A stretch of DNA of 64,000 bases from Bacteroidales bacterium (GTDB taxonomy: Bacteria > Bacteroidota > Bacteroidia > Bacteroidales > UBA932), in the NCBI GenBank assembly GCA_024401695.1, contig JAKSKN010000007.1:35764-99763 (forward strand), written 5' to 3'. The position numbers and the translations under genes were made by a program. The first letter of the stretch is position 1; each line of letters opens with the position of its first letter. Shown here one piece after another: positions 1-64,000 of this stretch. The notes beneath the pieces were generated by a model. It was not told the origin of the DNA. It made no database searches and worked only from the letters and a program-made list of their open reading frames with translations.

Positions 1-1
1 T

Positions 2-1420
2 GTCGAAACATGGCTTGATGGATGTGCGATTATGAACTGGGATACATCAAGGAATGCTTATATAGACAATGGCGTCGATAATTCTAGACTAATGCCTAAA
101 GAATTACAGCGGTCGCCGTCCCCAACACCGTCTAGGTGGGCTGTTATCATAAGTGGAGGTGTGTCAAAAAGTAGTAATTATGCTCGTTATTGGAATGATT
201 GCCAATACATATATAATACTCTTACCCAAGAATTAAATTATCCATCAAATCATATATTTTGTTTAGTTTCTGATGGGACAGATCCAGCAGAAGATAGAAG
301 AACAGGATTAGGTTCCTACGACAGTTCTCCGTTGGATTTTGATAATGATGGGTATTATGATATTGGATATTCTGCTACAAAAGCTAATATATCAGTTGTC
401 TTTAATTATCTTAGAGGGGTTGTCTCTTCAGGAGACGAAGTATTTGTGTTTGTAACAGATCATGGTGAGCCAGGGGGCGTGTTAAATCTATGGAATAACG
501 AAACAATGTCCCCATCAGAATTCAATGCAGAATTATGTAAACTTGGTTCGGCCGTTCTAATTGATGTCGTTATGGGGCAATGCTATAGTGGTGCCTTTAT
601 ACCATATCTCAGTGGGAGAAATCGAACAATCTCAACGGCTGTTAACGATAGTCAGCAATCCTCTGGTTCAAGCATTAATGGTTTTGATTACTTTCTGAGA
701 TATTGGACAGACGCTATCTATAATATTAATCCTGCAATTGTGAATAATCATTCCAATGGGGATGGTTATCGTTCTATATTTGAACAATTTCATTATGCTG
801 AAGCGTATACTTTGTCAGCAACAACTTCTGAGTCACCTATGTTATCCGGTACACCATCCATTCTCCCTTGGGGGCATGATATACTAGGGCAGCAGTTTTT
901 GCCAAATATCCAAGGGAATGATAATGTTTCTATTAATACGCCAACGAATTATAGTATAAATGGGCTTCCTACTACTATTTCACCTACATGGACATGCAGC
1001 AATAATCTGTACATAGTTTCTAATAGTGACCATTCAGCATCAATTAGAGGCAATAATATTCCATTTTCTCAGTTTGTTTCTGTTGGAGCATCGGTATCTG
1101 CAACCTTTATCGATTTAGGAAAGTCTTGGATTATTACTAAAGACATTTCATATGTATGGAAGCCGGGGATGTACGTTGGGTATAATCATATAGTTGGAAA
1201 CAATGGTGCGTATATTTTGCATAATTGCCCGGAAAATGCGATTTTCCCAAATACATATGGATATCAATGGACATCAAGCAATCCTGCGAGACCTATTGTT
1301 TCTCAGAATGGTGCATCTGTATATCTGCTACAAAATCAAGGTGCTGGCCCAACCACATTGTCTGTATCATTCTATGACCCTTTTGGATGTCTTATTTATG
1401 TTTCTGATCAAATTTACTAA
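2..1420 (+). CDS. C13-like (legumain/caspase-fold) cysteine peptidase, 5' truncated by the window edge
   Basis: Probable secreted or surface cysteine endopeptidase. The frame is open from the first complete codon (base 2). The residues before the first ATG (base 32) align with the end of the N-terminal domain of the complete paralog at 3251-5074 (shared pattern of an acidic stretch, DG, then W-D), so the true start lies upstream and base 32 is not the start. Catalytic dyad candidates are the His of TDHG (codon 461-463) and the Cys of GQCYSGAF (codon 581-583), matching the C13 pattern of His-Gly followed ~40 residues later by Cys. A DxDxDGxxD calcium-type loop precedes the His. A degenerate EF-hand-like loop follows the Cys. 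The last ~150 residues look like Ig/PKD-type beta domains. The stop overlaps the start of the DUF4249 gene (TAATG). The gene is AT-rich compared with the core. Family assignment is good; substrate unknown. Confidence 0.75.
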   Translation, partial: VETWLDGCAIMNWDTSRNAYIDNGVDNSRLMPKELQRSPSPTPSRWAVIISGGVSKSSNYARYWNDCQYIYNTLTQELNYPSNHIFCLVSDGTDPAEDRRTGLGSYDSSPLDFDNDGYYDIGYSATKANISVVFNYLRGVVSSGDEVFVFVTDHGEPGGVLNLWNNETMSPSEFNAELCKLGSAVLIDVVMGQCYSGAFIPYLSGRNRTISTAVNDSQQSSGSSINGFDYFLRYWTDAIYNINPAIVNNHSNGDGYRSIFEQFHYAEAYTLSATTSESPMLSGTPSILPWGHDILGQQFLPNIQGNDNVSINTPTNYSINGLPTTISPTWTCSNNLYIVSNSDHSASIRGNNIPFSQFVSVGASVSATFIDLGKSWIITKDISYVWKPGMYVGYNHIVGNNGAYILHNCPENAIFPNTYGYQWTSSNPARPIVSQNGASVYLLQNQGAGPTTLSVSFYDPFGCLIYVSDQIY

Positions 1421-2502
1421 TGAAATTGAATAAAAAATGGATGATTGCCTTGCTGGCGCTGGGACCTGTAACTGGGTGCGTAGAACCGATTGTTATGGAT
1501 CCAGAAGAGAAGGATATGCCCATAGTTGTTAATTGCATCTTATCGTTTGAATCGGTAAACTATAATGAGCCAGGAGAATGTGAAAATCCAAAGTTAACGC
1601 TTCAATTTGCAAAAGGGAAGGCGCAGAATGAGTATATTCCTGTGGAAGACGCTGTCGTATATCTAGAAGGAAAGTTTTCAACTTTACCATTTGCCCAGGT
1701 TTCAACCATTCCATTTGTTCACAAGGGAGGATGTAATTGGGAGATCGAACAGAATATCAGGCTATTATTTGATTCAAACTATAAATTGGTAGTTGAAATT
1801 CCGGGAAAGGAGCCAATATGGGCAGAGACCAGAACACCTCCTGAAGTTCATTTCACTGTATCAGAGCATAAGGGTGCCATTGCTCAAGAATATGTTTTTG
1901 GCGGTTCAGAATTTGAAGGACTGGCTTTATGGGCGACCGGGCATATTGTTGATGAACTATATGTGTTAAAAGAACGGGATTCAGCTAAGACACTTGACTA
2001 TCTTGTGACCAATCATCCGTATGCAGACGATTTCAATATATGCAGCAAGAAGTATTCTGATCTATCGTTCGAAGGAACTCCGCACGATCAATGTGGAAAA
2101 TATTATCTTGATTCTTTCAACCGTGCAAAGCGTGAATTGTCGGTGTATCCATTACATGAAGGAGTACTTAGAATAGGGAATTTGGAATATGGCAAGCCAT
2201 TTTTCATTTTTCCGGGTCCGCTTGCTGTACCGTATGATTTTTATGGAACCACTGGCGCACAGGCGTATTCTTTTGTTGAGTACCATTTTATTACCGAGGA
2301 CTTTGATAAATATCTCAGAAGTGTATATGTGCACAATCTTTCGATTGGGAGTGATATGTCTTCTATATATTCTTCCTCCAATGATATTTATTCAAATATT
2401 GTTGGAGGCTTGGGTGTTTTTGGCAGCTGCTATAATACACGTGCCTATTTTTTGACAAACGAAGAGGGTATTCAAGGCGGCCCGGAATGGACGATTAATT
2501 GA
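1420..2502 (+). CDS. DUF4249-family lipoprotein (copy 1)
   Basis: A 360-residue lipoprotein with a signal peptide and lipobox ending VTGC (Cys20), so probably anchored in the outer membrane. It starts on the ATG that overlaps the preceding peptidase stop, which implies translational coupling. It shares with the copy at 5076-6146 the opening pattern C-V-E-x-I-V-M-D-P, a middle motif YADDFN...K(F/Y)SDL.F.GTP, and a C-terminal D.YLR.VY...YS...IYSN pattern. DUF4249 proteins are Bacteroidota proteins usually encoded beside TonB-dependent receptors; their function is not established, though a substrate-binding lid role like SusD is often imagined. This copy has no receptor gene of its own before the next module, so it either shares the one at 6149 or is orphaned. 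Confidence 0.8.
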   Translation: MKLNKKWMIALLALGPVTGCVEPIVMDPEEKDMPIVVNCILSFESVNYNEPGECENPKLTLQFAKGKAQNEYIPVEDAVVYLEGKFSTLPFAQVSTIPFVHKGGCNWEIEQNIRLLFDSNYKLVVEIPGKEPIWAETRTPPEVHFTVSEHKGAIAQEYVFGGSEFEGLALWATGHIVDELYVLKERDSAKTLDYLVTNHPYADDFNICSKKYSDLSFEGTPHDQCGKYYLDSFNRAKRELSVYPLHEGVLRIGNLEYGKPFFIFPGPLAVPYDFYGTTGAQAYSFVEYHFITEDFDKYLRSVYVHNLSIGSDMSSIYSSSNDIYSNIVGGLGVFGSCYNTRAYFLTNEEGIQGGPEWTIN

Positions 2503-2524
2503 GGCTACATCGCAGGCTTGATGT

Positions 2525-2602
2525 TTATGCCTTAGCCTGTGGCGATTCGGGATTAATCATCATAAGTTCAATCTTGTTCCCGTCAGGGTCTGTTGATGCA
2601 TA
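2525..2602 (-). pseudogene. C-terminal remnant of a VOC/glyoxalase-superfamily gene
   Basis: Read on the minus strand this stretch ends in TAA (2525-2527) and translates to a short tail containing STDPDGNKIEL, the typical last beta-strand of glyoxalase/bleomycin-resistance (VOC) proteins, then ~14 more residues. The frame is closed by a stop immediately upstream (2603-2605), so only ~25 codons remain. Directly beyond it begins the sequence that the two N-terminal-domain genes share upstream of their starts. It therefore marks an old recombination junction. An imperfect inverted repeat (2509-2518 with 2534-2546) overlaps the tail and may once have been its terminator. The match is short but very characteristic. 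Confidence 0.6.
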
Positions 2603-2628
2603 TTAGGAATTTACATTTCAAAACAATA

Positions 2629-3201
2629 ATGAACGTTATGAAAATAGACCTTTTAAAATGGTTTTCAGCACCAATGATGGTTATCTTGATGATGTTGGTG
2701 TCTTGTGAAAAGATGGATATGGGTTCCCCCTATCACGAGGATGGTTCTGATATTACAGCCGCTGAAGCCGTGGAAATTGTAAGACCGATAATTCATAAGT
2801 ATGCTGAAGAAGGACGCTTTTGGTCAATTAGTAGGAATCCAATTCCGGCCAATACTAAATTGAAGTACGGGCCATTGGGTAATTACGATCCCTCATCAAA
2901 AAATAGTGGAACTTTCAGATCTCCAAAGTATAAGGCTTGGCTTATTGAAATTCGCCCTGATTTTAATATCAATGGCTCCGGACAAGGTTCGTTGATCATA
3001 TTTATTAATGTTATAACGGGTAAATACGAGGAAATCGATATTGATGGAGAGATGTCAGATATAGAATGGGACGAGTCATTTTACAGGATTACTGATAGCC
3101 AGGTTTCTCTGTTCAATTCCCCTTTGACGAAAGCGTCTCAGATTAGTTCAATGTCACCCTCTTCATCTTCGGGCCTCAGATTTGCATTGCCGACCAAATA
3201 A
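2629..3201 (+). CDS. Stand-alone N-terminal (pro-)domain lipoprotein, paralog of the C13 peptidases
   Basis: A 190-residue predicted lipoprotein (lipobox LVSC, Cys26) that matches only the N-terminal domain of the peptidase at 3251. The first ~60 codons are nearly identical in DNA; similarity falls afterwards but continues (KYGP.GNYDPSSK, G.F.SP.YKAWL, the D-G...IEWD motif) up to the Ser-rich linker. It then ends at SGL plus seven residues, exactly where the full-length paralog enters the peptidase domain. Start ATG 2629 is chosen because it aligns with the paralog start; an upstream TTG/ATG at 2593/2596 would overlap the VOC remnant. No catalytic His or Cys is present. It may be an inhibitor like the Spi proteins, which are homologs of the SpeB pro-domain encoded beside that protease, or it may be a truncated duplicate. 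Function unproven. Confidence 0.7.
   Translation: MNVMKIDLLKWFSAPMMVILMMLVSCEKMDMGSPYHEDGSDITAAEAVEIVRPIIHKYAEEGRFWSISRNPIPANTKLKYGPLGNYDPSSKNSGTFRSPKYKAWLIEIRPDFNINGSGQGSLIIFINVITGKYEEIDIDGEMSDIEWDESFYRITDSQVSLFNSPLTKASQISSMSPSSSSGLRFALPTK
2671..2780 (+). repeat. Direct repeat, copy 1 (110 bp identical to 3293-3402)
   Basis: These 110 bases encode the end of the signal peptide, the lipobox and the first mature residues. By eye they are identical to 3293-3402; after three differences the match continues to 2814. Identity at synonymous positions points to recent duplication or gene conversion. Confidence 0.9.
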
Positions 3202-3250
3202 TAGTGTTGAAGTATTTTAGGATTTGAAATTTCAAAACATTTATATCATT

Positions 3251-5074
3251 ATGAACTTTACGAATATAAAACTTTTAAAGTGGTTCTCAATACCAATGAT
3301 GGTTATCTTGATGATGTTGGTGTCTTGTGAAAAGATGGATATGGGTTCCCCCTATCACGAGGATGGTTCTGATATTACAGCCGCTGAAGCCGTGGAAATT
3401 GTCAAGCCGATAATTCATAAGTATGCTGAAGAAGGATATTTCTGGCGTATAAGCAAGGAACCTATTAATTCTCGCACTACCTTAAAATATGGTCCGTTCG
3501 GAAATTATGATCCATCATCAAAATTCTGTGGTACTTTCAAATCTCCAGGATATAAAGCGTGGCTTGTGATGTTCTGGAATTCGACGACAAATGGCCCAAA
3601 AGGAAGGTGCCTTTTTGTCAATGTTCGAACAGGGGGATATGAAGAAGAATCCATTGATGGTCAAGTCTCCGGAATAGAATGGGATATGTCGTTTTGTATT
3701 ATTGATGAAGGCCCCGCTTCTTCATCTTCAAGTAAGTCTATGCAAAATAGTCTGAATTTATCATCCTCAACTTCTGGTTTATATGCAGTTATTATCAGTG
3801 GTGGCTATGATATGTGGAACAATTATTCACGATACTGGAATGATTGTCAATATATTTATCATAGACTAACGCAGACTTTGGGCTATGATGAGAATCACAT
3901 TTATTGTCTCGTCTCAGATGGAACCAATCCTGCTGCAGATATGATGTACGCGAGTGACTCTTATAGCAATACATCATATTATATGAGTTCTCCATTGGAT
4001 TTTGACAACGACGGTGATAATGACATACAGTATTCTGCTACGAAAGCGAACATTTCAACAGTATTCAACATACTTCAAGCCCAAGCTTCTTCAATCGACC
4101 ACCTTCTTGTCTTTATTACGGACCATGGCACGCAGGATGGTAAAATTTGTTTGTGGGGAGGCACTCAGGAGATGTCCCCTTCGGAATTCAATGCTGAGCT
4201 GAATAAACTGCCTGGTGTGAGAATGGATGTGGTCTTGGGCCAATGTTACAGCGGGGCCTTTATTACACCTCTTGCCTGGAATAATCGCACAATTACCACG
4301 GCATGTTCAGCAACGGAATCATCATACGGAGAAGGACAATTTTCGTATGACTACTTCCTACGCTGCTGGACAGATGCGTTTGATCCTTCTAATGCGTCCA
4401 CGGTAGACACCAACAGCGATAATATGATTTCTCTTCGGGAGGCATTCTTGTATGCGGAGTCTCACGATCAAGCTGCTTCTTATGGCTGGGAGCACCCACA
4501 GTATGCTTCGTACCCGCTGATATATGGGTATACACACGATTTACAAGGAGCTGATAACTGTCCAGTACTCAGTGGAAGTAATTATCTATCCTGCAACTCT
4601 TCTTCTACCTATACGCTTTCAGGGATTCCATCATCCACATCAGTTTCCTGGAGCAGTTATGGAGAGCTAAATCTGACATCTCCGACCAATACATCCGTGA
4701 CAGCCCAGGGATCTCTTTCTTCTTCCGATTATGTTTCATCGTCTCCCGCGGCCATTAGGGCTACTTTCACTTTAGATGGGACGCAGTATTTTGTTTCAAA
4801 AGATATCAGCTCTATCTGGAAACCAGGGTATTATATGGGAGGAAATCATATTCGCGGAGGCTCCGGGCAGTATTCGGTGGAAACAGGACCAGGTGCTTCC
4901 GATTATCAATGGGGCAGTGATAATAGTGCATGGGTCATAATGTCGGCCAACGGATCTTCGCAAGTAACTGTCTCAGAAGGTCTAACTTATAGCCCCGTAA
5001 CCTTGTGGGTTACCTTCAAGGATCCATTTGGGGGCACCATTGTTACAGGTCAGCAATTTAATACAACGTATTGA
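3251..5074 (+). CDS. C13-like (legumain/caspase-fold) cysteine peptidase lipoprotein, complete copy
   Basis: A 607-residue predicted surface lipoprotein (lipobox LVSC, Cys26). Domains in order: N-terminal domain (~30-160) shared with the 2629 gene; Ser-rich linker (~160-175); C13/caspase-like peptidase (~178-430) with candidate catalytic His292 (ITDHG) and Cys332 (GQCYSGAF); then two Ig/PKD-like beta domains to the end. A calcium-type loop DFDNDGDND spans 250-258, and a canonical 12-residue EF-hand loop starts at Asp386 and ends at Glu397 with Asp/Asn/Asp at positions 1, 3 and 5, suggesting calcium dependence. ATG 3251 is preferred over the upstream TTG 3224 because it gives a normal signal peptide. 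The stop lies one base before the next DUF4249 gene. Probably digests extracellular protein for the neighbouring uptake genes, or processes one of them; this is inference. Confidence 0.78.
   Translation: MNFTNIKLLKWFSIPMMVILMMLVSCEKMDMGSPYHEDGSDITAAEAVEIVKPIIHKYAEEGYFWRISKEPINSRTTLKYGPFGNYDPSSKFCGTFKSPGYKAWLVMFWNSTTNGPKGRCLFVNVRTGGYEEESIDGQVSGIEWDMSFCIIDEGPASSSSSKSMQNSLNLSSSTSGLYAVIISGGYDMWNNYSRYWNDCQYIYHRLTQTLGYDENHIYCLVSDGTNPAADMMYASDSYSNTSYYMSSPLDFDNDGDNDIQYSATKANISTVFNILQAQASSIDHLLVFITDHGTQDGKICLWGGTQEMSPSEFNAELNKLPGVRMDVVLGQCYSGAFITPLAWNNRTITTACSATESSYGEGQFSYDYFLRCWTDAFDPSNASTVDTNSDNMISLREAFLYAESHDQAASYGWEHPQYASYPLIYGYTHDLQGADNCPVLSGSNYLSCNSSSTYTLSGIPSSTSVSWSSYGELNLTSPTNTSVTAQGSLSSSDYVSSSPAAIRATFTLDGTQYFVSKDISSIWKPGYYMGGNHIRGGSGQYSVETGPGASDYQWGSDNSAWVIMSANGSSQVTVSEGLTYSPVTLWVTFKDPFGGTIVTGQQFNTTY
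3293..3402 (+). repeat. Direct repeat, copy 2 (110 bp identical to 2671-2780)
   Basis: Second copy of the repeat covering the signal peptide and early mature region; similarity extends downstream to about 3436 with a few changes, and upstream a related leader (TAGGATTT...TTTCAAAACA) precedes both genes. Confidence 0.9.
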
Positions 5075-5075
5075 T

Positions 5076-6146
5076 ATGAAAGTATCGCCGGCAGCTCTTC
5101 TTGTTTGCCTGTTCCTTTCCGTATCCTGTGTGGAAACGATTGTGATGGACCCCGGGACGGAGGATTTACCCGTGGTGGTGAATTGTCTCCTGCGTGGCAG
5201 CGTTCCATCCGCACTGATGACGGTAGGATACCCCCAACATCTGGATTTGTACTATGCGAAGGGCAAGACATCCGGCATATATGTTCCGGTTGAAGACGCG
5301 GAGGTATATCTGACAAACAGTACAGGAGAAATCATTTCCCATTTCGTCCATTCTTCCGGGACGCGCTGGGATACGGAAGAGGGGGCGATTCCCATTTTGT
5401 CTCCGGGGAGCACTTACACGCTGTGTGTGGAAATCCCAGGCCGTCAGAAGATTACCGCCAGCACGACCATCCCCGCTGATTTCCTTCTTGCCGGTGTCTG
5501 GGGAATGATGTGTCTGTATCAGCCGGACAACAGTCTTGGCGGTGATACTGATATTTCACGTTCCCCGATCCGCCCGCATCATCTGTGGATATTCGCCCAT
5601 AAGGGAGGGCCGCATGCGGAGGGCGAAACTGACGAAGACCTTTATGAGTATCTGGTGACGGACAATGCATACGCGGATGATTTCAACATTGCCGGGCTGA
5701 AGTTCTCGGACCTTGATTTCTCTGGGACCCCAGGGCAGGTCTATGCACCGTACTGGAGACAGATCCGCAAGAGGCAGGAATTGCAACCGAACCTCCCCCT
5801 GCACCAGAGTTTTTTGCGTATCGATCTGCCTGCCAATTATGTAAATCCCAAGACCGAGGAGGAGAAAGAGGAATTCGGGTCCAATGAGAACCAGTTTACC
5901 ATGGTCTGCGGTCCCCAGGAGTGTCCGATGGAGGATGACTTTTTAGCTCCGTCCAGAGTGGATCATTTCGATGTCTATTCCGTCTGCGACGACTATGACC
6001 AGTATCTGCGGGATGTCTATACCCGGAAGGGGAAGATTGCTCACGATTTAACCGGGCTCTACTCTACGGCCAACATTTATTCAAATGTCAGGAACGGACA
6101 GGGAATCGTTGGCTCCTATATGATCAGGACAAATTCGTTTATTTGA
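5076..6146 (+). CDS. DUF4249-family lipoprotein (copy 2)
   Basis: A 356-residue lipoprotein, lipobox SVSC (Cys18). ATG 5076 lies two bases after the peptidase stop codon and gives a clean signal peptide; the longer reading from a codon at 5028 runs through the upstream gene and is not credible. It shares family motifs with the copy at 1420 (IVMDP near the N-terminus, YADDFN...KFSDL.F.GTP, and a C-terminal IYSN...GIVGSY motif). The base composition is more GC-rich than copy 1 and resembles the core genome. The stop lies just before the TonB receptor start, so the two are cotranscribed. Expected at the outer membrane as receptor partner; the biochemical role of DUF4249 is unknown. Confidence 0.82.
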   Translation: MKVSPAALLVCLFLSVSCVETIVMDPGTEDLPVVVNCLLRGSVPSALMTVGYPQHLDLYYAKGKTSGIYVPVEDAEVYLTNSTGEIISHFVHSSGTRWDTEEGAIPILSPGSTYTLCVEIPGRQKITASTTIPADFLLAGVWGMMCLYQPDNSLGGDTDISRSPIRPHHLWIFAHKGGPHAEGETDEDLYEYLVTDNAYADDFNIAGLKFSDLDFSGTPGQVYAPYWRQIRKRQELQPNLPLHQSFLRIDLPANYVNPKTEEEKEEFGSNENQFTMVCGPQECPMEDDFLAPSRVDHFDVYSVCDDYDQYLRDVYTRKGKIAHDLTGLYSTANIYSNVRNGQGIVGSYMIRTNSFI

Positions 6147-6148
6147 TA

Positions 6149-8254
6149 ATGAGGTCGTTGGTAATTATTTCTGGAATCCTGTCCGGCATACTCTGTATCG
6201 GACAGTTGGACTTATCCGCACAGGAACCGGCAACAGTCCGTGACAGCATACGAGCCGCCCGCGTGATTGCTGGCCACTCGGAGGCCCGGGATGCCGGGAC
6301 ACGTGTGGTCTCACTTCCCGGCATCCGTACGATGGTGGCGGCCACGGGAGAGGCGGATCCCATCAAATACATCCAGGTCCTGCCCGGAGTGTCCACGGGG
6401 GCGGAAGGTTCATCCGCAATATATGTTCGAGGCAGCAACATCGGCAATAACCTCACGACGCTTGATGGCGTCCCGATCTATGGAGGCAGTCATTTGCTTG
6501 GCCTGGCGTCCGCATATCCGTCAGCCGTTATATCCTCGGCATCGTTCCGCAACGGCGGCTTCCGCGGTACGGAAAACAATCTCACCGCGTCCCACATCAG
6601 CCTGATGACAGAGAACGGCTCTTTCTCTGACAGTAAATGGGGCCTTTCGGCCAGCAACTTCCTGCTGGGCGCGACCTGTTCCACACCCCTCGTGAAGGAC
6701 AAGGTTTCTCTGATTACGTCGCTGCGGATCTCTCCCATCGGACCGGAGTTTAATGCTGTGCAGGGGATTGTCGGCGGAGCTTTAGACAGCCTGTCCCGCG
6801 TCAGGGCCTTCGCCTACGATGCGTTCGCCAAGGTGACCTGGCGGGTGAACCGCGACCATACGCTTTCTTTCAGCGTGTTCAACAGCGCTGACGCATACCG
6901 TTACGTCTATGGAGGCGATTCCGATGAAAATATGGCTTGGAGCAATCTCATTCTGAATGCTAGAGACAGGATGATACTTCCTCGCGGCTGGCAGCTTGAT
7001 GCGGGCGTTTACTATAACTGCTTCACCAGCCGTCAGGGCATAGTCAGGGATATGTCGGGGACTGTGAACAACCTTGCCATCGTGAATTCGCTGAACGAAC
7101 TGACAGCCAGGTGCGATTTCGTGAAGCCGTATGCGGCGGGGAAGGAAATCAGACTGGGGGCGGTGCTGCGCAACGCCCTGTTCAATCCGGGTACGTCTTC
7201 CTCGTTCACGGGGACGGGAGCCTGGATTATGCTGGATTCTCCGCGGACAGACAATCATAGCTGGAACTTGACTCAAACCTTGTATGCACAGTGGAATCTG
7301 GAGCGCCAGGACCGCTATGAACTGATGCTCTGCGGGAAACTGAATGTGAACGAGGCCGATTCTGACGATGACCGGCACTTCCGGCTGCACATCAACCCCG
7401 AGGCTGGCCTGCTGGGACGAATCAACCTTGCCCGCTGGCTGGCCCTTGAAGGGACTGCCGACTGGGCTGTCCAATACTATCATACGCTGGAGGGTATCCC
7501 ATTGGGATGGTCGCTGGACTTGTTGGTTCCGGCAGATAGCAAGCACGGACCAGAACAGACCTTGCAATACTACGGCGCGGTCCTGATGGAGTTTGGGCAG
7601 CATCGTGTTTCAGTTGGTGCTTACTGGAAGAAAATGTACAACCTGGTGTGGTTCGTAGATGCCGGACAGCTGTTTTCTCCCGCCATTTCCGGATGGAAAG
7701 ACAACATCGCAGTAGGTACGGGCACGTCCCGGGGAGTGGAGTTCCTGTATGAGAAGGAAGGTGAACGCTTGAACTATAAGCTGGCGTATACATGGTCAAA
7801 GACCGACCGATCATTCGAGAGGGTAAATGAGGGGAGGCCTTTCCCAGCCAAATTCGACCGCAGACATATCCTTAACGTACAGGCATCTTGGATTATTGAT
7901 TCAGGAGATAAAAGAGATATCGGTGTGACGGGATTTTACACTTACCAGTCGGGGCATCGGGAGACTGTGCCAGACGGAGAGTACCTGGCTCTCTTGCCTC
8001 TCGGAGGTTCGTTTTCGCTTGATTATTATTCTGGTGGTGTGAACAATTATGAAATGCCGCCTTATATGCGTCTGGACCTTGGTTGTTTTATTAAATTTAA
8101 GGGAATGCACTCTCAAATGTTGAATATTGGTGTCTACAATGTCTTCAACAGGCATAATCCATTTGCTATCACTTATGATGACCGTTCGGGGGAATGGCGG
8201 CAGATATCACTGTTTCCCATAATGCCGAGCATCAGCTATTCGATAGATTTTTGA
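6149..8254 (+). CDS. TonB-dependent outer-membrane receptor (plug plus beta-barrel)
   Basis: A 701-residue receptor with a signal peptide (hydrophobic residues 3-20, ending SAQ). The plug domain is seen around 50-160, with a VLPGVSTGAEGSS-IYVRG motif, LDGVPIYGGSHL, and ISSASFRNGGF. The rest is beta-barrel in character with many aromatic/charged strands and ends in an aromatic residue (YSIDF), as outer-membrane barrels do. The N-terminal carboxypeptidase-regulatory-like domain common in the DUF4249-linked receptors appears missing, making it short for the class. ATG 6149 is preferred to the TTG at 6143. It closes the module peptidase-DUF4249-receptor and should import a small substrate with energy from TonB-ExbB-ExbD. 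The ExbB-ExbD pair at 35850-36918 could serve it. Confidence 0.85.
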   Translation: MRSLVIISGILSGILCIGQLDLSAQEPATVRDSIRAARVIAGHSEARDAGTRVVSLPGIRTMVAATGEADPIKYIQVLPGVSTGAEGSSAIYVRGSNIGNNLTTLDGVPIYGGSHLLGLASAYPSAVISSASFRNGGFRGTENNLTASHISLMTENGSFSDSKWGLSASNFLLGATCSTPLVKDKVSLITSLRISPIGPEFNAVQGIVGGALDSLSRVRAFAYDAFAKVTWRVNRDHTLSFSVFNSADAYRYVYGGDSDENMAWSNLILNARDRMILPRGWQLDAGVYYNCFTSRQGIVRDMSGTVNNLAIVNSLNELTARCDFVKPYAAGKEIRLGAVLRNALFNPGTSSSFTGTGAWIMLDSPRTDNHSWNLTQTLYAQWNLERQDRYELMLCGKLNVNEADSDDDRHFRLHINPEAGLLGRINLARWLALEGTADWAVQYYHTLEGIPLGWSLDLLVPADSKHGPEQTLQYYGAVLMEFGQHRVSVGAYWKKMYNLVWFVDAGQLFSPAISGWKDNIAVGTGTSRGVEFLYEKEGERLNYKLAYTWSKTDRSFERVNEGRPFPAKFDRRHILNVQASWIIDSGDKRDIGVTGFYTYQSGHRETVPDGEYLALLPLGGSFSLDYYSGGVNNYEMPPYMRLDLGCFIKFKGMHSQMLNIGVYNVFNRHNPFAITYDDRSGEWRQISLFPIMPSISYSIDF

Positions 8255-8310
8255 CACCTATGACTCATTTGGAGTTTCCGACGCAAAGTGAACCCATTGA
8301 TTAAAAGAAA

Positions 8311-8339
8311 GAACCCGTTCCTTTAAGAGGAGCGGGTTC
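8311..8339 (-). terminator. Intrinsic terminator at the end of rpoC, also between convergent genes
   Basis: An 11-bp stem (GAACCCGTTCC with GGAGCGGGTTC, one G-T pair) and a 7-base loop. On the minus strand it is followed by TTCTTTCTTTT, a good U-tract for rpoC. On the plus strand the T-tract is poor, so it may only partly stop the receptor transcript. Confidence 0.75.
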
Positions 8340-8359
8340 CTTTAGGTATGTAATCTCTA

Positions 8360-12610
<4,251 letters not shown>

Positions 12611-12630
12611 ATCTCTTTTCCTTCAAATAA

Positions 12631-15600
12631 TTAATCCAATGTAACCTTGAGACCGAGTCCGCGAAGCTCGTGGAGGAGTACGTTGAGGGACTCAGGGATA
12701 CCTGCAGGTGGCATAGGGTCACCCTTGACGATTGCCTCGTAGGTCTTTGACCTGCCGGTAACGTCGTCGGACTTGACGGTAAGGATCTCCTGAAGGGCGT
12801 TGGCTGCGCCGAAGGCCTCGAGGGCCCAGACTTCCATCTCACCGAAGCGCTGGCCACCGAACTGGGCTTTACCGCCGAGAGGCTGCTGGGTGATGAGGGA
12901 GTAAGGTCCGATTGAGCGGGCGTGCATCTTGTCGTCAACCATATGGCCGAGCTTGATCATATAGATCACACCTACGGTTGCAGGCTGGTCGAAGTATTCG
13001 CCTGTGCCGCCGTCGCGGAGCTGTGTCTTACCGAATCTTGGAACACCCGCCTTGTCTGTGTAGTCACAGATCTCCTCGATGCTTGCGCCGTCGAAGATAG
13101 GGGTGCTGAACTTGAGGCCGAGTCTTGAACCTGCCCAACCGAGCACGGTTTCATAGATCTGACCGAGGTTCATTCGTGAAGGAACGCCGAGAGGGTTGAG
13201 AACGATGTCGACCGGTGTGCCATCCTCGAGGAACGGCATATCTTCCTGGCGGACGATCTTGGCAACGATACCCTTGTTACCGTGACGGCCTGCCATCTTG
13301 TCACCGACGGTGATCTTACGCTTCTTGGCGATATAAACCTTTGCGAGCTGCATTACACCGTTGGCAAGTTCGTCACCGACCTTGATCTTGTCGATCTCAC
13401 GCTTGCATACTGCAATCTCGATCTTTCTTGCGATGCAGTAGTTGTTGATGAGTTCGCGGATAAGGACGTTGGTGTCCTTGTCGGTGGTCCACTTGTTGGA
13501 GTTTACATCCTCGTATGAAATGGTCTTGAGCTTTTCAGCAGAGAACTTGGCGTCCTTGGCAATCACTTCCTTGCCTGCAAGATCGAACACGCCTGCGCTC
13601 TTCTTGTTCTTGGTGAGGAGAGCGAGCTTCTGGAGGAATTCGCCGGTGAGCTTTTCAAGCTTGCGGTCGAGTTCTGCCTGGCGCATCTCGATGCGGGCCT
13701 TCTGGTCTGCCTTTGACTGACCGCGCTTGCCGGTCTCCTTGGCTACCTTCGCGTAGAGGGCGGTCTTGATGACCGTACCGCTGAGTGAAGGGTTCGCCTT
13801 GAGGGATGCGTCCTTGACATCGCCGGCCTTGTCGCCGAAGATGGCCTTGAGAAGCTTCTCCTCAGGAGAAGGGTCGCTCTCACCCTTAGGGGTGATCTTA
13901 CCGATCATGATGTCGCCCGGTTCGATGTGGGCACCTATTCTTACGATACCGTCCTCTCCAAGGTCTCTTGTGGCCTCTTCGCTGACGTTAGGGATATCTG
14001 AAGTGAGTTCCTCTTCACCGCGCTTGGTGTCACGTACCTCGGTGAGGTATTCATCTACGTGGATGGATGTGAGAACGTCCCACTTGACCATTTCCTCTGA
14101 AAGGACGATGGCATCCTCATAGTTGTAGCCCTTCCAAGGCATAAATGCTACCATAAGGTTGCGTCCGAGGGCGAGTTCGCCGTTCTGGGAAGCGTAACCT
14201 TCGGTGAGCACCTGTCCCTTCTCGACCTTGTCGCCCTTGCGGACGATAGGAGAGAGACATACGGTAGTGCTCTGGTTGGTCCTGCGGTAGATAGGAAGCT
14301 TGTAGACGGTTTCCTCAGGTGAGAAGCTGACGAAGTTCTCATCCTCGGTACGCTCATACTTGACGCGGATTTCATTTGCATCGACATAGGTGATCTCACC
14401 CTTGCGCTCAGCTACGAACTGGGTGCGTGAGTCGATACATACCCTTTCCTCAAGGCCGGTACCTACGATAGGTGACTCAGGTTTGAGGAGCGGAACTGCC
14501 TGACGCATCATGTTGGCGCCCATCAATGCACGGTGGGCATCATCATGCTCGAGGAACGGAATGAGGGAGGCAGCGACTGACGCCATCTGGTTAGGTGCAA
14601 CGTCCATATAGTTCACTTCCTCCTTGGTGACTACAGGGAAGTCAGCCTCGAGGCGGCACTGGATGCGGTCTTCGAGGATGTTTCCGTCGTCATCCATCCT
14701 GACGTTTGCGAGGGAGACGAGCTTGCTCTCTTCCTCTTCGGCGCTCATATAATGGCAACCGGCAGCGGAGAGGTCAACCTTGCCGTCCTTGACGTCACGG
14801 TATGGGGTCTCGATGAATCCGAGTTCGTCGATGCGTGCGTATACGCAGAGAGAGGAGATAAGTCCGATGTTCGGGCCTTCAGGAGACTCGATAGGGCAGA
14901 GACGGCCATAATGGGTGTAGTGTACGTCTCGAACTTCGAATCCTGCCCTGTCGCGGCTCAAACCGCCAGGACCGAGGGCGGAGAGACGTCTCTTGTGAGT
15001 AACCTCGGCAAGAGGGTTGGTCTGATCCATGAACTGTGACAGCTGGCTGGTTCCGAAGAATGAGTTGATCACAGATGAGAGGGTCTTGGCATTGATGAGG
15101 TCGGTAGGGCTGAACTGCTCGCTGTCGCGAACGTTCATCCTCTCGCGGATGGTACGGGCCATACGGCTCAGACCTACGCTGAACTGGTTGGCGAGCTGCT
15201 CGCCGACAGTGCGTACGCGACGGTTGGAGAGATGGTCGATATCGTCAACGGTAGCCTTTGAGTTGATGAGCTGGATGAGATATTTGACAATCTCGATGAT
15301 ATCGGTGTTGGTCAGCACGCGGACATCCTTGTCGATGTCAAGGTTGAGCTTCCTGTTGAGGCGGTAGCGGCCGACTGCGCCGAGGTCATATCTCTTCTCA
15401 GAGAAGAAGAGCTTGTCGATGACGTCCCTTGCGGTGCTCTCATCAGGTGGTTCTGAATTGCGCAGCTGCTTGTAGACGTAGTTGATAGCGTCAAGCTCCG
15501 TATTGGTAGGGTCCTTCTGGAGAGTGTTGAAGATGATTGCGAACTCGTTGGAGTTGGCCTCATCCCTCTGGAGGAGGATAGACTTTTCTTCAGACTCAAG

Positions 15601-16452
15601 GATGGCGTTGATGTTGTCATCGTCGAGGATCTCTCCTCTCTTGACGACGATCTCGATACGCTCTACAGGGGTGACTTCTCCGGTGTCTTCATCGATGAAG
15701 TCCTCGAACTTTGTCTTGAGAACGTTGTTCGCAAGCACGCGGCCCTTGTTGGCGGTAAGGTTCTTCTTGTTGACCTTCACCTCGTCGGCGAGGTCGAAGA
15801 TATCAATGATATCCTTGTCTGCGTTGAAGCCGATGGCCCTGAGCAGGGTTGTTACCGGCAATTTCTTCTTGCGGTCGATGTAGGCGTACATGACATTGTT
15901 GATGTCAGTTGCGAACTCGATCCAGGATCCCTTGAACGGAATGATACGGGCGGAATAAAGCTTGGTACCATTGGCGTGCATATTCTGGTCGAAGAAGACA
16001 CCAGGGGATCTGTGCAGCTGAGAGACGATGATTCTCTCTGATCCGTTGATTACGAAGGTGCCGGCAGGGGTCATGTACGGGATGTTGCCCAGGTACACGT
16101 CTTCGACTTTCTGCTGGAAGTCTTCGTGGTCAGGATCTGTGCATGAAAGGCGGAGTTTTGCCTTAAGAGGAACATTGTATGTGAGTCCTCTCTCAAGACA
16201 TTCTTCAATCGAGTACTGCGGCGGGTCTACGAAATAATCAATAAACTCGAGCTTATAGTTGTTTCTCGTGTCCTCGATTGGGAATATCTCCTGAAATACC
16301 TGGAACAGTCCTTCATCTTTTCTGTTCTCAGGGGTGGTCTCCAGCTGGAAGAAGTCTTTAAACGACCTAAGCTGGACCTCCAGAAGATCCGGATATTCCA
16401 GGATTTTGGAAGTAGCAAAGTTAATGCGCTTGTTTACAGTCTTTTTTGACAT
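12631..16452 (-). CDS. rpoB: DNA-directed RNA polymerase subunit beta
   Basis: The 1273-residue beta subunit. The rifampicin pocket reads [16 protein letters not shown] and [13 protein letters not shown], that is, the susceptible-type residues at the usual Gln, Asp, His and Ser positions. Also visible are the [10 protein letters not shown] motif, the GRHGNKG motif near the C-terminus that contacts the active site, and the C-terminal [13 protein letters not shown] segment that packs on beta-prime. A strong terminator-like hairpin separates it from rplL, which may set the ratio of polymerase to ribosomal protein. Confidence 0.98.
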
Positions 16453-16488
16453 TTCTGCCTTTGGATATAGAGAAAAACTTAAATACGG

Positions 16489-16526
16489 AAAAAAGGTTTA
16501 GAGCCTATTAACCCCGGCTCTAAACC
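16489..16526 (-). terminator. Attenuator-like hairpin between rplL and rpoB
   Basis: A perfect 11-bp stem (GGTTTAGAGCC 16495-16505 with GGCTCTAAACC 16516-16526), a 10-base loop, and six Ts on the minus strand (16489-16494). It has the full form of an intrinsic terminator yet sits inside an operon, 37 bases before the rpoB start. In E. coli a partial terminator occupies the same rplL-rpoB gap and lets ~20% of transcripts through; the role here is inferred by position. Confidence 0.8.
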
Positions 16527-16557
16527 TGTTTGATCCCTTAGCAGGGAGGAAGTTGAG

Positions 16558-16932
16558 TTACTTAATCTCAACCTCGGCGCCAGCTTCCTCAAGGGTAGCC
16601 TTGAGCTGCTCAGCTTCTGCTTTGGAGACTTTCTCTTTGATTGTTGAAGGAGCACCGTCAACAACATCCTTTGCTTCCTTAAGACCAAGTCCGAGGGCCT
16701 CTTTGACGACCTTGATGACCTGGAGCTTAGCAGCACCGGCTGAAGTGAGGATTACATCGAATTCGGTCTGCTCTGCTTCTGCAGCGCCAGCGCCAGCGCC
16801 GTCAGCAGCTACTACTACAGCTGCTGCTGCAGGCTCGATACCGTACTCGTCTTTCAGGATCTGTGCGAGTTCCTGAACATCTTTTACAGAAAGGTTTACC
16901 AACTCTTCTGCGAGGGCTTTTACATCTGCCAT
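16558..16932 (-). CDS. rplL: 50S ribosomal protein L7/L12
   Basis: 124-residue stalk protein of the large subunit that recruits translation GTPases. The N-terminal dimerisation helices (residues 1-33), an Ala/Gly-rich hinge (~35-52) and the C-terminal domain with EKTEFDV-like and [15 protein letters not shown] motifs are all present at normal length. Cotranscribed after rplJ with a 33-base gap; the attenuator follows it. Confidence 0.97.
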
Positions 16933-16965
16933 AATTGTATAATTTTTAAATTGTTAATATTTATC

Positions 16966-17544
16966 TTATTCTGCTGCCGGAGCTTCTGCTGCCGGAGCCT
17001 CTGCTGCAGGTTCTTCTGCTGCAGGTTTTGCTGCGCCGATCTTGTCGGTGTCAGCCTTGCCCTCGCTTGCGTTCTCAAGAGCTGAAACGATGTTTCTGAT
17101 AGGAGACTGGAGGAGACCGATGATGTCGCCGATGAGTTCTTCCTTGGTCTTGATAGCTGCGAGCTGGTTGAGTTTGTCTTCGCCGATGAATACGCAGTCC
17201 TGTACGTAAGCACCCTTGACAACAGGCTTGCTGAAGCCTTCCTTCTGGAGCTTCTTGATGAGCTTGCCAGGAGCTGAAGGTACTGTGGTGTACATGATTG
17301 CAGTGTTGCCAACGAGGGTCTCGACGAGAGATTTCATATCCTCGTTCTCAGAAGCGTTGAGAGCCTTTGCGAAAAGGGTGTTCTTAACGACGTTGAGAGT
17401 GATGCCTGCGTTGAAGCACTCGCGACGGAGCTTTGATGTCTGTCCTGCATTCAGGCCAGCGATATCGGTAATGTAGAAATTAGGATACTGCTGAATGAGC
17501 GCTGAGATGCTTTCAATAATCTGACCTTTTTCTTCTTTTTTCAT
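16966..17544 (-). CDS. rplJ: 50S ribosomal protein L10 with Ala/Glu-rich tail
   Basis: 192-residue stalk base protein that binds 23S rRNA and carries L7/L12 dimers. The N-terminal domain begins MKKEEK and contains the YRGL-like region and the GNTAIMY segment. The last ~20 residues are a low-complexity run of PAAE-type repeats coded by near-repeated codons (about 16966-17030); L10 usually ends in the L12-binding helix, so this is an extra tail. Sits between rplA and rplL. In other bacteria L10-L12 represses its own operon by binding the leader; no leader structure was identified here. Confidence 0.95.
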   Translation of the reverse strand: MKKEEKGQIIESISALIQQYPNFYITDIAGLNAGQTSKLRRECFNAGITLNVVKNTLFAKALNASENEDMKSLVETLVGNTAIMYTTVPSAPGKLIKKLQKEGFSKPVVKGAYVQDCVFIGEDKLNQLAAIKTKEELIGDIIGLLQSPIRNIVSALENASEGKADTDKIGAAKPAAEEPAAEAPAAEAPAAE

Positions 17545-17556
17545 AATATTGAATTT

Positions 17557-18261
17557 TTACTCAGCACTGTTGAGGAATGCCTTGAGATCAATCTTAATAC
17601 CTGCACTCATAGTTGAGCACAATGCTGCGCTCTTCATATATGTGCCTTTCAGGGCCTGCGGCTTGAGCTTTGCGATCTCGTTGAGAACGGCTGCTGCGTT
17701 TTCGTAGAGCTGCTCGGCTGAGAATGAAGCCTTGCCGATGCCTGTATGAATAATACCGGTCTTGTCGACCTTGAAGTCGATCTTACCGCCCTTGACGTCC
17801 TTGACTGCGTTGCCAATCTCCATTGTGACAGTACCTGTCTTAGGGTTCGGCATAAGTCCGCGAGGACCGAGGATCTTACCGAGGACACCGACCTTGGCCA
17901 TAACTGAAGGGGTGCAGACGATGACATCGATGTCAGTCCAACCGCCCTTGATCTTCTCGATATAGTCGTCAAGGCCTACGTAGTCTGCGCCTGCTGCCTT
18001 AGCCTCGGCTTCCTTGTCAGGAGTACAGAGTGCGAGGACTCTGACGACCTTACCGGTTCCGTGAGGGAGGGTGACGACGCCACGAATCATCTGGTTGGCC
18101 TTACGAGGGTCAACGCCGAGGTTCGCAGAAATCTCTACGGTAGAATCAAATTTTGTGAATGTAATATCCTTTACTACAGCACACGCTTCCGCGAGAGTGT
18201 ACAGCTTGTGAGAATCGAACTTCTCAGCTGCAGCTTTCTGGTTTTTTGTCATTTTGCTCAT
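17557..18261 (-). CDS. rplA: 50S ribosomal protein L1
   Basis: 234-residue L1, the mobile stalk protein near the E site. The family signature region (PNPKTGTVT...[18 protein letters not shown]) lies at roughly residues 139-170. Start ATG is 13 bases after rplK and the stop is 12 bases before rplJ, so it lies within the ribosomal-protein operon. Length is standard. Confidence 0.97.
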
Positions 18262-18274
18262 AGTCGTGTGTCAA

Positions 18275-18718
18275 TTAAAGGTCCTTAGGGAATTCACCGG
18301 TGACGGTGATACCCAAACTTCTTGCTGTACCTGCTACCATACGCATTGCAGAAGCGATGGTGAAACAGTTGAGGTCCGGCATTTTACCTTCCGCGATGGT
18401 CTTTATCTGATCCCAGGTAAGAGACGCAACTTTCTTGCGGTTCGGCTCACCTGAAGCCGAAGAGATCTTAGCAGCCTCCTTGAGAGATACTGCAACCGGC
18501 GGCTGCTTAACCTCGAATGAGAAAGACTTGTCTGAATAGACAGTGATCACTACTGGGAGGATCTTGCCTGCCTTATCCTGCGTAGCTGCGTTGAAAGCTT
18601 TGCAGAAATCCATGATATTCAAGCCTTTGGAACCGAGAGCAGGTCCTACCGGAGGTGCTGGATTAGCAGCCCCGCCTTTGATTTGGAGCTTGATGAATCC
18701 GGTAACTTCTTTTGCCAT
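18275..18718 (-). CDS. rplK: 50S ribosomal protein L11
   Basis: 147-residue L11, part of the GTPase-associated centre with 23S rRNA helix 43-44. Seen: [20 protein letters not shown] at the N-terminus, followed by the CKAFNAAT motif, and the C-terminal RNA-binding domain with GTARSLGI. The gap to nusG is only nine bases. Length standard. Confidence 0.97.
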
Positions 18719-18727
18719 GATTGATTG

Positions 18728-19291
18728 TTATTCTTTAGTTACTTGTGTAAAGCTGAGCTCAAGCTGAGTCTTCCTGCCGAAGATCACAACGATTACCTTG
18801 ACCTTGCTTCTGTCTTCCAGAATCTCGTCAACGACACCGCTGAATCCGCTGAACGGACCATCGGTGATGCGGACAGACTCGCCAACTTCGTAGTTGACCA
18901 CGGTCTCGGCCGCGCTGTCGACGTTTTCGTCCTGATTGCCGAGAATCCTCTGCGCCTCTTCGTCACGAATAGGTACAGGGACTCTTTCCATCGTTCCATT
19001 GGCCGACTTTTTCTCGGTAAGGAAACCTGACATACCCGGAACAAGATTGCGGATGATGTTCTCAAGCTTGGCGCTAAGTTCGGCGTGAATAAGAACATAG
19101 CCCGGGAAAAGCAATTTGTCAACTGCCTTTCTCTTGCCGTTCTTTGTGACGATTTCTTTCTTAACGGGGACAAGTATCTGATCCACCTGATCCTCAAGTC
19201 CGCTACGCTCAATCTCCTTCTGAAGATAATCCGCAGCTTTTCTTTCCTTTGTTCCTGCGGTCCTCAGAACATACCATTTCATTTCGCCCAT
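18728..19291 (-). CDS. nusG: Transcription elongation/antitermination factor NusG
   Basis: 187-residue NusG. The NGN domain starts at MKWYVLRT, so a second ATG at 19282 is also a possible start; the residues between are GE only. The C-terminal KOW domain contains VRITDGPFSGFSGVV. It binds the beta-prime clamp and reduces pausing, and connects polymerase to Rho or the ribosome. Located between secE and rplK as in most bacteria. Confidence 0.96.
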   Translation of the reverse strand: MGEMKWYVLRTAGTKERKAADYLQKEIERSGLEDQVDQILVPVKKEIVTKNGKRKAVDKLLFPGYVLIHAELSAKLENIIRNLVPGMSGFLTEKKSANGTMERVPVPIRDEEAQRILGNQDENVDSAAETVVNYEVGESVRITDGPFSGFSGVVDEILEDRSKVKVIVVIFGRKTQLELSFTQVTKE

Positions 19292-19306
19292 AGGAGTACG
19301 ATTAGA

Positions 19307-19495
19307 TTACAGTGTGTAAATGCCGGACATCAGAGATTGGAAAGCCAGGTCGATAACCCAAAGCAAAGCAGCCAGAAGGACTGTGGTGACAATAACGAGG
19401 AGGGAAGAACTCTGAAGCTTCTCCCAAGTCGGCCACGTAGTCTTTTTAGCAAGCTCTACGAATGACTCTTTGCAGTAATTGATAAACTTTCTCAT
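19307..19495 (-). CDS. secE: Preprotein translocase subunit SecE
   Basis: 62-residue single-span SecE of the SecYEG channel. An amphipathic N-terminal helix with the conserved K-x-TWPTWEKLQ motif (about residues 18-26) is followed by one membrane helix (~30-52). It is the short Bacteroidota form without extra helices. Preceded by tRNA-Trp, followed by nusG after 15 bases. Confidence 0.95.
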   Translation of the reverse strand: MRKFINYCKESFVELAKKTTWPTWEKLQSSSLLVIVTTVLLAALLWVIDLAFQSLMSGIYTL

Positions 19496-19582
19496 CTTTA
19501 CTTTTAAGTGGACACCGCGAAATGGAAGCGGAAGGGGCGGCGTCTGTTAAACAATTACCAAATCGTAACCTTTGATATTTTG

Positions 19583-19653
19583 CAGGGGAAGCAGGAATCG
19601 AACCCACATGGACGGTTTTGGAGACCGCTGAACTACCATTGTTCTATTCCCCT
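19583..19653 (-). tRNA. tRNA-Trp (anticodon CCA)
   Basis: The minus strand folds as a 71-base cloverleaf: acceptor AGGGGAA/TTCCCCT, anticodon stem GCGGT/ACCGT with loop CTCCAAA (anticodon CCA), T-loop TTCGATT. Discriminator base G; no encoded CCA tail. Lies between tuf and secE, an arrangement common in bacteria. Confidence 0.95.
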
Positions 19654-19659
19654 AATGGG

Positions 19660-19686
19660 AAAAAGGGCGTCGGAACGGCGCCCTTT
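19660..19686 (-). terminator. Terminator-like hairpin after tuf
   Basis: An 8-bp stem (AAAGGGCG 19662-19669 with CGCCCTTT 19679-19686), 9-base loop, and a run of Ts on the minus strand. It stands between tuf and tRNA-Trp/secE, so it should reduce read-through from the strongly expressed tuf into the ribosomal-protein genes. Confidence 0.65.
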
Positions 19687-19697
19687 CTTATCTTGGA

Positions 19698-20888
19698 TTA
19701 GTCAATAACCTTGATAACCTGACCTGCACCTACTGTACGGCCACCTTCGCGGATAGCGAATGAAAGACCTTCGTTGAGGGCTACAGGGTAGATAAGGGTA
19801 ACGTTGATCTCAACGTTGTCGCCTGGCATAACCATCTCAACACCCTCTGGGAGACTGATCTCACCGGTAACATCGAGTGTGCGGATGAAGAACTGAGGAC
19901 GATACTTGTTGTGGAATGGAGTGTGACGGCCACCTTCCTCTTTCTTGAGGACATAGATCTGACCTACGAAGTGATCGTGAGCCTTGATTGAACCTGGCTT
20001 TGCGATAACCTCACCACGCTTGACATCCTTCTTGTCGATACCACGGAGGAGAAGACCTACGTTGTCACCTGCCTCACCCTGGTCGAGGAGCTTGCGGAAC
20101 ATTTCAACGCCGGTAACTACAGTGTTCTTCGGCTTGTCGTGTGAAAGACCGACGATCTCTGCAGGGTCATTGACGTGGATGGTACCAGCCTCGATACGAC
20201 CGGTAACAACGGTACCACGACCGGTGATGGAGAAGATGTCCTCGATAGGCATAAGGAATGGCTTGTCGACGAGGCGCTCAGGGAGCGGAATATAGTTGTC
20301 AACAGCGTCCATAAGTTCCATAACCTTGTCTTCCCACTGTGGCTCTCCGTTAAGAGCACCAAGTGCAGAACCGCGGATTACAGGAGCGTTGTCGCCGTCG
20401 AAATCGTACTTGCTGAGGAGGTCGCGAACTTCCATCTCAACGAGGTCAAGCATTTCCTCATCGTCAACAAGGTCAACCTTGTTGAGGAAAACGACCATCT
20501 TAGGTACGTTAACCTGCTTTGCAAGAAGAACGTGCTCATTGGTCTGAGGCATAGGACCGTCAGTAGCGGCTACTACAAGGATAGCACCGTCCATCTGAGC
20601 AGCACCGGTAACCATGTTCTTTACATAGTCGGCGTGGCCCGGGCAATCGACATGCGCATAGTGACGATTGGCGGTCTGATACTCGACGTGTGCAGTGTTG
20701 ATGGTGATACCGCGCTCTTTCTCTTCTGGAGCGTTATCGATCTGGTCGAATGACTTAACTTCGCTCAGACCCTTGGAAGCCAGCACCTTGGTGATGGCTG
20801 CGGTAAGAGTGGTCTTACCGTGGTCAACGTGGCCAATTGTACCAATGTTGACATGAGGTTTGGTCCTCTGGAATACTTCTTTTGCCAT
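19698..20888 (-). CDS. tuf: Elongation factor Tu
   Basis: 396-residue GTPase that delivers aminoacyl-tRNA to the ribosome. G1 [10 protein letters not shown]3 [13 protein letters not shown]4 NKVD and the C-terminal barrel domains ending [10 protein letters not shown] are intact. Preceded on the same strand by four tRNA genes sharing one promoter and followed by a hairpin. It is the only tuf copy in the window. Confidence 0.98.
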
Positions 20889-20930
20889 AATATTATGTGT
20901 TTCTTTAAAGTTGTTTACACCAAAAAAAAG

Positions 20931-21002
<72 letters not shown>

Positions 21003-21014
21003 AGACATTTCTTG

Positions 21015-21086
21015 AGCGGGGTAGGAGAATCGAACTCCCATTTTCAGCTTGGAGGGCTGACATAATAGCCATTATACGAACCCCGC
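21015..21086 (-). tRNA. tRNA-Gly (anticodon UCC)
   Basis: Minus-strand cloverleaf: acceptor GCGGGGT/ACCCCGC, anticodon stem TCAGC/GCTGA with loop CCTCCAA (anticodon TCC), T-loop TTCGATT. Discriminator T; no encoded CCA. Confidence 0.94.
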
Positions 21087-21121
21087 TTGGACAGAAGCAA
21101 TTCTCTTCCGCTTTGTATTTG

Positions 21122-21204
21122 TGGGCAAGGATGGATTCGAACCACCGTAGGCGTGCGCCAGCAGATTTACAGTCTGCCCCATTTGGCCACTCTGGTACTT
21201 GCCC
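21122..21204 (-). tRNA. tRNA-Tyr (anticodon GUA)
   Basis: Minus-strand, 83 bases, with the long variable arm expected for bacterial Tyr tRNA. Acceptor GGGCAAG/CTTGCCC, anticodon stem GCAGA/TCTGC, loop CTGTAAA (anticodon GTA), T-loop TTCGAAT. Confidence 0.95.
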
Positions 21205-21221
21205 ATAAGAGATTGCTGATG

Positions 21222-21295
21222 AGCCGATGGAGGGAATCGAACCCACGACCTTGAGATTACAAATCACACGCTCTAGCCAACTGAGCTACATCGGC
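21222..21295 (-). tRNA. tRNA-Thr (anticodon UGU)
   Basis: Minus-strand cloverleaf with acceptor GCCGATG/CATCGGC, anticodon loop TTTGTAA (anticodon TGT) and T-loop TTCGATT. Two stems carry a T-T mismatch: the anticodon stem TGTGA/TCTCA and the T-stem GTGGG/CCCTC. First gene of the tRNA-tuf transcript. Confidence 0.9.
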
Positions 21296-21331
21296 AATGT
21301 ATGTCAAAGACCCCCTCAGTTTTGGGGACTG

Positions 21332-21362
21332 CAAAGATAGGAACTATTTTCTATTCTCCAAA
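21332..21362 (-). promoter_or_regulatory. Bacteroidota-type promoter of the tRNA-tuf transcript
   Basis: On the minus strand TTTG (21359-21362), a 19-base spacer, then TATCTTTG (21332-21339): an exact match to the Bacteroidota -33/-7 consensus, ~36 bases before the first tRNA. The -33 box lies inside the last codons of dxs. Confidence 0.8.
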
Positions 21363-23216
21363 TACTTTGCGTAAACTTTTTTCTATCCCCGCTGCGCAGA
21401 TGCCGTATTCCTCACGCTGTTCGCTCTGACGGGCCTGCTGGACGAACTCGTCGCGCACTCCGATCCCTTCCACGCGCAGCTTCAGGCCGCAGGCGGCGAA
21501 GTGTTCGCAGACGGCACTGTACAGGCCTCCGGTGAGGGTTCCGTCCTCGATGGTGATGATCGTGCGGTAGTGCTCTGCGATGTGTGTCAGAGCATCAGTG
21601 TCAAGGGGCTTCAGGAAACGGAAATTGAATACACCGACCCTGCCGGGGAATGACTTTGCGGCCTCCATTGCGGCATAAGCCGAAGGCCCTATCGTTATGA
21701 CGGCAGCATCCGACCCTTCCATAAGGGTCTCTGCGCGGCCGATTTCGTATTCTTCAAAAGATGCACCCTCCCACGCCGCACCTTCTCCCATTCCGCGCGG
21801 GTACCTTATTATGAAGGGGCCGGTAGAATGTCTGTATGCAGTGTACATAAGCTGGCGCAGTTCCAGTTCATCCTTAGGTGCGCTGACTATGGTGTTCGGA
21901 ATGCTGCGATAGGCGGCAAGGTCGAATACGCCCTGGTGCGTGGCGCCGTCTTCTCCGGCGAGACCGGCCCTGTCAAAGCAGAGCACTACCGGCAGCTTCT
22001 GGAGGGCGACGTCGTGGATAATCTGGTCGTATGCACGTTGCGAGAATGCAGAATAAAGGTTGCAGAACGGCTTGAGCCCGCCTGCGGCCAGCCCTGCGGA
22101 GAATGTGACCGCGTGCTCCTCTTCGATGCCGACATCGAAGAACTGCTGCGGCCTGGCCTCGGCAAGCAGGTTCATTCCGCAGCCCTGCGACATTGCCGGG
22201 GTGATGCCTATGACCTTGTCGTCCATTTCGGCGAGTTCCAGGAGAACTTTGCCGAAAACGTCCTGATAGCGGGCGTGCGGATATTTGCTGATGATCCTTT
22301 CGCCTGTCAGGTGGTCAAACCTGCCGGGTGCGTGCCAGGTGACGGGATCGGCTTCAGCCGGGGCGTAGCCTTTGCCTTTTGTGGTCAGGCAGTGCACGAT
22401 GCGCGGCCCCTGCATTGAGCGCAGTTTGGTCAATGTCTCCACGACCTGGTGTATGTCATTACCGTCAATCGGACCGAAATAGCGGAAGCCCAGCGACTCG
22501 AACAGGTCCCCTCCGGTCTTCTTCACCAGCCAGGACTTGAAGCTGCGCACCCAGCGCTGGATGAACCGGCGCAGGCTGCGGTCGCCCAGGAGACGCCAGA
22601 CACGCTCCTTCACTATGTTGTAGTGGTTGCTGGTGGTTATCCGGAGCAGGTAGTTGTGGAGGGCGCCGCGGTTGTGGTCGATGGACTGGTTGTTGTCGTT
22701 TAGGATCACGAGCAGGTCGGCGTTGCTGGCGCCGGCGTTGTTCAGTCCCTCGAAGGCCATTCCTCCCGTAAGCGCGCCGTCACCGATGAGGGCGGTGACC
22801 TTCTCTGCGCTGCCCTTTATGCGGGCGGCCTCTGCAAGACCGAGGGCGGCGGAAACGGAAGTGGACGAATGCCCTACGCCGAAAGCGTCGTACCCGCTTT
22901 CCTCGCGGCGGGGGAATCCGCTGATGCCGTCTCTGGTGCGCATTGATGCAAATGCCTCTCTGCGCCCGGTGAGTATCTTGTGGGCGTAGGCCTGGTGGCC
23001 GACGTCGAATACAATCTTGTCTGAAGGGGAATCGAATACGTAGTGGTAGCCGACAATGAGCTCCACTGCGCCGAGACTGGAGGCAAGATGGCCCGGATTG
23101 TGCGAACAGCACTCGACCATATAGTCGCGCACTTCCGCACAAAGCTTTTCAAGCTCTTCGACGCTCAATCGCTTGAGGTCTGCAGGACCGTTTATCTTGT
23201 CCAGGAACTCGTACAT
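21351..23216 (-). CDS. dxs: 1-deoxy-D-xylulose-5-phosphate synthase
   Basis: 621-residue thiamine-diphosphate enzyme that joins pyruvate and glyceraldehyde 3-phosphate, the first step of the non-mevalonate isoprenoid pathway. Visible: HNPGHLASSLGAVEL (with catalytic His), the ThDP motif GDGALTGGMAFEGLN, and in the second domain the EEHAVTFSAGLAAGG region and the C-terminal transketolase-like domain. Its start directly abuts the stop of the MFS gene, so the two are likely one transcript. Confidence 0.96.
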   Translation of the reverse strand: MYEFLDKINGPADLKRLSVEELEKLCAEVRDYMVECCSHNPGHLASSLGAVELIVGYHYVFDSPSDKIVFDVGHQAYAHKILTGRREAFASMRTRDGISGFPRREESGYDAFGVGHSSTSVSAALGLAEAARIKGSAEKVTALIGDGALTGGMAFEGLNNAGASNADLLVILNDNNQSIDHNRGALHNYLLRITTSNHYNIVKERVWRLLGDRSLRRFIQRWVRSFKSWLVKKTGGDLFESLGFRYFGPIDGNDIHQVVETLTKLRSMQGPRIVHCLTTKGKGYAPAEADPVTWHAPGRFDHLTGERIISKYPHARYQDVFGKVLLELAEMDDKVIGITPAMSQGCGMNLLAEARPQQFFDVGIEEEHAVTFSAGLAAGGLKPFCNLYSAFSQRAYDQIIHDVALQKLPVVLCFDRAGLAGEDGATHQGVFDLAAYRSIPNTIVSAPKDELELRQLMYTAYRHSTGPFIIRYPRGMGEGAAWEGASFEEYEIGRAETLMEGSDAAVITIGPSAYAAMEAAKSFPGRVGVFNFRFLKPLDTDALTHIAEHYRTIITIEDGTLTGGLYSAVCEHFAACGLKLRVEGIGVRDEFVQQARQSEQREEYGICAAGIEKSLRKVFGE

Positions 23217-24833
23217 CTACTTCTTTATGTTAGGGAGTTCGAGGCCGAGTCCTTTCTTCTTGTCAACATATTTGAGGACAAGACCGATCAGGAGGGCTGC
23301 CAGGCCGAGGCAGGCCAGCATAATCAGAGGGGCAGTATAATCAAGCTGAGTCGGATTCGTGACTCCCGGATTGGTCTTGTCCAGGATCTTACCTATGAGT
23401 AGAGGGAATAGCCAGAGGCCGATGTTCTGAATCCAGAAAATAAGGGAATAGGCAGAGCCTATAATCTTCTCGTCGACAAGTTTCGGGACGCTGGGCCAAA
23501 GGGCTGCTGGGACAAGGGAGAATGATGAACCAAGCACAAGAATCGTTACATATGCGACTATGACCCCACCGACACCATTGCCTTTGAACAGGGGCAGGGC
23601 AAATGCGAATGTAAGGTGGCAGGCAATGAGGAGAAGAGAGCCAAGTACCAGCATAGATGCGGCCTTTCCTTTATTGTCGATATAATTGCCCAGAATCGGG
23701 GTGATTCCCATTGCAAGAAGAGGAAATACTGCAAAAATACTCTCTGCTGACTGGCGTTTGTACCCCATAAAACAATATACCACCAAGGCTGCAATGGCAA
23801 GTCCTAGAAGAGAATATTTTCTAGACTTCTTCTTCATAAAATTGCTGCTGAATGCTGCTGCCGCAACAATCAGCATTACGACGTACTGGACTATCGTAAC
23901 CGTTGAAGATGCAAAGAAGGACTCTGAAGGAACCTCTGAGAACGTCAGGTTGCACTGAAGCATATTCACCGCATATTTCTGGAACGGGAATATAGCAGAG
24001 TAATAGAGCACGCAGAGGAGTGAAACGAGCCAGAATCCACCGCTCTTGAGTATCTTGCCGATGTCGCTAACTTTGAACGGGTCATCTTTTTCTTCCGCTT
24101 CGCCTGTCTGGGTATCCAGTTTTTTGTCCATAAAGAAATAGACGACAAACATAATCAGGGCAATGCAAAGGAGGACAACTCCGAATGCGACGGCACGGGA
24201 TACGTTGATGTCTCCGCCAAGTTTGGCGAAGAATGGTGAGAAAATCATACAGGTAGCCACGCCAAGGCGTGCAAGAGCCATCTCGGAACCCATTGCAAGG
24301 GCCATTTCTCTCCCCTTGAACCATTTTACGATTCCTCGGCTGACGGTGATTCCACCCATTTCCGCACCGCATCCGAATACCATAAACCCGATGGCGGCAA
24401 GTTTGGCTGAAGCGGGCATCCCCTGATAGAAAGGAGAAACGCCCAGTTCAGAGAAGACAGGGATATAGTTGAGGTTGTTGGTGAACCAGGTCTCGAGGTT
24501 GCTGCCAATGAAGGCTTCACTGATGGCATAATATTTAATGACCGCTCCGACAAGCATCACTGCTCCCGAAAGGACTGCAGTGAACCGGACACCCATCTTG
24601 TCGAGGATTATTCCTGCAAAAATCAGGAAAAATACAAAAACATTGAGGAACGTCTCCGCACCTTCCATTGTGCCGAATGCGGTTGAGTCCCAACCTCTTT
24701 CAGACTCCATCAAGTCCTTGATAGGTGAAAGGATATCCATAAAAATGTAGGCGCAGAACATCGCAAGTGCCAAAAGGAGAAGCGCTGTCCACCTGAGTGC
24801 GGCCGAGTCTCGGAGGGTTTTGATTTCAGACAT
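23217..24833 (-). CDS. MFS-type transporter
   Basis: 538-residue polytopic membrane protein with about twelve hydrophobic segments and a long charged central loop (~240-260, EAEEKDDPFKVSD). The first segment starts near residue 16 (ALLLLALAMFCAYIFMDIL) and segment 2-3 contains the LDKMGVR motif, the MFS loop 2-3 signature form. Substrate cannot be read from the sequence. Only the stop/start boundary separates it from dxs; divergent from aroK, with 70 bases between. No clear promoter match seen upstream. Confidence 0.82.
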   Translation of the reverse strand: MSEIKTLRDSAALRWTALLLLALAMFCAYIFMDILSPIKDLMESERGWDSTAFGTMEGAETFLNVFVFFLIFAGIILDKMGVRFTAVLSGAVMLVGAVIKYYAISEAFIGSNLETWFTNNLNYIPVFSELGVSPFYQGMPASAKLAAIGFMVFGCGAEMGGITVSRGIVKWFKGREMALAMGSEMALARLGVATCMIFSPFFAKLGGDINVSRAVAFGVVLLCIALIMFVVYFFMDKKLDTQTGEAEEKDDPFKVSDIGKILKSGGFWLVSLLCVLYYSAIFPFQKYAVNMLQCNLTFSEVPSESFFASSTVTIVQYVVMLIVAAAAFSSNFMKKKSRKYSLLGLAIAALVVYCFMGYKRQSAESIFAVFPLLAMGITPILGNYIDNKGKAASMLVLGSLLLIACHLTFAFALPLFKGNGVGGVIVAYVTILVLGSSFSLVPAALWPSVPKLVDEKIIGSAYSLIFWIQNIGLWLFPLLIGKILDKTNPGVTNPTQLDYTAPLIMLACLGLAALLIGLVLKYVDKKKGLGLELPNIKK

Positions 24834-24903
24834 TTTTAATGAGTTTTTCGAACTGTAACAAAAGTGTCACAAGATAGGCATTTTTTTGCTAAATTCGCCG
24901 GAA

Positions 24904-25398
24904 ATGATAATCTCTCTTACAGGATTTATGGGTTGCGGAAAAAGCCGCATCGGGTCCGAACTTTCCAAAAAGCTCGGACTGTGTTTCGTGGATCTCGACC
25001 GGGCCATAATGCTTCGTACCGGGAAGAGCATCGGCGAACTGTTCGAAAAAGGTGAGCCGTACTTCCGCGCAGTCGAGCTTGACACCCTGCGCGCCGTTCT
25101 GTCGCGCTACACGGGTGACTCTGTGATCATAGCACTTGGCGGAGGAACCATCACGACACCCGAGGCACTCGACCTCATCCTCTCACAGACCACCTCATTT
25201 TATCTGAAATCCTCATTTGAACGCATCTGCGCAAATCTTGCGCAAAGTACGGTGGAGCGGCCCCTGTTCAATGAAAACGCTGCGGCTCTGCTCGCTTCGC
25301 GGGAACCCCTGTACGAAAAAGCGGCGTTCACCGTCGAAACTGATGGTAAAACGCCGCAGATGATAGCTGCAGAAATAACTGCGCTTCTAGAACGGTAG
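24904..25398 (+). CDS. aroK: Shikimate kinase
   Basis: 164-residue P-loop kinase that phosphorylates shikimate in aromatic amino acid synthesis. Walker A GFMGCGKSRIG begins at residue 7; the shikimate-binding DLD-R and R-x-x-E motifs (FVDLDRAI, PYFRAVE) and GGGT (LGGGTITTP) are present. ATG 24904 is used; a TTG six codons earlier would add residues before the P-loop that the family lacks. The last 12 bases overlap the 3' end of convergent ssb. Confidence 0.95.
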   Translation: MIISLTGFMGCGKSRIGSELSKKLGLCFVDLDRAIMLRTGKSIGELFEKGEPYFRAVELDTLRAVLSRYTGDSVIIALGGGTITTPEALDLILSQTTSFYLKSSFERICANLAQSTVERPLFNENAAALLASREPLYEKAAFTVETDGKTPQMIAAEITALLER

Positions 25399-25926
25399 GT
25401 CGTCGGTAGGCGAGTCAAGGCTGATGTCGATAGGCTGCTCCTGAGCCGCTGCTGCCGGAGCCTGCTGAACCGGAGCTGCAGGCTTTGGGGCCTGGTAGGC
25501 CGGCTGCTGGTAAGCAGGTTGCTGATAAGCTGGCTGAGCCTGGTAACCGCCCTGTGGAGCTGCTGAGCCCATATCGTCTCCGCTGTCCCTGCGGCCGAGA
25601 AGCTGAAGGTTGTCCACGGTGATTTCGGTGGTGTACTTCTTGGCGCCTGTTGAGTCGGTGTATGATCTGGTTCTGAGGCGACCCTCGATGTAGAGTTGGG
25701 TGCCCTTTCTTACGAATTTCTCGCAAACGTCCGCAGACTGTCTCCAGGCTACGATGTTGTGCCATTCGGTGTTCTCTCTCAACTCTCCGTTGCGGTCCCT
25801 GTACCTCTCCGATGTGGCCAGTGTGAAGGTTGCAACTTTTGTCCCCTGCGCAGAATTTCCATCAAGGTAACGTACTTCCGGGTCTCTACCAACGTTACCG
25901 ATAAGCATTACTTTATTCAATGACAT
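25387..25926 (-). CDS. ssb: Single-stranded DNA-binding protein
   Basis: 179-residue SSB. The OB-fold occupies residues 1-~105 (MSLNKVMLIGNVGRDPEVRY at the start; EWHNIV in the middle). Then a Gln/Pro/Ala linker with tandem YQQPA repeats, and the acidic C-terminal tip DDLPF that recruits replication and repair proteins. Tail-to-tail with aroK; the two reading frames overlap by 12 bases and no terminator lies between. Confidence 0.96.
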   Translation of the reverse strand: MSLNKVMLIGNVGRDPEVRYLDGNSAQGTKVATFTLATSERYRDRNGELRENTEWHNIVAWRQSADVCEKFVRKGTQLYIEGRLRTRSYTDSTGAKKYTTEITVDNLQLLGRRDSGDDMGSAAPQGGYQAQPAYQQPAYQQPAYQAPKPAAPVQQAPAAAAQEQPIDISLDSPTDDLPF

Positions 25927-26022
25927 AGTGTTATGTTTTTAAGCTCCGGACAACGCGTCCGTCGCTCCTGCAATATAGCGATAATTCCTTGAATTCAGCA
26001 ATTATTTCTGCGACAACTGGAA

Positions 26023-26691
26023 TCAGAGGGTTCCGCCTGCTTCCGCAGGTTCCTGACCGGTGAGTATCGCGAACCCCAGAATGGCCTGGGCGCGCAGCCA
26101 CTCGAGGCCGGAAACATAGCCTTCGTGACCGGACAGGCAGGGGTCCTTGTAATTTGCTTCGATGATGACGCGGCAGTTCAGTCTGTCGCAGCCTGGTGCC
26201 GCTGAAGGCAGGGTGTAGATGATGACATCGTCTGTGACGCCGTCCGCAATCTCATCGTGATGAAGACTTCTTGCCGGGAGCCCCAGGTCTTCGGCGGCGG
26301 CAAATGCCGCACGTCCGGCGCCACCCAGGCCTATCACTGTTACGGAAGTTGCAGAGGCTTTCATCAGCAATTCCTTTATTGCAAGATAGTCGGAGTTGTA
26401 TGCGGCGACTCCCTGCGGTGTCTTGACCAGGATGTTCGCTGCCCCTATGTGCTCCACGGCCTCGCTGCGGATGTCGGCCCTTTCCGCCGCCAGGGTCTTG
26501 TATGGAGCCGTCACGTTCACGGCCTTGTACGGGCCGTCGGCAAAACGTGTCCAGGCTGCCTCGAATTCCTCCTCTTCAATCAAGTCGTATTCCCACCGCC
26601 CCTTGCATTCCTCTTTGAAGAGACCGGGACTCTGCGAATGCCTGATCGGGAATCCGATCAAACCGAAACGTATTTCTTCTGTGCTGGACAT
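26023..26691 (-). CDS. aroE: Shikimate dehydrogenase (short, variant)
   Basis: 222-residue AroE that reduces 3-dehydroshikimate with NADPH. Seen: the N-terminal GLIGFPIRHSQSP shikimate-binding loop, NVTAPYK with the catalytic Lys, AYNSDYLAIK where the usual N-T-D is N-S-D (catalytic Asp kept), and the nucleotide loop VIGLGGAGRAA. It is shorter than typical AroE (~260-290). ATG 26691 was chosen; a TTG five codons upstream is just after the trmH stop and is also possible. Third gene of the lysS-trmH-aroE string. Confidence 0.85.
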   Translation of the reverse strand: MSSTEEIRFGLIGFPIRHSQSPGLFKEECKGRWEYDLIEEEEFEAAWTRFADGPYKAVNVTAPYKTLAAERADIRSEAVEHIGAANILVKTPQGVAAYNSDYLAIKELLMKASATSVTVIGLGGAGRAAFAAAEDLGLPARSLHHDEIADGVTDDVIIYTLPSAAPGCDRLNCRVIIEANYKDPCLSGHEGYVSGLEWLRAQAILGFAILTGQEPAEAGGTL

Positions 26692-26710
26692 CTTTCCTGT
26701 TGTCAAAGGT

Positions 26711-27532
26711 TTATACTATATCATCCCGCCTTCCTCCATTGCGCTGACGCACGGCCTCGAAAAGAAGGATGGCAGCGGAAACGGAAGCGTTGAGGGAATC
26801 CATTGCGCCAAGCATAGGTATCTTGACGTGCGCGTCGGCTGCATCGCGCCACGCCTGCGTCAGGCCTGTAGCTTCGGTGCCTATGACAATCGCGCTGCCG
26901 CGCTTCATATCGGTGTCGTAATACCACTCGCTGTCCTGCAGCTGCGCCGTAAGAATCTGCACGTCATTTGCTTTCAGCCACCTGATTGCCTCCTCTGAAG
27001 AGCAGGCGACGCAAGGCACGGTGAATACCGCTCCTATCGAAGCGCGGATGAGATTGGGGTTGAAGAGATCGGTCAGGGGGTCACATACGATCACGGCATC
27101 GGCGCCTGCGGCATCGGCGCTGCGCAGCACGGCACCGAGGTTCCCGGGCTTCTCCACGCTTTCCAGCACGACGATCAGCGGCTCCTCCTTCAGCTTCAAA
27201 TCCTCCAGTTTCCTCTCCTTGGCCCTGACTTCAGCGACAACCCCTTCTGTCCCTTCCCTGTACGCCACCTTCCGGTAAACTTCACCGCTGATTTCAAATA
27301 TTTTCGCCGCAGTCGCGGCAAATCCGGCGGCGGCGCTTTCAGCCCCGCTGCCGCCCAGCTCCTCACAGAAGAATATGGTGTCTATCTGGAATCCCGCTTC
27401 GATGCAATGCTGCAGCTCCCGCCGGCCCTCGACAATGAATAAACCAGTCTCGCGCCTCAGTCTTGACTTTTCCTGGAGCGCGAGCAGCTGTTTGATTTTC
27501 GGATTCTGGGCCGACGTGATTTTTTCGGTCAC
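26711..27532 (-). CDS. TrmH/SpoU-family RNA 2'-O-methyltransferase
   Basis: 273 residues. An N-terminal substrate-binding domain (residues ~1-95, L7Ae-like, with RRETGLFIVEGRRELQHC) is followed by the SPOUT knot domain: LESVEKPGNLGAVLRSADAAG (motif 1), IVIGTEATGLT (motif 2) and the final PMLGAMDSLNASVSAAILLFE (motif 3). It should methylate a ribose of rRNA or tRNA; the exact target is unclear. The start is GTG at 27532, sharing a G with the lysS stop codon (TAGTG), so translation is probably coupled. Confidence 0.9.
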   Translation of the reverse strand: MTEKITSAQNPKIKQLLALQEKSRLRRETGLFIVEGRRELQHCIEAGFQIDTIFFCEELGGSGAESAAAGFAATAAKIFEISGEVYRKVAYREGTEGVVAEVRAKERKLEDLKLKEEPLIVVLESVEKPGNLGAVLRSADAAGADAVIVCDPLTDLFNPNLIRASIGAVFTVPCVACSSEEAIRWLKANDVQILTAQLQDSEWYYDTDMKRGSAIVIGTEATGLTQAWRDAADAHVKIPMLGAMDSLNASVSAAILLFEAVRQRNGGRRDDIV

Positions 27533-29061
27533 TATTCTTCGGATTTATCTTCTTTCTTTACTTTTTCCGGACGCATCTGCGGGAAGAAGAGGACGTCCTG
27601 GATGGTGGTCTGGCCGGTCATGAACATAGTAAGACGGTCGATGCCCATTCCGAGGCCGGAGGTAGGAGGCATTCCGTACTCGAGAGCGCGGACGAAGTCG
27701 TAGTCGATGAACATCGCCTCGTCGTCGCCGTTGCTCTTCAGACGCGCCTGCTCCTCGAAGCGTTCGAGCTGGTCGATAGGATCATTCAGTTCGGAGTATG
27801 CATTTGCGAGTTCCTTGCCGCATACGAAGAGCTCGAAGCGCTCGGTAAGGGTAGGGTCTTCGCGGTGACGTTTTGTAAGAGGGGACATCTCGACAGGGTA
27901 GTCGGTCACGAAGGTCGGCTGGATGAGCTTGTCTTCGCAGAATGTGCCAAAGATGGCGTCGATCAGCTTTCCCTTGCCCATCGAAGGCTCGATCTCCACG
28001 TGGAGCTTCTTGCAGGTGTCGCGGAGCTCGTCCTCGGACATTCCCTTGACATCCACGCCTGCGTACTCCTTGATCGCGTCAAGGATAGGCAGACGGCGGT
28101 ATGTGCCTCCGAAATCGACCTCGTTGCCGCCGATGTTGACGACGGTGGTGCCGTTGACGTTGAGGGAGATCTTCGCGAGCATCGTCTCGACGAATTTCAT
28201 CATCCAGTTGTAGTCCTTGTAGGCTACGTAGATCTCCATACAGGTGAACTCGGGGTTGTGGGTCTTGTCCATACCCTCGTTGCGGAAGTCCTTTGCGAAT
28301 TCGTAGACACCGCTGTATCCGCCCACGATGAGTCTCTTGAGGTAGAGCTCGTTGGCGATGCGGAGGTACAGAGGGATGTCGAGCGCATTGTGATGCGTGA
28401 TGAACGGACGTGCGGTGGCGCCGCCCGGGATGCTCTGGAGGATAGGGGTCTCGACTTCGAGGCAGCCGGCCTGGTTGAAATATTCGCGCATCGTGGCGAT
28501 GATCTTCGCCCTCTTGACGAAGGTTTCCTTGACCTGCGGGTTGATGATGAGGTCTACGTAGCGCTGGCGGTAGCGGAGTTCCGGGTCGGTTACGGCGTCG
28601 AAGACCTGGCCGTCCTGTTCCTTGACGATAGGGAGGACGCGGAGCGACTTGCTGAGGAGGGTGAGTTCCTTTGCGTGAACGCTCAGCTGGCCTGTCTGGG
28701 TGATGAATGCGAAGCCCTTGATGCCTATGACGTCTCCGATGTCGAGGAGCCTCTTCCAGACGGTGTTATACATCGTCTTGTCTTCCTCCGGGCAGATTTC
28801 GTCGCGCTTGACGTAAATCTGGATGCGGCCGGTTTCGTCCTGGAGTTCGCCGAATGAAGCCGCGCCCATTATGCGGCGGCTCATAAGGCGGCCCGCTATG
28901 CAGACTTCCTGGAAATTGTTTTTCTCCGGATCATATCCAGCTTCAATCTCTGCAGCATTGGTGTTGACCGGATATTCGGCTGCCGGATAAGGCTCGATGC
29001 CGAGTTCTCTGAGTTTCGCCAGCGATTCGCGGCGAAGAAGTTCCTGTTCGCTAAGTGCCAT
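27532..29061 (-). CDS. lysS: Lysyl-tRNA synthetase (class II)
   Basis: 509-residue class II synthetase. N-terminal OB-fold anticodon-binding domain (~60-150), motif 2 region [16 protein letters not shown], and motif 3 [11 protein letters not shown] near the C-terminus. ATG 29061 gives the normal N-terminus (MALSEQELL); an upstream TTG at 29088 would overlap the promoter. First gene of a lysS-trmH-aroE operon divergent from recJ. Confidence 0.97.
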
Positions 29062-29085
29062 AAATGTTGATTGTATTAAATCATA

Positions 29086-29117
29086 CAAAGATATCCATCC
29101 GTTTTCTTTTTTGCAAA
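29086..29117 (-). promoter_or_regulatory. Promoter of lysS
   Basis: Minus strand TTTG (29114-29117), 20-base spacer, TATCTTTG (29086-29093), about 25 bases before the lysS ATG. Good match to the Bacteroidota consensus. Confidence 0.7.
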
Positions 29118-29125
29118 GTTCTTGT

Positions 29126-29133
29126 TAACTTTG
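29126..29133 (+). promoter_or_regulatory. -7 element of recJ
   Basis: TAACTTTG fits TAnnTTTG. The start codon follows only seven bases later, so the transcript would be nearly leaderless. The -33 region (TTTC at 29104-29107) is weak. Confidence 0.5.
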
Positions 29134-29140
29134 TGTGATT

Positions 29141-30874
29141 ATGGCCAAAGAGTGTAAGTGGATTCTCAAGGAGCAGGCTGATCCTTCAAAGGTCGAGCGT
29201 CTTGCCACCGAGGTCGGGATTGACAAAGTCCTGGCCGAGCTTCTCGTGAAGCGCGGTGTCGAGACCTTCGAGCAGGCCCGTTCATTCTTCCGCCCAAGCC
29301 TCGATGACCTTCACGACCCGTTCCTTATGAAGGATATGGACGTGGCGGTCGAGCGTCTTCACAAGGCCATCACGACGGGTGAGAAAATCCTTGTCTATGG
29401 CGACTACGACGTTGATGGCACCACTGCCGTTGCGTTGGTCTATTCCTTCATCCAGAGGTTTACCGACAATGTCGATTTCTATATCCCCGACCGTTATGAC
29501 GAGGGGTACGGCGTCTCCTACAAGGGTCTTGACTGGGCGGCGGAAGGCGGCTTCAACCTCATCATAACCCTGGATTGCGGCATCAAGGCCATTGACAAGG
29601 TCGAATATGCCCGCAGCAAGGGCGTCGAGGTGATCATCTGTGACCACCACCTCCCTGAGGAATCCCTGCCGAAGGCGGTAGCTGTCCTGGACCCGAAACG
29701 TGAGGACTGCCATTATCCGTTCGACGACCTTTCCGGTTGCGGTGTCGGCTTCAAGCTTGTCCAGGCATATTCGCAGAAATACGGGGTCCCTTTCGAAAGC
29801 CTCATCCCGCTTCTGGACCTTCTTGTGGTAAGCATATCTTCAGACCTTGTGACGATGGTCGGTGAGAACCGTGTCCTCAGCCACTTCGGCCTCAAGCAGC
29901 TCAATGAGAACCCTTGCAAGGGCCTCCTTGCAATGATCAACCTCTCCAACCTGGAGCCGGGCCATATCTCCATCGACGACATCGTATTCAAGATCGGCCC
30001 GCGCATCAATGCTGCCGGCCGTATGGAGTCCGGACGCCTGGCGGTCGAGCTTCTCAAGGCAACCGACACCAGGACAGCGATGTTCATCGGAGAAAAGATC
30101 AACGAGAACAACAACGACCGCAAGAACATAGACCGCGAAATCACCCAGGAGGCTCTGGAGATGGTTCAGGAAGGGAAATGCCTTGCCAGCGAGAATGTCA
30201 CGATAGTCTATAATCCAAAATGGAACAAGGGTGTGGTGGGCATCGTGGCCTCCCGCCTTGTCGAGGCTTACTACAAACCTACCGTCGTCCTGACCAAATC
30301 GAACGGCTTCGTAAACGGCTCCGCCCGCAGTGTCGCCGGCTTCGACCTGTATGGTGCGATAGAGAGTTGTGCCGACCTGCTGGAGAATTTCGGCGGCCAC
30401 GTCTATGCCGCGGGACTCACCCTCAAGGAAGAGAATCTTGAGGAATTCGCCCGCCGTATGGATGCATTCGTTGCCGGAAAGATCACGGCTGAAATGCTCA
30501 CCCCGATAGTTGACGTTGACGCAAAACTTGATTTCGCCCAGATCACCCCGAAGTTCTTCCGCATCCTGAAGCAGTTCCAGCCGTTCGGCCCGGGCAACAA
30601 CAACCCGATCTTCGTTACCGAGAATGTTTACGATGCCGGCAGCGGCCGCAAGGTAGGCGCAGGCGGGGTGCACCTTAAACTCGACCTCATCCAGGAATCC
30701 CAGCCGTATCATCAGATACCTGCAATAGCATTCAATATGGCCGATTTCTCCGACTATATCAAGGAAGGGAATCCTTTCGACGTCTGCTATGCGATAGTCG
30801 AAAACTATTATCGGGGGAACTCCAGCATACAGCTACGCGTGCGCGACATGCGCGAGCGCGATGATATCATATAG
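29141..30874 (+). CDS. recJ: Single-stranded-DNA-specific exonuclease RecJ
   Basis: 577-residue 5'-3' exonuclease of the DHH phosphoesterase superfamily acting in recombination and mismatch/base excision repair. Motif I YGDYDVDGTTA, motif III DHHLPEE with the DHH triad, the DHHA1 domain with GRMESG and the GGHVYAAGLT motif, and a C-terminal OB domain are present. ATG 29141 is preferred over GTG 29135. Convergent with parC, leaving a gap of 22 bases. Confidence 0.96.
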   Translation: MAKECKWILKEQADPSKVERLATEVGIDKVLAELLVKRGVETFEQARSFFRPSLDDLHDPFLMKDMDVAVERLHKAITTGEKILVYGDYDVDGTTAVALVYSFIQRFTDNVDFYIPDRYDEGYGVSYKGLDWAAEGGFNLIITLDCGIKAIDKVEYARSKGVEVIICDHHLPEESLPKAVAVLDPKREDCHYPFDDLSGCGVGFKLVQAYSQKYGVPFESLIPLLDLLVVSISSDLVTMVGENRVLSHFGLKQLNENPCKGLLAMINLSNLEPGHISIDDIVFKIGPRINAAGRMESGRLAVELLKATDTRTAMFIGEKINENNNDRKNIDREITQEALEMVQEGKCLASENVTIVYNPKWNKGVVGIVASRLVEAYYKPTVVLTKSNGFVNGSARSVAGFDLYGAIESCADLLENFGGHVYAAGLTLKEENLEEFARRMDAFVAGKITAEMLTPIVDVDAKLDFAQITPKFFRILKQFQPFGPGNNNPIFVTENVYDAGSGRKVGAGGVHLKLDLIQESQPYHQIPAIAFNMADFSDYIKEGNPFDVCYAIVENYYRGNSSIQLRVRDMRERDDII

Positions 30875-30896
30875 GGAAGATATCAGATCTGCAGCA

Positions 30897-33632
30897 TCAG
30901 AACAGCGTAGGTTCCTCTATCTCCAGGTCTATCGGTTCGTCATCTGAAGACATCGGCGGGAGGTCGACGATTGTCTTCGGGAGTGCCGGTATTTCTTCCT
31001 GCCCGTTTTCGATGATGTCAATGTCTATCAGTTCAACCGTGTCATCCTCCGGCTTGTGCAGAGGCTCCACGAAGCGGACTTTCTTGACCTCTCCGCGTTC
31101 CGCACATTTCTTGCCCTTCGCCGCATAGCCCTTCTTGCCGATCCATTCCTCTGCGTCGACCTTCTCCGGTTCCTTGTCTTCAAGTTTCCAGATGATTTCG
31201 TATTGAGGATGCCTGTCATCCGAGAGGGCGACAAGATATGATTTGGCGCCTTCCGCGATGAAGCTCAGAGGGGTGTTGTCGCTCAGGATGAAGGAGAAGC
31301 GCTTGACGTAGAAAGACTTCGCGGCCGCATCCCAGTAGAGCGCGGTGAATGTCTTGTCGGGATCGAATTTCTCGATGCGCAGGACGTCGCCCTGATATTT
31401 GTTGACCAGCTCGAATGAGGTGGTGTAGAATGTGCCGTTCTTGAAGACTGCGAGGACCTTGTCATTGGAGGAGAACTGACCAAGGTACAGGCCGTGGCCG
31501 TCTTCGTTCAGTTTCTGGATATCGGCGTCGTACCAGATGTCCTTGCCGGCAATCGTGCTCACGCCCCGGCTCTTGAGCGAAATCTTCTGGATGACATTCT
31601 TGCTCACAAGATTGCCGCGGGCGGTCTTTGCCTTGATGCCGAGCTGTGAGAAATCATATTCGAAAGAAGTCTTCTTGAGCTTCGGTTTCGGCCGCAGGTT
31701 TATCTTCACGACCTCTGCCTCACCGTTGGGATTAGGTGTGAACCATTCTATCCGGGAGCCCGGAACACCGGTGGTGATGTCGTAGTCCTTGTCACGTGTG
31801 ACGGAGGTGATGGCGAAGCGCTTCGCGTAGTAGATCGAGGTCTTGCCTTCCCTGTAGATCACGTTGTAGATCGTGCGGGAGTCGCCCCTGTTGAAGAGAC
31901 CGACAAAGAGGAGGTCCTTGCCGAAGAACGCCTTGTCCTCCACCTTTGAGATCTTGTATTTGCCGTCCTTGCCGATGACGATGACTTCGGAGAGGTCGGA
32001 GCAGTCGCAGATGAACTCGCCGCCGTCGTCCTTCTTGAGGCCGATGCCGACGAAGCCCTCAGCGAGGTTGGCGTAGAGCTTGGCGTTGTTGTTGACAACC
32101 TTGGTGGCGGCGATGGTCTCGAAGCCGGTAAGTTCGGTGCGGCGCGGGAAATCCTTGCCGTATTTTTTCTTGAGGGCCTTGAACCAGTCGATGGTGAATC
32201 TGTCGATGTGGTCGATGTTGTCCTGTACGACTGCCATTTCATCCTCGATGCCCTTGATCTTCTCGTCGAGGGTCTTGACGTCGAAGCGGGAGATCTTGCG
32301 GACCGGCTTGTCCACGAGCTTCTGGATGTCTTCCATCACCACCTCGCGGCGGAGGCGGGATTCGTACGTCTTCATACTTGCCAGAATGCTCTCGAGCTGT
32401 GCCTCCCAGGACGGGAAGGACTTGTCTTCGAGAAGCTTGTAGACACCTTCGCCGAAGAATATCCTTTCAAGGGAGGTATAGTGCCAGTCGTTTTCCAGTT
32501 CGCTCATCTTTATTCCGAGCTGCTGGAGGAGGATGTCGCGGGTGTGGAAGGTGCTGAACTCAAGGATGTCGTTGACGGTGAGGAACACCGGCTTGTTGTC
32601 CTTGATGACGCAGGCGTTTGGCGCAATGTTGCATTCGCAGTCGGTGAATGCGTACAGGGCATCGATGGTCTTGTCCGGTGAGACGTCGTTTGGAAGATGT
32701 ATGAGGATATCCACCTTGTCGGTGGTCATATCTTCGATTTTCTTGATCTTGATCTTGCCTTTGTCCTTTGCCTTAAGGACAGAGTCGATGATGTCCTTGG
32801 TGTACTTGCCGTAAGGGATCTCGGTGATCGCTATGGTGTTCTTGTCGATCTTCTCGATGCGGGCGCGCACTTTCACGGCGCCGCCGCGCTTGCCCTGGTT
32901 GTACTTGGAGCAGTCGGCGAAACCTCCGGTAGGGAAGTCCGGATAGATATCATACGGCTTGCCCTCAAGGATCGCCACGGAGGCGTCGAGGAGCTCGTTG
33001 AAGTTGTGCGGAAGAATCTTGGAGGCGAGACCTACGCCGATACCTTCAGTGCCTTGCGCAAGAAGGAGCGGGAAGCGTACGGGGAGTTCCGTCGGCTCGT
33101 CATTGCGGCCGTCGTAGGACTTCATCGTGTGCGTGACCTTCGGGTCGAAGACCACTTCCTTGGCGAATTTGCTGAGACGGGCCTCGATATATCGCGGCGC
33201 CGCATTGGAGTCGCCGGTGAGGATGTTTCCCCAGTTACCCTGGCAGTCGACCGTGAAACCTTTCTGCCCCAGGGTGACAAGGGCGCCCAGGATGGACTGG
33301 TCGCCGTGAGGGTGATACTGCATTGCCTGGCCGACGATGTTGGCGACCTTCGTGTAGGCGCCGTCATCCATTCTGAACATTGCGTGGAGGACGCGCCGCT
33401 GTACGGGTTTCAAGCCGTCCACGATGTGCGGAACGGCGCGGTGCAGGATAACGTAGGAGGCATAGTCAAGATACCAGTCCTTGAACATTCCGGACAACTT
33501 GAACTTCTTGGCGTCGCCGTCAAGCATCTTGTCGTACTTCCCGCTCTCGGAACCGTCGCCTTCTATGGGTGCTTCCCCTACGAGTTCTTCCTCGTCAATA
33601 ATTTCCTCGGTCACAATGTTCTCTTCTTCCAT
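30897..33632 (-). CDS. parC: DNA topoisomerase IV subunit A (ParC-type)
   Basis: 911-residue type IIA topoisomerase A subunit that breaks and rejoins DNA to decatenate chromosomes. An acidic N-terminal extension (1-~45) precedes the winged-helix domain with HPHGDQSI (quinolone region) and catalytic Tyr148 in AAPRYIEARL. Long coiled-coil, then a C-terminal domain without a clear GyrA box, which with length favours ParC over GyrA. Ends in an acidic tail. No parE in the window. The start lies six bases after the era stop. Confidence 0.87.
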   Translation of the reverse strand: MEEENIVTEEIIDEEELVGEAPIEGDGSESGKYDKMLDGDAKKFKLSGMFKDWYLDYASYVILHRAVPHIVDGLKPVQRRVLHAMFRMDDGAYTKVANIVGQAMQYHPHGDQSILGALVTLGQKGFTVDCQGNWGNILTGDSNAAPRYIEARLSKFAKEVVFDPKVTHTMKSYDGRNDEPTELPVRFPLLLAQGTEGIGVGLASKILPHNFNELLDASVAILEGKPYDIYPDFPTGGFADCSKYNQGKRGGAVKVRARIEKIDKNTIAITEIPYGKYTKDIIDSVLKAKDKGKIKIKKIEDMTTDKVDILIHLPNDVSPDKTIDALYAFTDCECNIAPNACVIKDNKPVFLTVNDILEFSTFHTRDILLQQLGIKMSELENDWHYTSLERIFFGEGVYKLLEDKSFPSWEAQLESILASMKTYESRLRREVVMEDIQKLVDKPVRKISRFDVKTLDEKIKGIEDEMAVVQDNIDHIDRFTIDWFKALKKKYGKDFPRRTELTGFETIAATKVVNNNAKLYANLAEGFVGIGLKKDDGGEFICDCSDLSEVIVIGKDGKYKISKVEDKAFFGKDLLFVGLFNRGDSRTIYNVIYREGKTSIYYAKRFAITSVTRDKDYDITTGVPGSRIEWFTPNPNGEAEVVKINLRPKPKLKKTSFEYDFSQLGIKAKTARGNLVSKNVIQKISLKSRGVSTIAGKDIWYDADIQKLNEDGHGLYLGQFSSNDKVLAVFKNGTFYTTSFELVNKYQGDVLRIEKFDPDKTFTALYWDAAAKSFYVKRFSFILSDNTPLSFIAEGAKSYLVALSDDRHPQYEIIWKLEDKEPEKVDAEEWIGKKGYAAKGKKCAERGEVKKVRFVEPLHKPEDDTVELIDIDIIENGQEEIPALPKTIVDLPPMSSDDEPIDLEIEEPTLF

Positions 33633-33638
33633 AGTTTA

Positions 33639-34520
33639 TTAATCTTCGTATCCGAATTTTCTGAGTTCTCTCTTGTCTTCCCGCCAGTCCGGGTCGACTT
33701 TGACGTAAATCTGAAGGAAAACCTTCTTCTGGAAAAAATCTTCCATATCGATGCGGGCCTGGGTGCCCACCTTCTTCAAGGCAGCACCCTTCTTCCCGAT
33801 GACTATGCCCTTCTGCGACTCCCGCATGACATAGATGACGGCGCCGATGTCGTAGCGCTCGGAACCTTCCTTGAAGGTCTCGATGCCGACTTCGCAGCAG
33901 TATGGGATTTCCTCCTTGTAGTTGAGGAGTATCTTCTCGCGGATTATCTCCGAGGCGAAGAACCTGAGGTTCTTGTCGGTGAATGCATCCTTGTCGTACC
34001 ACGGCGGGCACTCCGGAAGACGCTCGACAACTGCATTCAGGATGGATTCGAGGCCGAACCGCTCCTGGGCGGATGCCGGCAGGACGAGGGCTTTGGGCAG
34101 TTGCTCCTGCCAATATTTCATCAGTTCCATCACCTTCGGCTGGTCGCTTATGTCAATCTTGTTGACGACCACGACCACCGGGCATTCGATGCGCTGGAGC
34201 TTCTCGACGTATTCCGCGTTCTTGTCCGGCGTCTCGATGGTGTCGGTGACGTAAAGTATGATGTCGGCGTCGCCGATGGCGCCATCGACGAAATTCATCA
34301 TATTCTGCTGGAGACGATAGTTCGGCTTTAGGATGCCGGGCGTGTCTGAATAGACGATCTGCCAGTCCTCGCCGTTGACTATGCCCATTATCCTGTGCCG
34401 GGTGGTCTGCGCCTTCGCGGTGACGATGGACAGTTTCTCGCCCACCAGCGCGTTCATCAGGGTTGACTTTCCGACGTTGGGGTTGCCTATGATATTGACG
34501 AATCCGGAGCGGTGTGCCAT
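33639..34520 (-). CDS. era: GTPase Era
   Basis: 293-residue GTPase needed for 30S subunit assembly, binding near the 3' end of 16S rRNA. G1 GNPNVGKST, G2/G3 DTPGI, G4 NKIDIS and the C-terminal KH domain with VIGKKGAALKKVG are seen. The ATG overlaps the rluB stop (TAATG), and parC follows after six bases, giving an rluB-era-parC operon. Confidence 0.97.
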   Translation of the reverse strand: MAHRSGFVNIIGNPNVGKSTLMNALVGEKLSIVTAKAQTTRHRIMGIVNGEDWQIVYSDTPGILKPNYRLQQNMMNFVDGAIGDADIILYVTDTIETPDKNAEYVEKLQRIECPVVVVVNKIDISDQPKVMELMKYWQEQLPKALVLPASAQERFGLESILNAVVERLPECPPWYDKDAFTDKNLRFFASEIIREKILLNYKEEIPYCCEVGIETFKEGSERYDIGAVIYVMRESQKGIVIGKKGAALKKVGTQARIDMEDFFQKKVFLQIYVKVDPDWREDKRELRKFGYED

Positions 34521-35821
34521 TAGATGTAAGCTCCCATTTTAAGAATGTTGGACTCTCCCTCGGTGAGGTATCTCCACTCGCCCTTCTTGAGGCCCTTCTT
34601 CGTGAGACCCGCAAAGTAAACGCGGTCAAGAGCCTTTACCGTGTAGCCGAATGACTCGAAGATGCGGCGGACAATGCGGTTCTTGCCTGAGTGGATCTCG
34701 ATGCCGAGCTTGCGGTGGTCGCTCTCATCGATGAATTCGAGCTCGTCAGCGCGGACTTCTCCGTCGGAGAGGATGACGCCGCTGAGGATCTTCTCGTAAT
34801 CTTCCCGGCTGAGCTCCTTGTCAAGGGCGACCTGGTAGATCTTCTTCTTGTCGTATGAAGGGTGGGTGAGGCGCTCTGCGATCTCTCCGTCATTGGTGAG
34901 CATAAGCACACCGGTGGTGTTCTTGTCGAGGCGGCCTACCGGATATACGCGTGACTTGCAGCCCTTTACGAGGTCGATGACCGTCTTCTCGGCGTGAGGG
35001 TCGCTTGCTGTTGTGACGTAGCCCTTAGGCTTGTTCATTACGATATAGACTTTGTCTTCACCCTTGAGACGCTCGCCGTTGAAGCGGATGTCGTCTTCGT
35101 AGATGTTGACTTTGGTTCCGAGTTCGGTGACAACTTCACCGTTGACTGTCACGACGCCGGCCTGGATAAGCGTGTCGGCTTCGCGGCGGGAGCATACTCC
35201 GGAATTGGCGATGAATTTGTTGAGGCGGATCTCGTCCTTGATCATCTGAGGTATTTCGTCGAATTCGGCTTCCCTGCCGTTAACCACCGGACGGCGGCTG
35301 ATCATCCTGTCTATGCCTTCGCTGGTCTGCTTGTTGAATGCCGATGCATTCTTGGCTGATGGCCTCTTCGCGCCTCCGCGCGCACCCGGCTTGCCGCCGA
35401 ATCCCGGCTTTGAAGCAAATCCCGGCTTGCTGCCGTATCCCGGCCTGCCTGAGCCCGGACGACCGGACCCTCCAGGTCTGCCGCTTCCGGCGCCCGGCTT
35501 CCTGCCGTAGCCCGGCTTGCTGCCGTAAAAACTTCTGTGCTCGCCTTCGCCTTCGCTGCGGTTCTCGCCGTAGCTCCTGTGCGGACGGTCTCCGTAGCTG
35601 CTCCGTCCTTCGCCGTAGCTTCTGTGCCCGCCATAGCTGCCGCGGCTCTCGCCGTAGCTTTTGTGTTCACCATAGCTTCTGTGTTCTCCGTAGCTGCCGC
35701 GGCTCTCGCCGTAGGACTTGCGCTCTCCGGAATGATACTCTACTTTTTCAGAAGATGCGGCGCTGCCAGCGGCGCTCTTCCTTGGTCTGAGTTTACGACC
35801 TTCTTTTGAATACTGGTCCAT
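34520..35821 (-). CDS. rluB: RsuA/RluB-family rRNA pseudouridine synthase with Gly-rich repeat extension
   Basis: 433 residues. The C-terminal ~235 are a standard large-subunit pseudouridine synthase: S4 domain (~198-245, LNKFIANSGVCSRREAD) and catalytic domain with GRLDKNTTGVLMLTNDG carrying the catalytic Asp. The first ~36 residues are basic. Residues ~36-150 are low-complexity: nine or so SYGE/SYGG/SYGD units with Arg, then KPG/RPG units. Such tails bind RNA and can drive condensation, but this is inference. Symbol by family; the exact 23S target is not proven. First gene of the rluB-era-parC operon. Confidence 0.88.
   Translation of the reverse strand: MDQYSKEGRKLRPRKSAAGSAASSEKVEYHSGERKSYGESRGSYGEHRSYGEHKSYGESRGSYGGHRSYGEGRSSYGDRPHRSYGENRSEGEGEHRSFYGSKPGYGRKPGAGSGRPGGSGRPGSGRPGYGSKPGFASKPGFGGKPGARGGAKRPSAKNASAFNKQTSEGIDRMISRRPVVNGREAEFDEIPQMIKDEIRLNKFIANSGVCSRREADTLIQAGVVTVNGEVVTELGTKVNIYEDDIRFNGERLKGEDKVYIVMNKPKGYVTTASDPHAEKTVIDLVKGCKSRVYPVGRLDKNTTGVLMLTNDGEIAERLTHPSYDKKKIYQVALDKELSREDYEKILSGVILSDGEVRADELEFIDESDHRKLGIEIHSGKNRIVRRIFESFGYTVKALDRVYFAGLTKKGLKKGEWRYLTEGESNILKMGAYI
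35372..35716 (-). repeat. SYGE/KPG-coding tandem repeat in rluB
   Basis: Imperfect tandem units of about 15-21 bases coding SYGExR/K, then shorter GxKPG and SGRPG units, on the minus strand. Reading frame is kept throughout. The rest of the gene has no such repeats. Confidence 0.85.
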
Positions 35822-35849
35822 TTTGGTTGAATGATAATATTTTGTCCTT

Positions 35850-36260
35850 CTATTCCGGCTGTGTTGCCAGAATGACTTTATAATGATTCCGTTTGGCGAT
35901 ATTCATTACCTGCACTATCTCCCCGACAGGCACGCTCTCGTCCGAATAGATAGAGAACGTAGGATCTTCCTCTGCATGGAGCAGTCCGACTATCGCGTCT
36001 TCTATCTCGCCGAATGCAACAGGCTCTTCGGAGCCGTTGATGTGGTACGTGTACCGGTCTTCGCCCCAGTCCTTGATGCTTACGCTGACGGTTGCCTTCG
36101 CTCCCACCTGTCCCGTGCTCTTCGGGAGCAGAAGCTTGAGGGCGTTGGGGTTGACCAGGGTCGAGGTGACCAGGAAGAAGATGAGCAGCAGGAACACGAT
36201 GTCGGTCATCGACGACATCGAGATGTTCGGGTCTGCCTTTGTTGTCCTCCTGAGCGCCAT
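35850..36260 (-). CDS. exbD: ExbD/TolR-type biopolymer transport protein
   Basis: 136 residues: one N-terminal membrane helix (DIVFLLLIFFLVTSTLV) with the conserved Asp that carries protons, then a periplasmic domain. ATG 36260 is one base after the exbB stop; a longer reading from 36296 would overlap exbB. With ExbB it should form the proton-driven motor that powers TonB. No tonB gene follows in the window. Confidence 0.9.
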   Translation of the reverse strand: MALRRTTKADPNISMSSMTDIVFLLLIFFLVTSTLVNPNALKLLLPKSTGQVGAKATVSVSIKDWGEDRYTYHINGSEEPVAFGEIEDAIVGLLHAEEDPTFSIYSDESVPVGEIVQVMNIAKRNHYKVILATQPE

Positions 36261-36261
36261 A

Positions 36262-36918
36262 TTATTTCCCTGTGTCCGTAAGTACTGAATTCTCACCGCC
36301 GAGGGCGTCCATCAGCTCGATGGTGGCGCTTTCCATGCTGTAAACCAGCGAGGAGATCTTCGTGGTGAGGAAGTTGTATCCGAAATATGCGAGGATGCCG
36401 ACGATCAGACCTCCCACGGTCGTGATCATAGCTGTGTAGATGCCGCTGGAAAGGAGGGTGATGTCGATGTTGTTGCCTGCGTTGGACATATTGAAAAACG
36501 CCTGGACCATACCGGTCACGGTTCCGAGGAAACCGATCATAGGGGCTCCTCCGGCGATGGTGGCAAGGTAGGGAAGGCCTTTTTCAAGACGTGCGACTTC
36601 CACGTTGCCCACGTTTTCGACGGCCGTCTGTATGTCGCTGAGCGGCTTGCCCGCGCGGACGAGGCCTGCCTCCACCATCCTGGCGACGGGGGTGTTGTAC
36701 TTCGTGCTGAGGGTGTGGGCGGATTTGATCCTGCCCGCATTGATGTAGTTGCGGATGTCCCTCATAAAATCCTTGTCAATCTTTCCGGCCTGGTTGATTG
36801 TCCAGAGTTTCTGCCCGAAGATGTAGATTGCGACGAATGACAGCAGCAGAAGCACTATCATCAGCCAGCCGCCCTTGACGGCCATTTCGAAAAGTGAGAA
36901 GGATTGCAGGATATACAT
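36262..36918 (-). CDS. exbB: ExbB/TolQ/MotA-type proton channel
   Basis: 218 residues with three hydrophobic segments (about 12-35, 120-145, 160-185) and the family region GLVRAGKPL... and ATIAGGAPMIGFLGTVTGMVQAF. Forms the pentameric channel around ExbD. It has its own consensus promoter and lies downstream of truA on the same strand. Confidence 0.92.
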   Translation of the reverse strand: MYILQSFSLFEMAVKGGWLMIVLLLLSFVAIYIFGQKLWTINQAGKIDKDFMRDIRNYINAGRIKSAHTLSTKYNTPVARMVEAGLVRAGKPLSDIQTAVENVGNVEVARLEKGLPYLATIAGGAPMIGFLGTVTGMVQAFFNMSNAGNNIDITLLSSGIYTAMITTVGGLIVGILAYFGYNFLTTKISSLVYSMESATIELMDALGGENSVLTDTGK

Positions 36919-36943
36919 TTCTATGCGCTTTTTGCCAATTTTG

Positions 36944-36974
36944 CAAAGATACGCACAAAATTGCTTTTCCCAAA
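36944..36974 (-). promoter_or_regulatory. Promoter of exbB
   Basis: Minus strand TTTG (36971-36974), 19-base spacer, TATCTTTG (36944-36951): exact consensus, ~25 bases before the exbB ATG and just after the truA stop. Confidence 0.8.
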
Positions 36975-36981
36975 GGGAAAA

Positions 36982-37719
36982 TCAGTCTCGATACTCAATA
37001 TTTGTGAGGAAAAGGGCGTGGCCCGGGACCGATTCGCCGGCAGCGCATCTGTCGCCCTGGCCGATAAGGTCGAGGACCGATTCCGGAGTACGCTTCCCGC
37101 GGCCCACCTCGAGCAGTGTCCCGACGATGGCGCGGACCATGTTCCGGAGGAATCTGTCGGCCGCTACCACGAAGTACCAGTGGTCCTCGTCTTTTTTGTG
37201 CCAGGCGGCCTCGTAGATGGTGCAGATTGAGGTTTTATTGTCGCCTCCGGTCTTTTCGAAACAGGAAAAATCGTGTTGCCCGAGCAGCAGTGACGCGGCT
37301 CGGTTCATTGATTCGAAATCGACATCCGGATAACCGTAGAAAAAAGAGAAATTATCCACGAAAGGGTCCTTCACCCTATGCAAAAAATATGTATATTCGC
37401 GTTTTGTAGCACTGAACCGTGCGTGGAAGTTCCCGGACACCTCGCGGATGTCGTGGACGGCGATGGAATCGGGTAGGATGGCATTCAATTTGTAGCGCAT
37501 CTGACCGGTATCGAAACTCTCGGCAGCATCGAAATGTGCGATGTATCCGACAGCGTTGACCCCAGTGTCGGTCCTCCCTGCGCCCACCACGCTGATTTGC
37601 GTGCGCAGGAGTGTTGAAAGGGCTTTTTCAAGGGTGCCCTGGACGGACGGGGCGTTCGGCTGGACCTGCCACCCGCAGAAGTCGGCACCGCGATATGAAA
37701 GCTTGACTGAGTAACGCAT
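36982..37719 (-). CDS. truA: tRNA pseudouridine(38-40) synthase TruA
   Basis: 245 residues. Converts uridines 38-40 in the anticodon arm of tRNAs. The N-terminal MRYSVKLSYRGADFCGWQ and the catalytic Asp51 in GAGRTDTGVNA are clear; later PFVDNFSFF and RNMVRAIVGTLLEVGRG motifs fit. ATG 37719 is chosen; the open frame continues upstream antisense to moxR and is not coding. Divergent from moxR, with 36 bases between. Confidence 0.95.
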   Translation of the reverse strand: MRYSVKLSYRGADFCGWQVQPNAPSVQGTLEKALSTLLRTQISVVGAGRTDTGVNAVGYIAHFDAAESFDTGQMRYKLNAILPDSIAVHDIREVSGNFHARFSATKREYTYFLHRVKDPFVDNFSFFYGYPDVDFESMNRAASLLLGQHDFSCFEKTGGDNKTSICTIYEAAWHKKDEDHWYFVVAADRFLRNMVRAIVGTLLEVGRGKRTPESVLDLIGQGDRCAAGESVPGHALFLTNIEYRD

Positions 37720-37738
37720 AGATACTGAATATCGAATA

Positions 37739-37746
37739 CAAAAGTA
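37739..37746 (-). promoter_or_regulatory. -7 element of truA
   Basis: Minus strand TACTTTTG fits TAnnTTTG, 19 bases after a TTTA (37766-37769) that resembles the -33 box. About 20 bases before the truA ATG. Confidence 0.5.
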
Positions 37747-37755
37747 CCAAATAAT

Positions 37756-38748
37756 ATGGAAAGTGTAAACATCAAGGAACTTAACGACCGCATCCAGCAG
37801 GAAAGTGCGTTCGTGGACATTCTCCAACTTGAAATGGGCAAGGTCATCGTGGGACAGAAGCACCTGGTCGAGAACCTTATGATCGCCCTTCTGGCCAATG
37901 GCCACATCCTTCTCGAAGGTATGCCGGGTCTTGCCAAGACCCTCGCCATCAGCACTCTGTCCAAGGCCGTCTCTGCAAAGTTCAGCCGTATACAGTTCAC
38001 TCCGGACCTTCTCCCTGCCGATGTTACGGGCACCCTCATCTACTCCCAGAAGAAAGAGCAGTTCGAGGTTCATAAAGGCCCCGTCTTCGCGAACTTCGTC
38101 CTGGCCGACGAAATCAACCGTGCTCCGGCGAAGGTGCAGTCAGCTCTCCTCGAAGCGATGCAGGAGCGCCAGGTCACCCTCGGAGATGAGACATACAAGC
38201 TCCCGGAGCCTTTCCTCGTGATGGCTACGCAGAACCCTGTCGAGCAGGAAGGCACATATCCGCTGCCTGAGGCCCAGGTTGACCGTTTCATGCTCAAGGT
38301 CCTCGTGGACTATCCGAAAAAAGAAGAGGAGAAACTCATTGTCCGCATGAACAACAGCGGCGAATTCCCTCAGCCGAATGCCGTGGTAAAGCCGGAGGAC
38401 ATCGTGCGGGCACGCCAGGTGGTCCGTGAAGTCTATATGGATGAGAAGATCGAACGCTATATCGTGGACATCGTCTATGCCACCCGTACTCCGGCGGAGT
38501 ATGGCCTGGCGAACCTCAAGGACCTTATCGGCTATGGAGCGTCTCCGCGTGCCAGCATCAGCCTCTCGATGGCTGCAAAGGCTTATGCGTTCATCAAGCG
38601 TCGCGGTTATGTCATCCCTGAGGACGTACGCGCCGTCTGCCCGGAAGTGCTCCGTCACCGTATCGGCCTCACCTATGAGGCGGAAGCTGAAAACGTAACC
38701 ACAGAACAGATCATCGAGCAGGTAATAAATGCAGTCATCGTCCCATAG
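37756..38748 (+). CDS. moxR: MoxR-family AAA+ ATPase of the Bat operon
   Basis: 330-residue AAA+ ATPase. Walker A LEGMPGLAKTLA, Walker B VLADEINRAP, sensor region ATQNPVEQEGTYPLPEAQVDRF. MoxR proteins act as chaperones for VWA-domain partners, which here are encoded four and five genes downstream. The end overlaps the DUF58 gene by 20 bases. Confidence 0.93.
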   Translation: MESVNIKELNDRIQQESAFVDILQLEMGKVIVGQKHLVENLMIALLANGHILLEGMPGLAKTLAISTLSKAVSAKFSRIQFTPDLLPADVTGTLIYSQKKEQFEVHKGPVFANFVLADEINRAPAKVQSALLEAMQERQVTLGDETYKLPEPFLVMATQNPVEQEGTYPLPEAQVDRFMLKVLVDYPKKEEEKLIVRMNNSGEFPQPNAVVKPEDIVRARQVVREVYMDEKIERYIVDIVYATRTPAEYGLANLKDLIGYGASPRASISLSMAAKAYAFIKRRGYVIPEDVRAVCPEVLRHRIGLTYEAEAENVTTEQIIEQVINAVIVP

Positions 38749-39625
38749 TGCGACAGACCTCCTGAAGAAGGTCAGGAAGATCGAGATCAAGACAAAGGCG
38801 CTCTCGCATCAGATATTTGCGGGTGAGTATCACTCTGCCTTCAAGGGCCGTGGTATGGCATTCAGCGAAGTGCGTGAGTACCAGTGGGGTGACGACGTCC
38901 GCTCGATGGACTGGAATGTCACGGCGCGTCTGCGCTCCCCGTATGTCAAGGTCTTCGAAGAAGAGCGTGAGCTCACCGTCGTGCTTCTCGTGGACGTAAG
39001 CCGTTCAGGCCTTTTCGGCACCGTCGGAGGTACGAAACGCGAGCGGCTGGCCGAAATAGCCGCTGTCCTCAGCTTCAGCGCCATTCTCAACAATGACAAG
39101 GTTGGTGCGCTGTTCTTCTCTGACCACGTCGAGAAGTTCATCCCCCCGAAGAAGGGCCGGTCACATCTCCTCCACATAATCCGTGAGATGCTGGAGCTCC
39201 AGCCGAGTTCTGACGGCACGGACATCGGCGGGGCGCTCCGCTATCTTACCAATGCGCTCAAGAAGAAGTGTACGGCGTTCCTGCTGAGCGATATGATCGA
39301 TGCCGACAGTGAAGGGAACCCCCGGTACGAGGATGCCCTCAAGGTCGCGGTCGGCCGGCACGACCTGTCGGTCATCAAGATCCACGACCCTCGCGAACAG
39401 TCCATACCTGCCGTAGGTCTGATACACATCAAAGACAGCGAGACGGGCGAAGGTTCCTGGATCAATACGGACAGCAGGGCGGTGCGTGAAGCGTACGCCA
39501 GATGGTTCCGCGACCTCTCTGACAGGGAGCGGAAACTCTTCAACAAATACAAGGTGGACAATGTTGACATTTCCACGGACGAAGATTACGTCAAGGGCCT
39601 GATGGCACTTTTCAATAAAAGATGA
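38729..39625 (+). CDS. DUF58-domain protein of the Bat operon
   Basis: 298 residues. DUF58 signature EYQWGDDVRSMDWNVTAR followed by SPYVKVFEEERELTVVLLVD, and a VWA-like fold with a DVSRSG metal-site sequence. These MoxR-linked proteins likely help assemble the BatA/BatB complex; direct function is unknown. It overlaps moxR upstream and shares ATGA with the next gene. Confidence 0.9.
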   Translation: MQSSSHSATDLLKKVRKIEIKTKALSHQIFAGEYHSAFKGRGMAFSEVREYQWGDDVRSMDWNVTARLRSPYVKVFEEERELTVVLLVDVSRSGLFGTVGGTKRERLAEIAAVLSFSAILNNDKVGALFFSDHVEKFIPPKKGRSHLLHIIREMLELQPSSDGTDIGGALRYLTNALKKKCTAFLLSDMIDADSEGNPRYEDALKVAVGRHDLSVIKIHDPREQSIPAVGLIHIKDSETGEGSWINTDSRAVREAYARWFRDLSDRERKLFNKYKVDNVDISTDEDYVKGLMALFNKR

Positions 39626-40626
39626 AATTATTGTTTCTCATATTGACGGCGATGCTCGACATCGTGCCCGGTGGAAAGGCCTATGTGAAGCCTCTCCAGC
39701 AGCGCGACTCCATTCTCGTCGCCGATCAGTTGGAATATGGCGTCGAACTGGAGGAAGTCAGGCCCGGAGTGGTCCTTTCTCTGCCTGATATGGCTCCGGC
39801 CTCAAATGACACGCTTTCAGTTGTAAGGAACTGGAAGGTTGACACCCTGGCCGCCGGCAAGCCGGTAAGCGGCCGCACGCTTGAGCGCTGGCTCAAGAAG
39901 AACAAGCCGGTGGGTATCCGTGCCAGCGTAGTACTCGCGCCATTCGAAGAAGGCGTCTACCAGATGCCGTCCATCCCTATGCAGCGTGTGGACGGGGACA
40001 GGACCGACACGCTCGTGTTCGAAGGGGTGGAGGTCGAGGTAAAGACAATGCCGGTGGACACGGCAACATTCGTAATCCACGATATCAAGGGTCAGATACG
40101 CTATCCGCTTACCTTCAGGGAGGTTGCACCGTGGGCGGCGGGGGCCTGGCTGCTCATTGTCCTGGCCATCCTGCTGTTCAATGTCATACGGCTGCGCCGT
40201 GCACGTGCTGCAGGAGAGGTTGAGGCTCACAGGGATCCTGCGTACATCGTGGCGCTGCGACAGCTTGACAAGTATCGCGGTGACAAGCTGTGGGCTCCTG
40301 ACAAGCAGAAGGGATTCTATTCCGGCATCACCGATACGCTCAAGACATATATCGAAGACCGGTTCAGCGTGGATGCTCCGGAAATGACAACCGCCGAACT
40401 CTTCGATGCCCTCAGGGATTGCAAGGATATCAGCCCGGACCTTTACAATGAGACCAAGGCGCTCTTCGAGTGCGCCGACTTCGTGAAGTTCGCGAAACAT
40501 ACAGCAGATGACGAAGACAATGCCAAAGCCGTACCGACCGCGGTGCGTTTCGTCACCTCGACATATCAGACAGCCCTTGATGAAGAGGCTGCCGCGGCAG
40601 GCGGAGAGGAGGCCGCTGCGAAGTAA
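39622..40626 (+). CDS. Bat-operon membrane protein of unknown function
   Basis: 334 residues. Short N-terminal hydrophobic segment, a periplasmic beta-type domain (~20-165), one membrane helix (~171-190, AWLLIVLAILLFNVI) and a cytoplasmic helical domain ending in an Ala/Glu-rich tail. Genes of this size and layout lie between the DUF58 and batA genes in other Bacteroidota. Starts on ATGA and ends on TAATG, so translation is coupled on both sides. May be a BatD-like scaffold; this is inference. Confidence 0.7.
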   Translation: MKLLFLILTAMLDIVPGGKAYVKPLQQRDSILVADQLEYGVELEEVRPGVVLSLPDMAPASNDTLSVVRNWKVDTLAAGKPVSGRTLERWLKKNKPVGIRASVVLAPFEEGVYQMPSIPMQRVDGDRTDTLVFEGVEVEVKTMPVDTATFVIHDIKGQIRYPLTFREVAPWAAGAWLLIVLAILLFNVIRLRRARAAGEVEAHRDPAYIVALRQLDKYRGDKLWAPDKQKGFYSGITDTLKTYIEDRFSVDAPEMTTAELFDALRDCKDISPDLYNETKALFECADFVKFAKHTADDEDNAKAVPTAVRFVTSTYQTALDEEAAAAGGEEAAAK

Positions 40627-41609
40627 TGTTCTTCGAATATCCCAAGCTCCTCTGGCTCCTGCTGGTTCCCGCAGCTCTTGCCGCCTTGTACGTATGGCAG
40701 GAACTGACAGGCCGCAAGCCTCATTTCAGAGTTTCAACTTCCATTCCGTGGAAGACGACAGGCACTTCACCCCTGGCCTTGCTGCGTCACCTTCCAGAGG
40801 TACTGCGCATTGCCGCGCTGGCACTGATCGTAGTCGCCGTCGCGCGTCCGAGGTCGTCAAGCGATGTCGAGAAGATTGATTCCGAGGGTATAGACATCGT
40901 CCTTGCAATGGACGTCTCCACCAGTATGCTGGCCCGGGATTTCACTCCGGACAGAATCAGCGCCGCCAAGGACATTGCCATTGAGTTCATCGCCCAGCGT
41001 CCTACGGACCGTATGGGCATAGTGGTCTTTGCCGGCGAGTCCTATACCCAGTGTCCGCTGACCACGGACAGGGCGACCCTCATAAACCTTATGAAGGAGA
41101 TAGACACAGGACTGATCGAGGACGGAACGGCGATAGGCAACGGCCTTGCCACCGCAGTTGCGCGGATCGCCGATTCAGATGCGCCGAGCCGCGTTGTCAT
41201 ACTCCTTACCGACGGTGTGAACAACAGGGGGGAGGTGTCACCGCAGACCGCGGCTGAAATCGCAAAGACCTACGGCGTGCGCGTCTACACAATCGGCGTG
41301 GGAGCAAATGGAATGGCCCCGTATCCGTTCATGACCCCTTGGGGGACAGAGATGCGCAATGTCCAGGTCGAGATAGACGAGGATCTCCTCAAAGGCATTT
41401 CGGATGCTACCGGAGGGCAGTATTTCAGGGCTACCGACAACACCAAGCTCGCGGAGATATATTCAGAGATAAACAAGATGGAGAAGGCACGGGTTTCAAT
41501 AGACAGTTTCCCCGTTTACAAGGAACTGTTTGACAAATACGCAATTGCCGCTCTTGTGTGCCTCCTTCTTGAACTCATTGTCAGACTTTTAATCAGGAGG
41601 ATGCCGTAA
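40626..41609 (+). CDS. batA: BatA, VWA-domain membrane protein
   Basis: 327 residues with an N-terminal membrane helix pair, a VWA domain (~85-290) with MIDAS motif DVSTS, and a C-terminal membrane helix (~305-322). The Bat (Bacteroides aerotolerance) proteins form an inner-membrane complex that in B. fragilis improves survival after oxygen exposure. Start overlaps the preceding stop (TAATG). Confidence 0.92.
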   Translation: MFFEYPKLLWLLLVPAALAALYVWQELTGRKPHFRVSTSIPWKTTGTSPLALLRHLPEVLRIAALALIVVAVARPRSSSDVEKIDSEGIDIVLAMDVSTSMLARDFTPDRISAAKDIAIEFIAQRPTDRMGIVVFAGESYTQCPLTTDRATLINLMKEIDTGLIEDGTAIGNGLATAVARIADSDAPSRVVILLTDGVNNRGEVSPQTAAEIAKTYGVRVYTIGVGANGMAPYPFMTPWGTEMRNVQVEIDEDLLKGISDATGGQYFRATDNTKLAEIYSEINKMEKARVSIDSFPVYKELFDKYAIAALVCLLLELIVRLLIRRMP

Positions 41610-42610
41610 TGCTTTATTTTGCAAGTGCCAGATTCTTGTGGTTGTTGCTGCTGGTCCCGGTCATCCTGCTGGCATACGGCTTCGTACGCTATCGCCGTGC
41701 CGGGCGCATCCGTGCCATTGGCGACGAGAGACTTGTCCGTGAACTGATGCCAAGCTGGTCCGGTTCCAAGGGATGGGTGCGCATCATCCTTTTCTGCCTG
41801 GCGTTCACTTGTTTTGTGTTCGGCCTTGCAAGGCCGCTTATGGGGGCGAAACTGGCTGAGCGCGAAACGAAGGGAGCCGAGATAATGATATGCCTTGACG
41901 TGTCCAATTCGATGCTTGCACAGGATTACTCGCCGGACCGTCTTTCCCGTGCGAAACTGGCCATCTCGCGTCTTACCGACAAACTTGAAGGTGACCGCAT
42001 CGGTCTGGTCATCTTCGCCGGAACTTCGTTCGTGCAGCTGCCGATCACGGCGGATTACGTGTCCGCAAAGATGTTCCTGAACAACATCAGCACGGAGTCG
42101 GTCCCGGTCCAGGGAACGGCGATCGGTGAGGCTATCAAGACTGCCGCGAAGAGCTTCAGTGCGCAGAGTGAGAAAAGCCGTGCGATAATAGTCATCACCG
42201 ATGGTGAAAACCACGAGGATGACGCTGTCGATGCCGCCAGGGTGGTGGCTGAGACCGGCGTGAAAGTCTTCACTATTGGCGTCGGGTCCCTCCGCGGGCA
42301 GCCTATCCCATATCAGGGGGAACTTATGAAGGACAAGGACGGCAACATCGTTGTCACACGTCTTGACGAGACGACCCTCCAGAAAATCGCTGCCGAAGGC
42401 AACGGCGCATATATCCACGCCGGCAACGAGGAGTTCGGCCTCAACCCTATCATCGACGAGATCCGGAAACTTGAGGATGAAAGGTTCAATTCAGTGGTTT
42501 TCGAGGTCTATGACGAACAGTATATGTACTTCTTTGCAGCCGCGCTGCTTTTGTTTGTCATTGAAATGCTTGTCGGCGAACGCCGTCCGAAAAAGAGAAT
42601 GTTCGAATGA
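41609..42610 (+). CDS. batB: BatB, VWA-domain membrane protein
   Basis: 333 residues, paralog of BatA. VWA MIDAS CLDVSNSM, N-terminal membrane helices at ~5-22 and ~60-78, C-terminal helix ~305-323. An AGGAGG (41595-41600) stands eight bases before the ATG, a strong Shine-Dalgarno of a kind seldom seen at the other genes here. Overlaps both neighbours by one to four bases. Confidence 0.92.
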   Translation: MLYFASARFLWLLLLVPVILLAYGFVRYRRAGRIRAIGDERLVRELMPSWSGSKGWVRIILFCLAFTCFVFGLARPLMGAKLAERETKGAEIMICLDVSNSMLAQDYSPDRLSRAKLAISRLTDKLEGDRIGLVIFAGTSFVQLPITADYVSAKMFLNNISTESVPVQGTAIGEAIKTAAKSFSAQSEKSRAIIVITDGENHEDDAVDAARVVAETGVKVFTIGVGSLRGQPIPYQGELMKDKDGNIVVTRLDETTLQKIAAEGNGAYIHAGNEEFGLNPIIDEIRKLEDERFNSVVFEVYDEQYMYFFAAALLLFVIEMLVGERRPKKRMFE

Positions 42611-43311
42611 AAAGGTATCTGACAACAATACTGCTTCTTTGCTTTGCCGCATCCTGCTTTGCGCAGGTTGACAGGCACGACGTGCGCGCCGGCAACCGCA
42701 AGTTCAAGCGCGACAAGTTCAAGGAGTCCGAAATCGATTATCGCAAGGCTGCGGTCAAGGATTCCCTGTCGGTCGCGGCGGAGTATAACCTTGCATCCGC
42801 CCTGTATCGTCAGGAAGACTATGAAAATGCCGGCAAGGCTCTTGAAACCGTAAAGGATGTTGCATCAGGCAGTGCCGCCGCATCCGATTACTATTATAAT
42901 CTGGGCGATGTGGCCCTCCAGAAGAAGGACTACAAATCCGCCGTTGATGCTTTCCGTTCGGCTCTCCTGCTGACGCCTGATGACCTTGATGCCAAGGAGA
43001 ACTACATCTATGCCAAGAAGATGCTGGAAAATCAGCAGAATGGCGGAGGTGGCGACAATCAGCAGAATCAGGATCAGAATCAGGATCAGAATCAGGACCA
43101 GGACCAGCAACAGGACCAGCAGCAAGACCAGAATCAGGATCAGGATCAGAATCAACAGCCTCAGCCTCAGCCTCAGGATCAGGAGATATCCCCACAGCAG
43201 GCACAGCAGATGCTGAAAGCCATTCAGGCGAAAGAAAAGGAGACTCAGGACAAGGTGAACCGCGAGAAGGCGGCGGCGCTTGAGTCACGGCAAAAAGAAA
43301 AGAATTGGTGA
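42607..43311 (+). CDS. batC: BatC, TPR protein with Gln/Asp-rich tract
   Basis: 234 residues: signal peptide (ends SCFAQ), two or three TPR-like repeats (~20-135), then a Gln/Asn/Asp tract (~145-200) and a charged helical end. TPR proteins in this operon are thought to bring the VWA partners together. The tract is coded by CAG/GAT-AAT hexanucleotide-type repeats and could change length by slippage without loss of frame. Confidence 0.87.
   Translation: MKRYLTTILLLCFAASCFAQVDRHDVRAGNRKFKRDKFKESEIDYRKAAVKDSLSVAAEYNLASALYRQEDYENAGKALETVKDVASGSAAASDYYYNLGDVALQKKDYKSAVDAFRSALLLTPDDLDAKENYIYAKKMLENQQNGGGGDNQQNQDQNQDQNQDQDQQQDQQQDQNQDQDQNQQPQPQPQDQEISPQQAQQMLKAIQAKEKETQDKVNREKAAALESRQKEKNW
43057..43185 (+). 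repeat. Hexanucleotide-type repeat coding QN/QD in batC
   Basis: Imperfect run of CAGAAT, CAGGAT and CAGGAC units within batC. In-frame and without stops in the used frame; resembles a slippage-prone low-complexity tract. Confidence 0.8.
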
Positions 43312-45914
43312 TGAAAAAATTACTGACCATACTTCTGCTGTCGATGACAGCGCTCGCGGCGTTCGCCCAGTCCACGGTAAAACTGCAGGCCCCGAACGTC
43401 GTTGATATCAACGAACAGTTCAACGTCACCTTCATCATCGAAGGAGAACATTCACCATCGGATTTCCAGTGGAATCCCGGAGAGAACTTCCAGCTTGTAT
43501 GGGGCCCTCAGAAAGGGTCTTCAACCTCCGTCACCATAGTGAACGGCAAGAGCACACGGTCCTCCCAGACCACTTATACCTATGTGCTGATGCCTCGCAA
43601 GGCGGGTAAATTCTCGCTGCAGCCGGGCGTCGCCACGGTCAAGGGCAGCGAGCTCCGTTCCGAGAGCAGGCAGATAGAAGTTGTGGCCGATTCCTCCCGG
43701 CAACAGGGGCAGGGTGCACAGCAGGGCGGAGGTCAGGGCACTGCATCGCCGGCGGGAGACGTATCCTCGGAAGATATGTTCCTCCGTCTGTCCATCAACA
43801 AGAGCAAGGTGATGGTGGGCGAGACGGTCACCGCCACGCTCAAATTGTACCAGAGGGTCAATATCGCCGGTTTTGAGGACGCCAGGTTCCCGACGTTCAA
43901 CGGATTCTGGAGCCAGGAGGTCCAGGCGCCGACCAATATAGAATTCCACCGCGAGACTGTGGGTGACAGGATATACAACGCCGCGGTCCTGCGTGAGTGG
44001 AGCCTTATCCCCCAGCGTGCGGGCGATATCAGGATCGATCCTGCCGAACTCGTATGCCTGATCAATGTGCGGGCGCCGAGGGCTTCGACAGGAAGCATCT
44101 TCGACAGCTTCTTCCAGGATGAATACCAGACAATACGCAAGCGTGTGTCGTCTTCGGCATATACCGTCCACGTGAACGGCCTTCCGGCCGGCGCGCCGGC
44201 ATCATTCAACGGTGCGGTCGGTACCGGTTACAAGATGAGCGTATCGCTTACCCGCGATTCACTGATGACCCACGACGCCGCTTCGCTCAAGATCACCATC
44301 ACCGGCAAGGGCAACATTGCGTTGCTTGAAGCACCGAAGGTCAACCTTCCGCCGGACTTCGAGCTCTACGATGTCAAGACCGACGAGGTTTCGGGCGGAA
44401 AGTCCTTCGAATATCCGTTCATTCCCCGCAGCCACGGCGAGTTCGACATAGAGCCGATACGCTACTCATATTATGACATTGCAGAGGGCAGGTATGTTTC
44501 CATCGACAGCAAGCCGCTCCACGTGAGTGTGGCCCGTAACGCCAGTGCCGGTTCGGAGACCGTAGGGCAGATAGTCCAGGGATCGAACAGAAAGGACGTC
44601 CGCGACCTTGGAAGCGATATCCGCTTCATTGAGACACGCAAGCCTTCTTTCGACAAGGTCGGAGCGTTCTTCGTCGGTTCTCCTTTGTTCTGGGTGCTCA
44701 CGCTTCTGATTCTCGCGGCGGGCGCCATACTCTTCTTCGTCTTGCGCAAACTTGACGAGCGCCGTGCCGATGTGGCCGGCACCAAGAACCGCGCCGCTGC
44801 CAAGATGGCACGCAAGAGGCTTTCACAGGCAGGTGATTTCCTGCAGAAGAATCTGTATACCGCTTTCTATGAAGAACTTCACAAGACCCTGCTAGGCTTC
44901 GTATCGGATAAACTGACGATGGATGCGGCTGATATGAGCAAGGACAACATTTCTGCAAAGCTCATCGACAAGGGAGTTTCCGAGGGCGTGGCATCGGATT
45001 TCATCGGTCTGCTCGATGCCTGCGAGTATGCCCGTTATTCTCCGGATTCCGGTCACGACGCAATGAATGCGCACTACGAGACCGCCGTGTCGGTCATTTC
45101 AGCCATTGATGAGAGTATGAGACTTAAGAAGAAACCTTCGGCTGCCGGCACAGCAGCTGCGTTGGCCGCAATGCTTATGCTGATCCCGTTCGGAGGCCGC
45201 GCTTCCGATACCGGCTATGCTGATTCTCTGTGGACTGCCGGTACCGGGGCATATACCGACGGTGATTTCGAGACCGCAGTGAAGTCCTGGGAATCCGTCC
45301 GCACCGTCGGTCTGGAGTCCCCGGAACTGTACTACAATATTGCAAATGCATATTTCAAGTCGGGAGACATATCCCACGCCATACTCAATTATGAACGTGC
45401 CCTGAAGCTTGACCCTTCGTACTCGGATGCCCGCTTCAACCTTGAGTTTGCGAACAATCAGATCCAGGACAGGATTGAGGAAGTGCCCGAGTTCTTCCTT
45501 GAGGTCTGGGGACGCAGGCTATGCTGGATTATGCCGTCCGATGCCTGGGCGGTTCTCTCCCTGCTGGCTCTTGCCGCGACGGTTGCGCTGGCGCTGCTCT
45601 TTGTCCGCGGACGCACTTCCAATATGCGGAAAGTCGGTTTCTTCGCAGGAATAGTGGCGCTTCTGTGCACGTTGCTTTGCCTCGACTTTGCCTTCTGGCA
45701 GAGAACGGATTACCGCACGAACGACAAGGCCATCATTACGCGGGCCGTATCTTCGGTCAAGAGTTCCCCTTCAGGCGAGTCTTCGACCGACCTGTTCGTA
45801 CTTCACGAAGGTACCAAAGTGTCCATCCTCGACGAGGTGGGCGACTGGCGGAACATCGAACTTGCCGACGGCCGCCAGGGCTGGATAAAATCCTCCGATT
45901 TTGAGGAGATTTAG
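43311..45914 (+). CDS. BatD-BatE fusion protein
   Basis: 867 residues from ATG 43311 (TTG 43305 and GTG 43308 are less likely; ATG overlaps the batC stop). Residues 1-~600 are BatD: signal peptide, periplasmic beta domains, membrane helix ~458-480, a cytoplasmic domain with CEYARYSP. From Met603 a second hydrophobic leader (~610-628) begins a BatE-like part: TPR units (~640-720), two membrane helices (~735-790) and an SH3-like domain (~805-867). These are separate genes in most Bacteroides. The frame is continuous over the junction; at 45117 an ATGA is visible, as at the other junctions here. Either a true fusion or a single-base frame error. Confidence 0.85.
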   Translation: MKKLLTILLLSMTALAAFAQSTVKLQAPNVVDINEQFNVTFIIEGEHSPSDFQWNPGENFQLVWGPQKGSSTSVTIVNGKSTRSSQTTYTYVLMPRKAGKFSLQPGVATVKGSELRSESRQIEVVADSSRQQGQGAQQGGGQGTASPAGDVSSEDMFLRLSINKSKVMVGETVTATLKLYQRVNIAGFEDARFPTFNGFWSQEVQAPTNIEFHRETVGDRIYNAAVLREWSLIPQRAGDIRIDPAELVCLINVRAPRASTGSIFDSFFQDEYQTIRKRVSSSAYTVHVNGLPAGAPASFNGAVGTGYKMSVSLTRDSLMTHDAASLKITITGKGNIALLEAPKVNLPPDFELYDVKTDEVSGGKSFEYPFIPRSHGEFDIEPIRYSYYDIAEGRYVSIDSKPLHVSVARNASAGSETVGQIVQGSNRKDVRDLGSDIRFIETRKPSFDKVGAFFVGSPLFWVLTLLILAAGAILFFVLRKLDERRADVAGTKNRAAAKMARKRLSQAGDFLQKNLYTAFYEELHKTLLGFVSDKLTMDAADMSKDNISAKLIDKGVSEGVASDFIGLLDACEYARYSPDSGHDAMNAHYETAVSVISAIDESMRLKKKPSAAGTAAALAAMLMLIPFGGRASDTGYADSLWTAGTGAYTDGDFETAVKSWESVRTVGLESPELYYNIANAYFKSGDISHAILNYERALKLDPSYSDARFNLEFANNQIQDRIEEVPEFFLEVWGRRLCWIMPSDAWAVLSLLALAATVALALLFVRGRTSNMRKVGFFAGIVALLCTLLCLDFAFWQRTDYRTNDKAIITRAVSSVKSSPSGESSTDLFVLHEGTKVSILDEVGDWRNIELADGRQGWIKSSDFEEI

Positions 45915-48900
45915 CGTGAGTTCATAACCGTGCTCGTGCTGTTGGCACGATAGTGCGGTGCATAGAGGGACTCTATCACAGGGACAGGGGACTGGAAGGT
46001 GCCTGCCTGGGTGACGAAGTATTCCTCTTCCAGAGTCGTGTTCTCTTCAGGATAACTGTCAAACCAGAATTCCGTACGGTCCCTTAGGACGCTGCGGTAG
46101 CCTTGCGGGCGGAATATCAGCCAACCCGGGATATTGATCGGGGCAAGGTGCCAGCCTATGCGGCCGGACAGCTGCTGTACCGGGCGGAGCGCGCCGCTGC
46201 GCGGAGCGGTAAGCCGGACGAAGCTGCGGTTTTCCTCGTTCCAGATCTTGAACCTCGCGACTATCTTGTCGCCAACCTTCAACGGTTCGCCATCCTTGAT
46301 CTCCTCACCATTGCGGTAGAATGTGCGTTCGAGCCTGAAGCCGTTTCCTGAAGTCTTGATCTCTTCAAACGGCAGAGTGGCTGTGGCACTTAGAATGACG
46401 ACCTTCGTCCGGAGGACTTCTTCAGATCCGCGCAGGACGGAGGCGATGGCCTCGATGCAGGCGGGATCGTCATCCCACTTCTGAGTCTCCTTCTGGACCA
46501 TAATCCACAGGCGGAGGTCATCGGCCAGTTTGTCGTATCCGCTTTCGTCGAACAGGTCGCAGAGCATAGAATGGGCATAGAGCTCGCTTTCAAGCAGACC
46601 GCGCCAAGGCATTACGGCATTAGGGTAGTACTGCCCGCCGCTTCTGTGCGGTTCTGCGTATTCCAGCAGGGATTCGATATCTGCCTGTAGGGATTTCTGG
46701 ATCTTTCTGCCAGAGCTGATCCCGAGGGCATTTGCAAGTTCTTTCCCGGCAGGGTCGTTGACGAGGTTCCGAAGGGTCTTGAGCCTGCGCGCCTTGGCCA
46801 GAATCCGGCCGTTCATTCCGCGTTCCTTTGCAGGAGTGAGATATTCCCGGTTACTTTTCTTGAATGCCCGTCGGGCAAGGAATCCGGCCTCGCCTGTGTC
46901 AAGGCTGACAGAAGGATACAACGAGCGCAGATACAGATACTGAGCCTGGTTGAAATTGCCACACCAGAAAGGTCTCTTGCTCTCGCCGAAATACTCTTTG
47001 TCCAGGTACTTCACGGCCGCCTCGACATCGATCAGTTTCTGCATATCCTTCATCGCTGCAAAGCGTTCCAGAATCACGAGGGTCAGGATAGGGGAGGATT
47101 CCATCCCTTCGAACCATCCGAACCCGCCGTCCCTGTTCTGACATTTCGTTATCTTGCCGGCTGCGGCGGTGTCGACAGCGGCTGAAGGATTGATGGATTT
47201 GATGAGACAGTTGGAATAGAGTGCCTCGGTGAGGCAGATGCTGTTGTCGCTATCATATTCCGCGAAGGCGGGGAGGGCCTCCCGGATCATATCGATGATG
47301 CTTGTTTCCTTGAGGGAGGCATCGCTTCCGGCGACATTCACGAACTGGCTGCGGAGGCCGGCAATCAGCGCTTCGCGGTCCTGGCCTGAAAGGAGGATGG
47401 ACGAGTGCGCTTCAGTGATCTCCTGGAATGCTTTTTTGACAGGTACGGCCACGAACACTCCGTCGGAGCCATAGTCGCCGCCGGCTGTGAAAACGATCTT
47501 TATGCCAAGCTCGCTGATGTCCGGAATGTCGAGGGCGAATTCAGCGTCATAATTGCCGCTGGCCGGAATGCTGACGGATTTTGACCCGTTGCCGACAGCC
47601 TTGGAATCCATAGTGCCTCCGTTGAGGAAAGAGACATCGAGCTTGCCGCCGATGGCTGTATTCAGGCTGTTGGCCAGGCTGACGCGAAGAAGATATCTGT
47701 CACCGGCGTAAAGGACCTGAGGCTCCACGACGGCAATCTTCACCGGGATGGTGACGACCATTTCCTTGCGCAGTGCGGCGTTGTGCATATCCATACGGTG
47801 GGCGAACAGCTGGACATAATATGTGGAAAGCTTGTCGGCATTGGTGAATCTGAATGAGATGTTTCCGTCCTTGTCCGATTTCAGGAAAGGCTCCCAGGCA
47901 ATCGTGTTCGCGAAGTTCTCACGGATGTATCCCTCCGGTCTGGCGTCTTCCTCGACTGCAGGCTCCCCGGCTGATTCTTCTTCGACAGCCATAGTGTCGG
48001 ACATCACGATACTTTCCCTGGCCATGGCATTGATGCCAAGAGCCCTTGCCACTTTTCCCGGAGCGGCGGACTTGCTGCTGAATCCGATCTTCACTTCATC
48101 CATATAGAACCCGTAGCCGTTGTTGCAGCCGCACACGGTTTCGTAATTGACGGATGGTGCCGGATATCTGCGGGCATACAGAGTGTGCCAGACGTTGGTC
48201 TCCATCGTTTCGGTGCTCTTGTCAAAGATGGTGGCGGCACATTCAACCCCTGCGGCGGTCTTTATGTTGAACGTGTATGTCGCACCGGGTTTGGTGGTGT
48301 CGAGGAAACGGCTGAACGACAACGGAAGTTCGAGTCTGTTGACTTTCCTGTATACGGTCCTGTCATATTCATATGAATTGCCGTTCAGGAAGTAGAAGAT
48401 CTTGAGAAGGACTACGTCAGGATAGTCTTTCCTGTAATCGAATGCCACAGTCTTGAGATTGTCCTTGCCGTTGAGCGTGACCATCCTTTTCTGAAGGAGC
48501 ACGTTGCCGGATCCATACAGCTCTGCAACAGCCCATACCGGGGCTCCGCAATGACCGAACTGGATGCCGATCTCGTCGGCGGTCTCCTTGAAGAAATTGA
48601 CCACGTTGTCACTAAGTACGGTGTCGCTGTCCTTGACTTTCAGGATGTTGAGGTCATAAGCCTGTCTGTAGTCCTTCCCGTCCTTTCCCTTGGCTACGGC
48701 TGTGGTCCTGATGATGTACAGGCCTGACTCTTTGCCTGAGAGGTCAATCTTTTTCACCTCTCCGCTCTTTGCGCTGCCCGTTGCCACCACGCTGCCATTC
48801 CGCAGCACTTCGTAGGTGATTTTCAGACTAGAGTGCCTGAGGGAGACGCTTGCCGGCCATTCCTTCAGTTCAAAGAGAACTTCAGCCACGTCGTCGGACA

Positions 48901-51052
48901 GTATGTCGGCTCCAGCGGCGTTCCTGCCGGTTCCCGTGACGGCTCTGCCGGCAGACTGGTTCTTCAGGGTCACATTGACAGGGAGGACACGCAGAGAAAA
49001 CGCTGTCGTGGAGAATTCCTGGGTCTCACCCGTGGCGTCCGTAACCTTGACGGTGACGTGATAATAACAGAAATCGTAGTCGCAGGCAGGGAATTTTATG
49101 CTGAACGTCCCGTCCTGGGCAGGAACAAGTTCGCCGGAAGCGTATGAGTCGCCATACCTTTCGACATAGTACTCCGCTTTTGCAGATGAGACAGGATGGC
49201 CTGAATAGCTCCGTATCCGGCCGGTGACGCATATCTCGTCGCCCGGAAGGTAGAACTGCTCGTCCGGAGTCCACGCAAGTTCGAAGGTCGGCAGCACGAA
49301 GTCATCGACGCGCACCTTTCTGGAGGTGACGGTGCCGTTCCTCCTGTTCTTGATGGTGAGGGTGTACATACCGTTCCTTCCTCCGCGCTTGAGAACGAAA
49401 TCGCCGGCTGCGGAGCCGAATTCATTCGTCGTCAGTTCGCTCGTGCAGATGATGTTGTTCTCCGCGTCAGCCAGGACTGCGGTCAGCTGCTCGCCTTCCT
49501 GTATCTTGAGGTCATACAGCCCCTTGTAGAGGATGACCTTGTAGTGCAGGATCTCGTCGGGATTGTAAGCCCCGCGGTCGGTCAGCAGGATCGCATCCTG
49601 CCTTTCTGCCCCATCTTCCTGCCGGTAATAATGATTGAATATCCTTTCAGTCTGTGACTTTCGGGCCAGACCGTCCGTCACGGCGCTGGCGAAGATCTCA
49701 TCTCCCCAGTTCCCGTCCTTGATCCTTTCCTGGAATCCTTCAGGGAGATAGGTGAATCCGTCGATACGGAAGTCCCTGGCACTGGCGACGACTTTACCTT
49801 CATCGTCAACAAGGGTGACGTCGACTTTCTCCATAGGCCGCCCGCTCAGATAATCAGTCACATAGACCGCATATCCGAATGAATCCCTTTTCAGAGCGAG
49901 GGAAAGTGAATATCTTTCATAGCTGCCGTTTGTCTCAACTTTGCCGTTGGAGCACCTGACATCGTATTCGCCGTCTGCAATGGCCGGGATATCATATTCG
50001 ATGGTGTCGCGTACATAGTAACTCCTTGAAGGATTGTCAAGGGTCTTCTCGTGTACTGTTTTCCTGTCGCTGAGGATCTGGAATTTCACAGACGGAAGGT
50101 TCCTGGTGTATGCCGTGAGCTTCCCGTCGCTTATCTTGAACTCGACGGACTTTTCATTCATTCTGTTCAGGAGTTCCCCGGGTGAGGTGCAGCAGTCCGC
50201 TATGGCTTTCTCGCTGCCTCTGAATGCGTCCCGGTCCGAAAGGAATTTCTCGCAGGCGCTTTTGATTTTCTCATATTCCCTGCCGGTGCTCGTCTTTGTC
50301 TGGCTGAGCTTGTTGAAGTCATCGTTTATGATGTCCTGACGCCCAAGCAGGCTTACGGCTTTCGTGCTATACCCGGCAACAAAAGCTTCAAGGGCCTTGC
50401 GCCTTGCTTCGGTCCCGGTTTTTCTGGAGGCCTCGGTGTAATCGATGAAGCCGGCAAATGGGTATTCGTCACCATAGCGGCTGCGTATGGCAGTGACGGC
50501 TTTCCCGTCTGCACTGTTTTTCTGGTTGAGGAAGAAGATGTGCCAGAGTGCAAAGTCATAGTCATTTGCAATCAGAGGAACAAGGGCGTTGCCGAAGCCT
50601 GCCCTGTAAATCTGGCCGTCTTTCGTGTAAAACTCAGAAGAATGGGTTTTCTCCAATTCAGCCTTGTGCTGACCGGCGTATTCAAGAAGCCGGTCGGAGT
50701 TCCCTCCGCGCATTCTGAAGAAATTGACGAAAGGGTCGTTGTAGTCGTCGAGTTCTTTCTCCTTCTGCGCCGTCAGCTCGTCGCGCAGTTTCCAGTTGGT
50801 ACTTGTGCGGGCATCGACGTATTTGTCGCACGCGTCATAGAAATCCCACGAAAGGCGTTTCGCGGCGGCTTCTTTCTTTATGTCCTCCAGGATGGATGCC
50901 TGCTCCTTCGGCTTGTCTTTTCCGACCGCCGAATAGTAAGATTTCCAGAGGCTCACCAGGGTGTGGCCTTCATTGTCCTTGTTTGCTGCAAAAATTGAAT
51001 TCATAACAGGGGTGAGCGTAATCGCCATCAGGATTGCTACGATACGTTTCAT
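45911..51052 (-). CDS. Alpha-2-macroglobulin-like protein without thioester
   Basis: 1713 residues, signal peptide ~1-22 (ends SIFA). An N-terminal helical region (~25-340), MG domains including MG2 (LLTDRGAYNPDEILHYKV), the central A2M segment (AWEPFLKSDKDGNISFRF) and a helical toroid domain (NRDGGFGWFEG). The usual thioester CxEQ is absent; the corresponding place reads CLTE. Bacterial A2Ms trap host or rival proteases in the periplasm; a thioester-less form may act by conformational trapping, by inference. ATG 51052 is preferred to GTG 51067. Its stop codon overlaps that of the batD-batE gene. folC lies 17 bases upstream on the same strand. Confidence 0.82.
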   Translation of the reverse strand: MKRIVAILMAITLTPVMNSIFAANKDNEGHTLVSLWKSYYSAVGKDKPKEQASILEDIKKEAAAKRLSWDFYDACDKYVDARTSTNWKLRDELTAQKEKELDDYNDPFVNFFRMRGGNSDRLLEYAGQHKAELEKTHSSEFYTKDGQIYRAGFGNALVPLIANDYDFALWHIFFLNQKNSADGKAVTAIRSRYGDEYPFAGFIDYTEASRKTGTEARRKALEAFVAGYSTKAVSLLGRQDIINDDFNKLSQTKTSTGREYEKIKSACEKFLSDRDAFRGSEKAIADCCTSPGELLNRMNEKSVEFKISDGKLTAYTRNLPSVKFQILSDRKTVHEKTLDNPSRSYYVRDTIEYDIPAIADGEYDVRCSNGKVETNGSYERYSLSLALKRDSFGYAVYVTDYLSGRPMEKVDVTLVDDEGKVVASARDFRIDGFTYLPEGFQERIKDGNWGDEIFASAVTDGLARKSQTERIFNHYYRQEDGAERQDAILLTDRGAYNPDEILHYKVILYKGLYDLKIQEGEQLTAVLADAENNIICTSELTTNEFGSAAGDFVLKRGGRNGMYTLTIKNRRNGTVTSRKVRVDDFVLPTFELAWTPDEQFYLPGDEICVTGRIRSYSGHPVSSAKAEYYVERYGDSYASGELVPAQDGTFSIKFPACDYDFCYYHVTVKVTDATGETQEFSTTAFSLRVLPVNVTLKNQSAGRAVTGTGRNAAGADILSDDVAEVLFELKEWPASVSLRHSSLKITYEVLRNGSVVATGSAKSGEVKKIDLSGKESGLYIIRTTAVAKGKDGKDYRQAYDLNILKVKDSDTVLSDNVVNFFKETADEIGIQFGHCGAPVWAVAELYGSGNVLLQKRMVTLNGKDNLKTVAFDYRKDYPDVVLLKIFYFLNGNSYEYDRTVYRKVNRLELPLSFSRFLDTTKPGATYTFNIKTAAGVECAATIFDKSTETMETNVWHTLYARRYPAPSVNYETVCGCNNGYGFYMDEVKIGFSSKSAAPGKVARALGINAMARESIVMSDTMAVEEESAGEPAVEEDARPEGYIRENFANTIAWEPFLKSDKDGNISFRFTNADKLSTYYVQLFAHRMDMHNAALRKEMVVTIPVKIAVVEPQVLYAGDRYLLRVSLANSLNTAIGGKLDVSFLNGGTMDSKAVGNGSKSVSIPASGNYDAEFALDIPDISELGIKIVFTAGGDYGSDGVFVAVPVKKAFQEITEAHSSILLSGQDREALIAGLRSQFVNVAGSDASLKETSIIDMIREALPAFAEYDSDNSICLTEALYSNCLIKSINPSAAVDTAAAGKITKCQNRDGGFGWFEGMESSPILTLVILERFAAMKDMQKLIDVEAAVKYLDKEYFGESKRPFWCGNFNQAQYLYLRSLYPSVSLDTGEAGFLARRAFKKSNREYLTPAKERGMNGRILAKARRLKTLRNLVNDPAGKELANALGISSGRKIQKSLQADIESLLEYAEPHRSGGQYYPNAVMPWRGLLESELYAHSMLCDLFDESGYDKLADDLRLWIMVQKETQKWDDDPACIEAIASVLRGSEEVLRTKVVILSATATLPFEEIKTSGNGFRLERTFYRNGEEIKDGEPLKVGDKIVARFKIWNEENRSFVRLTAPRSGALRPVQQLSGRIGWHLAPINIPGWLIFRPQGYRSVLRDRTEFWFDSYPEENTTLEEEYFVTQAGTFQSPVPVIESLYAPHYRANSTSTVMNSR

Positions 51053-51069
51053 ATTCAGTTGAGTCACTC

Positions 51070-52428
51070 TTAAAAAAGTTCTACTGCCTCAGATACTACA
51101 AAAGTGCTGCCACCAATGTAAACAAGGCTTCCGGGCACTCCAGCGGCCATTTTCTCTGCCATTCTGACACCATCTGCCACTGACGGCGCAGCGCAGGTGT
51201 GGAGGTCGGGACGCAACTTTGACAGGCGCTCCTTCAAGGCTTCGACCGGAAGAGAACGGCTGTTTGCAGGCGCAACCAGGAAATATTCGGCCCCGGCCGG
51301 CATCATCGGGGCTATGCCGTCGAGATCCTTGTCGGCCATCACGCCATATACGATGAACAGCGGCCTTCCGAGTGCGGAGAGTTTCTCGAAATTCAGTTTC
51401 AGGGCGGGTGGATTGTGGCCTATGTCGCAGATGGTCTCCGGTTCTGACCGGAGCTTTTCCCATCTGCCGCGGAAACCGGTGATGCGTGCAGTGTGTGCAA
51501 GTGCTTCGCGGTCGGCTTCTATGCCGAGCAGTTCCAGCGCGGCGGAGACGGTGCGCTGGTTGATGGCCTGGCACGGTCCGGTAAGGTCCAGGTCGATATC
51601 CGGGGACTCGAATTCGTCGGCGAAGAAAAGCGGGCAAGGTGCTTCCGCCGCCTGGGTCTCGAATACAGGTCCTGTCTCGTCGTCCCAACCCCAGACTACG
51701 GCGGGAACGCCGGGCTTGAAGATTCCGGCCTTTTCGCCCGCGATCCCGGCGCGGGTGTTGCCAAGCATCGCGCAGTGGTCGAGACCTATGCTGGTGATGA
51801 CGCTGAGTTCCGGGGTGATGATGTTCGTGCTGTCGAGCCGTCCGCCCAGGCCGACTTCAATCACAGCCACATCCACTTCCTGCTCCGCATACCACCAGAA
51901 TGCCATTCCGGTGGTTATCTCGAAGAACGACAGTCCGCTCAGGTTCTGTTCCGTGAGGAACGCGAAAACCGCCTCTTTTGGTATCATTTCAGCGTTTGGG
52001 AGTGAGTCTCTCTCTGCAGAAACTTCCGCTTCGCTCCATCCCTCCCACGCGGTGCGCGGGCCCCTCCCTCTGACGTGTCCGAGGGTGGACACGGTTTCTG
52101 CAGAGAGAGACTCACTCCCAAGTGATGAAATGATTTTGATGCGCTCCCGGAAGTCGATGAGGTGCGGAGAGGTGTAGAGTCCGACGCGCAGCCCGGTTGC
52201 GGCAAGCGCCGCCGCCAGCATCGAACTGACAGACCCCTTGCCGTTGGTGCCGGCCACGTGAATGGTCTTGAACTTGCGCCACGGGTGCCCCAGGGCGGCA
52301 TCGAAAGATTCCATACCGGCGAGGCCCGGCTTGTAAGCCCCCGCGCCGAAACCTACCTTCTGGACGGTAGGATGTTTTTCAAAAAGATCGGCAAGAAGCC
52401 GGTCGTATGATTGGGTGTTATATTTCAT
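51070..52428 (-). CDS. folC: Bifunctional folylpolyglutamate/dihydrofolate synthase with in-frame insertion
   Basis: 452-residue Mur-ligase-fold enzyme adding glutamates to folates. P-loop AGTNGKGSVSSMLAAAL, SPHLIDFRERI, the FFEITTGMAFWWYA motif, and VGLGGRLDSTN are present. Between RERIKI and NAEMIPKEA, where relatives have a two-residue turn, there is an extra ~46 residues encoded by a palindromic element (51983-52134). The frame is kept and both flanks read normally, so the gene may still work. ATG 52428 is chosen since a TTG at 52446 overlaps the promoter. Confidence 0.93.
   Translation of the reverse strand: MKYNTQSYDRLLADLFEKHPTVQKVGFGAGAYKPGLAGMESFDAALGHPWRKFKTIHVAGTNGKGSVSSMLAAALAATGLRVGLYTSPHLIDFRERIKIISSLGSESLSAETVSTLGHVRGRGPRTAWEGWSEAEVSAERDSLPNAEMIPKEAVFAFLTEQNLSGLSFFEITTGMAFWWYAEQEVDVAVIEVGLGGRLDSTNIITPELSVITSIGLDHCAMLGNTRAGIAGEKAGIFKPGVPAVVWGWDDETGPVFETQAAEAPCPLFFADEFESPDIDLDLTGPCQAINQRTVSAALELLGIEADREALAHTARITGFRGRWEKLRSEPETICDIGHNPPALKLNFEKLSALGRPLFIVYGVMADKDLDGIAPMMPAGAEYFLVAPANSRSLPVEALKERLSKLRPDLHTCAAPSVADGVRMAEKMAAGVPGSLVYIGGSTFVVSEAVELF
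51983..52134. mobile_element. Palindromic, in-frame inserted element inside folC
   Basis: Two inverted arms of 41 bases (51983-52023 and 52094-52134) of which 28 bases (51996-52023 / 52094-52121) are perfectly complementary, with three mismatches in the outer part. The 70-base centre holds a 7-bp perfect hairpin (CGTGTCC, loop GAGGGT, GGACACG at 52074-52093) and a small CGCG hairpin. It encodes no protein of its own but adds ~46 codons to folC without a stop. The form resembles the protein-coding palindromic repeats of Rickettsia and MITE-like repeats. No second copy was noticed in this window. Confidence 0.75.
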
Positions 52429-52443
52429 AGTTGCAACTGTTTC

Positions 52444-52451
52444 CAAATTTA
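52444..52451 (-). promoter_or_regulatory. -7 element of folC
   Basis: Minus strand TAAATTTG fits TAnnTTTG, 15 bases before the folC ATG; it decides against the upstream TTG start. No clear -33 box. Confidence 0.45.
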
Positions 52452-52481
52452 GTTAAATTTACACGAATTTTGTGTGCTCAA

Positions 52482-53600
52482 ATGGCGAAATCCCTTTCAG
52501 CATTACATTCCAATTACGTCATTGACGGTGTTACGCAGGAATTTACGCCCGCGCAACTGCTTGATGCCGTGACGGAAGGAGCTCCGGAAATCCAGTCGGA
52601 TTGTCCGGACACGATTGTGGACGAAACTCTCGACCCGGTCGTATCCAGTTATGAATTCGACCCTTCCAAGGTCGACAGTTACCTTGCAGGGCTCCGGAAT
52701 GTGCGGAAGATACTCCCGCTTGCATTCGCAGAATCATATTCCTGCGGACGTGTGGCGGAGGCTCTTATCGACGCAATCTGGCTCCAGGGCCATTTCCGTA
52801 TCGGCGACCTCCAGCTGAAGGCGTCGTGGAAATGGAATGCCGAGCCCGTCGGCTCCCACGCGGCGTTCTACAATTCAGTCAAGTCCTCGGCCGACTATCT
52901 TGACGGACTCGGCCTGAAATTCTCTTCGTATTCGTATGCCAGGTCATCCGAGTGCGACCTTTCCTTCAAGGCCACTCTGGCAAAGGACACGGGCATCGAG
53001 GATGTCTTTGTGGGACAGCCGTTCCGTTCTGAACATCCGGCCCTCGGCAGCCGCCGGGCCTGTCCCGCCACCCTTGTGCCGGACCCGCAGAGCTGGATAG
53101 TGTTCATCCCGTTCGAGACCTGTGATTTCCGGCTTGGCGGGTCCCTGCTTGCCCAGACCCTGGGCTTCGGCGGTGGCGTGCCTCCACAGGTAGGTGACGC
53201 CGATTATTTCCTCGACTGCTACGAGGTCATCCGTGAGTTCGTCGAGGACGGGCTGCCTCTGAGCGGCAACACCGTCCGCGTGGGCGGCCTGCTCAAGTCG
53301 CTGAGTGATATGTCTGCCGGTGGCACCGGTGCGACGGTGGACATCTCCAATATACTCAAGGCATATCAGGAAAAAGATTTGATACGTGTGCTCTTCTCCG
53401 AAATCCCGGGAGTGATAATCCAGATCAGAGACATAGATTTCGACTATCTGGACGCCGAACTGCTGCTGCAGGACGTGGCATTCTTCCCGCTCGGCCACCC
53501 GGTCGCCGGGTCTTCCGAGGTCCGTGTGAAGGCGTCGGCGAAAACCGGCATACAGACAATACTTGAATCGCTGATGCAGAATGCAGAAGGCGAGGATTAA
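52482..53600 (+). CDS. PurL/AIR-synthase-related protein, function unknown
   Basis: 372 residues from ATG 52482 (the open frame extends further upstream but would overlap the divergent folC start). The C-terminal half resembles the C-terminal domain of PurM/PurL-type ATP enzymes: GLLKSLSDMSAGGTGATVDI, then IRVLFSEIPGVIIQI and DVAFFPLGHP, matching the A-x-GG-x-G-A motif and later strand order. The N-terminal half carries IGDLQLKASWKWN and FVGQPFRSEHPALGS; standard PurL metal/ATP residues could not be identified. Too short for PurL (>700). It may be a degenerate or regulatory relative, ahead of a PhoH gene by nine bases. Tentative. Confidence 0.55.
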   Translation: MAKSLSALHSNYVIDGVTQEFTPAQLLDAVTEGAPEIQSDCPDTIVDETLDPVVSSYEFDPSKVDSYLAGLRNVRKILPLAFAESYSCGRVAEALIDAIWLQGHFRIGDLQLKASWKWNAEPVGSHAAFYNSVKSSADYLDGLGLKFSSYSYARSSECDLSFKATLAKDTGIEDVFVGQPFRSEHPALGSRRACPATLVPDPQSWIVFIPFETCDFRLGGSLLAQTLGFGGGVPPQVGDADYFLDCYEVIREFVEDGLPLSGNTVRVGGLLKSLSDMSAGGTGATVDISNILKAYQEKDLIRVLFSEIPGVIIQIRDIDFDYLDAELLLQDVAFFPLGHPVAGSSEVRVKASAKTGIQTILESLMQNAEGED

Positions 53601-53609
53601 CCACATAAG

Positions 53610-54953
53610 ATGAGTAAACCGAAAATTTTCGTGCTGGACACTAATGTGATTCTGCACGACCACAATGCCATCAAGCATTTTCAGGACAATGACCTTGTCA
53701 TTCCCTGCGCAGTCGTTGAGGAAGCGGACAAATTCAAAAAAGGGAACGACACCCTGGCTTACCACGCCAGGGGGTTCATGCGTGATATCGACAAGATTAC
53801 CGCAGGGAAGAATTTTGAAAAGGGCGGCCTGCCGATAGGCAAGGGTCTGGGCCTGATCAAGATTGAGCCGAACCACCTTTTCCCGGACAACCTGAAGGAT
53901 CTGTTCAGGGATGATATCCAGGATCATCGCATACTGGCCACGGCCATCTGGGTGCGCGATCACAATCCCGACAGGTTCGTCGCTCTCGTGACGAAGGATA
54001 TCAACCTGCGTCTGAAGGCGAAAGCCGCCGGAATGGAGGTTCAGGACTATTTGACCGACAGGGTCGAGGAGGCCAGGATCGAGAACTCCCAGAAGGAGGT
54101 CCAGACCTTCACATTGAACCCGGATATTCTCCAGACCCTCGTCTATGGCCCGGAGAATGCGGTCAAGTGGCAGGATGTGACTGACCGTAAACCGATTGCG
54201 AACCAGAACTACAAGTTCCACTGGCAGGGCAACAAGGACGCTGAAACCGTATGCGCCCGGTACGATGAGGACAGGGACAGGATAGTGTTCGTGCGCTCCC
54301 GTGAGGCCTACGGCATACGTCCGCGCAACGATGAGCAGAAGATGGCGCTCGACGCATTGCTGAATCCGAAGATCGAGCTTGTCTCACTTACCGGAGGTGC
54401 CGGGACAGGCAAGACCCTCCTTGCCCTGGCAGCCGCATTGGAGCAGGAGAAGGAATATGAGCAGATCATCCTCTCCCGTCCTACCGTAATCCTCGGCAAC
54501 CAGGACATCGGCTTCCTGCCGGGCGACCAGAAGACCAAGATGGGACCTTTCCTCCAGCCGCTTATGGACAATCTGAACGTGATCAAGGGCCAGTTCAAAC
54601 CGACTTCGCGCGAAGCGCAGCGCATCGAGGCCATGCTCACGCAGGAAAAACTGATCATTGAGCCGCTGGCATACATCCGCGGCCGCAGTCTCGGCAGATG
54701 CTACTTCATCATCGACGAGGCGCAGAATCTGACGCCTCACGAGATGAAGACCATCATCACCCGTGCCGGCGCCGGGACGAAGATGGTTTTCACGGGCGAT
54801 ATCTTCCAGATAGACCAGCCTTATCTTGACCAATGGTCCAATGGTCTGACGCATCTGGGCGAGAAGATGGACGGCCAGAAGCTGTTTGACCACATCTTCC
54901 TACGGAAGGGTGAACGCAGCGAGTTGTCTGAATTGGCTGCGAAATTGTTATAA
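53610..54953 (+). CDS. PIN-domain plus PhoH-type ATPase
   Basis: 447 residues. An N-terminal PIN nuclease domain (~5-150; first Asp in FVLDTNVILHD, later acidic residues EEADKF and DHRILA) fused to a PhoH NTPase (~245-440): Walker A GGAGTGKTLLALA, Walker B FIIDEAQNLTPHE, KMVFTGD. This PIN-PhoH layout (YlaK/PhoH2-like) is linked to RNA helicase and ribonuclease activity in other bacteria. Cotranscribed with the PurL-like gene. Confidence 0.92.
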   Translation: MSKPKIFVLDTNVILHDHNAIKHFQDNDLVIPCAVVEEADKFKKGNDTLAYHARGFMRDIDKITAGKNFEKGGLPIGKGLGLIKIEPNHLFPDNLKDLFRDDIQDHRILATAIWVRDHNPDRFVALVTKDINLRLKAKAAGMEVQDYLTDRVEEARIENSQKEVQTFTLNPDILQTLVYGPENAVKWQDVTDRKPIANQNYKFHWQGNKDAETVCARYDEDRDRIVFVRSREAYGIRPRNDEQKMALDALLNPKIELVSLTGGAGTGKTLLALAAALEQEKEYEQIILSRPTVILGNQDIGFLPGDQKTKMGPFLQPLMDNLNVIKGQFKPTSREAQRIEAMLTQEKLIIEPLAYIRGRSLGRCYFIIDEAQNLTPHEMKTIITRAGAGTKMVFTGDIFQIDQPYLDQWSNGLTHLGEKMDGQKLFDHIFLRKGERSELSELAAKLL

Positions 54954-54969
54954 ATCAAAAAATTGTTCG

Positions 54970-54977
54970 TAAATTTG
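54970..54977 (+). promoter_or_regulatory. -7 element of ppdK
   Basis: TAAATTTG fits TAnnTTTG, ~30 bases before the ppdK ATG. A possible -33 TTG lies at 54945-54947 with a longer than usual spacer. Confidence 0.45.
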
Positions 54978-55007
54978 CGCCTCGAAATTTATCTAGGTTA
55001 AAATAAT

Positions 55008-57734
55008 ATGTTTGAAAGTAAGAAAAGAGTCTATCGTTTCGGCGGAAAGAAGGCCGAGGGCGATGGTTCAATGCGTGAGCTCCTTGGTGGAAAAGGAGCC
55101 AATCTGGCCGAGATGAGTCGTCTCGGTATGCCTGTACCTGCAGGCTTTACCATTACCACTGAGTGTTGTGCAGAGTATTATCGCCTCGGCGGCGGTTATA
55201 CCGAAGAACTCAAGTGGGAGGTTTCAGGAGCACTTGAAGCTACTGAAAAACTTATGGGCAAGAAATTTGGTGATGTCAATGACCCGCTTCTCGTGAGCTG
55301 CCGTTCAGGCGCCCGCAGTTCAATGCCGGGTATGATGGACACCATCCTCAATATCGGTCTCTGCTCAGCCACCATCCCTGGTATGATCGCAAAGACCGGC
55401 AACCCTCGTTTCGTCTATGACGCATACCGCCGTCTCATTATGATGTATTCAGACGTCGTGATGGAGAAAGCAGAAGGCATCGAGCCTGCAGACGGTCAGG
55501 GTATCCGCCAGCAGCTTGACCGTATGATGGCCGAGCTCAAGGACGCCAGGGGTTACAAGTCAGATACTGAAATCACCGCCGAGGAACTCAAGGACCTCTG
55601 CGAGAAGTTCAAGGCAAAGGTTGTCGAGGTGCTCGGTGTCGAGTTTCCTGACACAGCCGAGGCTCAGCTCTGGGGCTCCATCGGTGGCGTCTTCAAGAGC
55701 TGGAACGGAAAGCGTGCCATCGCTTACCGCCGCATCGAGAAGATTCCTGATGACTGGGGTACCGCTGTAAACGTACAGTCAATGGTCTTCGGAAATATGG
55801 GTGATACATCCGCTACCGGTGTTGCATTCTCACGCAACCCTGCCAATGGTGACAACAAGTTCTATGGTGAGTGGCTTATCAATGCCCAGGGCGAGGACGT
55901 GGTTGCAGGTATCCGCACCCCTAACCCTCTCAACGAGGCCACCAAGACCGAGCAGAACAAGAACCTCGCTTCCCTCGAAAAGGCTATGCCTGAGGTTTAC
56001 AAGGAGCTTGACGATATCCGCAAGCGTCTCGAGGAGCACTTCCACGATATGCAGGACATCGAGTTCACCATCCAGGACAAGCACCTCTATATGCTTCAGT
56101 GCCGTATCGGCAAGCGTACAGGTATCGCCGCCCTCCAGATGGCTATGGATATGCTCGACGAGGGTATGATCGATGAGAAGACCGCAGTCATGCGCGTTTC
56201 TCCTACCCAGCTCGACGAGATCCTCCACCCAGTCCTCAACGTTGCATCCGAAAAGAAGGCAACAGTCATCGCCAAGGGTCTTCCTGCATCTCCGGGCGGA
56301 TCTGTAGGCCAGATCGTGTTCACTTCAGAGGCCGCTATGGAAGCAGCCGCTGCCGGCAAGAAGACCATCCTCATCCGTGAGGAGACCTCTCCTGAGGACA
56401 TCGAGGGTATGCGTGCTTCTTCAGGTATCCTTACCACCCGTGGCGGTATGACTTCTCACGCAGCTCTCGTGGCTCGCGGCTGGGGCAAGTGCTGCATCGT
56501 AGGTTGCGAGGCGATGAAGATCAACTTTGAGAAGAAGACTGTCACATTCGAGGGCAGCGACAAGACATACAAGGAAGGCGACTGGTTCTCACTCAACGGT
56601 GCCAAGGGTTATGTATATGACACCAGGATCGAGACTATGGACGCCAGCGAGAACCCTCTCTTCATCAAGTTCATGTCAATCGTCGACAAGTATCGCAGAC
56701 TTGGCATCCGCACCAACGCCGACACTCCTGAGGACGCAGCCCGCGCTCTCGCATTCGGCGCCGAGGGTATCGGCCTCTTCCGTATCGAGCATATGTTCTA
56801 CGGAAAGAACAGTGAGACCCCTCTCGCAAAACTCCGCAAGATGATCATGTGCAACACTACAGTTGAGCGTGAGGCCGCTCTCAAGGAGCTTGAGCCGTTC
56901 ATCAAGGCATCTGTAAAGAGCACACTCAAGATTATGGATGGCAAGCCGGTTGTATTCCGTCTCCTCGATCCACCTCTCCACGAGTTCGTCCCTAAGACCG
57001 TAGAGAAGGAGAAGGAGCTTGCAGACGAACTCGGTATCTCCGTCGCTGAAGTTGAGAAGCGTGGCGAGAGCCTCCACGAGGTCAATCCTATGATGGGTCT
57101 CCGTGGTGTCCGTCTCCACGTCGCTTATCCTGAAATCGCTGACACCCAGTATCGCGCCATCTTCGAGGCTGCTACAGAGCTTATCCAGGAAGGCTGCAAG
57201 CCTATGCCTGAGATCATGATCCCTGTAACCATCTCAGCCCGCGAGCTCGAGTTCCAGAAGATGCGTTGCGAGAAGGTCCGCACCGAGATCGAGATCCGCA
57301 CCCGCGTCCAGGTGGACTACCACTTCGGTACAATGATCGAAATCCCACGCGCAGCCCTTACCGCTGACCGCATGGCCCGTACTGCAGAGTTCTTCAGCTT
57401 CGGAACCAACGACCTTACCCAGATGACCTTCGGCTTCTCACGCGATGACGTAGGTGCATTTATGGGTGACTATCTTGGCCACAAGATCCTTGATGCCGAT
57501 CCGTTCCAGACCATCGACACCAAGGCCGTCGGCAAACTCGTTGAAGCCGGTATCCAGGGTGGTCGCAGCAAGCGTCCTGACCTCAAGTGCGGTATCTGCG
57601 GCGAGCACGGTGGTGATCCTGACTCAGTGACCTTCTTCAACAAGATCGGTCTCGACTATGTCAGCTGCTCTCCATTCCGCGTTCCTATCGCCCGCCTTGC
57701 AGCAGCACAGGCAGCAATCAAGCAGAATAACTGA
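55008..57734 (+). CDS. ppdK: Pyruvate, phosphate dikinase
   Basis: 908-residue enzyme interconverting pyruvate + ATP + Pi and phosphoenolpyruvate + AMP + PPi, used for PEP supply or PPi-linked glycolysis. N-terminal ATP-grasp domain (GGKGANLAEMSRLGMPVPAGFTITT... region), phosphohistidine motif TTRGGMTSHAALVARGWGKCCIVG with the catalytic His, and the C-terminal TIM barrel with MTFGFSRDD and the CGICGEHGGD cysteine region. Codon usage is strongly uniform, as in highly expressed genes. Single-gene unit ending in a clear terminator. Confidence 0.98.
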   Translation: MFESKKRVYRFGGKKAEGDGSMRELLGGKGANLAEMSRLGMPVPAGFTITTECCAEYYRLGGGYTEELKWEVSGALEATEKLMGKKFGDVNDPLLVSCRSGARSSMPGMMDTILNIGLCSATIPGMIAKTGNPRFVYDAYRRLIMMYSDVVMEKAEGIEPADGQGIRQQLDRMMAELKDARGYKSDTEITAEELKDLCEKFKAKVVEVLGVEFPDTAEAQLWGSIGGVFKSWNGKRAIAYRRIEKIPDDWGTAVNVQSMVFGNMGDTSATGVAFSRNPANGDNKFYGEWLINAQGEDVVAGIRTPNPLNEATKTEQNKNLASLEKAMPEVYKELDDIRKRLEEHFHDMQDIEFTIQDKHLYMLQCRIGKRTGIAALQMAMDMLDEGMIDEKTAVMRVSPTQLDEILHPVLNVASEKKATVIAKGLPASPGGSVGQIVFTSEAAMEAAAAGKKTILIREETSPEDIEGMRASSGILTTRGGMTSHAALVARGWGKCCIVGCEAMKINFEKKTVTFEGSDKTYKEGDWFSLNGAKGYVYDTRIETMDASENPLFIKFMSIVDKYRRLGIRTNADTPEDAARALAFGAEGIGLFRIEHMFYGKNSETPLAKLRKMIMCNTTVEREAALKELEPFIKASVKSTLKIMDGKPVVFRLLDPPLHEFVPKTVEKEKELADELGISVAEVEKRGESLHEVNPMMGLRGVRLHVAYPEIADTQYRAIFEAATELIQEGCKPMPEIMIPVTISARELEFQKMRCEKVRTEIEIRTRVQVDYHFGTMIEIPRAALTADRMARTAEFFSFGTNDLTQMTFGFSRDDVGAFMGDYLGHKILDADPFQTIDTKAVGKLVEAGIQGGRSKRPDLKCGICGEHGGDPDSVTFFNKIGLDYVSCSPFRVPIARLAAAQAAIKQNN

Positions 57735-57753
57735 TTTCTGTAAATAATATCAT

Positions 57754-57790
57754 TGAGAGGCCGGCGGAAGTCGGCCTCTCAACTTTTTTA
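57754..57790 (+). terminator. Intrinsic terminator of ppdK
   Basis: 11-bp perfect stem (TTGAGAGGCCG with CGGCCTCTCAA), 8-base loop, then CTTTTTTA. Stem 57754-57783, T-tract to 57790. Confidence 0.9.
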
Positions 57791-57792
57791 TT

Positions 57793-57800
57793 ATTTTTGC
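57793..57800 (+). promoter_or_regulatory. -7 element of the small beta-barrel gene
   Basis: TATTTTTG fits TAnnTTTG, directly behind the ppdK terminator and 17 bases before the next ATG. No -33 match. Confidence 0.4.
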
Positions 57801-57816
57801 AGAAGATAACAATAAT

Positions 57817-58317
57817 ATGATGAGCGCAAAGAAAGTCATTGTAGTTTTAACGCTGCTGCTTGCATCATTGACGGCAAGAGGCCAGCTCTACCTTGGCGGA
57901 GGCATAGGCATCGGCTCCGATTATGGAAACCGCGGAGGCATCGCCTTCACATTCGCCCCTGATATCTCATACCGTGTCAGCAATAATTTCCTTGTGGGCG
58001 CACAAGCCTCATACAGGACAGGCTATGACCGTCTGGCCGTGACTCCGTATGCCCGATGGCATATCCTTCCGCTTGAGGGCATTATGTCGATATTCGTCTC
58101 GGCGAGCGCTCCGTTCGAGTTCTATCCTGACTATACGACTCTGGGCGTGCGTCTGCGCCCCGGTATTGCGATACGTGTGTCGCAGGGCGTGTATATGCTG
58201 GTGCACATCGGCTCGTTCGGCTACTCCGAAGTGTTCCAGAACGGCAGGCATTATGGCGACTGGATCGCTGCCATCGACGGCAACAACATAAGTGTCGGCT
58301 TCTGTGTCGGACTGTGA
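57817..58317 (+). CDS. Small outer-membrane beta-barrel-like protein
   Basis: 166 residues. Signal peptide (hydrophobic ~7-18, ends TARG-Q), then alternating Gly/aromatic strands (LGGGIGIGSDYG, ITF-type, FLVGAQASYRTGY, PYARWHIL, FVSASAPFEFYPDY, GVRLRPGIAIRV) typical of an eight-strand barrel. No enzyme motif. Start could be the second ATG (57820). A lone gene between ppdK and groL; the hairpin at 58327 ends both. Function unknown. Confidence 0.7.
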   Translation: MMSAKKVIVVLTLLLASLTARGQLYLGGGIGIGSDYGNRGGIAFTFAPDISYRVSNNFLVGAQASYRTGYDRLAVTPYARWHILPLEGIMSIFVSASAPFEFYPDYTTLGVRLRPGIAIRVSQGVYMLVHIGSFGYSEVFQNGRHYGDWIAAIDGNNISVGFCVGL

Positions 58318-58326
58318 TAAATCAAA

Positions 58327-58353
58327 AAGGCCCGGGATCGATTCCCGGGCCTT
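58327..58353 (-). terminator. Bidirectional terminator between groL and the barrel gene
   Basis: 11-bp perfect GC-rich stem (AAGGCCCGGGA/TCCCGGGCCTT), 5-base loop. The minus strand has TTTTTGATTT following (good for groL); the plus strand tail is less T-rich. Confidence 0.88.
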
Positions 58354-58373
58354 CCTGTATTATCAAGGTACTA

Positions 58374-59996
58374 TTACATCATACCGCCTGCAGGCATTGC
58401 AGGGACAGCCGGCTCGTCCTTAGGGATGTCCACGATGCCACATTCGGTGGTGAGGAACATTCCTGCGACTGATGCAGCGTTCTCAAGAGCTACGCGTGCG
58501 ACCTTTGTAGGGTCGATGACACCGGCTTCGAACATCTGAACATATTCACCCGTGCGGGCGTTGTAGCCGAAGTCACCCTTGTTCTCCTTGATCTTCTGGA
58601 TGATCACTGCGCCGTCGACGCCTGCGTTGATGGCAATCTGGCGGAGAGGAGCTTCAATGGCCTTGGCGATGATGTGAACGCCGGTGGTCTCGTCGTCATT
58701 GTCGCCTTTGACTCCCTCAAGAGAAGCGGCTGCACGGATGTATGCTACGCCGCCACCAGGGAGGTAACCCTCTTCTACAGCTGCACGGGTTGCATTGAGT
58801 GCGTCTTCCACGCGGTCTTTCTTCTCCTTCATCTCAACTTCGGTTGTGGCGCCTACATAGAGTACTGCCACGCCGCCGGCGAGTTTGCCGAGACGCTCCT
58901 TGAGCTTCTCCTTGTCGTAGTCGCTCTTGCTGACCTCGATCTGCTTGCGGATGGACTCCACGCGCTCTGCGATGGCTGCCTTGTCGCCTGCACCGCCGAC
59001 AATGGTGGTGTTCTCCTTGGTGATGGTGACCTTTTCAGCCTTGCCGAGCATATCAGGGGTGGCGTTTTCAAGAGTGAAGCCGCGCTCCTCGGAGATGACC
59101 TGCGCGCCGGTGAGGGTGGCGATGTCCTGAAGCATCTCCTTGCGGCGGTCGCCGAATCCCGGAGCCTTGACTGCAGCAATCTTGAGGGTGCCGCGGAGCT
59201 TGTTTACCACGAGGGTCGTGAGTGCTTCTCCGTCAACGTCCTCGGCGATGATGAGGAGTTCCTTGCCTTCGCGGGCGATAGGCTCGAGGATAGGGAGGAG
59301 GTCCTTCATCGTGGAGATCTTCTTGTCGGTGATGAGGATGGCAGGGCCTGAAAGCTCGGCTTCCATCTTGTCTCCGTTGGTCATGAAGTATGGAGAGATG
59401 TATCCGCGGTCGAACTGCATTCCTTCGACTACCTTCACCTCGGTCTCGGTGCCCTTGGCTTCCTCGACGGTGATGACGCCGTCCTTTCCGACCTTTGACA
59501 TCGCGTCCGCGATAAGCTTACCTATATAATTGTCGTTGTTGGCAGACACTGTGCCGACCTGCTCTACCTTGGAGTAGTCGTCGCCTACCTGCTGGCTCTG
59601 CTTCTTGAGGTTCTCGACAACAGTCGCGACCGCCTTGTCGATGCCGCGCTTGAGATCCATAGGGTTGGCACCCGCGGTAACGTTCTTGATACCGACGTTG
59701 ATGATTGCCTGTGCAAGGACTGTAGCGGTGGTGGTGCCGTCACCGGCCTGCTCGTTGGTCTTGGCTGCAACTTCCTTGACCATCTGTGCGCCCATATTCT
59801 CGAAACGGTCCTCAAGCTCGATCTCCTTGGCAACGGTAACGCCGTCCTTTGTTACCTGAGGTGCTCCGAACTTCTTGTCGATAACGACATTGCGGCCCTT
59901 TGGCCCGAGAGTGACCTTGACTGCGTTTGCAAGTGAATCCGCGCCCTGCTTCATTTTGGAGCGGACGTCGACGTCAAATTGAATTTCCTTTGCCAT
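58374..59996 (-). CDS. groL: Chaperonin GroEL
   Basis: 540-residue chaperonin forming the double-ring folding chamber. Seen: [30 protein letters not shown], the C-terminal GGM-type tail (AMPAGGMM). It is two bases after groS in the same operon. Only chaperonin copy in the window. Confidence 0.98.
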
Positions 59997-59998
59997 AA

Positions 59999-60265
59999 TT
60001 AAATAATTGCTAAAATGTCAGACTGCTTGACGATGAGGTACTTTTTATCATCTACCGTAACTTCGGTGCCTGCGTACTTGCCGTAAAGGACAACGTCGCC
60101 GACCTTGACTTCCATAGGTTCGTCCTTTTTGCCCGGACCGGCTGCGAGGACTGTGCCCTGCTGTGGTTTCTCTTTGGCTGTGTCAGGAATGTAAATGCCT
60201 GAAGCTGTCTTGGTCTCGGCCTCCTTAGGCTCGATCAGGACTCTGTCTGCAAGTGGTTTGATCAT
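59999..60265 (-). CDS. groS: Co-chaperonin GroES
   Basis: 88-residue lid protein of the GroEL chamber. [15 protein letters not shown], then a mobile loop ([18 protein letters not shown]) and [15 protein letters not shown] are standard. The gap upstream to the methyltransferase gene is 58 bases; neither a CIRCE element nor a TAnnTTTG box was found there, so the heat-shock promoter may lie inside the upstream gene. Confidence 0.97.
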
Positions 60266-60323
60266 AATTATACTAGTTTTAAAATTTCTTGTTGGCCGGA
60301 TTGCCGGTGCGGTTGAAGATGAA

Positions 60324-60866
60324 TCAACCTCTGTGCCATTGACATTTTGTCACTTGCCAGAGAACGATGCCGACGCTTACGGATACATTGAGGGAATGCT
60401 TCGTCCCGAACTGCGGGATCTCAAGGGCGGCGTCGGACTCATCGACGACTTCCTGCTGCACACCGTCGACCTCGTTTCCGAAAACGAGGGCATAGCGCCC
60501 GCCGGCTGCGGGCTGGAATTCCTGCAATTTCACGGAGTTTTCCGTCTGCTCGACGCTCAGGACGGTATAACCGTCGGCGCGAAGACGTCTGACGGCTTCC
60601 AACGTGTCATCGCAATGCTCCCACGGCACGCTGTCCTCGGCCCCGAGCGCTGATTTGTGGATTTCCGCAGAAGGCGGAACGGCGGTGATTCCGCAGAGAT
60701 ACACCTTGTCGACCTTGAAGGCGTCGGAGCTGCGGAAAGCGCTGCCGACATTGTGTGCGCTGCGCACGTTGTCAAGCACCACGACCACGCCTGAAGGGGG
60801 TAATTCCCTGTATCCACGCACATCTACCCTATCAAGTTCTGCATTAAGAAGTTTTCTGTCTTTCAT
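60324..60866 (-). CDS. SpoU/TrmH-family RNA 2'-O-methyltransferase
   Basis: 180 residues: a minimal SPOUT domain with [20 protein letters not shown] (motif 1), [12 protein letters not shown] (motif 2) and [18 protein letters not shown] (motif 3). AdoMet-dependent ribose methylation of tRNA or rRNA, target unknown; the absence of an N-terminal substrate domain is like the tRNA methylases TrmL/TrmH. ATG 60866 is preferred; the open frame upstream crosses glyA in antisense and is not coding. Confidence 0.9.
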
Positions 60867-60892
60867 ATCCACAAAATTACTGAAAAAATACA

Positions 60893-60900
60893 TATCTTTG
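60893..60900 (+). promoter_or_regulatory. -7 element of glyA
   Basis: TATCTTTG fits TAnnTTTG exactly, 38 bases before the glyA ATG. A possible minus-strand TAATTTTG (60872-60879) just beyond the methyltransferase start may serve the divergent gene. -33 boxes are weak for both. Confidence 0.5.
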
Positions 60901-60938
60901 TAGATACAATCAAACAGCTTAGTTATTAGTGTTCCGTT

Positions 60939-62291
60939 ATGAAACAAGACAGTATCATTTTTGATCTCATCAAGAAAGAAGAAGACCGCCAGAGAGCCGG
61001 TCTGGAGCTTATCGCATCCGAAAATTATGTAACCGAAGAGGTTCTCAACGCAATGGGTTCCGTCTGCACCAACAAGTATGCGGAAGGTTATCCGGGCAAA
61101 CGCTACTACGGCGGATGCGAGGTCGTTGACCAGATCGAGCAGGTCGCCATCGACAGGCTCAAGGCTATCTACGGCGCAGAGTGGGCCAATGTCCAGCCTC
61201 ATTCCGGAGCACAGGCCAATATGGCCGTTGAGATGGCAATCCTCAAGCCGGGTGACACCTTCATGGGCCTCGACCTCAGCCAGGGCGGTCACCTTACCCA
61301 CGGTTCGGCAGTCAACGCTTCAGGTATCCTTTACAATGCCGTAGCTTACGGCCTCAATCCTGAGACCGGTCTCGTTGACTACGACAAGATGGAGCAGACA
61401 GCTCTCGAGTGCAAGCCGAAGCTCATTATCGGCGGCGCTTCTGCATATTCACGCGAATGGGATTATGAGCGTATGCGCGCAATCGCCGACAAGGTCGGTG
61501 CAATCTTCTGGGTCGATATGGCCCACACCGCAGGCCTCATTGCAGCCGGCTTGCTCAAGAATCCTGTCAAGTACGCACACATCGTGACATCCACCACCCA
61601 CAAGACCCTTCGCGGTCCTCGCGGCGGTATCATCCTCATCGGAAAGGATTTCGACGACCCTCAGGGCCGCACCACTCCGAAGGGCGTTGTCAAGAAGATG
61701 AGCCAGGTCCTCGATTCAATGGTATTCCCGGGCGTTCAGGGCGGTCCTCTCGAGCACGTCATCGCAGCGAAGGCTGTTGCCTTCTATGAGGCTCAGCAGC
61801 CGGAATACATCCAGTACCAGAAGCAGGTGATGGCCAACGCCAAGGCAATGTGCGACGAGTTCATCAAGCGCGGCTACAAGGTCATCAGCAACGGCACCGA
61901 CAACCACCTTATGCTTCTCGACCTCCGCGGCAAATATCCTGAAGTCAACGGACGCATCGCCGAGACCCAGCTTGTCAAGGCCGACATCACCGTCAACAAA
62001 AATATGGTTCCGTTCGACACCCGCTCCGCTTTCCAGACTTCAGGTCTCCGCATCGGCACCCCTGCAGTCACCTCCCGTGGGTTCGTCGAGAAGGATATGA
62101 TCACCATCGTCGCCCTTATCGACGAGGTCCTCGCTTCCTGTGCAAAGAACATCGAAGCCCTTTCTCTCAAGAAGGACGAAGTGCCTACAGCAGCTCAGAC
62201 CAACTCCCTCGTTGACCACGAGTCTGTCATCAAGAGCGTTCAGGAAAAGGTGCACAAGCTTACCGCAGGCGTTCCTCTCAATAAGTATTAG
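60939..62291 (+). CDS. glyA: Serine hydroxymethyltransferase
   Basis: 450 residues, pyridoxal-phosphate enzyme making glycine and methylene-tetrahydrofolate from serine. [23 protein letters not shown] and the cofactor Lys in [14 protein letters not shown] are all present; the C-terminal [19 protein letters not shown] region is standard. Slightly longer than the E. coli enzyme (417). A membrane-protein gene follows after three bases. Confidence 0.98.
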
Positions 62292-62294
62292 TAT

Positions 62295-63602
62295 TTGAAA
62301 AACCTTCGGTGGGTTCATACGGCGGGATTGGCGGCTGTCACGGTCGTGATGGCATTCGTCCTTCTGCACTACACCGATTTGCTTTATAAGTTTCAGGCCC
62401 TGTCGTCAATCGACGGTGGCCTGAAATGTTTGTTTGTCCCCGGCGGACTGCTGACATTCCTGGGCAGTGCATTTGCCGGCCTGTGCAAATGGCCTGTGCT
62501 TGGCGGCGTGCTTTTCATCGTCGTGCTGGCTGCACTTGCTGCGCTTCTGGTCTTTGGTTTCCGAGGACAGGGGAGGCTCGCCTTTCTGGGAGTGCTGCCA
62601 TCGGTCCTTCTTTTCCTCTTTGTCACAAGACTGGGGTACAGGATCTATGCGCTGAACGGGGCGGTACTGTTCTCCCAGGCGCTCGGCTTACTTTTGTCAG
62701 CACTGCTGCTTGTGTGGATGCGCAGGGCCGAAAGGCTCGATTTTGCAGTTCTGGCTGTGATTGTCGGCTATGCGCTGCTTGGTTTCTATGCTTTGTTGCC
62801 CGCCCTGGTCTTCGCCGTGCGGAAACCCTATGTGCTTGTGGCCGCCGTCCTGGTGCCTGTGGTCTATTGGGTGCCGGCCGGCGGTGAATTCCTGACCTGC
62901 TGGCTGGCGGGGACACCTGCCGGTGCCCTGGATTTCGGAGGCCTGTGGCCGCTGGTTGCCGCCTGGATGGTGTTCATCGGTTCTTCTCTCAGTTTAAAAG
63001 ATGACAAGGAGATGAACTGGGCGTGGCTGGTGCCGGCGCTTGCCGTTTATGCCATCTGCATCTGGTCTGCCTTTGAAATGCCTTACAGGTGGGGGCTGTT
63101 CCACCGCCAGCTTGCTGCCGAACGCTATCTGGAGGAGGGACGGTGGAATGAGGCGCTGGAAGCGTGCACTGCATCGAAAGTCACGAATGACGTGCTGATT
63201 GCATATCGCAATGCGGCGCTTTTCGGGATGGGGCGTCTTGAGGAGGACTGCTTAAGGTATTCCTTTACGATCGACCAGTCAGAACAGCCGGGATATGAAG
63301 AGAGCTTGCGCCTCGCGGGTCCGACGGTATATTATCATTGTGGACTGTATGATCTGTGCGCCGAGTGCTGCCGTGTGATCAATGCCTGCATAGCGCCGGC
63401 AAACGAAAGAAACAGGCTTCTCGAAATGAGCCTCTCCAGGGCTGCAGGGATGCAGCCGTCTGAGAGTGAGGATTTTATGTCTGTCAATGACCTCCCTTCA
63501 TCTGCACCGGATATGGTGCTGCGCTACTATGCGACGGCGTCCGACCTTGCTCCGGAACTTGCTCCGTGGCACATAGTTGCCAAGTCAATATCCCTTTACT
63601 AG
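62295..63602 (+). CDS. Polytopic membrane protein, probably DUF6057 type
   Basis: 435 residues: about nine to ten hydrophobic segments through residue ~260, then a soluble C-terminal part (~270-435) with TPR-like helical pairs (AERYLEEGRWNEALEAC, YYHCGLYDLCAECCRV). The layout of a membrane half plus helical-repeat half suits the DUF6057 family of Bacteroidota; this is by layout, not by motif. It begins with TTG (62295) three bases after glyA; the next in-frame ATG (62349) would cut into the first membrane helix. Function unknown. Last protein gene before the rRNA operon. Confidence 0.65.
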   Translation: MKNLRWVHTAGLAAVTVVMAFVLLHYTDLLYKFQALSSIDGGLKCLFVPGGLLTFLGSAFAGLCKWPVLGGVLFIVVLAALAALLVFGFRGQGRLAFLGVLPSVLLFLFVTRLGYRIYALNGAVLFSQALGLLLSALLLVWMRRAERLDFAVLAVIVGYALLGFYALLPALVFAVRKPYVLVAAVLVPVVYWVPAGGEFLTCWLAGTPAGALDFGGLWPLVAAWMVFIGSSLSLKDDKEMNWAWLVPALAVYAICIWSAFEMPYRWGLFHRQLAAERYLEEGRWNEALEACTASKVTNDVLIAYRNAALFGMGRLEEDCLRYSFTIDQSEQPGYEESLRLAGPTVYYHCGLYDLCAECCRVINACIAPANERNRLLEMSLSRAAGMQPSESEDFMSVNDLPSSAPDMVLRYYATASDLAPELAPWHIVAKSISLY

Positions 63603-63651
63603 GGGCTTCAGGGGCATTTTTCTCACATTTTGTAAAATTTTTAAAATAAAA

Positions 63652-63682
63652 TTTGCAAATCAATTTTTAAGTTGTACCTTTG
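63652..63682 (+). promoter_or_regulatory. rrn promoter P1
   Basis: TTTG (63652-63655), exactly 19 bases, TACCTTTG (63675-63682): exact Bacteroidota consensus. Followed by a GC-rich first transcribed stretch GCGTCCCC. Confidence 0.88.
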
Positions 63683-63770
63683 CGTCCCCTTTCGGAAGAG
63701 AGGGTGTTGCGAAGCTCTTTTTAACGTTGATGATCCGCTGAAAATTTTTTCAGAAATTTCTTCAGAAAAA

Positions 63771-63801
63771 TTTGCGGATTAAAAAAATGTGACTACCTTT
63801 G
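63771..63801 (+). promoter_or_regulatory. rrn promoter P2
   Basis: TTTG (63771-63774), exactly 19 bases, TACCTTTG (63794-63801). Same consensus as P1, 119 bases downstream; the -33 box lies in a dyad. Confidence 0.88.
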
Positions 63802-63957
63802 CAACCCCGTTCGAACAACGGTTCGTTCGGAATGAAAAGTTCATTGAAAGACTGATAAGATAAGTACAAGCAAGTACCGAGAAATACAATAATCGAGAGC
63901 GTTAATTTCTTTAGAAATTGAAAGCGTCAGGATTCAAGCTAGAAGTATAAAGAATAT

Positions 63958-64000
63958 ACAAAGAAGAGTTTGATCCTGGCTCAGGATGAACGCTAGCGGC
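63958..64000 (+). rRNA. rrs: 16S ribosomal RNA, 5' end only
   Basis: AGAGTTTGATCCTGGCTCAG at 63965-63984 is the universal 27F site, followed by GATGAACGCTAGCGGC as in Bacteroidota. By comparison with E. coli numbering the mature 5' end is near 63958. Truncated by the right window edge. Confidence 0.97.

Follow-up and report, generated by a model that had tools for sequence, protein, structure and literature searches.

Palindromic elements that lie in frame within genes are known mainly from Rickettsia and kin. The Rickettsia palindromic elements (RPE; Ogata et al.) are described, in the passages cited, as ~100–150 bp long and as in-frame insertions in protein genes that are unrelated to one another, and orthologues can carry different inserts at one locus (PMC10969869, PMC3767692, PMC6649704, PMC3733652), and truB of R. 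conorii is reported to be interrupted by RPE-1 (PMC3733652). Nematomorph mitochondria contain coding palindromes with perfect repeats of up to 284 bp, for which template switching is named as a possible mechanism in the cited account (PMC6649704). According to the sections used here, template switching between inverted repeats gives arm homogenisation and spacer inversion (PMC8604942) and can make and repair stems (PMC8794818). Among other short repeats, MITEs are present in Porphyromonas gingivalis (PMC4596501), and REPs are 20–40 bp long, most with a GTAG or CGTC tag (PMC3733652), as stated in the excerpts consulted.

Here, we analysed a palindrome within the folC gene of a Bacteroidales genome (G000), contained in a 64,000-nt stretch of DNA that was analysed as a whole and is referred to as the window. 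We consider it likely that the folC insert is a single copy of a palindromic element that is mobile but non-autonomous and that occurs in one Bacteroidales genus and a few other Bacteroidales. A pseudoknot core lies between long mirror arms, copies are found both between genes and in frame within them, and the corresponding sites of relatives are empty or partly deleted. The original prediction for this locus had likened the palindrome to RPE; this likeness holds for the mode of life (multiple copies and in-frame insertion), and we make no claim of membership in the RPE family.

The folC palindrome and its core

The host gene product is a folylpolyglutamate/dihydrofolate synthase, as judged by profile TIGR01499. 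The gene, the palindrome and its parts are located in the window as follows.

51070..52446, minus strand: folC open reading frame, 458 codons, likely start ATG at 52428; TIGR01499 (E 2.6e-78), Mur_ligase_M/C
51983..52134, minus strand: whole palindromic element, 152 nt, in-frame reading IISSLGSESLSAETVSTLGHVRGRGPRTAWEGWSEAEVSAERDSLPNAEMI; site empty in G304
52094..52134, minus strand: 5' arm (folC sense)
52130..52134, minus strand: native ATCAT, one outer end of the palindrome, also in the empty site of G304
52024..52093, minus strand: conserved 70-nt core, the dispersed repeat
52074..52093, minus strand: core hairpin 1, CGTGTCC / GGACACG with CCCTC in the loop (alignment and covariation)
52066..52070, minus strand: GAGGG, 3' strand of the pseudoknot, pairing with CCCTC of the hairpin 1 loop (covariation)
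52044..52060, minus strand: core hairpin 2, CCC..GGG with a variable tip (covariation)
52025..52037, minus strand: core segment GGAGCGAAGCGGA with the motif GCGAAGC (alignment)
51983..52023, minus strand: 3' arm (folC sense)
51983..51987, minus strand: native ATGAT, the other outer end of the palindrome, also in the empty site of G304

The two inverted arms (51983–52023 and 52094–52134) are 41 nt each and 93% complementary, with 38 of the 41 pairs matching, the innermost 28 perfect and a centre of 70 nt; arms, perfect stretch and centre were reproduced exactly as originally predicted. A scan of the window for inverted repeats with arms of at least 18 nt, no more than 300 nt apart, found six, of which this was the longest (the other five were 19–23 nt at 75–83%). 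The fold was strong on both strands, with a z of −11.8 for the plus strand as DNA and −8.95 for the minus strand as RNA, and none of 200 shuffles was as good in either case. Like a MITE, the folC element has inverted repeats at its ends and no gene of its own; it is 152 nt long, and most other copies span 112–220 nt.

Core structure was assessed in 29 aligned and oriented cores of G000 and relatives, from which a covariance model (R1) was built. Standard pairs made up 97.8% of cells across the 17 core pairs. Helix 1 (7 pairs) was paired in 94.5% of cells, with both-sided changes at 5 of the 7 pairs and one hairpin 1 pair unpaired in 9 of the 29 rows. The pseudoknot, in which CCCNN of the hairpin 1 loop pairs with downstream NNGGG, was paired in 100% of cells in the 29 sequences; two of its five pairs showed 12 both-sided changes each, and the other three were invariant. 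Hairpin 2 was also paired in 100% of cells over the five pairs counted, one of which showed 12 both-sided changes and three of which were invariant. The covariation score of the core was 0.38 vs 0.137 for shuffled alignments, a value reached by none of 500 shuffles and higher than that of all slid versions, and by the count of further pair types the core was not above shuffles (113 of 500 were as high). Because G–T pairs were retained in one direction only (G43–T62, in 16 of 29 rows; the other strand would have C–A), the folding strand of the core is probably the one read in the folC sense. The third segment, GGAGCGAAGCGGA, forms a proper hairpin in some copies only, for example GTCCGGC-GCA-GCCGGAC of L069, which folds as DNA (z −3.4), whereas the folC version alone does not. 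Its GCGAAGC presumably resembles very stable DNA mini-hairpins.

A variant of the core, with ~51 nt extra between hairpin 1 and the 3' strand of the pseudoknot, was seen in G371 (L183), G294 (L192) and G385 (L210).

As predicted, the host frame is open through the element, with no stop in the frame used. In an alignment of 30 FolC sequences the insert parts IKI from MIP, and the solved enzyme 1o5z matches the query up to residue 105 and then from residue 151 onwards, 10 residues separating the two aligned parts. An AlphaFold2 model of FolC had a mean pLDDT of 84.7, the insert being its low-confidence part: residues 101–140 had mean pLDDT values of 52, 35, 34 and 52 in ten-residue blocks, were modelled with two low-confidence helices and were flanked by strands 96–99 and 145–147. 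Such a predicted low-confidence stretch between two strands is as expected for an insert that loops out, the point for which the original prediction had suggested modelling FolC.

Dispersed cores, host genes and empty sites

The original prediction also proposed a genome search with the arm. The arm is not repeated: a 26-base piece was unique at up to three mismatches, and the arm was rejected as a dispersed repeat, only the two arms themselves being matched. It is the 70-base centre that is repeated, so a search with the arm would have led to the mobile-element idea being wrongly discarded. BLAST with the 70-nt centre found pieces elsewhere in G000, and R1 gave 13 matches there, in keeping with the multiple copies expected of a mobile element (E 1e-25 to 3e-5; eight below 1e-14 and five between 1e-8 and 3e-5, two of these five near contig ends). 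The closest relative found, G304, had six R1 matches, the sixth marginal (E 0.05). In a same-genus sample, 218 of 250 genomes matched R1 at E ≤ 1e-6; with at most 18 candidates scored per genome, copy numbers per genome are lower bounds. The host genus is probably Candidatus Cryptobacteroides. Under stricter filters, six of 393 genomes in an order-wide sample matched, four of them in other genera: G000 and G334 are of the same genus, G524 shares the family but not the genus, and G426, G576 and G606 are of other families. A 28-nt core pattern had no exact match in viral contigs, and the core had no blastn match in plasmids. Titles and abstract openings in open-licence sources held no description of such an element in Bacteroidales, Cryptobacteroides included.

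The best local matches to the folC copy in its own genome were 89% identical over 55 nt and 95% over 42 nt. Because the folC copy thus has no identical donor within its own genome, the copies there give no support for present-day movement in the folC lineage. G089 has 11 long near-identical copies (E below 1e-60) that share arms GTGCCGTTCTTG.. (L260–L267). Several of them are found where contigs end, which would fit recent activity and assembly breaks caused by the copies; this genome gave 36 matches when searched with its own element, and the surroundings were read for a minority of them.

Six of the eight strongest G000 copies, folC included, lie within genes. As identified by profiles, in-frame copies in G000 are hosted by truB, argS, a ThiF/TcdA-like gene, an arginase-like gene and ispG, a remnant is present in mtaB, and dnaX and atpG are hosts in G304. 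At least two forward and at least two reverse frames are used among genic copies. Gene frames run through the filled sites, and all 25 size differences at eight gene sites were multiples of three, although two of these were zero and many were not independent; the count left out the intergenic sites L088, L057 and L061, with L078 (131 vs 131 nt) uncounted. These frames bear on whether the element is excised from the mRNA in the manner of an intron, with FolC then made without the insert. Pairing of the arms would draw the two ends close and copies do lie in basic enzymes, but a removed element would need neither a kept nor an open frame; both therefore count against excision, which we find hardly credible.

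Copies outside genes are common, as an open frame of at least 60 codons on both sides was found at only 7 of the 27 best-scoring genus loci analysed. Selection for open frames was considered and found no support in the core, whose openness over six frames was not above shuffles (4.24 vs 4.26 open frames); whole elements were slightly more open (3.10 vs 2.71, no significance attached). Adaptation of the element to coding sequence is weak at best, and GC content and the survival of in-frame insertions would suffice to explain the pattern.

The conserved, covarying pseudoknot and the strong fold could also suit an RNA with a function for folC and the other hosts, such as an attenuator, a riboswitch-like RNA or a ribozyme. 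However, cores occur in either orientation with respect to the host gene and are flipped in place, the host genes are unrelated, just one of the 98 other folC loci scanned has a core, and no Rfam family came near its gathering score in 381 bases searched (two matches were far below), which makes a functional RNA very improbable. On our preferred explanation of a mobile element, in-frame insertions in tolerant loops would survive. The survival of frame-keeping insertions in such loops would thus make the element a hitch-hiker that has no regulatory role in folC.

Further short inserts of REP-like sequence seem to occur in frame. The folC loop of G006 (L026) encodes CHFERSREIS, mtaB of G341 (L208) carries GATTCTTCGCTGCGCTCAGAATGACA at the element's site, and the FolC of L312 has VILSEAKDL at another position in the protein; all three are presumably REP peptides.

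Close relatives were expected to lack the element in folC. Compared to the window, which has ATCAT-142 nt-ATGAT, the folC of G304 (83% identical over 906 nt) has an empty site, ATCAT-19 nt-ATGAT. The net difference of 123 nt (41 codons) corrects the gain originally put at ~46 residues to 41, and the loop of homologues, which had been thought to hold about two residues at this position, varies in length. In a survey of 126 folC loci (several genomes twice, 114 readable), the loop between two fixed motifs was 25–63 residues long in 112 readable loci, all non-carriers, vs 69 residues in the window and 93 in G027, the two carriers. A scan of 98 other folC loci with R1 (some genomes twice) gave a match in G027 only. 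The G027 copy occupies the same codons but has the opposite orientation and other arms, so the folC site was probably hit twice. The range of loop lengths among non-carriers might suggest an ordinary variable FolC loop, but at the DNA level the centre of the insert is a repeat of conserved structure that recurs at dispersed places; the dispersed copies refute this explanation, to which we attach practically no weight.

At ksgA, eight of nine inspected relatives have 3–15 nt where G015 has 132 nt, and the ninth, G132, has a different insert of 240 nt. Both arms are absent at the clean empty folC and ksgA sites, and thus belong to the insert. No clean target-site duplication was found at folC or ksgA, where the ends are blurred by divergence. 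Sites occupied in more than one species include mtaB, dnaX (G304, G011) and a gene that we take to be tilS (G023/G071, G011). Part of the presence/absence pattern is due to old insertions with later loss, because parts of the element are retained in G304 at tcdA and, as judged by eye, also at argS and truB; at atpG, G000 retains the arms and little core. For the pair G000 and G304, folC is the clean site, and the comparisons at ispG, mtaB and dnaX are poorly resolved.

At the tcdA site, L166 (G304) and L129 (G000) share a patch of ~200 nt that is almost identical, followed by 210 nt at 82%, which is possibly a local exchange.

Arm evolution and candidate mechanisms

Identity decreased from the core outwards. 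Among 73 copies with arms of at least 22 nt, mean identity of same-genome copy pairs was 0.81 in the core, 0.63 in the inner 10 nt of the arm and 0.54 in the next 15 nt, and that of between-genome pairs was 0.74, 0.54 and 0.43, respectively. Outer arms can diverge beside identical cores (L063/L064 were 47% and L275/L276 53% identical), and are common to the compared copies fully in G089 and partly in G177 and G227, where the G227 copies also share flanks. Sharing in these three genomes indicates that the arms at least partly travel with the core, and the idea that new arms are made from the target at every insertion was dropped on the same grounds. It also bears on an explanation in which the palindrome was built on the spot by template switching from native ATCAT..ATGAT, with only the core imported, by conversion. 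Consistent with an on-spot origin, native ATCAT and ATGAT flank the insert, ksgA of G143 has a bare 18-nt inverted duplication and no core, and outer arms often differ between copies with identical cores. Nevertheless, given the shared arms and the absence of arms from clean empty sites, we regard an on-spot origin as distinctly improbable.

Bare inverted duplications of native DNA lacking a core were seen at ksgA in both G143 (L187, 18 nt) and G132 (L212), and look like bare template-switch products.

The arms of the element evolve in concert. In 11 ortholog pairs from 10 sites, 318 arm pairs could be mapped (G017/G235, a twelfth pair, was computed but does not enter this total, 22 further arm pairs were unmappable, and alignment of strongly diverged arms is uncertain). 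Of these, 279 were unchanged, 26 were changed on one side and 13 on both sides. All 13 double changes were still Watson–Crick pairs (2.1 expected; Fisher p 1e-9), and the 26 one-sided changes comprised 17 that break the pair and 9 that give G–T. When the purD and arginase-like sites were omitted, eight double changes remained vs 0.9 expected (p 8e-8), with the inverted-core pair G019/G371 still inside this reduced set. Arm upkeep is incomplete, since 26 of the 318 pairs were changed on one side only and 17 were broken. Selection for pairing is a possible alternative cause of this upkeep.

The core was inverted in place between G000 and G304 at two of their three common sites (purD and arginase-like), and also between G019/G294 and G371 and between G019 and G385. 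At purD, the outer arms differ between G000 and G304, yet are complementary within each genome. Judged by eye, the right flank of G000 is similar to the outer right arm of G304, which would fit outward growth of the palindrome. Homogenised arms and an inverted spacer, the hallmarks of template switching, were thus both observed in the element. After insertion, polymerase template switching between the arms at replication would probably keep the arms complementary and flip the core, and the protein segment would probably keep being rewritten in this way.

A wider proposal, which we put forward tentatively and do not favour over its negation, is that of a self-structuring palindrome in which template switching copies arm to arm, extends the arms into the flanks and flips the core, resulting in ongoing rewriting of in-frame loops throughout the genus, with the conserved, strand-specific pseudoknot core serving as a handle for the moving enzyme, via single-stranded DNA or RNA. 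If true, a selfish element would be a long-lived generator of protein variation in basic enzymes.

For the insertion itself, a transposase supplied in trans may recognise the folded core strand; no transposase was identified as mobiliser. A more specific explanation is that of a REP/REPIN-type element moved by a RAYT (HUH, Y1_Tnp) transposase. Y1_Tnp matches (E ≤ 0.001) were present in 11 of 12 element-rich vs 3 of 10 element-free genomes (p 0.005, a value that ignores phylogeny and applies to 22 hand-picked genomes), and matches above the Pfam cut-off in 7 of 12 vs 1 of 10. The matches at E ≤ 0.001 lay mostly in frames of about 290–360 codons. Seven of eight such ORFs, three of the eight from element-free genomes, also matched REP_Tyr_transpos (E 1e-5 to 1e-12, all below the curated cut-off). 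In the part of the source cited, Bacteroidetes REP transposases of subclass 2.6 have 'atypical secondary structures' on their flanks, further copies of which lie at other places in the genome (PMC6006769), and it is because of this subclass that the RAYT lead was kept. However, no core was found in 20 loci (about 1.5 kb on each side) around 20 of 29 Y1_Tnp matches from 14 genomes, and four of six inspected loci (L382, L385, L386 and L397) had palindromes or repeats of their own, unlike the core. Furthermore, G000, with an assembly that is 97% complete, has a single Y1_Tnp match at E ≤ 0.001, an IS200/IS605-type transposase gene (L049; G000:C70:20115-20468). We therefore consider a RAYT-moved REP/REPIN rather unlikely, and the RAYT-like genes are a lead on the mobiliser that is only correlative.

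The RAYT-like genes at L382 and L397 (G107), L385 (G121) and L386 (G105), which are flanked by their own palindromes or tandem repeats, are probably separate Bacteroidales REPtrons.

Comparison with known systems

The element constitutes a separate family in gut Bacteroidales. It has a defined pseudoknotted core and was found in most genomes sampled from a large genus. It offers empty sites, remnants and repeated use of the same protein loops in hundreds of species, which makes testable how such elements move, how much proteins tolerate and how replication maintains palindromes. It also accounts for odd insertions, and probably some assembly breaks, in genomes of the genus.

Several described systems share features with this family. 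Like the prokaryotic MITEs of the cited account (PMC10969869), the element is short, non-autonomous and bounded by inverted repeats, but its centre and not its inverted repeats is best conserved, and no cognate transposon was found. REPs and REPINs are likewise structured palindromes that, in the cited descriptions, are sometimes located within genes (PMC3733652, PMC6006769); in contrast, the element described here is about 110–200 nt long and was not found beside a RAYT-like gene. Repeats shaped by template switching show the same arm homogenisation and spacer inversion in place (PMC8604942, PMC8794818), although the sections used concern short yeast repeats and RNA genes, as opposed to a mobile element that lies partly within enzymes. 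In nematomorph mitochondria, inverted repeats within coding sequence also stay complementary, whereas the present family has a dispersed core and a shared core is unmentioned in the portion of that account consulted.

Compared to RPE, as described in the passages cited above, the element is also a multi-copy palindromic repeat of comparable size inserted in frame in unrelated genes, and truB is a host in both. It differs in occurring in another phylum, in having a conserved pseudoknotted core with fast-evolving arms, and in using several frames and both orientations instead of one conserved peptide. In addition, RPE are described in the cited passage as losing repeat identity with time (PMC6649704), whereas the arms of the Bacteroidales element co-evolve in place, with 17 of 318 pairs broken. 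In view of these features, the Bacteroidales element is likened to the RPE in its mode of life and is not claimed as a member of their families.
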